Made by a program: the position numbers and the translations under genes | Notes under the pieces: generated by a model | Databases searched by the model: none | Seen by the model: the letters and a program-made list of their open reading frames with translations, nothing else | What the model was told of the DNA's origin: nothing | Part shown: positions 1-36,409 of the stretch, one piece after another | How positions within the stretch are numbered: position 1 is the first letter of the stretch | How the letters are laid out: each line of letters opens with the position of its first letter | Assembly: GCA_024638565.1 (NCBI GenBank) | Contig: JAHEKC010000019.1 | Coordinates: forward strand, 1-36,409 | Length of the DNA stretch: 36,409 nt | Reading direction: 5' to 3' | Origin: Bacteroidota bacterium | GTDB taxonomy: Bacteria > Bacteroidota > Bacteroidia > AKYH767-A > OLB10

Positions 1-1
1 C

Positions 2-202
2 AACCGTGTGGGCATCGACGGCAACGGCGTCAGGTATGCAGGGGATTCCATGGCATTTGATCCTGCAGGATGTAACCTGCTCAAACAAAGATCTGGTACG
101 CGGTTCGTAAAGACGGTTACGTTTTCCCGTCAGACGCTGATGGATGTACGCAGGCGGTTGCCATTCCTCCCGGATGCGGACCGATTCCGGATTGCACCCT
201 GA
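2..202 (+). CDS. Omega-amidase-like nitrilase family protein, C-terminal fragment
   Basis: This is the 3' end of a gene cut by the left edge; the reading frame is open from base 2 to the TGA at 200-202 and no start is inside the window. The 66 residues begin NRVGIDGNGVRYAGDSM and end LPFLPDADRFRI. In nitrilase-superfamily omega-amidases of the YafV/Nit2 type the NRVGxDGNGxxYxGDS segment lies near the C-terminus, and a conserved aromatic/DAD-F tail closes the protein. Such enzymes hydrolyse alpha-keto acid amides such as alpha-ketoglutaramate or alpha-ketosuccinamate in the cytosol, in metabolite repair and methionine salvage. The catalytic Glu-Lys-Cys triad lies outside the window, so activity cannot be judged. 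The next gene (arfB) starts 7 bases after the stop, which suggests cotranscription. The family call rests on the tail motif only. Confidence 0.75.
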   Translation, partial: NRVGIDGNGVRYAGDSMAFDPAGCNLLKQRSGTRFVKTVTFSRQTLMDVRRRLPFLPDADRFRIAP

Positions 203-209
203 AACAGGC

Positions 210-626
210 ATGCGCATAGATCCCAGGAGTTTTCTTCCAGAAATCAGGTTCAGGGCCGTACGCAGCCGTGGCAGCGGCGGACAACATGTTAACAAGGTTT
301 CCACCAAGGTTGAGCTTACTTTTGACATCGTGGATTCTGAGCGGTTGGATGAAGGACAGAAAGCAACCCTGGTGAAAAAACTCGGTTCGCGGGTGACCAA
401 AAACGGCGTCCTGCGCATCACCTGTGATACGGAACGTTCGCAATGGGCCAACAAGCTGCGTGTATTCGAAAAATTCCTGTTGCTGGTTACGGAAGCACTG
501 GCGCCGGTCAAGAAGCGTATTCCCACCAGGCCATCAGCGACCCACAAGGAACGACGGTTGAAGGACAAGAAAGAACAATCGGAAAAAAAAGCACGCCGCC
601 GCCAGTCGGGTAACGGGTACCGGTAA
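210..626 (+). CDS. arfB: Alternative ribosome-rescue factor ArfB (peptidyl-tRNA hydrolase, GGQ domain)
   Basis: A 138-residue protein of the class I release-factor catalytic family. Residues 21-30 read GSGGQHVNKV; the GGQ at 23-25 is the catalytic motif that hydrolyses peptidyl-tRNA in the ribosomal peptidyl-transferase centre. There is no codon-recognition domain. The C-terminal third (about 103-135) is a Lys/Arg-rich tail containing KKRIPTRPS and KERRLKDKKEQSEKKARRR, which in ArfB inserts into the empty mRNA channel of stalled ribosomes. Length is normal for ArfB (about 140). I chose the ATG at 210 because homologues begin just before the R/F-rich strand, and because the longer frame back to 144 would overlap the upstream nitrilase gene. 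The start is 7 bases after that gene's stop. The stop is 5 bases from the convergent M28 peptidase gene, so no separate terminator fits between them. Confidence 0.93.
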   Translation: MRIDPRSFLPEIRFRAVRSRGSGGQHVNKVSTKVELTFDIVDSERLDEGQKATLVKKLGSRVTKNGVLRITCDTERSQWANKLRVFEKFLLLVTEALAPVKKRIPTRPSATHKERRLKDKKEQSEKKARRRQSGNGYR

Positions 627-631
627 ACGGT

Positions 632-2020
632 TCACTCCTCTATGCCGTGCTCCGTTAGCAGAAACGCCATGGAGGTCATCAGCGCTGCACCCAGTTCCAA
701 TTCCCTTTTGTTGACCTGGTCGAAAGTATCATTCCATGAATGGTGGAAATCGAAATAACGCTGCGAGTCAGGTGCCATGCCAATCAGGACCAGGCAATCC
801 AGTTCCGGGCACAGCTTTGCGCCCAGGTGGTTGATGTCGGCACCTCCATACCCGTGGAACCAGCGATCGGCCATGTAAGGCGTAAAATGAGAGCTCCACC
901 GCATCACGTGTTCGACGAGCGTGGTGTCTCCCTTGAAGCTGAGTCCGCGGGGTGTCAGTACCCCTGCATCGCTTTCAATGGCGGCAATATGATTTTCTCC
1001 CTTGGCACGGGCCTCGTCCGCGTACTTCTTACCTCCCATACCCCCGTTTTCCTCATTCATGAACATGACGGCCCTCAGTGTTCTTTTAGGCTGGATGCCC
1101 AGTGACTTGAAGACGCGTAGCACCTCTATGGCCTGCATGCATCCACCCCCGTCGTCGTGCGCGCCTACTCCAAGGTCCCATGCATCCAGGTGGCCACCCA
1201 CCGTGACGATCTCGTGCGGGTACTTGGTGCCCTTGATCTCACCTATCACGTTATATGATAGCTTGTCCTCGTGGGTCTTACAGGTAAGTTTAAAACTGAA
1301 TTGGTTCGAAGGGTTATTCCGGATATACTCGCTTAGCTTCTCGGCTCCCAGTGTGCTGATGGCACAGGCGGGTATCTTCTGGACGGAATCCACATACCCC
1401 ATGCTGCCTGCATGCGGCTTGTCGTCCATACGAAGGGTCATGGAACGCACTACCACGCCCACCGCACCGTATGGCGCCGCCTTGATGGCACCCGACCACC
1501 GTTGCCTGACCGCTTCGCTGTAAGCGCGGAAGGTGTTGATGTATGTCGGATTCATGGGCTCATTGTAGAATACGATCTTGCCCTCCAGCAGGCCCTGCTT
1601 GCCAAGTATATCCACCATTTCCATGCGTTTCACTTCCACGACCTCTGCAATTATCCCATCAGGAGGTGTGGCAATGCTGCCACCGAGCGCACATATGGGA
1701 ACTTCGATTTTCTTTCCCCTGACGACAATATGTCCCTGTTCCACGCCACGAACCCAGTGCGGGACCATGCATTCCTGCCGCCATGTTTCAACCCCCAGCG
1801 ACTTCATCAGGGAGTCCGTCCATTCGACCGCCTGCGCGGCGCCCGGGGAACCACTCAGTCGTGATGGCATACGGGTAGTCAGCTCCCTGAGCCATTCGTA
1901 TGTGTTTCCGTCACGTAAATTCATGTCATAAATCTTGCGGATATAAGCGGAATCATTCTGGGCGTCCGCAGGCTGGGCTGAAAAGACGAGAGCACTGAAC
2001 AGGATTATTATTCTTTTCAT
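632..2020 (-). CDS. Secreted M28-family zinc metallopeptidase (carboxypeptidase Q-like)
   Basis: A 462-residue exported protein. Residues 1-20 form a signal peptide (MKRIIILFSALVFSAQPADA). About residues 90-240 correspond to a protease-associated (PA) insert. The catalytic M28 domain carries GGHLDAWD at 275-282, AHDDGGG at 287-293, NEENGG at 322-327, ESDAG at 349-353 and DFHHSWNDT at 424-432. These supply the expected co-catalytic zinc ligands (about H277, D289, E324, D351, H427) and the general base Glu (E323). The architecture resembles plasma glutamate carboxypeptidase (CPQ) and similar Bacteroidota aminopeptidases, which trim di- and oligopeptides in the periplasm or outside the cell. The ATG at 2020 is preferred over one 14 codons upstream because it begins the signal peptide directly. 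There is no T9SS sorting domain. Substrate is unknown. Confidence 0.92.
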   Translation of the reverse strand: MKRIIILFSALVFSAQPADAQNDSAYIRKIYDMNLRDGNTYEWLRELTTRMPSRLSGSPGAAQAVEWTDSLMKSLGVETWRQECMVPHWVRGVEQGHIVVRGKKIEVPICALGGSIATPPDGIIAEVVEVKRMEMVDILGKQGLLEGKIVFYNEPMNPTYINTFRAYSEAVRQRWSGAIKAAPYGAVGVVVRSMTLRMDDKPHAGSMGYVDSVQKIPACAISTLGAEKLSEYIRNNPSNQFSFKLTCKTHEDKLSYNVIGEIKGTKYPHEIVTVGGHLDAWDLGVGAHDDGGGCMQAIEVLRVFKSLGIQPKRTLRAVMFMNEENGGMGGKKYADEARAKGENHIAAIESDAGVLTPRGLSFKGDTTLVEHVMRWSSHFTPYMADRWFHGYGGADINHLGAKLCPELDCLVLIGMAPDSQRYFDFHHSWNDTFDQVNKRELELGAALMTSMAFLLTEHGIEE

Positions 2021-2040
2021 GATGAAGCAGTGGTTTGGAT

Positions 2041-2055
2041 CCGGCCATCGGCCGG
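2041..2055 (-). repeat. Perfect 6-bp hairpin in the leader of the M28 peptidase gene
   Basis: CCGGCC at 2041-2046 and GGCCGG at 2050-2055 are separated by ATC. The hairpin would sit 21 bases upstream of the chosen start of the M28 peptidase gene. No U-run follows it, so it is not an obvious terminator. Just upstream on the minus strand a TACTTTTC sequence (7 of 8 to TAnnTTTG) could be the -7 element, which would put the hairpin in the transcribed leader. Role unknown. Confidence 0.4.
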
Positions 2056-2332
2056 AAGGCAAAGAAAAGTATTCCCGCGAAAACAGTATTCAGTGATCCT
2101 CCGGGGTGGCCTGCTACCCAGAAGTCACGATTGCCGGTGTAAATGCGATGAAGACGGGCGTGATCCGGAATTGGTGGCCACAGCAGTCGAACCTTGGATG
2201 GTGAATTTCTACCGGCTACCGGTGGATGGGTTGAGGCGGGAGATTGCCGCGACCGTTCCTGCTAACGCAAGCACTCGCTCGAAAAGACGTCAACCTGGAA
2301 ATTTGAACTTTGAAATGCGAGCCAACAAGCCG
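2056..2332. other. Intergenic stretch without recognisable gene
   Basis: Together with the leader hairpin this is a gap of about 312 bases between the start of the M28 peptidase gene (2020) and the stop of the PorP/SprF-OmpA gene (2333). An open frame runs through it on the plus strand (2030-2500), but it overlaps the next gene antisense and resembles nothing known. Near 2305-2325 there is a TTTGAACTTTGAAA stretch of the simple-repeat type often seen between Bacteroidota genes. I see no tRNA, small RNA or strong terminator. Confidence 0.5.
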
Positions 2333-4315
2333 TCAGTTCCGCACGATGTTGATCTCCACCCTCCGGTTCCGGGCCTTGCCATATTCGTCGCTGTTATCCA
2401 TCAACGGCATGGTTTCCCCGTAATTGACCATCTGGATTCTCGCAGGTGCGATGCCCTGCCGCTGCAGGTACTGGCTGACCACGACCGTGCGATTCAATGA
2501 AAGGGTCATATTGAAAAGATCGTCGCCTTCACTGTCCGTGTGGCCGGTCAGGATAATCCGGCTTTCAGGGTTGGCATAAAGGATATCGATGGCATGCTCC
2601 ACGATGTCATAAAGGTCATGGGTTCTTACCACCGCCTTGCCGGTTTCAAATTCTATATTGGAAAAATTCCTGATCAGCATGGCTTTTGCAAACGCGGGTT
2701 CCGTTTCGGGACAGCCGCGATTGGATGCGGTACCGGGTTCCATCGGACACCGGTCCTTCATATCCACCACGCCGTCCTTATCCGTATCAGGACATCCCCG
2801 GGTTCCAATATCACCTTTGATAAACGGGCATTCGTCGTTGGCATCGCTGATGCCGTCGCCGTCGCTGTCGACCAATGATTTGACAACCGGCGTTTCGTCA
2901 ATCCGGATGCCGGTTGAAGCCATGACCGGTTTCGTGGCCGGCAGTTGATTTGGTTCCTGCACGGGCACTTCTTCCGTGCGGGTGTCGATCTTATTAATCC
3001 CGGGCGATTCTTCCCTGATCGAAGGCAGGTCCGGTGTTCGCGACCTCCGGTCCCCGAGACTGCCAGGCATGCCGGTGGTGGCCAGCTTTGCGGATTCCCT
3101 CGTGGTCATGGATTCCACGGGTGTGTCCGCAAGACGTGTTTCCTGTTCCTGTTGCGGCTCCGGCTGAACCGGCTTCGCAGGTGTTTTCCGTGCAAGCACG
3201 GGTTGCTCGTCACCCACAGCCGGGGAAAGCACATTCCTTCCCTCCAGGTGTTCGGGAGCCGTCACACCAAGTGCAAGGGTTTCCTGTTCACGCCTGGCCA
3301 GGTGTCTGATTTTTTTCTTCTTTACCGGAGCCTTGACTATAATCTCCGCAGGGTCTGTGGGTTTACCCTTGTGACGTTTCTTAAATGTATAGCTGACGGT
3401 AAGTTCCAGCGCACCATGTCCGCCACTTGCCTCGTTCAGCGATGAAATATTGAAGTCATAGCTGGTGCCGACAAACAACCTGTTCACCTGGAATCCCGCG
3501 TAGGCAATGGCGGCATCGCTGTTCCTGAGAAACATCCCGGCCTGGAAGGCGTTGGCATTGCTGGTCAGGAATGCCAGCGTGGCGCCGGTATAGAATTCGG
3601 AAAAACTTTCCTGCATCATATACAGGGCCATGGGGCGCAGTTCCATGCTTTTATTCAGCCTGATTCCCGCACCAGCATGGTAGGTCTGACGGATCGGCAG
3701 ACGGATATCACCGGAGATAAATACCTCGTCCGGGCGGTTCAGGTGCGCAAAGGATACCCCGCCAAAAGGCTTGAAGGTGGCTTTCGGATTATGAAAGCCG
3801 TGCTTGTAAAGGAGGCCGAAGGTAAGATCAGGCCTGGTAATACTTGTATTGGCAAAAACCTCGCCGTGCGGCAAAGCAGGGTCGAACCCGGTATCCTCTA
3901 TATACTGGTTATCGAACGAAAGCTTGTCCGGGTTGAATTTCTTGTTCATCATCCCCACCTGCAGGCCGCCTGACAATGCGCCTTCGCGTCCGAGCGGGAG
4001 GTGATATGCCAGCATGCCGCCCGCATCCAGTCGCTGGATGGATGCTTCACCGGCGCCGTTTTTAAATACCTGCAGTCCGAACCCGAACCGGCCTACCTTC
4101 TTATCCACGAAAATACCTTCGGTCGTGTACGGGCTGGTAATGCCAGGCCACTGGTTCCGGTATACGGCCGTCATCCGCACATGCTCTATGTCATGTCCGG
4201 TCAGTGCAGGATTCAGGTAAAGGGGCAGGTTTCCGTATTGTGAAAAATGCGGATCCTGTGCCGCTGCGGCAAAACAGCTGGCAAGGAATGCGATATGGAT
4301 GCAGATTCTTTTCAA
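2333..4315 (-). CDS. PorP/SprF-family outer-membrane protein fused to TSP3 repeats and a C-terminal OmpA domain
   Basis: About 660 residues (678 from the alternative start). After a signal peptide (KRICIHIAFLASCFAAAAQ) comes QDPHFSQYGNLPLYLNPALTG, the hallmark N-terminus of PorP/SprF proteins of the T9SS and gliding machinery, followed by about 300 residues of predicted beta barrel. A long Pro/Glu/Thr-rich linker leads to two thrombospondin type 3 calcium-binding repeats (DSDGDGISDANDECP and DTDKDGVVDMKDRCP) and an OmpA-like domain with TGHTD and NxxLSxxR motifs that bind peptidoglycan. Typical PorP/SprF proteins are about 300-350 residues and lack the last two modules. I chose TTG at 4315 because it begins the signal peptide and lies 7 bases after the upstream stop; an in-frame ATG at 4369 would overlap the upstream gene by 47 bases. 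The upstream type B sorting-domain gene is the likely partner cargo. Confidence 0.88.
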   Translation of the reverse strand: MKRICIHIAFLASCFAAAAQDPHFSQYGNLPLYLNPALTGHDIEHVRMTAVYRNQWPGITSPYTTEGIFVDKKVGRFGFGLQVFKNGAGEASIQRLDAGGMLAYHLPLGREGALSGGLQVGMMNKKFNPDKLSFDNQYIEDTGFDPALPHGEVFANTSITRPDLTFGLLYKHGFHNPKATFKPFGGVSFAHLNRPDEVFISGDIRLPIRQTYHAGAGIRLNKSMELRPMALYMMQESFSEFYTGATLAFLTSNANAFQAGMFLRNSDAAIAYAGFQVNRLFVGTSYDFNISSLNEASGGHGALELTVSYTFKKRHKGKPTDPAEIIVKAPVKKKKIRHLARREQETLALGVTAPEHLEGRNVLSPAVGDEQPVLARKTPAKPVQPEPQQEQETRLADTPVESMTTRESAKLATTGMPGSLGDRRSRTPDLPSIREESPGINKIDTRTEEVPVQEPNQLPATKPVMASTGIRIDETPVVKSLVDSDGDGISDANDECPFIKGDIGTRGCPDTDKDGVVDMKDRCPMEPGTASNRGCPETEPAFAKAMLIRNFSNIEFETGKAVVRTHDLYDIVEHAIDILYANPESRIILTGHTDSEGDDLFNMTLSLNRTVVVSQYLQRQGIAPARIQMVNYGETMPLMDNSDEYGKARNRRVEINIVRN

Positions 4316-4322
4316 CGCTTGG

Positions 4323-6605
4323 TTACCTGATGACACTGACCTGCCCTTTATGCTTTTCTGTGATGTCATTGGTATACGTCACCTCGATCACGTATATGTA
4401 TGTGCCGGTCTGAACCACGTCACCGCTGACGGTGCCGTCCCACAGGTTTACCGGTGCATGGAAGATGAGCTGACCCCATTGGTTATAGATGCTCATCTCA
4501 ACGGCTTCAATATTGCTGCCGCGGACACGAAACCCGTCGTTCTGCCCGTCGCCGTTGGGCGTGAACGCCGTGGGGATGTAAGCATCATTCCGCCTGGATA
4601 GGGTGATATTCTGCAGGACGGAGTCCACACAACCACCGGGACCGGTTGCCACCAGCGTGACGCTGTAGGAACCAGGCTGGCTGTAAGTATGCTGCGGATC
4701 CGACAGCGAGGATGTATTGGTTGCGGAAGCGGGATCGCCGAAAACCCAGGCATACGTGCCTCCGTTTTGTGTCGTGTTCATGAATCCAACCAGGAATCCG
4801 GAACCCGTCGTGGTAAGTACAGAAGAGGTGAAGGACGCCACTGGTGCCGTGCGCACCAGCACCTGTACCGGTGTCCGTGCGGCGGACGAACAACCACCCG
4901 ACTGTGCTTCCACGTAGAAAGTCGTTGTTTGAGCCAGAGGGCCGGTGGTGTAGGTCTGGCCGTTGGCCAGCAGATTGCCGCCAACCGGCAGTGCAAACCA
5001 TTGGTAGGTGGTGCCGGGTTGAGCCTGGACCACCAGGACTGCCTGCCCGCCCGGGCAAACGGTATCTCCGGAAGCGAGTGGTGCTGAAGGGGCCGGATTC
5101 ACTGTTACGCTGACGGGCGGGGACTGGGAAGAACAGCCGGCAGCAGAGCTGACCGTTACCGTGTATGTACCGGCTACCGACACCTGAATAGCAGGGATCG
5201 TGGCGCCGGAACTCCATACATAGGTACTTCCGGCACTTGCAGTCAGCGTTAGATTCGCTCCCTGGCAAATAGCCTGGTTCCCCGAAGGACTGATTGATGC
5301 GGGTGGTGCGGTCACAACAGAAATAACGATGGTATCTGAAATGACTGTTACGCCCAGCAGGTCCCTGGCCGTGCAATGAATAGAGTGATTCCCTGCGGAA
5401 AGACCGGGCAGAGACAGCACACCAGTCTGGTTCATCCCCAGCTGTATCGTGCCTTCGTAAAAGGTATAATCGCTGAGCCCGGCAGGCGAGGCGGTAACCG
5501 TAACTGTATCCCCCAGGCAGATAACATTGTTCGTGGCATCACTGGAAACGGTGAGCGTGACGTTCGACGATGGCGTGATGACACGAATCATGTGATTATA
5601 GGAGTCTGCTACGAGGAGTTTTTGTTGTGCATCGTAACTGTCCAGGCCGGTCACTCCCTGGAAGGTGGCCGTTGCCACAGGGCCGTTGGTGAAACCGGGC
5701 ATACCGGTTATACCGGCATAGGTACTGACCATGCCTGACGAAATCATGCGGATGGTGTAGTTGTTTCCATCACCTATATAAATGTTGTTTTGGCCATCCA
5801 CTGTCACCGCCCACGGGGCGTTGAACGTGGCAGAGAATCCGCTTCCGTTATTGCTTCCTGCCGTACCGGTACCGGCAAGCGTGGTTACGACCCCGGAAGG
5901 AGAAACCCGCCGGATCTTGTTATTCCACTGGTCGGTAACGACAATATTTCCTGCGGTATCAAGGGCAATGGCGAACGGGTGGTCGAACCGTGCCGCGGCG
6001 CCGGTACCATCGGTACTGCCGGGAATAAATGGCGTACCGGCAAGGGTGGTCACCGTTCCTGCCTCAATCTTCCGGATCACGTGCGTCATCCGGTCGGACA
6101 CATATATTACGCTGCCGTCGGGCGACACGTCGATACCGGCCGGAAAGCCGAACTGGGCAGTACCCACGGGTCCGTTCGTGGTACCGAAGACGCCTGTGCC
6201 GGCAATGGTCGTGACCACCGCTGACGGCGTGATCATTCGGATTTTGTAATTCTTGGTATCTGCGATGTAGAGGTTGCCGCTGGTATCGCAGGCGACAGCC
6301 CACGGTTCGTTGAAGGTGGCCGCCGTCCCGGTACCGTCCGTGCTTCCGGGCGCCCCGCTTCCCGCGAATGTGGTCACAACACCGGCAGGTGTGATTTGCC
6401 TGATACGGTGATTATAACGGTCGGCTACGAAAACGTTACCCGACGCGTCAACGCAAATGTCATGCGGGCTGTTGAAGCGTGCTGACGTTCCTGTCCCGTC
6501 CATGAATCCGGAGGAGCCTGCCATACCGGCAAGCGTGGTTACATCCTGCGCCTGGAGCGCCGAAAACAGGAAACAAAGGAGTACGGGCAGGTACGGGCGT
6601 TTCAT
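4323..6605 (-). CDS. Secreted NHL-propeller protein with Ig-like/PKD domains and type B T9SS sorting domain
   Basis: A 760-residue exported protein. Residues 1-20 are a signal peptide. About 22-350 contain six NHL-type units, each with a variant of xVTTxAGxGxxGxxDGTGxxAxFNxP and GNxYxADxxNxxIRxI, enough for a six-bladed beta-propeller. Ig-like segments with paired cysteines (VCPGGQAV and similar) follow at about 350-585. A PKD-like domain (FGDPASATNTSSLSDPQHTYSQPGSYSVTL) lies near 590-665. The last 85 residues contain IPTAFTPNGDGQND and end HKGQVSVIR, the gliding-motility-associated (CHU_C) type B sorting domain recognised by T9SS. The mature protein is therefore predicted to be secreted or surface-exposed, with a binding or adhesive role; no catalytic motif is seen. 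It precedes the PorP/SprF-OmpA gene on the same strand with a 7-base gap or a short overlap. Confidence 0.93.
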   Translation of the reverse strand: MKRPYLPVLLCFLFSALQAQDVTTLAGMAGSSGFMDGTGTSARFNSPHDICVDASGNVFVADRYNHRIRQITPAGVVTTFAGSGAPGSTDGTGTAATFNEPWAVACDTSGNLYIADTKNYKIRMITPSAVVTTIAGTGVFGTTNGPVGTAQFGFPAGIDVSPDGSVIYVSDRMTHVIRKIEAGTVTTLAGTPFIPGSTDGTGAAARFDHPFAIALDTAGNIVVTDQWNNKIRRVSPSGVVTTLAGTGTAGSNNGSGFSATFNAPWAVTVDGQNNIYIGDGNNYTIRMISSGMVSTYAGITGMPGFTNGPVATATFQGVTGLDSYDAQQKLLVADSYNHMIRVITPSSNVTLTVSSDATNNVICLGDTVTVTASPAGLSDYTFYEGTIQLGMNQTGVLSLPGLSAGNHSIHCTARDLLGVTVISDTIVISVVTAPPASISPSGNQAICQGANLTLTASAGSTYVWSSGATIPAIQVSVAGTYTVTVSSAAGCSSQSPPVSVTVNPAPSAPLASGDTVCPGGQAVLVVQAQPGTTYQWFALPVGGNLLANGQTYTTGPLAQTTTFYVEAQSGGCSSAARTPVQVLVRTAPVASFTSSVLTTTGSGFLVGFMNTTQNGGTYAWVFGDPASATNTSSLSDPQHTYSQPGSYSVTLVATGPGGCVDSVLQNITLSRRNDAYIPTAFTPNGDGQNDGFRVRGSNIEAVEMSIYNQWGQLIFHAPVNLWDGTVSGDVVQTGTYIYVIEVTYTNDITEKHKGQVSVIR

Positions 6606-6823
6606 CGTCTGGCAATTTCCTTCCCCTGGAAGGAGGATCTGGCCATACCATCATGTTACCGGCATGCACCCGATCAGAAATATATTTCCTCATACGGCGT
6701 TGCAGGTGTAAGGTTACGGCAGGAATCCGTCCCGTGAAAGCACGATTCATTGAAAAACAGGAGTTTGCGCAAAAGCCGGAACGCGTGCTGGGCACCGGCG
6801 GCGCACCAGCCAATACCCAGGAG

Positions 6824-8821
6824 TTAGTACCGGACGATTTGCAAAATACCGCGGGCTATTCCGGAAGCCAGGTGCACCATAAATAAATAGGTACCCGGTT
6901 TTAGCCCGGAAACATCGACCACCGGCGGTCCGCCCGGATTCCCGGCAAAAGACAATTCAACCACTTTGCGACCCGCCAGGTCGAACAGGTCCAGTTTCCA
7001 CAAACCCCCTTCAAAACATTCACCGCACCGGAGTGTAACCAGGCCGGTGGCCGGGTTCGGGTACAAAAGCACAGGGGAAGCACGCCCCGGCATTTCAACC
7101 GACACCTGTCCGGGCAGCAACGTAACAGTTACGATGGCATTGACACTGTCGCCCAGGTCGTTCTTTACCACCAGCTGCAATTCATATCCGCCGGGCGAAA
7201 GCCCGGTTGTATTCCAGTTGCCCAGCACACCCTGGTATACCTCGGCCAGGGAGTCGGTCACGATTAAGGTCCAGGGTCCGGTTCCCGTGGCACGGTAGCC
7301 GAGGCTGTAACTCCCGAAATCCATCCATGAGCCCTGTGGTCCCTGCTCCAGCCATGCGGATCCCGTGACCGGTATGACGTCATTGGTTAATCCAGATTGC
7401 GGCTGGGCAATCCGTGCATTCCAGGCGACGGCCCCGTCATAAGGAACAGGATCCTGTGGCAGGGTGCTTTGCACGGTAACCATTACAGACTGCCCGGTGG
7501 CGGATGCAATCCCATTGGCAACGGTGCCGTAGCCGAACAGGAACACGCCGTTACGCTCGCTGCGGATGTTGGAAGTGACAGAGACCCCTGATGCGATGGT
7601 CACGCTCGTATCCGACGCCCAGAAGTATCCCCCGCTCCCGTCCAGCAGGAATGACTGTGTAAAGGCCGTGGCCCGGCCCAACGTTCCAATTTCTCCCACA
7701 ATGCAGCTGGAAACATCTATATGGCTGCTGTCGAAAACATAAAGGCTCCACGTCTGTACGTCTGTGTTGACGAGTTCCAGGTTGCGATCTGTGAGCGGTG
7801 CGGTGAAGTTCACGTAGCTTGAATTGTTGATCAGGCCGCTTACCGAAGCCGAATCGCCACGCTCGAACCATGCGCCAATAGTACGCAGCTTGGAGTTTGA
7901 AATTGTCACGTCAGAACCATTCACGGGCATGATGCCCCACCAGACATCTGTACAGGAGTCTGCATCCACATGATAGCCGATGCCACTGACACCTGGAAGG
8001 TTGTTGTCGAACTGGTAGGCATAAAGCGAATCCCCGTCCGGAAACGAGAAATCCACTACCGCGGAATCCGGAAAATGGTGCCAGAGCAGCAGCGTGGGCG
8101 TGTGCCTGAAACTGACCTGCGCATTGCCGCTCAGGATATACTCGCCCCCAAGGGTGGTTCCGTTGATGTCAATGACAGCGGATCCCCAGGCGCCCGCCGT
8201 GGTCCAGTCGTTGTTGACCACGTCTTCCATAACGAAAAAACCGGAGTCGGCCACCACCAGGTTATGGGAAAGTCCGTTATAATTAAGCGTGCTGCCCCGG
8301 ATCCATGCACGCCCCTGCTGGGCCACAACCAGTGCGCGCTGGTAAAAATATTGTTGCGGAAAATAAAGCGTTGAAGAATCAACCAGTAAGGTGCCGTTCT
8401 GGAACACATTGATGTCACCGGAAATGGTTGCATTGGCCTTTTGAAAGATCAGCACGCCATCGTTGAATACAAATACCGGTCCGTTCAGGTTGTAGACGGT
8501 GTCAATGATTACGGTATCGGCGGGTGTCAGACCCACGAACAGGGTGTCGTTGGCCATGCCGGCATCCGCCGGGGCTTGGAATCCCCCCTGTGCATATTGC
8601 CTGATCGCCTGCCATGCACCCGCGCGGTTGTTCACAGGGGTAGTATTTTCCGGCGCGACCGGCACCGGCCTGTACTTCAATGCCGCGTTTATTTCAGCCT
8701 GCGGAAAAGCCTGATGTTCCTGGATCTGCGCTGTAGCCGATTGCACCAGGAAACCAATGCCGCATACTCCAACCAGTTTCAATGATAATGATCGCAAAAA
8801 AAACGAGTGCCTGAAAATCAT
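6824..8821 (-). CDS. Large secreted protein with right-handed beta-helix-like body and type A T9SS sorting domain
   Basis: A 665-residue exported protein of unknown function. Residues 1-31 form a signal peptide ending SATAQ. The body (about 90-470) is Ser/Thr/Asn/Gly/Val-rich with many short hydrophobic strands such as GVLIFQKANATISGDI and FQNGTLLVDSSTL, resembling stacked coils of a parallel beta-helix; this is an inference from composition. A fibronectin-like strand pattern follows at about 480-575. The C-terminus has VLLYPNPATGLVTL, WKLDLFDLAGRKV and LKPGTYLFMVHLASG, the type A sorting domain (TIGR04183-like) recognised by T9SS and cleaved on export. The start at 8821 is divergent from the carbonic anhydrase gene. 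Together with the NHL protein it forms a block of exported proteins. No enzyme motif is visible. Confidence 0.88.
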   Translation of the reverse strand: MIFRHSFFLRSLSLKLVGVCGIGFLVQSATAQIQEHQAFPQAEINAALKYRPVPVAPENTTPVNNRAGAWQAIRQYAQGGFQAPADAGMANDTLFVGLTPADTVIIDTVYNLNGPVFVFNDGVLIFQKANATISGDINVFQNGTLLVDSSTLYFPQQYFYQRALVVAQQGRAWIRGSTLNYNGLSHNLVVADSGFFVMEDVVNNDWTTAGAWGSAVIDINGTTLGGEYILSGNAQVSFRHTPTLLLWHHFPDSAVVDFSFPDGDSLYAYQFDNNLPGVSGIGYHVDADSCTDVWWGIMPVNGSDVTISNSKLRTIGAWFERGDSASVSGLINNSSYVNFTAPLTDRNLELVNTDVQTWSLYVFDSSHIDVSSCIVGEIGTLGRATAFTQSFLLDGSGGYFWASDTSVTIASGVSVTSNIRSERNGVFLFGYGTVANGIASATGQSVMVTVQSTLPQDPVPYDGAVAWNARIAQPQSGLTNDVIPVTGSAWLEQGPQGSWMDFGSYSLGYRATGTGPWTLIVTDSLAEVYQGVLGNWNTTGLSPGGYELQLVVKNDLGDSVNAIVTVTLLPGQVSVEMPGRASPVLLYPNPATGLVTLRCGECFEGGLWKLDLFDLAGRKVVELSFAGNPGGPPVVDVSGLKPGTYLFMVHLASGIARGILQIVRY

Positions 8822-8900
8822 GCGGTGCCAAAGGGTTTTCCAGTGCTAAAGGTATGAAACCCGGATCTTACGGCAGGAAGTCGTATTTCAAAACAACGAC

Positions 8901-8908
8901 TACTTTTG
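8901..8908 (+). promoter_or_regulatory. -7 promoter element of the carbonic anhydrase gene
   Basis: TACTTTTG matches the Bacteroidota -7 consensus TAnnTTTG at all defined positions and lies 17 bases before the ATG at 8926. No clear TTG element is found 17-23 bases further upstream. Its position supports the ATG at 8926 over the in-frame ATG at 8854, which lies upstream of the element. Confidence 0.6.
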
Positions 8909-8925
8909 CCGTTCATACGGATAAC

Positions 8926-9549
8926 ATGAAAGACGTTAAACGGCTATTGGATAAAAACAGGAAGTGGTCAGGTGAACAGCGCCGGGTAGATCCCGCTTTT
9001 TTTACCAGGCTTTCCCGGACCCATGCACCCGAATACCTTTGGATCGGCTGTTCAGACGCACGCGTACCGGCCAGCCAGATCACGGACACGCAACCAGGCA
9101 GCATATTCGTACACCGGAACATCGCTAACCTGGTGGTGCATACCGATTTCAACCTGCTAAGTGTGGTATCCTATGCCGTGGAAGTGCTCAGGGTAAATCA
9201 CGTCATTGTTTGCGGACATTACAATTGCGGCGGGATCAACGCTGCCCTGAGCAGTAAACGGTACGGGTTGATTGATAACTGGCTTCGCCATATCCGGGAT
9301 ACGTATGACGGTAACAAAGCGCGTTTTGCACGCTGTCGCACCAAAAAGGAAAAGTCCGATTTACTGGTGGAGCTGAATGTCCGCAAGCAGGTACATAACC
9401 TATGCATGACTAACATTATCCGGGAATCGTGGCGCCTGCGCAAAAGGCCCTATATTCACGGTTGGGTTTACGGGGTGCACGACGGGGTGCTGCGTGACCT
9501 CCAGGTGACCGTACACAGTGAACGGTCCGTAAAAAGAGTTTTCGGGTAA
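8926..9549 (+). CDS. Beta-class carbonic anhydrase
   Basis: A 207-residue cytosolic zinc enzyme that interconverts CO2 and bicarbonate, feeding carboxylases and pH balance. The zinc ligands Cys42, His98 and Cys101 are seen in CSDARVPAS (42-50) and CGHYNCGG (96-103), with the Asp44/Arg46 dyad that gates the metal. HRNIANLV (63-70) is the usual substrate-channel segment. The C-terminus (YIHGWVYGVHDGVLRDL) is the conserved beta-CA strand. Length fits the E. coli Can type (about 220). The start was chosen downstream of a strong -7 element. It is divergently transcribed from the type A T9SS protein gene. A standalone metabolic gene; nothing odd is seen. Confidence 0.95.
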   Translation: MKDVKRLLDKNRKWSGEQRRVDPAFFTRLSRTHAPEYLWIGCSDARVPASQITDTQPGSIFVHRNIANLVVHTDFNLLSVVSYAVEVLRVNHVIVCGHYNCGGINAALSSKRYGLIDNWLRHIRDTYDGNKARFARCRTKKEKSDLLVELNVRKQVHNLCMTNIIRESWRLRKRPYIHGWVYGVHDGVLRDLQVTVHSERSVKRVFG

Positions 9550-9614
9550 CCACTGCGGGCATTCGCCGCCGGAAGGACCGTTTACCTGCATCGAATCACC
9601 AGAAACTTCGAACC

Positions 9615-10328
9615 TTGATCTTCGAAGCGCTATACCAGCCTGACCTAGCCGCTGCCTTTGTGTGGGTGATATGGCTTACATGGTTTTTACTTGTAAGGGC
9701 CGTGGACCGGGAGCGGGCCGGCGGGCGGAACAGGGCCTTCGTGGCGATTGCCCTGTTGATACCATTGGTGGTACATGGCATCCTGAGCATACAGGGTTAT
9801 TACCGGGATTTTTCCACCAGCCCTCCGCTGATCATGGGTGTGGCAGCAGGGATGGCCATAGCTGGAGTGGCCGTGGTTGCATTCGGACGCCGGTGGATCG
9901 AATGCCTCTCACTGAAAAGACTGACATGGCTGCATGTGGTTCGGGTTTTTGTCGAAATCATCCTGCTGGGATTGTACCTTGAGAAGCAGGTACCCCGCCA
10001 GATGACTTTTGCCGGTGCCAATTATGACATCATTGCCGGCCTTACCGCGCCGCTGGCTGCATGGGCCTTCATCAGGCCGGGCCGGGTTCGCCGGAAAGCA
10101 TTGATCGTGTGGAATGTCGCCTGCCTGCTGCTGCTGGTGAACGTGGTGACCATTGCCGTACTCTCGGCACCCACGCCATTCCAGCAACTGAACTTTTCCA
10201 GGCCCAATGTGGCGGTGGGCTTCTTCCCTTTTACCCTGCTGCCCGTATTTGTGGTTCCGGTTGTCCTTTTTTGCCATCTTGCTTCTCTTCGCCTGCTGCT
10301 CATGAATCCTAGAGCTGAAACCCCCTGA
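9615..10328 (+). CDS. Seven-helix membrane protein of unknown function
   Basis: A 237-residue integral membrane protein. Hydrophobic segments lie near residues 11-29, 41-60, 70-90, 104-123, 137-153, 161-183 and 203-228, giving about seven helices. Charged residues cluster in the first and third loops (RAVDRERAGGRNR, GRRWIECLSLKR). The loop after helix 4 has EKQVPRQMTFAGANYDI. I do not recognise a catalytic or ion-binding motif. No ATG is available near the start; TTG at 9615 is the only plausible initiator before the first helix, with GTG at 9658 as a poor alternative. It follows the carbonic anhydrase gene by 65 bases on the same strand, so readthrough is possible. Two TTCGAA palindromes flank the start (from 9607 and 9621). 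Function unknown. Confidence 0.7.
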   Translation: MIFEALYQPDLAAAFVWVIWLTWFLLVRAVDRERAGGRNRAFVAIALLIPLVVHGILSIQGYYRDFSTSPPLIMGVAAGMAIAGVAVVAFGRRWIECLSLKRLTWLHVVRVFVEIILLGLYLEKQVPRQMTFAGANYDIIAGLTAPLAAWAFIRPGRVRRKALIVWNVACLLLLVNVVTIAVLSAPTPFQQLNFSRPNVAVGFFPFTLLPVFVVPVVLFCHLASLRLLLMNPRAETP

Positions 10329-10391
10329 TTACAAGGCGAAGGCCATCATTTCCTCAATACCCACATATTAATGTCAATAACGGAACCGGCC

Positions 10392-10422
10392 TTTTCGTTA
10401 AGTAAGGGGAAGCCTAACTTTA
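10392..10422 (+). promoter_or_regulatory. Probable promoter of the DUF5916 gene
   Basis: TAACTTTA at 10415-10422 matches TAnnTTTG at 7 of 8 positions and lies 13 bases before the ATG at 10436. A TTTTC run at 10392-10396 sits at the right distance (18-19 bases) for a weak -33 element that lacks the G of TTG. Confidence 0.45.
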
Positions 10423-10435
10423 CTACACCCGAACC

Positions 10436-12910
10436 ATGAGGTATTTTTTAGCACTCCTGCTGCCTGTCCTCGCAATGTTCCCGGCCCGCGGCGAACAGGT
10501 ACCACCGCCCGATACGACCAAGCGGTACATCACCTCGTATGCAGACGTACCACCCGTGATTGACGCGAAAATGGACTCCGCGTGGAATCGAGTGCCTGCC
10601 CTGTCAAACTTCGTCATGAAACAGCCTGATGAGAACGGGACGCCATCACAAAAGACCTCGTTCCGGGTGTTGTACGACAACGCGGCTCTTTACCTGTATG
10701 CCACCATGTTCGACAGCGCACCTGACAGCATCCTCAGGGAATTGGGTCTGCGAGACGCGGCAGATCCCAACTCGGGTGCCGTGGCAACGGATATTAACGC
10801 CGATCAGATCCGTTTCGTGATCGACCCTTATAACAAAAGGCAGGACGCTTACGACTTTTCGGTTTATGCCTCCGGCGTGCAGGCTGACTCCAAATTCAGC
10901 GACTACCGGTGGGATGGCGTGTGGGAAAGCGCTGTGGTCGTGCATGACAGCGGGTGGACCGCGGAGCTCAGGATTCCCTATTCCGCCATCAGGTTCCCCA
11001 GGAGTGAAACCCAGACCTGGGCCTTGCAGGTCACCCGCAACATCCGCAGGCACCGCGAGTTCGACCAGTGGTGTCTCACGCCCGCCAAAGCCTATAATTC
11101 CCAGCTTTACTGGGGGCGCCTTGAAGGCATTGCGAACATCGATCCGCCCCCGCGTCTCTCGCTCACCCCTTATGTTTCAGGCTATGTGGAACGCGCACCG
11201 GTTTTTGGGTCCGACGACAGCTACGCTTACAGCGACGGTTTCTCATATAACTTCGGCGCCGATATCAAATATGGGATCGATGAACGATTCACCCTCGATA
11301 TGACCCTGTTGCCGGATTTCGGACAGACACAATCGGACAATAAGATCAAGACCCTGGGATTCGAGGAGATCAACTACGGGGAAAACCGTTATTTCTTCAA
11401 GGAAGGCACGGATTTGTTCAGCAAGTCAGGGCTTTTCTATACGCGCCGCATCGGCAAGGTCCCTTCCGGATTTTACGGGGTGGAAGACGAACTGGAGGAA
11501 GGGGAGTCCATCAGGAAAAACCCGGCACAGGTGAAACTGCTGAATGCCACCAAGATCTCCGGTCGCACGGACGGGGGTACGGGGCTTGGGTTCTTCAACG
11601 CGGTTACCGATAACATGTATGCGGAGGTGGAAAATAATTCCGGTCATGTCAGAAAGGTCCGGACGGAACCCCTTACCAATTTCAACGTGGTTGTCATCGA
11701 CCAGCAGTTCGGGGCCAGTTCCAACGCATACCTGATTAACACCAGTGTGATCCGGACGAAGGACCACGATGATGCGAACGTTACAGGCACGGGCGGTACG
11801 TTCACTAACAAGAAGAACTCCTATGCCGCCGACGGCGTTTTTATACTAAGCCAGCAATTTTCAAAAGGGGAACCTGAAACCGGAACGGGATCCGACCATG
11901 AGCTGGGTCACCGGTATTTCCTGGGTGTACGAAAGATCAGCGGGCAGTTTCTTGCGGGTATCAGCCGCAACGTCTACAGCGACACCTATGACCAGCTGGA
12001 TCTCGGCTATTACCGTACGAACAACAGGGAGCACAATCGCTTTTACGCCGAATATTTTCAATATAAACCCAACAAGTTGTTCCTGCGAAGCTCCATGGGA
12101 GTTAACGGTAATTATGACACGGATTACATCAACAAGGAACGCACAGACCTCCAGTTTAACTACTGGAGCTGGGCGAACCTGCTGTCATACAATGCCCTGT
12201 TCGGCGGTTTCGGCATGTCACCCGTGGTCTCACGTGACTATGATCCGCGCCTGGACGGGCGGTTCGTGAACACACACCGGTGGTGGTATGCTTACCTGGG
12301 GATCAGCTCCGACTATCGCAAACGACTTGCAGTTGATTTCACACAAAACATCTCCAATTTCATCGACGACCTGGTGAGCGAAGGCTACAACTCAAAGCTT
12401 TCATTGCGGTTCAGGGTCAACGACCGCTTCACCATGAATGCCTCCGCGGTCTACAATTACGACCCGTACAATTTCGGATATGTGACATCGGAAGATGATG
12501 ATTATATATATGGCGCGCGGCGACTCAGGACGCATACCAACCGCCTGGCCTTGCGCTACATATTCAAAACCGACATGTCACTCGCCATCGCCGCGCGCCA
12601 TTACTGGCTTGCCGGGCAATACAGAAGGTACTATTCCCTCGCCGGCAATGGTGATTATATAGACTACCCCGGGTACACGGGATCACATGATTTCAGCTAC
12701 AATGCATTCAATATTGACCTGCTGTTTTCATGGCGCTTCGCACCCGGCAGCACACTGAGCGTTTCCTACAAGAATGCCATCGAACATGATGGAGAATTCG
12801 AAACCCGACACTACGGCCGCAACCTTCGCAACACCTGGGATCTGCCCCAGACCAACAGCTTCTCGATTAAGGTATTGTATTACCTGGACTATTTGTATTT
12901 TTTCAATTAG
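10436..12910 (+). CDS. DUF5916 protein: CBM9-like domain plus outer-membrane beta-barrel
   Basis: An 824-residue envelope protein. Residues 1-19 form a signal peptide. About 35-215 match the carbohydrate-binding family 9-like fold, with VPPVIDAKMDSAWNRV, FRVLYDNAALYLYATMFDS, DQIRFVIDPYNKRQDAYDF and WTAELRIPYSAIRFP. The remaining 600 residues are alternating aromatic/polar strands typical of the DUF5916 outer-membrane barrel, ending in an aromatic strand (VLYYLDYLYFFN) as barrel proteins do. The family is common in Bacteroidota and often annotated as carbohydrate-binding or hydrolase-like, but no catalytic activity is established from sequence and no catalytic residues can be named. It has its own probable promoter. 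There is no SusC/SusD pair or glycoside hydrolase nearby, so a polysaccharide role is not supported by context. Confidence 0.88.
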   Translation: MRYFLALLLPVLAMFPARGEQVPPPDTTKRYITSYADVPPVIDAKMDSAWNRVPALSNFVMKQPDENGTPSQKTSFRVLYDNAALYLYATMFDSAPDSILRELGLRDAADPNSGAVATDINADQIRFVIDPYNKRQDAYDFSVYASGVQADSKFSDYRWDGVWESAVVVHDSGWTAELRIPYSAIRFPRSETQTWALQVTRNIRRHREFDQWCLTPAKAYNSQLYWGRLEGIANIDPPPRLSLTPYVSGYVERAPVFGSDDSYAYSDGFSYNFGADIKYGIDERFTLDMTLLPDFGQTQSDNKIKTLGFEEINYGENRYFFKEGTDLFSKSGLFYTRRIGKVPSGFYGVEDELEEGESIRKNPAQVKLLNATKISGRTDGGTGLGFFNAVTDNMYAEVENNSGHVRKVRTEPLTNFNVVVIDQQFGASSNAYLINTSVIRTKDHDDANVTGTGGTFTNKKNSYAADGVFILSQQFSKGEPETGTGSDHELGHRYFLGVRKISGQFLAGISRNVYSDTYDQLDLGYYRTNNREHNRFYAEYFQYKPNKLFLRSSMGVNGNYDTDYINKERTDLQFNYWSWANLLSYNALFGGFGMSPVVSRDYDPRLDGRFVNTHRWWYAYLGISSDYRKRLAVDFTQNISNFIDDLVSEGYNSKLSLRFRVNDRFTMNASAVYNYDPYNFGYVTSEDDDYIYGARRLRTHTNRLALRYIFKTDMSLAIAARHYWLAGQYRRYYSLAGNGDYIDYPGYTGSHDFSYNAFNIDLLFSWRFAPGSTLSVSYKNAIEHDGEFETRHYGRNLRNTWDLPQTNSFSIKVLYYLDYLYFFN

Positions 12911-13041
12911 CTCTTTCTGATCTTTGGAATTCACGCCGTACCTGTCATATCAACAACGCATTGATCCCAATGAAGGCTGAGGGCAGATGCAACATTAAAC
13001 AGGTCATTGATTAAGAAGCATTGAACTTTATCCCTTTAGCA

Positions 13042-13683
13042 ATGAATAACACTCTTTTTTTCATCCTGGCATCGCTGCTGCTGTCCTGCGCCCAGCAGAA
13101 ATCCAAGCAGGTGCCGGCGCAACAGCAGGAAACCGGACCCGTGGGCGGTCCGTGCGAATGTTGTGAAGGCATCTACGAGGACATGCCTGATTTCCTGCGT
13201 TGGGAAACTACCGTTGCGGACGAGTCGGAACCCGGTGAACGGCTATACCTATCAGGAACGATACGCGATCGTACCGGACATCCGGCGCCCGGAATCATCC
13301 TGTACGTATACCAGACGAATGCGGAAGGACGTTATGAACCCGCGGAAGGGCAGAAAGGCTGCGCCCGCAGGCATGGGAAGTTGCGGGGCTGGATGGAAAC
13401 CGGTGAAAACGGGCAATACGGTTTTTACACGATCCTGCCCGGATCCTATCCCGGAAGCCGGGAGCCCAGACACATTCACGTCGTGGTCAAGGAGCGCGGA
13501 ATGAACGAATACTGGATCGACTCATTCGTCTTCGACCATGACCCGTTCCTCACCAAAGACCAGCGCGGCCGGCTATCCGGAATCGGCGGGAGCGGCATCG
13601 TCAGGCTGCAGCAGAAAGGGGATGAAAGTTGGACCGGGCGCAGGGATATTATGCTTGGAGAAAATGTAGCGAACTACAAATAA
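13042..13683 (+). CDS. Lipoprotein intradiol ring-cleavage dioxygenase
   Basis: A 213-residue protein with a lipoprotein signal: MNNTLFFILASLLLSC, where the Cys after LLLS would be lipidated. A PCECCEG motif follows the short linker. The catalytic part has the beta-sandwich pattern of the protocatechuate 3,4-dioxygenase family: LSGTIRDRTGHPAPGIILYVYQTNAEG, GQYGFYTILPGSYPG and PRHIHVVVK. The two Tyr (in ILYVYQTN or GRYEP, and GSYPG) and the HIH pair are the expected Fe(III) ligands; the first Tyr is less certain. Classical members cleave catechols between the hydroxyls in the cytosol; the lipoprotein anchor puts this one in the envelope, so the substrate is unknown. I chose ATG 13042 over TTG 13021 because it starts the signal peptide. 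It is convergent with the exonuclease gene. No aromatic catabolism genes are nearby. Confidence 0.87.
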   Translation: MNNTLFFILASLLLSCAQQKSKQVPAQQQETGPVGGPCECCEGIYEDMPDFLRWETTVADESEPGERLYLSGTIRDRTGHPAPGIILYVYQTNAEGRYEPAEGQKGCARRHGKLRGWMETGENGQYGFYTILPGSYPGSREPRHIHVVVKERGMNEYWIDSFVFDHDPFLTKDQRGRLSGIGGSGIVRLQQKGDESWTGRRDIMLGENVANYK

Positions 13684-13729
13684 AGGGCCCTCTCAGCCGG
13701 TTTCGATTCCGGTCCTGGCGGGTCGGGAG

Positions 13730-14449
13730 TCACACTACTACCACCTCTTCATCCCCGATCAGGGACTCCCCCTTCATCTTCAGCAGCACCTGTGCCACCG
13801 TCACCACGTCCTTCTGGCAGTAGTTGACAATGCGTTCCAGGTTTTTCTCCTTCCAGTACACGAACCACACCATGCTGCCGTCAATGTCGTCTTTAGGACT
13901 CCTGATCCCGAAAATAGCCGCCAGCAGGTTCAGCGGCGTGAAATTTTTGTAGTCCCCGAACTTCCATAATTCCATCGTATCCAGGTGCGGCACCTCCCAG
14001 GGCTTTTTGCCTGCAATGTCCAGCGCGCGGGGCAGCGGAATGCCGTGTACCAGCATGCGCCTTGCCATGTAGGGAAAATCGAATTCCTTGCCGTTATGGG
14101 CGCACAGCAGGTGACGGGGGCCGCTGAAATGCCGTTCAAGCAGTTCCCTGAACTCCGTCAATACCGTTTTTTCGTCATCCCCGTAAAAGGATTTTACCCT
14201 GAACTGCCGACCCTCGGGGCTGTGTGATACAAACCCTGTGGTAATGCAAACCACCTTTCCGAACTCGGCATAGATCGCCGAGCGCGGGTACAGAGAAGCG
14301 GCGGTGTCGGGTTCTTCCTTTTTGAGGAACACGGCTTTTTTGTCCCAGAGTTCGCGTTCCGCTTCCGACAATTCGTCGTAAGACGAATGCTGTGGCACGG
14401 TTTCGATGTCGAGAAACAGGATGTTCTCAAGCCGGATGTTGTCAAGCAT
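13730..14449 (-). CDS. PolB-like 3'-5' exonuclease, DEDDy type
   Basis: A 239-residue cytosolic protein with a ribonuclease H-like exonuclease fold related to the proofreading domain of family B DNA polymerases. Visible motifs are FLDIETVP (Exo I, D14 and E16), CAHNGKEFDFPYMARRML (Exo II, D124) and YCQKDVVTVAQVLL (Exo III, Y210 and D214), the full DEDDy set for two-metal catalysis. The polymerase part is absent, so it acts as a standalone nuclease, presumably on single-stranded or frayed 3' ends in repair. ATG at 14449 is chosen because it begins just before the first strand; an ATG 5 codons upstream is possible. The strong terminator at 14505-14536 separates it from the upstream M16 gene, so it needs its own promoter in the short gap. 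Substrate is inferred. Confidence 0.9.
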   Translation of the reverse strand: MLDNIRLENILFLDIETVPQHSSYDELSEAERELWDKKAVFLKKEEPDTAASLYPRSAIYAEFGKVVCITTGFVSHSPEGRQFRVKSFYGDDEKTVLTEFRELLERHFSGPRHLLCAHNGKEFDFPYMARRMLVHGIPLPRALDIAGKKPWEVPHLDTMELWKFGDYKNFTPLNLLAAIFGIRSPKDDIDGSMVWFVYWKEKNLERIVNYCQKDVVTVAQVLLKMKGESLIGDEEVVVV

Positions 14450-14504
14450 AACTGAAATACACAACCAAGTTAATGATTTTGTTACTCTGCACCGGGCATC
14501 AATA

Positions 14505-14536
14505 AAAAAGCCGTCCCTTCAACGGGACGGCTTTTT
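14505..14536 (-). terminator. Rho-independent terminator after the M16 peptidase gene
   Basis: GCCGTCCC at 14510-14517 pairs with GGGACGGC at 14524-14531 across a 6-base loop. The stem is flanked by an A-run on the left (14504-14509) and a T-run on the right (14532-14536). It could terminate in both directions, but lies 17 bases after the stop of the minus-strand M16 gene, so that is its main job. Confidence 0.93.
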
Positions 14537-14553
14537 CTGAACGGACATTCCGA

Positions 14554-17295
14554 TTACTGTTCATTCTCCTTGTCAAATTCGCCCGCCTGGACGTAGGTTA
14601 TCTTTTCAGGTTTGATCCAGCGTCGCATGGCATCATTGACATGGTCAACCGTTAGCGCGTCGATTTTCGCTTCGATATCCGCATCCCATTTCATGGTCCG
14701 CTCCAGGAACAGGTTGCCTGACAGCTTACCGGCAAGGGTCCGGTCCTGCGCCCTGCTGACATTCCGGCTTTGCAGGTACCCGTTGACCGCGTCCTTCATC
14801 TCATCGGCGGTAAATCCATCCTTGATCACCTTGCCAATCTCCTCCTGGTAAGCCTTGATGAGCCTTTCGCTATTGTCAGGATTGTATATGGCATAGGAGC
14901 CGAATCCGCCGACCTTATCCAGCGGATCGGCCTGCAGCCAGGAGCCCACACCATAGCTGATCCCCTCTTTCTGGCGTATGCGTGACGCCAGCCTGCTGTT
15001 CAGGAAACCGCCGCCAAGCATGTAGTTGCCGATGAGCAATGCAGGATAATCGGGATCATCGTCACGTAATTCTATATTGTAACCGCAAAGCAGCATGGCA
15101 TTGGCCTTGTCAGGGGTGTTGATCACCTCATTGCGTGCGGCCACCTCGAAGTGCTTGTCTTTCGCACGTGTATACAGTACCGGCGCGGTCCACTTATCCA
15201 GCATCTTGTTGAGTGCCTTAGTGAGTGCTGGTTCGTCGAAATCGCCCACCACGGCAAGTGTGGCATGCTGGCTGGTATAAAAGCGGTTGTAGAAATTTTT
15301 CAGGTCTGTCAGCTTCAGCGCCTTGACCGCTTTCACTTCCTCGTCGAAGGTCATGGGGTACCGAAAATCTTCCTTCGGGTACGGGTTCAGGATACGCTGG
15401 AACATGTTGCTGGCAATGGCCTGCGGTTCGCTCCGCTGTTGTTCTATATCCGTCAGCTCCTCCTCCACCACCTTTTCGAATTCCGTCTGCGCGAACGCGG
15501 GCTGGCGCAGCATCTCTGTGACAAGGCCCAGTACCTCGATCAGGTTTTCCCTGACGGTCTGCACCCTCACCCGGACACCCTGTCCGGAACCGTTGATGCT
15601 GACGTTCGCTTTCAGCTGGTCCAGCTTGTCATTGAGCTCCTGGTAGGAAAAGTTGGTTGACCCGCGGCGCAGCATCCGTGCGGTAAAGCTGCTGATGACG
15701 CCCTTGTTATTCATGACAGACTCGTTTCCGATCCGGAGGGTAAGCGACATGTTCACTTCGCCGCCACGGGTGGTTTTCTGCAGCAGCGAATACCTGGCAC
15801 CACCGCCCAGTGCAGTGGTTGCCGTGCGGCTGTCGATATTGGCGGGAGAGGGATCAAATGCTTCCGCATCGGCTTTCTTTTCCTTTCCCTTGTAGTCTTT
15901 CACCATGGCACTTACATCCGGTGCCGGCGGCACCTTGGCCCGGTCGGGTGAATCCGTGGGGACAAAAAGTCCCACCGTCCTGTTCGAAGGCTTGAAGTAT
16001 GCTTTCGCCACCCGGTTGACATCTTCCACTGTGGCCTTTTCCAGGTTATCGCGGTAGATGAACCATAACCGCCAATCGCCCTGCGCGATGAATTCGCTCA
16101 TGTACATGCCCACACGTCCGCTGTTGTTGTAAACAAGTTCAAACTGCTTGAGCAGCCTGTTGCGTGCCCGGTCTACCTCTTCCTGCGTGAACGGCTGATC
16201 CTTCATGGTGTCGAATACATTCGTCATGGTATTCCGGGCATCGTCGAGCGACTTTTCCTTAAGCACCTCGGTACTGAAATACACGTAACCGGGATCCTTG
16301 AGCGCAAAGGCATAGCCCCGCTGGTTACTGGCTTTCTTGGTTTCCACCAGTTCCTTGTAAAGGCGGCCGGAAGGTTCGTTGGTAAGCGCTTCGGTAAGAA
16401 TATCGATGGCCGCGTAGTCAGGATGAGAGCCGGATGGGATATGGTATCCACAGGCCACCACCTGTACATCGCCCACGCGATTGAGTTCGACGAATCGTTC
16501 GCCATCCTGCACGGGCTCCGTGGTGTATTCCATGGGCAGCTTGCGTTCAGGCTTCGGGATCACACCAAAATATTCGTTTACCATGGCAATGGTACTAGCC
16601 TCGTCGATCTTTCCTGCAATGGTCAGGACGGAATTGTCGGGCTGGTAGTATCTCCGGTAAAAGGCACGGAGGTTTTCGATCGGCACCTGCTCGATATCTT
16701 CCTTGGACCCTATGGTGGACTTCCCGTAATTATGCCACAGGTATGCCGTGGAAAGCACACGCTCGAAAAGCACACTGCGCGGAGAGTTTTCACCCATCTC
16801 GAATTCATTGCGCACCACTGAAAATTCGGATTGCAGGTCCTCATCACGGATGAACGAATTCACCATGCGGTCACTTTCCAGGTCGAGCGCCCATTTCAGG
16901 TTCTCTTCCGTGGCATTGAATGTCTCGAAATAGTTGGTTCGGTCGTACCAGGTGGTTCCGTTGGGACGTGCGCCATGCGCGGTCAGCTCCTGCGGGATGT
17001 CAGGGTGCCGGGTTGAACCCTTGAACACCATATGTTCCAGCAGGTGCGCCATGCCCGTTTCCCCGTACCCCTCATGGCGCGAACCCACGAGGTAGGTAAC
17101 GTTTACGGTAATGGTAGACTTGGACGGATCCGGAAACAGCAGCACTTTCATGCCGTTCTCCAGTTTGTACTCCGTGATTCCTTCCACCGTCGTCACCTTC
17201 ACAGGTGCGGCGGGTTTGGTGGGTTCTTTTGCCCGGGCGCTGGTCACACCAAAAAGCAGGAGGAAGCACAGCGCAATCGTTTGGTGGTATTTCAT
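14554..17295 (-). CDS. Secreted M16-family zinc metallopeptidase, two-domain form
   Basis: A 913-residue exported protease. Residues 1-22 are a signal peptide. The N-terminal M16 domain has the inverted zinc motif HLLEH at 84-88 and the distal zinc ligand Glu164 in VVRNEFEMGEN, 76 residues after the motif as the family requires. TWYDRTNYFETF lies in between. A second M16-like half begins near residue 500 and has no HxxEH; it forms the usual non-catalytic lobe, with RLASRIRQKEGISYGVGSW as its conserved arginine/tyrosine element. Paired halves close into a clamshell that degrades short unfolded peptides. The fused single-chain form is common in Bacteroidota, where it is periplasmic. A good promoter lies just upstream and a terminator just downstream, so it is probably a single-gene transcript. 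Confidence 0.95.
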   Translation of the reverse strand: MKYHQTIALCFLLLFGVTSARAKEPTKPAAPVKVTTVEGITEYKLENGMKVLLFPDPSKSTITVNVTYLVGSRHEGYGETGMAHLLEHMVFKGSTRHPDIPQELTAHGARPNGTTWYDRTNYFETFNATEENLKWALDLESDRMVNSFIRDEDLQSEFSVVRNEFEMGENSPRSVLFERVLSTAYLWHNYGKSTIGSKEDIEQVPIENLRAFYRRYYQPDNSVLTIAGKIDEASTIAMVNEYFGVIPKPERKLPMEYTTEPVQDGERFVELNRVGDVQVVACGYHIPSGSHPDYAAIDILTEALTNEPSGRLYKELVETKKASNQRGYAFALKDPGYVYFSTEVLKEKSLDDARNTMTNVFDTMKDQPFTQEEVDRARNRLLKQFELVYNNSGRVGMYMSEFIAQGDWRLWFIYRDNLEKATVEDVNRVAKAYFKPSNRTVGLFVPTDSPDRAKVPPAPDVSAMVKDYKGKEKKADAEAFDPSPANIDSRTATTALGGGARYSLLQKTTRGGEVNMSLTLRIGNESVMNNKGVISSFTARMLRRGSTNFSYQELNDKLDQLKANVSINGSGQGVRVRVQTVRENLIEVLGLVTEMLRQPAFAQTEFEKVVEEELTDIEQQRSEPQAIASNMFQRILNPYPKEDFRYPMTFDEEVKAVKALKLTDLKNFYNRFYTSQHATLAVVGDFDEPALTKALNKMLDKWTAPVLYTRAKDKHFEVAARNEVINTPDKANAMLLCGYNIELRDDDPDYPALLIGNYMLGGGFLNSRLASRIRQKEGISYGVGSWLQADPLDKVGGFGSYAIYNPDNSERLIKAYQEEIGKVIKDGFTADEMKDAVNGYLQSRNVSRAQDRTLAGKLSGNLFLERTMKWDADIEAKIDALTVDHVNDAMRRWIKPEKITYVQAGEFDKENEQ

Positions 17296-17316
17296 AGGAT
17301 AATTGGTTTAGGAAAG

Positions 17317-17347
17317 CGAAAGTACTCCTATTCCTGCTGACAGCCAA
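17317..17347 (-). promoter_or_regulatory. Promoter of the M16 peptidase gene
   Basis: On the minus strand TTG (17347-17345) and TACTTTCG (17324-17317) are separated by 20 bases. This fits the Bacteroidota TTG-N17-23-TAnnTTTG promoter with one mismatch. The start codon lies 21 bases further on. Confidence 0.65.
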
Positions 17348-17385
17348 GTGAAAAACGGCGATTTTACATCAAGATGGGGCAGCTG

Positions 17386-17790
17386 TCACTTGATCATAAC
17401 GCCTTGCTTGTCGATCACGGGAATATGGGTAAAATACTCCTCGTTAATCGTTTCGGGCAGGAAAAGGTACTTCTTGTCGTAAATGTCGCGGTTGATGTAA
17501 AAGCTGACCCAGAATTCATTGTTCAGGCCGAATAGGTTCTCAATAATCGGCTCCACCCGTACAAATCCCTGTGCGGGAATGTTTTCGATAAAATGCCTCA
17601 GGACGGACGTCTGCACCTTTTCACCCTTGTGCATTCCATATCCCTTCGAGGTAACCAGCACGCCCTCAATGATTTCGTTTTTCATGTTGACAATGTAGAC
17701 ATTCCATACCCGGTCCCCTTCTGGTGAGCGCTCCGGGATGATGGCCATCGCCACATCTTCCACATGAAAATCAGGAATATCCTTCAGCAT
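17386..17790 (-). CDS. Conserved small cytosolic protein of unknown function
   Basis: A 134-residue protein without signal peptide or membrane segment. It alternates charged and hydrophobic strands: DVAMAIIPERSPEGDRVWNVYIVNMK, IEGVLVTSKGYGMHKGEKVQTSVLRHF, FVRVEPIIENLFGLNNEFWVSFYI and YLFLPETINEEYF. This looks like a compact alpha/beta domain. I think it is a known Bacteroidota hypothetical family, sometimes mislabelled as a phenylalanyl-tRNA synthetase subunit, but no synthetase motif is present. The start follows a good promoter by 10 bases, implying an almost leaderless mRNA. Neighbours on the same strand (serine hydrolase upstream, M16 protease downstream) give no clear functional hint. 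Confidence 0.85.
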   Translation of the reverse strand: MLKDIPDFHVEDVAMAIIPERSPEGDRVWNVYIVNMKNEIIEGVLVTSKGYGMHKGEKVQTSVLRHFIENIPAQGFVRVEPIIENLFGLNNEFWVSFYINRDIYDKKYLFLPETINEEYFTHIPVIDKQGVMIK

Positions 17791-17800
17791 AATCCACCAT

Positions 17801-17831
17801 TAAATGTACAAAAAACCTGCCGCAAAAGCAA
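17801..17831 (-). promoter_or_regulatory. Promoter of the 134-residue unknown gene
   Basis: On the minus strand TTG (17831-17829) is followed after 20 bases by TACATTTA (17808-17801), 7 of 8 to TAnnTTTG. The ATG at 17790 is 10 bases beyond, so the transcript would have a very short leader. Confidence 0.6.
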
Positions 17832-17864
17832 TCGTTTTTACGGACGGTGAGACGATGTAAAGGG

Positions 17865-19001
17865 CTACATGTAAATGCCCGCAACCTCACGGACATATAC
17901 CGGCACATCGAGCAGGGTGCCATCACCGGCCTGGTGACGCTTCTTTCCAAGCCTGACAATAATGAGGTCCTCTTCCGGCAGGGCGATCACATACTGGCCC
18001 AGGATGCCACGCGCATAAAAGATGGGGTGCCCGTCGATATTGTCAAGCCACCAGTGGTATCCGTATATCTTGTTCGGCTGCCCCTTGTCAAGAAGGGGGG
18101 CGGGCCGTAACGATGCCAATACATATTCCTCCGGCACCAGCTGCCTGCCGTTCCACCTGCCGCTGTCCAGGTACAGCTTGCCTATGCGTGCAAAGTCACG
18201 CGCATTGCTGTACAGGCAGCAGTAGGCTTTTTCGATTCCCCGTTTCCGCCCGAGGCTCCAGCGTGCATCATGCGAAGCCTGCATGGGCGTCCACAGTTTT
18301 TCAGTAGCATAATGCGAGATCTTCGTTCCTGTTGCTTTCCTGAGAACCAGGCCGAGCAGCTGCGTATTGCAGCTCATGTAGTCGTAAGCTTTACCCGGAT
18401 CGCCGGTCACTTTCAGCCGCATCATCTGCTTGCCGAGTCGCTTCCCGTAGTACGCCTCTGTCGTCTGTGAGAACAGGCTGGCATACTGTTCATCCCAGTC
18501 CAGCGCGGAGCTCATGGTCAGCAGGTGCCGGATGGTCAGCTTGCGGTTATCGTCATGGTCGAACCCTGGTAAATAGTCGGCCACGGCATCGTCCAGGCTG
18601 TTGATCTTTCCCTCCGCCATGGCAATGCCGATCAGCGCGCTGATAAAGCTCTTGGCCATGCTAAAGGAATTCGACAGGGAAGACCCGTCATACCCGTCCC
18701 AATATTGCTCATGCACAACCGAATCATTGCGGATGACCAGGAACGCCACGGAACCGTGGGCTTCCAGTTCACCGCTCAGCTTTTTGGTCAGCGGTACCTG
18801 GTTGTAGTCATGTGCCACGGGCCACTCGGCGGGGTTCCCTGCCGCCACCGTACGTGCAGGAAACAGGTCCAGGTCGTCAATGTTGACATAGTTGTATGCA
18901 AGGGCTTTCCAGAAATAGAACTTTCCGCAAATCAACAGCAGGCCGCTGATGGTGCCGAAGATCAGCAACAACCAGATCAACAGGGATTTAATTTTCTTCA
19001 T
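17865..19001 (-). CDS. Membrane-anchored serine hydrolase (class C beta-lactamase / 6-aminohexanoate hydrolase fold)
   Basis: A 378-residue protein with one N-terminal membrane helix (about 5-26, IKSLLIWLLLIFGTISGLLLICG) that probably anchors it facing the periplasm. The penicillin-binding fold shows SMAK at 114-117, the nucleophile Ser114 and Lys117. The second motif is YMSCN at 208-212, matching the YxSxN form of the 6-aminohexanoate-dimer hydrolase branch. GYHWWLDN and ARGILGQYVIALPEEDLIIVRLG provide the third active-site strand. It could act on amides, esters or D-amino-acid peptides; no evidence singles out beta-lactams. Two inverted repeats lie in the upstream gap shared with the divergent small lipoprotein gene. 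Confidence 0.9.
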   Translation of the reverse strand: MKKIKSLLIWLLLIFGTISGLLLICGKFYFWKALAYNYVNIDDLDLFPARTVAAGNPAEWPVAHDYNQVPLTKKLSGELEAHGSVAFLVIRNDSVVHEQYWDGYDGSSLSNSFSMAKSFISALIGIAMAEGKINSLDDAVADYLPGFDHDDNRKLTIRHLLTMSSALDWDEQYASLFSQTTEAYYGKRLGKQMMRLKVTGDPGKAYDYMSCNTQLLGLVLRKATGTKISHYATEKLWTPMQASHDARWSLGRKRGIEKAYCCLYSNARDFARIGKLYLDSGRWNGRQLVPEEYVLASLRPAPLLDKGQPNKIYGYHWWLDNIDGHPIFYARGILGQYVIALPEEDLIIVRLGKKRHQAGDGTLLDVPVYVREVAGIYM

Positions 19002-19018
19002 GACTTAACGCCTTTCAG

Positions 19019-19043
19019 GCAGGGCCACTGAAAAACACCCTGC
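19019..19043 (-). repeat. Leader inverted repeat upstream of the serine hydrolase gene
   Basis: GCAGGG at 19019-19024 and CCCTGC at 19038-19043 are separated by 13 bases that include an A-run. The repeat begins 18 bases upstream of the hydrolase start codon. It may fold in the leader RNA; no function can be assigned. Confidence 0.35.
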
Positions 19044-19044
19044 G

Positions 19045-19093
19045 GCCATGTATGATTTACACCTTTTTCGGACGAATCACTTCCGTACATGGC
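19045..19093. promoter_or_regulatory. Eight-base inverted repeat between divergent genes, possible operator
   Basis: GCCATGTA at 19045-19052 and TACATGGC at 19086-19093 are perfect complements, separated by 33 bases. They lie in the intergenic region between the serine hydrolase (-) and the 44-residue lipoprotein (+). The large spacing fits two protein-binding half sites better than a tight RNA hairpin. This is inference from symmetry only. Confidence 0.35.
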
Positions 19094-19127
19094 TCACTCC
19101 TTGCGGTAAAGTTAAAAACTAATAACT

Positions 19128-19262
19128 ATGAAAAAGCTACTGCTATTGATGCTCTTCGGCGCTTTCATCTTCAGCTCCTGTTATAACCGCAGGAACGGGA
19201 GAACCAACTGGACCAAGGAAGTGCCAGTCAAGCAATCCGAGTTGCAGGTCAAGCCTTCCTGA
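19128..19262 (+). CDS. Small lipoprotein, 44 residues
   Basis: A short open frame with ATG at 19128 and TGA at 19260-19262. The protein starts MKKLLLLMLFGAFIFSSCYN: two lysines, a leucine-rich core and a lipobox FSSC, so the mature peptide would be a lipidated 27-residue tail beginning CYNRRNGR. The tail is basic in its first half (RRNGRTNWTK) and ends VKQSELQVKPS. The complete signal peptide with a cleavage site makes coding likely despite the length. It is alone on its strand, divergent from the serine hydrolase and convergent with the T9SS cargo gene, whose stop lies 25 bases on. I do not recognise the family. Small envelope lipoproteins of this shape are common and mostly uncharacterised in Bacteroidota. 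Confidence 0.72.
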   Translation: MKKLLLLMLFGAFIFSSCYNRRNGRTNWTKEVPVKQSELQVKPS

Positions 19263-19286
19263 GGCCACTGCACTCCTGATTCGCCG

Positions 19287-20711
19287 TTACCGGTATACCG
19301 GCACCTTCCGCATGAAAGGCCCCTGTGGCGTGACCATCCGCAGGATGTATATACCCGCGGACAGGGTCGTCACATCGATAACGGCGTTTCCGTTCGGATA
19401 GGCACCGTCATGCACGAGCCTGCCTGCCGCATTGTACAGGTACAACATGTATGATTCCCGCATCGTGAAAGGGAATTTTACAACCAGGTTGCCTTCCGCC
19501 AGCATCACCTCCGGCCGGAATGCCGTCCAGGCAGACTCCTCCACCCCTGTCACCAGGAACGGGTCCGACAGGCTTTTGCATCCGTTTATATCCGTCACTT
19601 CCACCGTATAGGTCCCGGGAAACATGGCTTCATAGCACCAGTCCGTCGCCCCCGGGATTACCGTGCTCAGGTTGAAATACCATTGGTAGGTATACCCCGG
19701 CACGAACGTCGTGCACAACGTATCGCCACCCACGGCCATGATCACGGGTTGCTGGGGGTTGGCAAGTGAATGGATATACCCGGTCTTCACCAGGGTATCC
19801 ATCCCCTGCCCATTGGTCACGATAAGTGTCACATCGAATATCCCGGTATCCGAATAGCAAATCTGCATGGGGTGCTGCATTGTGGAGGTATCCGGGAGGG
19901 CACCGGGAAAAAACCACTGCCAGGCAGTGGGGTTGTTCGTCGTTGAATCGGTAAAATCAATACAAGACTCCTGGCAAAACGTAACGGCACTTGCGGAGAA
20001 TGCTGCAACCGGGGCGGTGGACGTACCCTGGATGCCGGTGATCATCACCTCGTCTATACCGAAGCCGGGGTCGCTGGCGGTAAGGGTAGTATTATTCACG
20101 AACCGGAAGCCGAACCGCAGCTGCGGCTGGTTGGCGAAAACAGGATCCATGACTGATTCGAAAACCCAACCGGAGGCATTGTTGTACTTCCCCGGTCCCG
20201 GAAACACATTCCAGCTCAGTCCGCTGTTGTTGCTCCAGTAAAGCTCACCGAAACTGTTCGTGCTTCCCGCGCACAGCCACCAGAACGAAAAGTGTACGGT
20301 ATCATAGCCCAGTGTGCTGACATCGGTGCTCATGGCACTGAAATAGTTTTCCGAAAAATTGCAAAAGCCGTCCGCCGCCAGGAAGTTGCAGTTCATGATG
20401 CCGCTGGCGATGGCCAGGTCGCTGACCGTATGCATGTACATGCTGTTGGGCCCGCCGGTCACCCCGCCGGGCTGTGCCGCCGTAACCGGGATGTTGAACG
20501 TGACCGGGATTCCGCATACGCTGCCCGAACCGGCACCGCCCGTATAGTCGGCATTGACCACCCAGTGGTTGTAACCCGAGGTGGAGGAACCCACGTCGGC
20601 CGTATTCAGGCTGAACTGGACGGGTGCGGCCTGAAAGTCCTCCGTAAACAGGGTGTCCTGTGCGGAGGCCTGCAGGCTGATGGCGGCTGCCAGGGTGAAG
20701 ATGATGCGCAT
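19287..20711 (-). CDS. Secreted PKD-domain protein with type A T9SS sorting domain
   Basis: A 474-residue exported protein. The start at 20711 gives the signal peptide MRIIFTLAAAISLQASAQ; the frame stays open further upstream but that extension looks non-coding. Residues 19-235 have a jelly-roll/MAM-like pattern (DTLFTEDFQAAPVQFSLN, HFSFWWLCAGSTNSFGELYWS, FGFRFVNNTTLTASDPGFGIDEVMI) seen in many secreted Bacteroidota proteins. A PKD domain follows at about 245-320 (WQWFFPGALPDTSTMQHPMQICYSDTGIFDVTLIVTN). Another Ig-like segment leads to a short sorting domain (about 400-474): YMLYLYNAAGRLVHDG and LSAGIYILRMVTPQG. No catalytic residues are recognised; a binding role is likely. It is divergent from glnN. 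Confidence 0.9.
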   Translation of the reverse strand: MRIIFTLAAAISLQASAQDTLFTEDFQAAPVQFSLNTADVGSSTSGYNHWVVNADYTGGAGSGSVCGIPVTFNIPVTAAQPGGVTGGPNSMYMHTVSDLAIASGIMNCNFLAADGFCNFSENYFSAMSTDVSTLGYDTVHFSFWWLCAGSTNSFGELYWSNNSGLSWNVFPGPGKYNNASGWVFESVMDPVFANQPQLRFGFRFVNNTTLTASDPGFGIDEVMITGIQGTSTAPVAAFSASAVTFCQESCIDFTDSTTNNPTAWQWFFPGALPDTSTMQHPMQICYSDTGIFDVTLIVTNGQGMDTLVKTGYIHSLANPQQPVIMAVGGDTLCTTFVPGYTYQWYFNLSTVIPGATDWCYEAMFPGTYTVEVTDINGCKSLSDPFLVTGVEESAWTAFRPEVMLAEGNLVVKFPFTMRESYMLYLYNAAGRLVHDGAYPNGNAVIDVTTLSAGIYILRMVTPQGPFMRKVPVYR

Positions 20712-20871
20712 AAGGCCTTTCGTTTGTCCCTGCAAGGTATTCGATTTGCACCGGCATTCCAAGCCATTTGGGCTTGCGCCGAAGGCGTGGCAGGAAGCCT
20801 GTTCCACCCCCTGTTCAGGCACGTCGCCGGCCCAAAAACACACTTTATCCGTATGGACCCTCTGATTTTTT

Positions 20872-20923
20872 GGGGGGTCTGGCCGAGAAAACATGTTTTT
20901 TACCATTGACCCCCCTGTTTTTT
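20872..20923. repeat. Paired repeats overlapping the glnN promoter
   Basis: GGGGGGTC (20872-20879) and GACCCCCC (20908-20915) form a perfect inverted repeat with a 28-base spacer. Between and after them TGTTTTTT occurs twice (20894-20901 and 20916-20923), 22 bases apart, about two helical turns. The right arms overlap the -33 element and spacer of the glnN promoter, so a regulator bound here could affect transcription. No known nitrogen-regulator consensus was recognised. Confidence 0.45.
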
Positions 20924-20933
20924 CATACCTTCG
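20906..20933 (+). promoter_or_regulatory. Promoter of the glutamine synthetase gene
   Basis: TTG at 20906-20908 and TACCTTCG at 20926-20933 are separated by 17 bases and match the Bacteroidota TTG-N17-23-TAnnTTTG consensus with one mismatch. The ATG at 20974 leaves a leader of roughly 30-35 bases, which contains a short TTTAACCC tandem. Confidence 0.65.
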
Positions 20934-20973
20934 CGGGGAAATTTGATGATTTAACCCTTTAACCCTCTCCAAA

Positions 20974-23166
20974 ATGCCCGTATTGCGATTCAAGGCCCTC
21001 GAGGCCAGCGTCAGCCGCCAGGCGGCCACGGTCACCCCACCCTCCGCCAAGATCTCCGATTTCTTCGGCAACAACGTATTCATGGTTGATACGATGCAGA
21101 AGTTCCTGTCCAAGGAAGTGTACAAGGAAGTCATCGGCGCCATCGACAGCGGGAAGCAGATCGACCGCAAGGTGGCCGAGCAGGTGGCCACGGCCATGAT
21201 GGCATGGGCGATCAGCAAGGGTGCCACGCACTACACGCACTGGTTCCAGCCGCTGACCGGCGCCACCGCGGAGAAGCATGATTCCTTTTTCGAGCTGAGC
21301 TCTGACAACAAGCCCATCGAAAATTTCTCGGGCAGCGCGCTGGCCCAGCAGGAGCCTGATGCCTCCTCCTTCCCCAGCGGCGGCATCCGCAATACGTTCG
21401 AGGCGCGCGGTTATACGGCATGGGATCCTTCCTCGCCCGCATTCATCATCGAAAGCAGGTCGGGTAAAACGCTTTGTATCCCCACCATCTTTGTTTCCTA
21501 TACGGGCGAGACGCTCGACTACAAGGCGCCGCTGCTGAAGGTGCTGCATGAGCTTGACCAGGCCGCCGTGCCCGTTTGCCAGTACTTCGACAAGAATGTA
21601 AACCGCGTCTTCGCCACGCTGGGCCTTGAACAGGAGTACTTCCTGATCGACATGGACATCTTCAATGCGCGGCCTGACCTGGAGATGACCGGCCGCACGC
21701 TGTTTGGGCATGCGCCAGCCAAGGGCCAGCAGCTCGAGGACCACTACTTCGGTTCCATTCCCTCACGCGTGTCTTCGTTCATGTCGGAACTGGAGATTGA
21801 ATCGCAGAAGCTGGGCATCCCGCTCAAGACCCGCCACAACGAAGTGGCCCCGTCACAGTTCGAATGCGCACCGGTATTCGAGGAGATCAACCTGGCCGTG
21901 GATCACAACCAGCTGCTGATGGATGTGATGGACAAGGTGGCCAAGCGCCATCACTTCAAAGTGCTGCTGCATGAGAAGCCCTATTCCGGCATCAACGGGT
22001 CAGGCAAGCACAACAACTGGAGCCTGAGCACCAACACGGGCAAGAACCTGCTTACCCCCGGCAACACGCCCAAGACCAACCTGATGTTCCTGACCTTCTT
22101 CGTGAACACGATCAAGGCCGTAAGTGAATACGCCGACCTGCTGCGGGCCAGCATCGCCTCCGCGGGCAACGACCACCGGCTGGGCGCCAATGAAGCACCG
22201 CCGGCGATCATTTCCATCTTCCTGGGCGAGCAACTCACCGCCGTGCTGAACGACATCGAAAAGCGTGTGAAAAACACGAAGATGAGCCCCGAGGAGAAGT
22301 CGGAGGTCAAGATCAACATCGGCCGCATCCCCGAGATCCTGCTCGATAACACCGACAGGAACCGGACCTCGCCATTCGCCTTTACGGGCAACAAGTTCGA
22401 GCTGCGGGCGGTGGGATCCGCAGCCAACTGCTCCGGCCCGATGACCGTCCTCAACCTGATCGTGGCCCACCAGCTGAAAAAATTTCATGCTTCCGTCGAA
22501 GCGCTGATCAAGAAGGGCCAGAAGAAGGACGATGCCATCCTGCGCGTCCTGCGGCAGTATATCGTGGAGTCGAAAAACATCCTTTTCGAGGGCAACGGCT
22601 ACAGCGACGAATGGATGAAGGAAGCCAGGAAGCGGGGACTGAGCAATGTCACCACCACCGCGCACGCGCTGGACTTCATGATTTCTAAAGAAGCGAAGAA
22701 GCTGTATGCCGAAAATGGTATTTACACTTCACGTGAGATCGAGGCGCGGCACGAGATCCTGGTGGAGCAGTATATCAAGAAAATCCAGATCGAGGCGCGG
22801 GTCATGGGGCTGCTGGCCAATAACCATATCATCCCCGCGGCCATCAAATACCAGAAGATCCTGGCTGAGACGGTGGCCGGTATGCAGGCTGCCGGCATAC
22901 GCGGCGCGGCAATTAAAACGCATACCGAGCTGATCCGTGAAATCTCCGAACATATCAGCGTGATCAAGAATAAGTCGGACGAGATGGTCGAGGCACGGAA
23001 GCGCGCCAACAAGCTCACCAATCCCCGGCAGCAGGCGAATGCCTACTGCGACAAGGTGCGGCCCTTTTTCGAGACCATCCGCTACCACGTCGACAAGCTG
23101 GAGCTGGTCGTGGACGACGAGATGTGGCCCCTTCCGAAGTACCGGGAGATGGTGTCGGTGAAGTAG
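20974..23166 (+). CDS. glnN: Type III glutamine synthetase
   Basis: A 730-residue cytosolic enzyme that makes glutamine from glutamate, ammonia and ATP. Length is exactly the GSIII class (about 720-730), against about 470 for GSI and 370 for GSII. Class features are the N-terminal GSIII domain (residues 20-200, with FFGNNVFMVDTMQKFL and GATHYTHWFQPLTG, the latter also typical of class III) and the catalytic core with GLEQEYFLID, RHNEVAPSQFECAPVFEEIN, GINGSGKHNNWSLST and NDHRLGANEAPPAIIS, which supply metal- and nucleotide-binding Glu, His and Arg residues. A C-terminal helical part (about 560-730) follows. GSIII forms dodecamers and is the usual ammonia-assimilating enzyme in Bacteroidota. 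It has its own promoter with unusual paired repeats. It is convergent with infB, and a hairpin lies 7 bases after its stop. Confidence 0.97.
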   Translation: MPVLRFKALEASVSRQAATVTPPSAKISDFFGNNVFMVDTMQKFLSKEVYKEVIGAIDSGKQIDRKVAEQVATAMMAWAISKGATHYTHWFQPLTGATAEKHDSFFELSSDNKPIENFSGSALAQQEPDASSFPSGGIRNTFEARGYTAWDPSSPAFIIESRSGKTLCIPTIFVSYTGETLDYKAPLLKVLHELDQAAVPVCQYFDKNVNRVFATLGLEQEYFLIDMDIFNARPDLEMTGRTLFGHAPAKGQQLEDHYFGSIPSRVSSFMSELEIESQKLGIPLKTRHNEVAPSQFECAPVFEEINLAVDHNQLLMDVMDKVAKRHHFKVLLHEKPYSGINGSGKHNNWSLSTNTGKNLLTPGNTPKTNLMFLTFFVNTIKAVSEYADLLRASIASAGNDHRLGANEAPPAIISIFLGEQLTAVLNDIEKRVKNTKMSPEEKSEVKINIGRIPEILLDNTDRNRTSPFAFTGNKFELRAVGSAANCSGPMTVLNLIVAHQLKKFHASVEALIKKGQKKDDAILRVLRQYIVESKNILFEGNGYSDEWMKEARKRGLSNVTTTAHALDFMISKEAKKLYAENGIYTSREIEARHEILVEQYIKKIQIEARVMGLLANNHIIPAAIKYQKILAETVAGMQAAGIRGAAIKTHTELIREISEHISVIKNKSDEMVEARKRANKLTNPRQQANAYCDKVRPFFETIRYHVDKLELVVDDEMWPLPKYREMVSVK

Positions 23167-23173
23167 TGATCAG

Positions 23174-23209
23174 TGAACGGTGAACGGTTGAAATGCTGTT
23201 CGCCGTTCA
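23174..23209. repeat. Hairpin between the convergent glnN and infB genes
   Basis: TGAACGGTGAAC (23174-23185) pairs with GTTCGCCGTTCA (23198-23209) at 11 Watson-Crick positions plus one T-G wobble, with a 12-base loop. The left arm is also a short direct repeat (GTGAACG twice) of the heptamer type common between Bacteroidota genes. There is no T-run, so it is not a classical intrinsic terminator, but its place between convergent genes fits a transcript-end role. Confidence 0.5.
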
Positions 23210-23262
23210 AGGTCTCGGGTCAGAAAATTTCCTTGAACTTTAAATGATGAGCCTGGACGCTG

Positions 23263-26169
23263 CTACGCCAGCGTCCGCTTGACGGCTACCTGCTCGTAGC
23301 CTTCGATGATATCGCCTACCTTGATGTCGTTGTAGTTCTCCACGCTCAGGCCGCATTCGAAACCGGTAGCCACTTCCTTGACATCGTCCTTGAAACGCTT
23401 CAGCGAGGCCAGCTGGCCCGTGAAGGCGACGATACCGTCGCGGATGATGCGGATATTGGTATTCCGCGTGACCTTGCCGTCCATCACCCGGCAGCCGGCC
23501 ACCGCACCCACCTTCGGGATTTTGAATACTTCCCGCACTTCGATGTTGCACGTGATCTTCTCCTCGTACTCCGGCGCCAGCATGCCTTCCATGGCGTCCT
23601 TGACTTCGTTGATGGCGTCGTAGATGATGGAATAAAGCCGGATGTCGATCTGCTCCTGTTCCGCCAGCTTGCGTGCGCCCATGCTGGGCCGCACCTGGAA
23701 GCCCACAATGATGGCATTGGAGGCCGAGGCCAGCAGCACGTCAGATTCCGTGATGGCACCCACAGACTTGTGGATTACATTCACCTGCACCTCCTCGGTC
23801 GAAAGCTTGAGCATGGAATCGGAAAGCGCCTCGATACTTCCGTCGACGTCGCCCTTGATAATGATGTTGAGTTCCCTGAACGAACCGATGGCTAGCCTTC
23901 GGCCAATTTCGTCAAGGGTAATGTGCTTGTGCGTACGGATACCCTGTTCACGCTGCAACTGCATGCGTTTGTTCGCGATGTCCCGTGCCTCACGCTCGTC
24001 GTCAAGCACGTTGAACTGGTCGCCGGCCTGCGCCGCGCCGTCGAGTCCCAGGATCATGGCTGGCGTGGACGGCCCGGCCTCATCCATGCGCTGGCCCCGT
24101 TCGTTGAACATGGCCTTGACACGGCCGCTGTAACAGCCTGCCAGCACCACATCACCCATCTTCAGCGTGCCGGTCTGCACCAGCACAGTGGATACGAATC
24201 CCCGGCCCTTGTCGAGCTCGGACTCGATCACTGTACCCTTGGCATTCTTGCCTGCATTCGCTTTCAGGTCCAGCAGCTCTGCCTCCAGCAGGACCTTCTC
24301 CTGCAGCGCATCCACACCCTTTCCTGTCTTGGCTGATATTTCCTGGCTTTGGAATTTGCCACCCCAGTCCTCCACGAGGATGTTCATTTTAGAAAGCTCC
24401 TCCTTGATCTTCTCTGGATTGGCGTCTTCCCTGTCGATCTTGTTGATGGCGATGACGATGGGAACACCTGCCGCCTGCGCATGGTTGATGGCTTCCACCG
24501 TCTGGGGCATGATGCTGTCGTCCGCGGCAATAACGATGATGGCCACGTCCGTAAGCTGCGCCCCCCGGGCCCTCATCGCCGTAAAGGCTTCGTGTCCGGG
24601 TGTATCCAAAAAGGCAATCTTCTTTCCGTTATCAAGCGTCACCTCGTAAGCGCCGATGTGCTGTGTGATGCCTCCGGCCTCACCCGCGATGACGTTGGCG
24701 CTGCGGATATAATCGAGCAGCGAGGTCTTCCCGTGATCTACGTGGCCCATCACGGTTACGATGGGCGCACGTGAGGAAAGATCTTCCTCACTGTCCTCCG
24801 ACTCCTGGATCGCTTCGGATACATCCGCGGAAACGAATTCAACCTTGCAGTTGAACTCTTCCGCCACGACGCTTAGTGTTTCCGCATCCAGCCGCTGGTT
24901 AATGGAAACGAACATCCCCAGGCTCATGCAAGCCGAAATGACATCAGTTACCGGTACACCAATCAGGTTGGCGAGTTCGTTTGCCGACACGAATTCGGTA
25001 ACCTTGATTGTCTTTTGGCCCGTTTCCTCCTTCTGAACGGTTTTGGCCGATTCTTTTTTCCGGTCCTTCATCCGTTGCTTGCGCCGGCTTCCACCGCGCG
25101 ACTTGCCGCCGCTGAGGCGTGCCAGTGTGGCTGAAATCTGGTCCTTGATCTGCTTATCTGACAATTCCGGTGCCGGACCCTTGTGCCGGCCGCGGCGCTG
25201 GTCGCCCCGACGCTGCTTCCAGTCCGAACCGGTGTCCTGCGTCTGGCTCTGGAACCGGGAGATATTGACTTTCTTATCCGTACGCTTCCGGCGCTTCTTT
25301 TTCTTCTGGTCGTCGGAAGAGGCCGCGGGTTTTTTCTTTTCCGGGACTTTCGGAAGGTCGATCTTGCCCAGGATGGTGGGGCCTGAAAGTTTTTCCCTTT
25401 CGGTCCGGTATGGAGCGCCCTCGCTATCGGTTTTTTCCTCCGCTTCGGGCTTCACCTCCGCGGGCGGCTCCGCTTCCGCAACCGGTGGCGGTGCCGCCTC
25501 TTCAACAGGCGCAGGGGGTGCGGCAGGGGCTGCCGGCACTTCCTCCTTTGGCACCTCCGCAACTTCTTCCTCCGCCTTCTTTTCTGCCGCCTTGCGTGGA
25601 GCCTTCTTTGCGGGCGCCTTCTTAACGGGCGCCTTCTTAACGGGCGCTTTTTTAACGGGCGCTTTCTTCTTGGGTTCTTCCTCCTCTGCCGGTGCCGCTT
25701 TGGCTTTCCTGGCTGCCGGTTTCTTGGCTTTCTTCGTTTCCGGCTCTACAGCCTCCGGCTTCTCCTTCTCTTTTTCCTTCTTCTTGGCAGTCGTTTTCTT
25801 GGTCGCTGTCTTCTTGACTGTCCGCTTCTGCTTTTCTACCGCCTCCTTCTTGATATTGATCAGTTCCTCAACCAGCGTATCCTTGGCTTCGTCCTTGGCG
25901 GGTTCCTCTTTCTTAACGGCAGGAGGCGCTTCAATGACGATATTCTCTTTCCGGAACTTCTCCTTGGTAATCTCTGCGGCGACCTTTTTTATCTCCTTGT
26001 CCTGCTGGAATTCCTGCTGCAACAGCACATAGGCATCCGCGGTGATCTTGGCATTGGGATTCTTGGCCAGCTTGATGCCATTCTTGGCCAGGAATTCAAC
26101 AATGTGATCCAGCCCCACGCCAAGTTCCTTGGTTGCCTTGCTAAGTCTTACCGTTTTTTCTCCAGCCAT
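23263..26169 (-). CDS. infB: Translation initiation factor IF-2
   Basis: A 968-residue GTPase that places initiator fMet-tRNA on the 30S subunit and promotes 50S joining. The N-terminal IF2_N segment (about 1-55) begins [22 protein letters not shown] long low-complexity region (85-380) is rich in Lys, Ala, Pro and Glu and includes the repeat KAPVK from residue 169. A second IF2_N-like segment (387-450) precedes the G domain, with GHVDHGKT at 475-482 (G1), DTPGH at 522-526 (G3) and NKID at 576-579 (G4). Domains II, III and the fMet-tRNA-binding IV follow; the protein ends VKRTLA. It is the last gene of rimP-nusA-infB, 54 bases after nusA, and convergent with glnN. Confidence 0.98.
25612..25671. 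repeat. Four tandem 15-bp units inside infB
   Basis: Four units of the GGGCGCCTTCTTAAC type lie at 25612-25626, 25627-25641, 25642-25656 and 25657-25671. The first two are identical; the third and fourth differ by a few bases. On the minus strand they encode the Lys-Ala-Pro-Val-Lys repeats of the IF-2 linker. The unit is a multiple of 3, so copy-number change would not shift the frame. Confidence 0.85.
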
Positions 26170-26223
26170 TCAGTTCTTTCTTGTTATCGTTTCCGGGATT
26201 CCGCATACCGCCGCGGTATCCGC

Positions 26224-27462
26224 TTATTCAAATTCTTCCTTCAGGATTTTAATAACTTCGTTCACCGTTTCCTCCTCAAGGTCGGTCCGCTTGACAAGCT
26301 CCTCGATATCGAGATCCAGCACGCTCTTGGCGGTATCGCATCCGACCTTCTTGAATTCCTCGATGATCCACTCGTCGATCTCGTCCTTGAATTCGTCGAG
26401 ATCCACATCCTCCTCACTTTCCTCATCCCCCTCGCGGTATACGTCTATTTCGTAACCCGTCAGCTTGCCGGCCAGGCGAATATTGTATCCGCCCTTGCCG
26501 ATGGCCAGTGACACCTGGTCGGGCTTCATATACACCGAAGCGCGCATGTTCTCGTCGTCCAGCACGATATTTGAGATCTTCGCGGGGTTAAGGGCACGCT
26601 GGATATACAGCATGACGTTGTTGGTGAAATTGATGACGTCAATGTTTTCATTCCTCAGTTCGCGTACGATACCATGGATCCGCGATCCTTTCATGCCCAC
26701 GCAGGCGCCCACGGGATCGATCCTGTCATCATATGACTCAACGGCCACCTTGGCACGTTCGCCCGGTTCACGGACAATGTTCTTGATGGTGATCAACCCG
26801 TCGAACACCTCCGGCACCTCCAGTTCGAAAAGGCGTTCCAGGAAGATGGGTGAGTTGCGGGACAGGATGATGCGGGGGTTACCACCCTGCATCTCCACAC
26901 GCAACACCACTGATCTTACCGTATCGCCTTTCTTGAAGAAATCCGAAGGAATCTGCTCTGTCTTGGGCAGGATCAGTTCATTGCCTTCGTCATCCACCAC
27001 CAGAATCTCCTTCTTCCACACCTGGTAGACCTCGCCGGTGATGATGTCCCCTGCACGATCCTTGTACTTACGGTAAATGCCGTCCTTCTCCAGCTCCAGC
27101 ACCCGGGATACCAGGTTCTGGCGGGCTGACATCACGGCACGACGCCCGAAATCCGCCAGCTTCACCTCTTCGGTCACATCCTCCCCCACCTCGAAATCGG
27201 GTTCGATTTTCACCGCCTCCGAATAAGCGATCTGTGTATTGGGGTCTTCCACCAGGCCATCTTCCACGATGAGCCTGTTCCGCCATATCTCCAGGTCGCC
27301 CTTGTCAATATTGATGACGATGTCGATGTTTTCGTCGGTACCATATTTTTTACGCGCCATACCCTTGAAGACATCCTCCAGGATGCTCATCATCGTGGCA
27401 CGGTCTATATTCTTGAATTCCTTGAATTCCTGAAACGAATCGATTAAAACACCATGTTCCAT
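26224..27462 (-). CDS. nusA: Transcription termination/antitermination factor NusA
   Basis: A 412-residue RNA polymerase-binding factor. The N-terminal domain (about 1-125) starts MEHGVLIDSFQEFKEFKNIDRATMMSILEDVF and binds polymerase near the RNA exit channel. An S1 domain lies near 130-200 (GDIITGEVYQVWKKEILVVDDEGNELILP). The KH1/KH2 region covers about 225-345, with ERAKVAVESYDDRIDPVGACVGMKGSRI and SLAIGKGGYNIRLAGKLTGYEIDVY. The rest (about 345-412) is an acidic tail that ends in a helix-hairpin-like unit and lacks the two full acidic repeats of E. coli NusA (495 residues), as usual in this phylum. It is the middle gene of rimP-nusA-infB. The 108 bases between rimP and nusA contain no clear terminator. 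Confidence 0.97.
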   Translation of the reverse strand: MEHGVLIDSFQEFKEFKNIDRATMMSILEDVFKGMARKKYGTDENIDIVINIDKGDLEIWRNRLIVEDGLVEDPNTQIAYSEAVKIEPDFEVGEDVTEEVKLADFGRRAVMSARQNLVSRVLELEKDGIYRKYKDRAGDIITGEVYQVWKKEILVVDDEGNELILPKTEQIPSDFFKKGDTVRSVVLRVEMQGGNPRIILSRNSPIFLERLFELEVPEVFDGLITIKNIVREPGERAKVAVESYDDRIDPVGACVGMKGSRIHGIVRELRNENIDVINFTNNVMLYIQRALNPAKISNIVLDDENMRASVYMKPDQVSLAIGKGGYNIRLAGKLTGYEIDVYREGDEESEEDVDLDEFKDEIDEWIIEEFKKVGCDTAKSVLDLDIEELVKRTDLEEETVNEVIKILKEEFE

Positions 27463-27570
27463 TGCTCGTTAATTAGCTTTCATAATTGGTTTCACAGTTA
27501 AATCCGGAATGGCCGGTAGCGTACCACCGCGTTCCATGCCGCCTTGTACTGCTGGTCTTATTTGTCATTG

Positions 27571-28026
27571 TCAAAATACAAACTCCACATGCGCCTCGCT
27601 GATCTCGTCATAACCGAAGTGGCGGGTCCGTTCCCCACCCTCCTGCTTTCGCTTCTTCTTTCCCTTCACCTCCCGGATGTCGAACCCGGAAGCATCGGCA
27701 CCTGTCATCTCGCCTTTCCACTCGCTGCCGTCCGGCAGAACCACCCTCAGGCGCTTCCCGATACGTGATACAAACTGGCGGTAGTCGCGCAGCGGCACTT
27801 CGGGTCCCGGTGAGGAGACCTCGATTTCGTGCCTGGAAGTGTACTCCTCCAGCTCAGGGGCATCACGCAATGCGCGGTTGAGTGCCGCGCAAAGGCTGAC
27901 ATTGATCCCTTCCTCCCGGTCGACATAGACCGTTAGCTTACCCGGCGTCTCCCTGGTTTCCACCAGGAACATGCCCGTCCCCTCCAGGTGCCTGTGAATT
28001 AGGCTTTTCATCTCATCAGGACCCAT
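27571..28026 (-). CDS. rimP: Ribosome maturation factor RimP
   Basis: A 151-residue protein that binds the 30S precursor and assists late small-subunit assembly. The N-terminal alpha/beta domain contains FLVETRETPGKLTVYVDREEGINVSLCAALNRAL, where the RimP family has its typical VYVDxxxGIxxxxCxxxxRxL pattern. The linker EVSSPGPEVPLRDYRQF matches the conserved EVSSPGxxRPL sequence. The C-terminal SH3-like barrel (about 87-151) is basic in the middle (EVKGKKKRKQEGGERTR) and ends FGYDEISEAHVEFVF. It is the first gene of the rimP-nusA-infB operon. A -7 promoter element and a terminator-like hairpin sit in the short region upstream. Confidence 0.96.
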   Translation of the reverse strand: MGPDEMKSLIHRHLEGTGMFLVETRETPGKLTVYVDREEGINVSLCAALNRALRDAPELEEYTSRHEIEVSSPGPEVPLRDYRQFVSRIGKRLRVVLPDGSEWKGEMTGADASGFDIREVKGKKKRKQEGGERTRHFGYDEISEAHVEFVF

Positions 28027-28030
28027 CGCT

Positions 28031-28060
28031 AAACAAAAGAGGGGACTTTTGGCCCCCTCT
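28031..28060 (-). terminator. Terminator-like hairpin in the rimP leader
   Basis: On the minus strand AGAGGGG (28060-28054) pairs with CCCCTCT (28044-28038) across a 9-base loop. TTTGTTT follows (28037-28031), then AGCG and the rimP ATG at 28026. The shape is that of an intrinsic terminator. It could end transcription from the upstream methyltransferase gene, but since the likely rimP -7 element (28079-28086) is upstream of it, it would also lie within the rimP leader and could attenuate the operon or hide the start codon. Confidence 0.65.
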
Positions 28061-28078
28061 ATATCAATCTGATCCGTG

Positions 28079-28086
28079 CAAATATA
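28079..28086 (-). promoter_or_regulatory. -7 promoter element of the rimP-nusA-infB operon
   Basis: On the minus strand TATATTTG matches TAnnTTTG at every defined position. No good TTG is found 17-23 bases upstream. Transcription would start near 28072, giving a leader of about 45 bases that holds the terminator-like hairpin. Confidence 0.55.
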
Positions 28087-28128
28087 GTAAATCTTTGCCC
28101 TGCCTCCCCGATCCCACTCGGGATTATT

Positions 28129-28794
28129 TTACTGGATGATAGCCTTTTGCACTTCCGGGCGCCGGTAAAGCCGGGCCCGGATAAAGCCTCCCATGAAACA
28201 GTTTTCGCGTTCCATGCAAAGTCCGTGGCGGGCGAACAAAACGTCATAGTCCGGCAATGCCGTGGCACGGATTCCGGCCACCCCCCTGAAAAAGCAATAC
28301 ATGGTGATGGTCAGCAACCGGTGGCTGAGCCGCCGGGAGGCATGGAAGTCCGTAATAAGCCAGGTGCCGTTCGGTTGAAGCCTGCCTTTCACCTCTTCCA
28401 TCACCTGCTCCGCTTCCTGTTTGCAAAGGCCGTCCAGCAGGAAGTTCGTGCAAACGACATCATAGCCGCTTCCGGGAATGCAGGAATGATCGCCCCGCAC
28501 AAAGGTGACACCCGCGGCACCCGTTCCGGCGCGCCGGCGGGCCCTGCGCAGCATGGCCTGTGAGGGTTCCACGAAATCCACCCGCACGGTGGGCACCGCC
28601 GCGAGCAGCTCCGGCAACAGATCGCCCGTGCCACCACCGAGGATCAGGATGCGGGCCCCGGGCCTGAACCGCGTGAGAAAGCTGGCCCGGGCGCGGTTCA
28701 TCGACCGCCCCAGGAAAAACCTGGCCAGCGGATCATAAACCGCCGCTACGCTGTCGTATCCATGCTTTTGAATCCGGGGGGCCTTTACTCCCAT
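28129..28794 (-). CDS. Class I SAM-dependent methyltransferase
   Basis: A 221-residue cytosolic enzyme. Motif I is ILILGGGTGDLLPELL (49-64), the glycine-rich SAM loop; DFVEPSQAMLRRARRR (73-88) carries the acidic residue for the SAM ribose, and FVRGDHS and YDVVCTNFLLDGL complete the core fold. LQPNGTWLITDFH (139-151) is the usual strand 5 region. The last 70 residues form a variable cap that sets the substrate, with VLFARHGLCMERENCFMGGFIRARLYRR. The fold resembles UbiE/ubiquinone-type methyltransferases, but the substrate cannot be read from the sequence. I chose ATG 28794 because it leads straight into the conserved N-terminus; it overlaps the ABC permease stop by 10 bases, which implies translational coupling. 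A terminator-like hairpin lies 69 bases past its stop. Confidence 0.85.
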   Translation of the reverse strand: MGVKAPRIQKHGYDSVAAVYDPLARFFLGRSMNRARASFLTRFRPGARILILGGGTGDLLPELLAAVPTVRVDFVEPSQAMLRRARRRAGTGAAGVTFVRGDHSCIPGSGYDVVCTNFLLDGLCKQEAEQVMEEVKGRLQPNGTWLITDFHASRRLSHRLLTITMYCFFRGVAGIRATALPDYDVLFARHGLCMERENCFMGGFIRARLYRRPEVQKAIIQ

Positions 28795-29900
28795 CGGAAA
28801 GTCTTGAATGCAACTGCATACAACACCACACCCCAGGCGCATAGCACCAGCAACTGGTTAGTAATATCTCCCATGCCGGCACCCTCAAAGGCCACCTGCC
28901 GGAGTGCATCATTCAGGTAGGTAAGCGGCAGCGCGCGGCAAAGGGGTTGCAGCCATTCAGGGTAGACGTCAATGCTGAAAAAGGTTCCTGAAAGTAGGAA
29001 CTGCGGGAGCGTTATCAGGTTGGCGAGCGGCGGGATGGCGCTGTCATTTCTTGCCACGCCGGAAACGATGAACCCGAAGCCCATGAACAGCGCCAGGCCT
29101 ATGGCTGAAAGCAACATCATGGTAAGGACGGTGTACAGGCCGTTCACCAGGGTAAACCCGAACGCGTAATAGCCGATGGTGATGATTACAAGGGCGCCAA
29201 GCAGGGAGAAGACCATGCGGGACCCGGCTTCACCAAGGATAATAAACGGCCTCCTGATGGGCGTGGCGAAAAACCGCTTGAGCACGAGCGTTTGCCGTAG
29301 GTTGAAAAACACGAATGCAGTACCGAATACGCCGGCGCTCAGCAGCGAAAAGCCAAGCTGGCCCGGCAGGATGAAATCTATGGTCCTGTACTTCCGGCCG
29401 GTGACCTGCACGCGCTGCAATGCGGCAGCAGCACCCCGCAGGTGGGCCTCGTCGATGTTCATCCTGTTGACCGTATTTTCAATGATAAGGCTGATCACCT
29501 CCCCTTTTGCCGGGGATGCGTCCGAGGTTTTTAGCTCGACCCGGTACGCTGGTTTCGAGCCCGTGGATCGGATGTCCACGACTGCATCGACCCTGCCCCG
29601 TCGCAGGTTTTCCATCATGCCGGCGGTGTCATGCCGTACCATTCGGACCGACGAATTCTCTTCCAGCACCTTGTACACCGGGTTGTCCGTGTCACTGCCT
29701 GCGGAAATACCTACCTTGATCGTAAAGGCACCACTGCCAATGAACCCGAACACAATGATGAATATCAGGGGAAAGGCAATGGTAAACACCACGGCCGACG
29801 GACTGCGTGTGATGGCGCGGAAGCTGGCCCGTGATATGGCCAGCATGGCACGCACCTGGCTGTAACGATCCCCATGGCGGGACGGCCCTTGATTACTCAT
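28785..29900 (-). CDS. ABC-2 type transporter permease
   Basis: A 371-residue inner-membrane protein. One helix at about 36-56 (SAVVFTIAFPLIFIIVFGFIG) is followed by an extracytoplasmic domain (about 60-175) and then five helices, near 182-204, 230-250, 258-282, 292-310 and 347-365, the usual topology of YhaP/LinJ/DrrB-like exporters. The segment LVNGLYTVLTMMLLSAIGLALFMGFGFIVSGVARNDSAIPPLANLITLPQFLLSGTFF carries the ABC-2 signature. It works with the ATPase encoded just upstream: the genes overlap by 8 bases (29893-29900). It also overlaps the downstream methyltransferase gene by 10 bases. Substrates of this family include lipids, drugs and polysaccharides; none can be chosen here. Confidence 0.92.
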   Translation of the reverse strand: MSNQGPSRHGDRYSQVRAMLAISRASFRAITRSPSAVVFTIAFPLIFIIVFGFIGSGAFTIKVGISAGSDTDNPVYKVLEENSSVRMVRHDTAGMMENLRRGRVDAVVDIRSTGSKPAYRVELKTSDASPAKGEVISLIIENTVNRMNIDEAHLRGAAAALQRVQVTGRKYRTIDFILPGQLGFSLLSAGVFGTAFVFFNLRQTLVLKRFFATPIRRPFIILGEAGSRMVFSLLGALVIITIGYYAFGFTLVNGLYTVLTMMLLSAIGLALFMGFGFIVSGVARNDSAIPPLANLITLPQFLLSGTFFSIDVYPEWLQPLCRALPLTYLNDALRQVAFEGAGMGDITNQLLVLCAWGVVLYAVAFKTFRWE

Positions 29901-30657
29901 CTCTCCATTTATGACCGGTCAGCGAAAGAAATACGTCTTCCAGGCTGGCTTTTTTCATTTCTTTCTTTCGTTCGAAGCCTGTGGCCACCAGGTTGTCGAT
30001 AAGCTTGTCGGGAGAATCGATGGCGATAACAGCCCCTTTTTCGATGATGGCCACCCGGTCACACAGGTGCTCGGCCTCCTCCATGTAATGGGTGGTCAAC
30101 ACCACCGTGGTGCCCTGCTCCCTGATACCGCGAATCAGCCCCCACAGGTTGACTCGGGCCTGGGGGTCCAGGCCGGTGGTAGGCTCGTCCAGGAATACGA
30201 CCACGGGCCGGTTGATCAATGTGGTGGCGATGGAAAAGCGCTGTTTCTGGCCGCCCGACAGCTGCTTATACCTGGCGCGTTCCTTGTCTTCAAGGCCTAC
30301 CTTTCGGAGCATGGCATTGGCATCCGTGTCAACGTTGTACAGCCCCGAGAACAGCCGGATCAGTTCCACCAGCGTCAGGTTGGGATAATACCCCGCCGAC
30401 TGGAGCTGGACCCCGATGAGCTTTTTGATCTCCCCGGGATTCCGGTCTGTATCGAATCCTGCCACATGCACCTTTCCGGAAGTCTTCCCCCGTAAAGTTT
30501 CGATGATCTCGAGGGTAGTGGTTTTTCCTGCCCCGTTGGGACCGAGCAGTCCGAATATCTCCCCGGGGAACACCTCGAAGCTGATATCACGTACAGCCTG
30601 CACGCCCTGGTAGTGCTTCACCAGGCGATCGACCTTGATAACGGGATCCCGATCCAT
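29893..30657 (-). CDS. ABC transporter ATP-binding protein
   Basis: A 254-residue nucleotide-binding subunit of the DrrA/CcmA type. Motifs in order are Walker A GPNGAGKTT (about 38-46), Q-loop VQLQSAGYYPNLT, signature LSGGQKQR (about 138-145), Walker B VVFLDEPTTGLD (about 157-168) and the H-loop VVLTTHYMEEAEHLCDR. The short C-terminal extension (KKEMKKASLEDVFLSLTGHKWRDE) is the DUF4162-like tail common in exporters. It drives the permease whose gene begins 8 bases before this stop. The first gene of a likely three-gene operon with permease and methyltransferase. The gene is divergent from the DUF3109 gene, with 76 bases between them. Confidence 0.94.
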   Translation of the reverse strand: MDRDPVIKVDRLVKHYQGVQAVRDISFEVFPGEIFGLLGPNGAGKTTTLEIIETLRGKTSGKVHVAGFDTDRNPGEIKKLIGVQLQSAGYYPNLTLVELIRLFSGLYNVDTDANAMLRKVGLEDKERARYKQLSGGQKQRFSIATTLINRPVVVFLDEPTTGLDPQARVNLWGLIRGIREQGTTVVLTTHYMEEAEHLCDRVAIIEKGAVIAIDSPDKLIDNLVATGFERKKEMKKASLEDVFLSLTGHKWRDE

Positions 30658-30721
30658 AACGCGGATTCAAAATTAGGGGATATGTCCCAATGGCGGAGCT
30701 ATCTTTCCGGCCCGGGTTCCC

Positions 30722-30729
30722 TAGCTTTA
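30722..30729 (+). promoter_or_regulatory. -7 promoter element of the DUF3109 gene
   Basis: TAGCTTTA matches TAnnTTTG at 7 of 8 positions and ends 4 bases before the ATG at 30734. This implies a nearly leaderless transcript if used. No strong TTG was found upstream. Confidence 0.4.
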
Positions 30730-30733
30730 CGCC

Positions 30734-31315
30734 ATGATCCGGATTGACCGCACCGTTGTCAGTGATGATGTCATTGAGGAGCAATTCGTATGTGACCTTG
30801 CCCGATGCAAGGGCGCCTGTTGTGTGGAGGGGGAGTCGGGTGCACCGCTGGAATCCGGTGAGCCTGAAACCCTGGCATCGATCTACCCCGCCGTAGAGCC
30901 TTACATGACGGTCGAGGGACGGGCCGCCGTGGCGTCACAGGGTGTTTATACGGTCGACAGTGATGGCGACGATGTGACCCCGCTTATCGCGGAACGGGGC
31001 GCCTGCGCTTATGCCGTGTTTCGTGACGGCGTGGCCGCCTGTGCCATCGAACACGCCTATCGTGATGGCGTTACCGGTTTTCAAAAACCCGTTTCATGTC
31101 ATTTATATCCCGTGCGCATCACTCCTTATAAACAATACGATGCCGTGAACTACCATGCCTGGGGCATCTGCAAGCCTGCCTGCAGGCTTGGAGCGAAACT
31201 GAAGGTTCCCGTGTACCGGTTTTTAAAGGAAGCCCTGCAAAGAAAATACGGGAAGGCCTGGTACGACAAGCTTTGCCGGGTAGTGGCAACCTCGGAAAAG
31301 AAACCCGCATCCTGA
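30734..31315 (+). CDS. DUF3109 cysteine-cluster protein
   Basis: A 193-residue cytosolic protein of the DUF3109 family, widespread in Bacteroidota. Cysteines are arranged like a metal site: C20, C25, C29 and C30 in FVCDLARCKGACC, then single cysteines in ERGACAYAV, AACAIEHAY, PVSCHLYPVRI and WGICKPACRL. The spacing C-x4-C-x3-CC resembles the YkgJ/zinc- or iron-sulfur-binding group, so a bound metal cluster is likely but the metal is inferred. SCHLYPVRI and YHAWGIC are family hallmarks. The function is not known. No signal peptide or membrane helix. The gene is divergent from the ABC exporter operon. A palindrome 20 bases after the stop may end its transcript. Confidence 0.88.
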   Translation: MIRIDRTVVSDDVIEEQFVCDLARCKGACCVEGESGAPLESGEPETLASIYPAVEPYMTVEGRAAVASQGVYTVDSDGDDVTPLIAERGACAYAVFRDGVAACAIEHAYRDGVTGFQKPVSCHLYPVRITPYKQYDAVNYHAWGICKPACRLGAKLKVPVYRFLKEALQRKYGKAWYDKLCRVVATSEKKPAS

Positions 31316-31644
31316 CCACCCGGTATCTGGCTTGCGGGGAAATTCCCCGGTACGGTATAATATTTTTCACAGGCTTCCAAATTTTTCCGCGTGTATTTTT
31401 CAATGCCTTTACCATGTTGAAAAATTACAACCTATGTTCAAAAAATTAACTTGGAATGACCCTATCTTTTGTTCAGCTTTGTGTTCGAATCAGCGGAGCA
31501 ATTTGTTTTTATTACTGGGCTGGTTCACAACCAAGATTAATTACCGGAGTGAATGTTGAACAGGTCAAAGCGACCTGCCGCGTCATCCTCTCCCCTAATG
31601 AAAAGTAAAACACAGTTTAACCAGTTAACCACCTGCGCTGACCT
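31316..31644. promoter_or_regulatory. 329-base region upstream of nrdB with several symmetric elements
   Basis: No gene of recognisable kind is seen here. Near the left end CGGGGAA-A-TTCCCCG (31335-31349) is a perfect palindrome that may close the DUF3109 transcript, though its T-run lies 13 bases further on. ATTTTTC occurs at 31362, 31381 and 31395; the last copy with TTGAAAAAT (31417-31425) makes a perfect 9-base inverted repeat with a 13-base loop. TATCTTTT at 31463-31470 is a candidate -7 element for nrdB. TGGTT-CAC-AACCA lies at 31521-31533. I see no NrdR box, cobalamin riboswitch or tRNA. The long leader suggests regulated nrd expression. Confidence 0.5.
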
Positions 31645-32604
31645 ATGGAAGTATTGCTCGATGAAAACAAGGACCGGTTTGTATTGCTGCCCATCAAGTA
31701 TCCCAAAATCTGGGATATGTATAAAAAGCACGAGGCGGGGTTCTGGACAGCGGAGGAAATCGACCTTCATCCCGACCTGAAAGACTGGGAGCGGCTCAAC
31801 GACGACGAGCGGCATTTCATCAAGCACGTACTCGCCTTTTTTGCGGCCAGCGACGGCATCGTGAACGAGAACCTGGCCGTGAATTTCATGAGCGAGGTAC
31901 AGCTGCCGGAAGCGCGCTGTTTTTACGGCTTCCAGATAATGATCGAAAACATCCATTCGGAGACCTATTCGCTCCTGATCGACACCTATATTAAGGACCC
32001 TGCCGAGAAACAGCATTTGTTCAATGCCGTTGAAACACTCGACTGTGTCAAGAAGAAGGCCAACTGGGCACTGCGCTGGATCGAGAATGGCTCCTTTGCC
32101 GAACGGCTGATCGCATTCGCCGCGGTGGAAGGCATCTTCTTCAGCGGCAGCTTCTGCTCCATCTTCTGGCTGAAAAAGCGGGGCCTTATGCCAGGCCTGA
32201 GTTTCTCCAATGAGTTGATTTCACGTGATGAAGGCCTGCACTGCGATTTCGCCTGCCTGCTTTACAGCATGCTCGGGAACAAGCTCAGCAAGGACCAGGT
32301 ACAGGATATTATCACCGACGCGGTCGCCTGTGAGCATGAATTCGTGACCGATGCCCTGCCCGTATCCCTCATCGGCATGAATGCCAAACTGATGCGCCAG
32401 TACATCGAATTCGTCGCCGATCGGCTGCTGGTTTCCCTGGGCAACCCCAAGGTTTACAACTCCACGAACCCGTTCGACTTTATGGAAATGATCTCCCTGC
32501 AGGGGAAGACCAATTTCTTCGAAAAACGCGTGTCCGAGTACAAGAAGGCTTCTGTCAATACAAAGAAGGAAGAACAGGTCTTCAAGCTGGACGAGGACTT
32601 CTGA
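31645..32604 (+). CDS. nrdB: Class Ia ribonucleotide reductase, small (radical) subunit
   Basis: A 319-residue protein that holds the diiron-tyrosyl radical needed for reduction of ribonucleoside diphosphates. The metal and radical residues are all visible: Asp70 ([13 protein letters not shown]), Glu101 and His104 (ENIHSETY), Tyr108 as the likely radical site, Glu162, and Glu196/His199 (SRDEGLHC). The C-terminal tail ([13 protein letters not shown]) is the acidic/aromatic peptide that docks in the large subunit. The presence of Tyr108 argues for the ordinary Tyr-radical type over the Tyr-less Ic type. [16 protein letters not shown] closely follows the eukaryotic R2 pattern. nrdA follows on the same strand after 134 bases, in the less usual B-then-A order. 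Confidence 0.96.
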
Positions 32605-32738
32605 ACCCCCGGGAATCCGTGCCGGCCTGCCTTTTACTGAACACCGGGTACCGCTTTTACCCCGGGCCGCGCGCAACGAACCTGGATTACCATATGACTT
32701 GAATACTCATCATTAACCACCAAACCTACCTTACGGTT

Positions 32739-35120
32739 ATGTACGTTGTCAAAAGAGACGGGAAAAAAGAAAATGTAAAATTCGACAAGATCACCGCACG
32801 TGTGCAAAAGCTTTGCTACGGGCTTAGCCCACTGGTTGAGTCCATTCATGTGGCGCAAAAGGTGATCGAAGGCGTCTACGACGGCGTCACCACCAGTGAG
32901 CTGGATAACCTGGCGGCTGAAATCGCCGCATCACTTACCGTCCGCCATCCTGATTTTGCCCTGCTGGCCTCCCGTATAGCGATCAGTAACCTGCACAAGA
33001 ATACCAGGAAGAGTTTTTCGCGTACCATGCAGGACCTGCATGAATACAAGGACGGGAAAACGGGTAAAAGTGCCGGATTGATCGCGGATGACGTCTACGA
33101 GATCATCGCGAAGAACGCGGACCTGCTGGACTCCACCATCATTTACGACAGGGACTTCTCGTACGACTACTTCGGCTTCAAAACCCTCGAGAAATCTTAC
33201 CTGCTCAAACTTGACGGGAAGGTGGTGGAACGTCCGCAGCATATGCTTATGCGTGTGGCGGTGGGTATTCACAAGGACGACATCGATGCCGCTATCGAAA
33301 CCTATGAGCTGCTCAGCGAACGTTGGTTTACCCATGCCACGCCCACGCTCTTCAACGCGGGCACACCCAAACCACAGATGTCGTCCTGCTTCCTGCTTAC
33401 CATGCGGGAAGACAGTATTGACGGGATCTACGAAACGTTGCACCAGTGTGCCAGGATATCACAAAGTGCCGGCGGCATAGGCCTCAGCATTCATAATGTA
33501 CGTGCTACAGGCTCTTATATCCGTGGAACCAACGGAACTTCCAATGGCATCATCCCCATGTTGCGGGTATTCAACGATACGGCGCGTTATGTCGACCAGG
33601 GCGGCGGCAAACGCAAGGGATCATTTGCCATCTACCTCGAACCATGGCATGCCGACATCTTCGCTTTCCTGGATCTCAAGAAGAATCACGGCAAGGAGGA
33701 ACTGCGGGCGCGTGACCTCTTTTATGCCATGTGGATCCCGGACCTCTTCATGAAACGTGTCGAGGAAGAAGGGACCTGGAGCCTGTTCTGCCCCAACGAG
33801 GCGCCCGGCCTGGCAGATGTCTACGGCGCGGAATTCGAATTGCTGTATGCGAAATACGAACAGGAAGGCCGTGCCCGTAAAACCGTGCCGGCACGTGAAC
33901 TTTGGAGCGCCATCCTGGAATCGCAGATCGAAACCGGCACCCCGTACATGTTGTACAAGGATGCCTGTAATGAAAAGTCCAACCAGAAGAACCTGGGGAC
34001 CATCAAAAGTTCCAACCTCTGCACCGAGATTCTCGAGTACACCTCGGAGGATGAGGTGGCGGTGTGCAACCTGGCCTCCATCGCATTACCACGGTTCGTC
34101 ACGGACGGCAAATTCGACCACCATAAGCTGTTCGACGTCACCTATACGGTCACGAAGAACCTCAATAAGATCATCGACATCAATTACTACCCGGTTCCGG
34201 AAGCACGCAACTCAAACATGCGGCACCGGCCCATCGGCATCGGCGTACAGGGCCTGGCGGATGTGTTTATCCTCATGCGGCACCCGTTCGACTCGGAAGA
34301 AGCCCGCCTGCTGAACAAGGAGATTTTCGAAACGATTTACTACGCGTCGCTGACCGCATCAAAGGACCTGGCCAAAACACATGGGCCCTATGAATCCTAT
34401 GCGGGCTCACCGGTTTCAGAAGGGTTGTTCCAGTTCGACCTCTGGAAAACCCGCCCCACCGACCGCTGGGAATGGGATGTCCTTCGTGATGAAGTAAAGA
34501 AACACGGCATTCGCAATTCCCTGCTGCTTGCACCCATGCCCACGGCATCCACATCGCAGATTCTCGGCAACAACGAATGCATCGAGCCCTATACCTCCAA
34601 TATATACACGCGTCGCGTCCTGTCCGGCGAATATGTCATCGTAAACAAGCACCTGCTGCGTGACCTCGTGACACTCAACCTGTGGAATGACCGGATGAAA
34701 AACCTGCTTATCGCGGCCAACGGCTCCATCCAGGAAATAGACGAAATCCCGGACGACATCAAGTCCATGTATAAAACGGTATGGGAAATAAAGCAGCGCA
34801 GCATCATCGACATGGCGGCGGACCGCGGCGCCTATATCGATCAAAGCCAGTCACTGAACCTTTTCATCCAGGATCCTAATTTCGCCAAGCTTTCCTCCAT
34901 GCACTTTTACGCATGGAAAAAAGGGCTTAAGACCGGCATGTACTACCTGCGGACAAAGGCGGCCACCGATGCCATCAAATTCACCGTGGAAGGACACAGC
35001 AATCATAACCTGAAAGCCGCCGCCGTGGAGGAACCGGCTGTCGCCGGTAATACGGATGCCATGTCGGAAATTAATTGCTCGCTGGACGACGAGGACGACT
35101 GCCTGGCCTGCGGAAGCTGA
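32739..35120 (+). CDS. nrdA: Class Ia ribonucleotide reductase, large (catalytic) subunit, eukaryote-like
   Basis: A 793-residue enzyme that converts ribonucleoside diphosphates to deoxyribonucleotides. Residues 1-90 form an ATP-cone ([19 protein letters not shown]), so dATP feedback inhibition is likely. Active-site residues are Cys217 (SSCFLL), Asn426, Cys428 and Glu430 (SNLCTEI) and Cys443 (VCNLASIAL). The Cys428-Cys443 gap of 15 and overall length match human RRM1 (Cys218, Cys429, Cys444; 792 residues) better than E. coli NrdA, where the corresponding gap is 23. The tail ends CLACGS, a CxxC pair (788, 791) that shuttles electrons from thioredoxin. [33 protein letters not shown] is the conserved phosphate/barrel segment. 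A strong terminator follows, so the transcript ends here. Confidence 0.97.
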
Positions 35121-35147
35121 GGCCGGCGGTACCCAATGCCATCCCTT

Positions 35148-35183
35148 CCCCGTAGGGTTTCTTAACTTTACGGGGATTTTTTT
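35148..35183 (+). terminator. Rho-independent terminator after nrdA
   Basis: CCCCGTA (35148-35154) pairs with TACGGGG (35169-35175) across a 14-base loop, followed by an A and seven T residues (35177-35183). It lies 27 bases after the nrdA stop. TAACTTTA at 35163-35170, in the loop, could be a weak -7 element for the next gene but no -33 is apparent. Confidence 0.88.
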
Positions 35184-35230
35184 ATCCTGACTCCCGGTGC
35201 CGGCACAGAAGCCGGCCAAAACCATACGAT

Positions 35231-35677
35231 ATGAACAGATTCTTTTTGCTGATTGCCGCCTGCATCCTGATGCCTGCTGCAGCCACCGCACAGTCGTCAA
35301 AAATCAAATCCGATTTGGTTCCCGAGTCCGTCCTGAAAGGATACGCGGAGAAATATAAAAAACGCGAGGTCAAAACTTGGTACGAAGAGGAGTCCGGTTA
35401 CTCGGCCCTGTTCGTCAAGGGCGACCTGCGGCCAAGGGCTTATTTTACCAGCAGCGGTGAGTGGATCCGTACCACCTTGCCTGTAAAGGAGAAATCCGTA
35501 AGCTACCAGGTGAAGAAGGCCATCAAAAGCACCCAATGGAGCGACTGGAAAACCACCCAACGTTACAGGATAGAAACACCGGCGCATCCCAAGCTGTTCG
35601 AAATACACCTAAAAAAGGGAAAGGAAAGTAAGGTCTTCCTGTTCGACCCCACCGGGAAGGCGCTCGATATCCGCTGA
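35231..35677 (+). CDS. Periplasmic PepSY-like (beta-lactamase-inhibitor-like) protein
   Basis: A 148-residue exported protein. Residues 1-21 form a signal peptide (MNRFFLLIAACILMPAAATAQ). The mature part has the strand pattern of the PepSY-like family with BLIP-like folds: VKTWYEEESGYSALFVKGDLRPRAYFTSSGEWIRTTLPV, then KKAIKSTQWSDWKTTQRYRIETPAHPKLFEIHLKKGKESKVFLFDPTGKALDI. Those proteins bind other periplasmic proteins or metals; no enzymatic residues are known. The stop is 6 bases before the deiodinase-like gene, so the two are probably cotranscribed. No sorting domain or lipobox is present, so it should be periplasmic. The family call is from the W/YxAxFxxxGxxxxAxFxxxGxWxxT pattern. Confidence 0.8.
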   Translation: MNRFFLLIAACILMPAAATAQSSKIKSDLVPESVLKGYAEKYKKREVKTWYEEESGYSALFVKGDLRPRAYFTSSGEWIRTTLPVKEKSVSYQVKKAIKSTQWSDWKTTQRYRIETPAHPKLFEIHLKKGKESKVFLFDPTGKALDIR

Positions 35678-35683
35678 CCCGAC

Positions 35684-36352
35684 ATGGCTGATTCGAAACA
35701 CAAATTCATATCCTACCATCCCCACACCTACCCGCCGGACGAAATGGTCCGGCGCAGCGCCGCGTACTTTACGTATATGGATCAGCGGCGGACGGTCAGG
35801 CAGTTTTCGCCTGACCCCATTCCGCCGAAGGTCCTAGAGCATGTCATCCGTACCGCCTCCACGGCGCCCAGCGGTGCGCATAAGCAACCCTGGACCTTTT
35901 GCGTGGTAAGCGATCCCGCCTTAAAGAAGGAAATCCGCGTTGCGGCGGAAAAGGAGGAGCATGAAAGCTATCATCACCGGATGAGTGAATCATGGCTTCG
36001 TGACCTGGAGCCGTTTGCGACGGACTGGCACAAGCCGTTCCTGGAAAAGGCGCCAAGCCTGATCGTGGTCTTCAAACGGATTTACGATGAAGACGATGGC
36101 ACAAAGACCAATAACTACTACGTAGCGGAGTCCGTGGGTATCGCTTGCGGGTTCCTGCTTGCCGCCATTTACCATGCGGGACTGGTCGCGCTTACCCATA
36201 CGCCCAGCCCCATGAAGTTTCTTGCGTCCATCCTGAACCGCCCGTCCAACGAAAAACCGTTTCTGCTTATCCCGGTAGGCCTTCCGGCTGATGACACCAT
36301 GGTGCCGGACCTGGTCCGCAAGCCCCTGCAGGAGATTATGGTCCGGTACTGA
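35684..36352 (+). CDS. Iodotyrosine deiodinase-like flavoprotein (nitroreductase family)
   Basis: A 222-residue FMN enzyme without signal peptide. FMN-contact motifs are RRTVRQF (35-41) and TAPSGAHKQPWTF (60-72). The lid that covers the substrate contains Glu92, Tyr96 and Lys117 (EEHESYHHRM, then WHKPFL). In human iodotyrosine deiodinase the corresponding residues are E157, Y161 and K182, with the same spacings (4 and 21 residues), and they hold the zwitterion of mono- or diiodotyrosine. THTP (171-174) and the C-terminal VPDLVRKPLQEIMV also follow the human enzyme. A reductive dehalogenase of halotyrosines is therefore more likely than a nitroaromatic reductase. Bacterial deiodinases of this type are known, for example from Haliscomenobacter; the natural role is unclear. 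The PepSY-like gene ends 6 bases upstream. Confidence 0.9.
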   Translation: MADSKHKFISYHPHTYPPDEMVRRSAAYFTYMDQRRTVRQFSPDPIPPKVLEHVIRTASTAPSGAHKQPWTFCVVSDPALKKEIRVAAEKEEHESYHHRMSESWLRDLEPFATDWHKPFLEKAPSLIVVFKRIYDEDDGTKTNNYYVAESVGIACGFLLAAIYHAGLVALTHTPSPMKFLASILNRPSNEKPFLLIPVGLPADDTMVPDLVRKPLQEIMVRY

Positions 36353-36409
36353 GCTTTTCACTCCACGTTGTGCATACTTTATCATGGGCCTCGCCCCCGG
36401 CATGGGACG

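Follow-up and report, generated by a model that had tools for sequence, protein, structure and literature searches.

Transcription attenuation at the entry to rimP-nusA-infB is already known as a kind, both as the "rimP-leader" defined in 2010 and as NusA attenuation in Bacillus subtilis. The rimP-leader was termed the most ubiquitous transcription attenuator by Naville and Gautheret (2010), who placed it 4–130 nt from the gene start with no visible antiterminator, and saw in NusA the best candidate effector (PMC2965389). NusA-stimulated termination was reported to control entry into the nusA operon of B. subtilis (PMC12288461), and E. coli mutants in which NusA promotes termination less well have raised transcript levels of the operon (PMC6511841). 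In the rimP leader of Streptococcus agalactiae, termination was placed 31 nt after the start (PMC4448216). Closer to the organism studied here, a structured 5´ element upstream of rimP, without an Rfam hit, was put forward as a candidate cis-regulatory element in Flavobacterium psychrophilum (PMC9723704); no link to a terminator or to NusA was found in the parts of that report available to us. A description of the element as a phylum-wide attenuator was not found in the open-access literature searched.

Here, we analyze a window of 36,409 nucleotides, comprising contig JAHEKC010000019.1 from a Bacteroidota bacterium whose assembly (GCA_024638565.1; G000) amounts to 3.02 Mb in 165 contigs. We propose, with a probability of roughly 0.7, that the rimP-nusA-infB operon of this organism is headed by a promoter-proximal, sensor-free attenuator that allows NusA, by stimulating termination, to exert feedback on its own operon.

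The rimP leader of the window

The operon is encoded on the minus strand and its first gene, rimP (27571..28026), specifies the ribosome maturation factor. The product scores 28.4 bits with PF02576, over the cut-off, and 61.3 bits (E 8.9e-17) with NCBIfam model NF002531, under the cut-off of 123; two more in-frame ATGs in the gene would give a RimP of 146 or 133 aa. Downstream on the same strand are nusA (26224..27462; TIGR01953, 377 bits, over the cut-off), the gene with which the element stays, and infB for translation initiation factor IF-2 (23263..26169; TIGR00487, 789 bits, over the cut-off). The co-directional gene upstream of rimP, at 28129..28842 on the minus strand, is a methyltransferase gene that is matched by methyltransferase models below their cut-offs. 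Further away, a DUF3109 gene is found on the plus strand (30734–31315). A DUF3109 gene is directly divergent to rimP in one relative (L049), and genes with similar N-termini occupy this place in L101, L102, L122 and L140. It may be that insertion has brought the window's methyltransferase and ABC transporter genes between rimP and the DUF3109 gene.

The leader itself is compact. On the minus strand, a -7 promoter element, TATATTTG (28079..28086), fits the Bacteroidota consensus TAnnTTTG, the use of which in this phylum has been described (PMC7366714; PMC9723704), and its position predicts a transcription start at approximately 28072. Downstream, a terminator-type hairpin at 28038..28060 is indicated by a terminator scan, by its folding energy and by conservation in relatives. 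The 5´ arm AGAGGGGGC (28060–28052), the loop CAAAA (28051–28047) and the 3´ arm GTCCCCTCT (28046–28038) make up a stem of nine pairs, with six G-C pairs and one G-U pair among them. The stem is followed by the U-rich tail TTTGTTT (28031..28037), the presumed release point of the transcript, and the four bases AGCG separate this tail from the rimP ATG at 28026. By sequence, an intrinsic terminator is thus located between the promoter and the first gene, and since the -7 box precedes the hairpin, rimP's own transcript would traverse it. A sequence-only reading of this DNA had pointed out the -7 box, the hairpin and a U-rich flank ending 4 bases before the rimP ATG, and its coordinates all hold on the minus strand. 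The same reading had named two observations that would speak against it, a transcription start downstream of the hairpin and a stem not conserved in related genomes. Both points turn out in its favor: the stem and the ATG are just 11 bases apart, and relatives keep the hairpin (see below).

Folded as a 33-nt RNA comprising the stem with its flanks, the hairpin reaches -15.8 kcal/mol (z -3.67), and 0 of 200 shuffles are equally low. Nineteen T-tailed hairpins in the window reach -13 kcal/mol, and only the one in the rimP leader is preceded by TAnnTTTG within a 90-base stretch whose end is 20 bases away from the tail; the motif occurs six times in the window when both strands are counted. A generic sigma-70 scan, which does not model the TAnnTTTG type of promoter, returned no promoter at the rimP leader. 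On the opposite strand, a terminator-like hairpin, CCCGATCCCACTCGGG, with a T-rich tail is seen at 28107–28122, in the gap that separates the end of the methyltransferase gene from the promoter of rimP, and no plus-strand gene needing it was identified.

Conservation of the hairpin and replacement of its stem

Counts in relatives were based on leaders adjoining nusA because sequence-only models find these leaders poorly. One such model (R1), built from 39 leaders with 4-nt loops and excluding the window, found the window site at E 3.9e-4 and, when E values up to 0.1 were allowed, had matches in 81 of 118 genomes; many of its listed matches were bidirectional or distant from nusA and resembled ordinary terminators. 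A first set of leaders came from 58 relatives, 80 named contigs and the window. The contigs were the best 80 of 590 with a related NusA, and were mostly titled Bacteroidota or subgroups thereof, with one Chlorobiota and a few labelled "uncultured bacterium". Removal of duplicates (L061–L064, L105), of one locus in which the nusA start was not found (L060) and of five on contigs without the rimP region (L010, L014, L022, L110, L130) gave 128 loci, one of which (L050) turned out to be without rimP. A second set of 118 genomes was drawn evenly from the phylum; nusA was present in 118 of 118, and 60 leader stretches were obtained, 58 of them with an ORF of at least 100 aa at the rimP position.

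An energy-based scan of 184 leaders, 126 from the first set and 58 from the second (L050, L093 with too short a leader, L183 without rimP and L203, too short, were left out), located, in 180 of them, a hairpin of -8 kcal/mol or lower immediately next to a T-rich tract. The same scan was positive in 25 of 184 dinucleotide shuffles, in 13 of 184 stretches of 195 nt before nusA and in 44 of 179 random upstream windows, the last possibly including true terminators. The hairpin with its U-tract in rimP leaders is not a product of chance. Three of the four misses (L042, L074, L179) have both elements outside the scanned stretch; in L074, 165 nt separate the hairpin from the start. In the fourth (L139), the hairpin is present and its U-tract is weak. 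L042 (genome G035) carries an extra ORF of 143 aa between rimP and nusA, with the hairpin remaining before rimP; a simple perfect-stem scan had picked this inserted ORF in place of rimP. That simple scan recorded a hairpin with a T-rich tail in 124 of 128 loci; it chose wrong sites in L035 and L043 and missed L052, all three of which were placed by hand afterwards. At 125 loci, including the window, each of positions three to six downstream of the last C is a T in 82–94% of cases. The distance from stem to start codon has a median of 15 and ranges from -1 to 108, the mis-picked L035 excluded. Conservation of the stem and U-run, for which the sequence-only reading had recommended a look at relatives, is near universal in the sample.

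Most leaders of class Bacteroidia share the stem sequence. The core GGGGAC...GTCCCC is present in 86 of the 128 leaders of the first set, the window having GGGGGC...GTCCCC, and was found nowhere else on either strand in 622,079 bases of these loci. Genome-wide, the strict pattern matched 86 times, at 69 distinct sites spread over 37 of the 61 genomes, and 29 of the 69 sites are before rimP; in G012 and G020, matches on contigs that lack nusA were classed as "other" and may be rimP sites severed by contig ends. The single strict-pattern match in the window's own genome is the rimP-leader site. Across genomes, the Bacteroidia stem sequence is not exclusive to the rimP-nusA-infB operon.

The stem has also been exchanged as a whole. 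Replacements within the class include GAGGCACGC/GCGTGCCTC and GAAGGGAACGG/CCGTTCCCTTC, and outside it AAGTGGGG/CCCCACTT, ATGGGC/GCCCAT and the inverse GATAGCCCG/CGGGCTATT, the hairpin and U-tract being kept throughout. Some other lineages have exactly GGGC...GCCC (L183, L184, L197) and others the inverse, CCCG...CGGG. In view of this replacement of entire stems between lineages, we reject a sequence-specific operator. Inverse polarity before rimP, with a C-rich 5´ arm and a G-rich 3´ arm, was observed outside class Bacteroidia in L178, L185, L195, L196 and L202; these leaders resemble the second upstream terminator described in Gammaproteobacteria (PMC2965389). Among 125 hairpins, the G-C run is nearly fixed, loop sequences vary, and a flanking pair covaries (G-C 58, A-U 33, G-U 14, C-G 6, U-A 6). 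These pair counts were anchored on the C-run, because the variable loops caused a MAFFT alignment of 101 leaders to misplace the 5´ arm. In a 39-row subset chosen for the core (A2), the invariant columns of which partly reflect that selection, two-sided changes fill 10 cells as compared to a shuffled mean of 2.6 and to 0 or 1 in slid controls. The covariation score of A2 exceeds those of all six slid versions and of 500 out of 500 shuffles, which ignore relatedness.

A -7 box accompanies the hairpin in most loci. Of 124 loci, the window included, 105 have an exact TAnnTTTG no more than 50 nt upstream of the hairpin, compared to 38 of 2440 random 58-nt upstream windows; it is missing in 19 loci, some of which have an upstream tRNA-Gln. 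Of a group of 19 loci that were scanned first, ten (L068, L076, L080, L081, L089, L090, L098, L100, L114, L119) carry a tRNA-Gln (TTG) on the same strand shortly upstream of the rimP leader, reminiscent of metY before rimP in E. coli, and 0 of these 10 have an exact TAnnTTTG within 90 nt before the hairpin. The spacing from TTTG to the hairpin has a median of 22 (10–90% range 12–29, n=105), which suggests that the RNA ahead of the hairpin is approximately 5–25 nt long. None of 30 columns examined exceeds 54% identity beyond the second base before the G-run. In most loci, such a short leader leaves no room for a riboswitch, a leader peptide or an antiterminator. Given a leader that is both short and unconserved, a regulator would have to act on the complex of polymerase and hairpin.

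Upstream genes, loss of rimP and the effector

Using a heuristic, the nearest upstream ORF in 124 loci, including the window, was called as co-directional in 60, divergent in 56 and uncallable in 8. A co-directional tRNA-Gln lies between the divergent ORF and the hairpin in 7 of the 56; removing these seven leaves 49 divergent loci out of 116, none of which has a tRNA there, and counting the tRNA-Gln makes the nearest upstream gene co-directional in 67 of 116. With tighter limits (an ORF no shorter than 180 aa and a gap of 10–350 nt), 37 divergent loci remain. One of them, L072, is doubtful, as L075 and L077, to which it is closely related, came out as co-directional. Among the 49, the ORF of L021 runs open into the hairpin. 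All nine divergent ORFs that were checked against Pfam match known families.

These arrangements bear on the simpler view offered by the sequence-only reading, according to which the hairpin merely ends the transcript of the upstream gene, here the methyltransferase, and has no role for rimP-nusA-infB. The window would allow it: the co-directional methyltransferase gene stops at 28129, 68 bases before the hairpin, and the terminator scan of the minus strand from 28129 to 28060 gave no second terminator-like site. The 67 loci with a co-directional neighbour fit as well. Against it, the same hairpin is kept at the 49 loci where the nearest gene is divergent, a -7 box closely precedes it at the 105 loci mentioned above, and in the window the stem is a mere 11 bases from the ATG. 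We reject termination of the upstream gene as the general role and consider it very improbable as the only one; in the genome of the window, read-through from the methyltransferase gene may additionally be stopped by the rimP-leader hairpin.

Genomes in which rimP was not detected allow the element to be separated from this first gene. In the class, 276 of 296 genomes have a match to Pfam RimP_N. Of the 20 without a match, 13 were examined, together with G167 from outside the class; the seven left out belong to genus g31, and both g31 genomes examined do have rimP. G056 and G167 show only sub-cut-off Pfam RimP matches (E 0.08–0.98). A RimP profile built from 34 sequences (A3) recovers rimP in five of the 14 at E 2.3e-28 or better, in all cases adjoining nusA and merely divergent in sequence, and these five keep the hairpin before rimP. 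In the other nine, A3 found no rimP at E up to 1. They represent five families, f20 (G056, G204, G227, G246), f54 (G177), f71 (G194, G220), f87 (G332) and, outside the class, f52 (G167), and are rated 97–100% complete. The gene for this ribosome maturation factor has apparently been lost in five families.

In all nine of these genomes, a TAnnTTTG box is followed by a hairpin and U-tract in front of nusA. The U-tract is 37–284 nt before nusA, with no forward ORF of at least 70 aa between hairpin and nusA in any of the nine. The weakest hairpin is that of G167 (-7.8 kcal/mol), and further, weaker hairpins occur upstream in some. On a NusA tree of 116 rows, which excludes G056 and G167, the seven rimP-less rows need five changes, at least four of them forced by well supported branches; it is a quick tree with long branches (e.g., L221), and the exact change count is uncertain. 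Since the hairpin is kept before nusA in genomes without detectable rimP, the element goes with nusA-infB; the tie to nusA that a NusA attenuator should display is seen in nine of nine cases. Where the locus is long enough, infB always follows nusA (116 of 121, the other five being too short to tell), and NusA and IF2 are therefore inseparable as effector on this evidence.

The rimP-less genomes also bear on the idea that RimP is the effector, binding its own leader RNA and thereby controlling termination. RimP feedback was mentioned as a possibility by the authors of the rimP-leader study (PMC2965389), and rimP is indeed the first gene. We reject this idea and consider it very improbable: nine genomes from five families have no detectable rimP and still carry the hairpin with its U-tract ahead of nusA, and the variable loops and replaced stems leave little for a sequence-specific RNA binder to recognize. 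A post-transcriptional role, in protecting the 5´ end of the mRNA or tuning rimP translation, would suit the closeness of stem and start codon in the window and in the median leader. The leader of approximately 45 nt is also not unusual among 5´ UTRs of Bacteroides thetaiotaomicron (PMC7366714), which have a median of 32 and a mean of 52 nt. Such a role is unlikely in view of the U-tract, which is conserved directly after the stem even where the stem sequence has been replaced, of the wide variation in distance between hairpin and start codon, and of the rimP-less genomes in which the U-tract is far from the start codon of nusA. Also unlikely, to a similar degree, is a terminator or pause regulated by something other than NusA (IF2, NusG, nucleotide supply or elongation state). 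The constant presence of infB behind nusA speaks for it, and in B. subtilis NusG, too, acts as a factor for intrinsic termination (PMC8060035). On the other hand, NusA feedback on this very operon has been reported in E. coli (PMC6511841) and B. subtilis (PMC12288461), and the leader shows nothing that suggests a separate sensor.

We therefore favor attenuation by NusA. In general, NusA stimulates hairpin-dependent pausing and intrinsic termination. In the model, RNA polymerase would start approximately 12 bases before the hairpin, and the hairpin and U-tract would release part of the transcripts as RNAs of approximately 40 nt, the remainder being read into rimP-nusA-infB. As the leader holds little but the hairpin and U-tract, the read-through fraction would most likely be set by the termination machinery itself. 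More NusA would then mean more release and less nusA mRNA, i.e., negative feedback. We infer that transcripts terminate here, only in part, and with an efficiency governed by NusA. The sequence-only reading had suggested that an attenuator here would let NusA control its own operon. Its placement is borne out, with the hairpin between the -7 box and the first gene in most loci, those with divergent neighbours included, and remaining with nusA where rimP was not found; the role of NusA as effector is suggested by experiments in other phyla and by the pattern of rimP loss. In its broadest form, the proposal is of a minimal, sensor-free NusA attenuator kept throughout the phylum, its stem rewritten several times, that was passed to nusA at each loss of rimP, at least four times in Bacteroidia and once outside. 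We hold this to be somewhat better than an even bet.

If this is true, the nusA-infB operon gauges NusA activity by itself and needs no dedicated regulator, and "rimP" in the name of the family is incidental. NusA and IF2 belong to the core machinery of transcription and translation, and hardly any regulatory circuit in a cell could be simpler than a feedback loop consisting of just a hairpin and a U-tract. Whether RimP or NusA is the effector was left undecided in the 2010 description; the separate losses of rimP with the hairpin kept argue against RimP, and the question is now directly testable in Bacteroides or Flavobacterium.

Comparison with described attenuators

Rfam does not capture the element. 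The rimP-leader family, RF01770, gave no match in window positions 27900–28300 at E up to 10, and 0 of 21 genomes of the group exceeded its gathering cut-off of 47 bits, the two weak matches being on contigs without nusA. Rfam as a whole returned only sub-threshold matches to unrelated families in the leader region of the window. Because RF01770 fails to detect it, the element could be considered for a separate Rfam family. It is probably the same as the structured element of F. psychrophilum, judging from its place upstream of rimP in the same phylum; that element was also reported in other genera of Flavobacteriaceae (PMC9723704).

The B. subtilis nusA operon attenuator likewise consists of an intrinsic terminator in the 5´ leader at the entry to the operon, and was reported from experiment (PMC12288461), whereas the NusA step in Bacteroidota is inferred from other phyla and from the pattern of rimP loss. 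The B. subtilis rimP (ylxS) leader is 180 nt long (PMC2965389), as compared to about 45 nt in the window. S. agalactiae has a rimP-nusA-IF2 operon as well (gbs0413–0418), in which short and long transcripts share a start and NusA feedback was proposed; it belongs to another phylum, and its leader termination was seen by RNA-seq (PMC4448216). The E. coli metY-rimP-nusA-infB leader follows the same plan, with a GGGCTTTAGGCCC hairpin and T-run before rimP, but is longer and includes a tRNA and a further T-run hairpin upstream.

In kind, the element corresponds to the rimP-leader of 2010, a short hairpin with a G-rich 5´ arm, a C-rich 3´ arm and a T-stretch before rimP-nusA-infB (PMC2965389). The hairpin and T-stretch in the 5´ UTR of the window (28060–28031), as in the 180 leaders, agree with that description, as does their position, 11 nt from stem and 4 nt from tail to the start codon, with no antiterminator visible. 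The published consensus is GGGc...gCCC and the main text names Firmicutes and Gammaproteobacteria (PMC2965389), whereas most Bacteroidia have GGGGAC...GTCCCC in the same polarity. The strings "Bacteroid" and "Flavobacteri" are absent from that main text, and Bacteroidota may be included in its supplements; no description of the element before nusA in rimP-less genomes was found in the text available (PMC2965389). To the known rimP-leader, the present analysis adds its wide conservation and spread through the phylum, the GGGGAC...GTCCCC consensus in most leaders of class Bacteroidia, the replacement of stems, and the test provided by rimP loss, with evidence that the element accompanies nusA rather than rimP.
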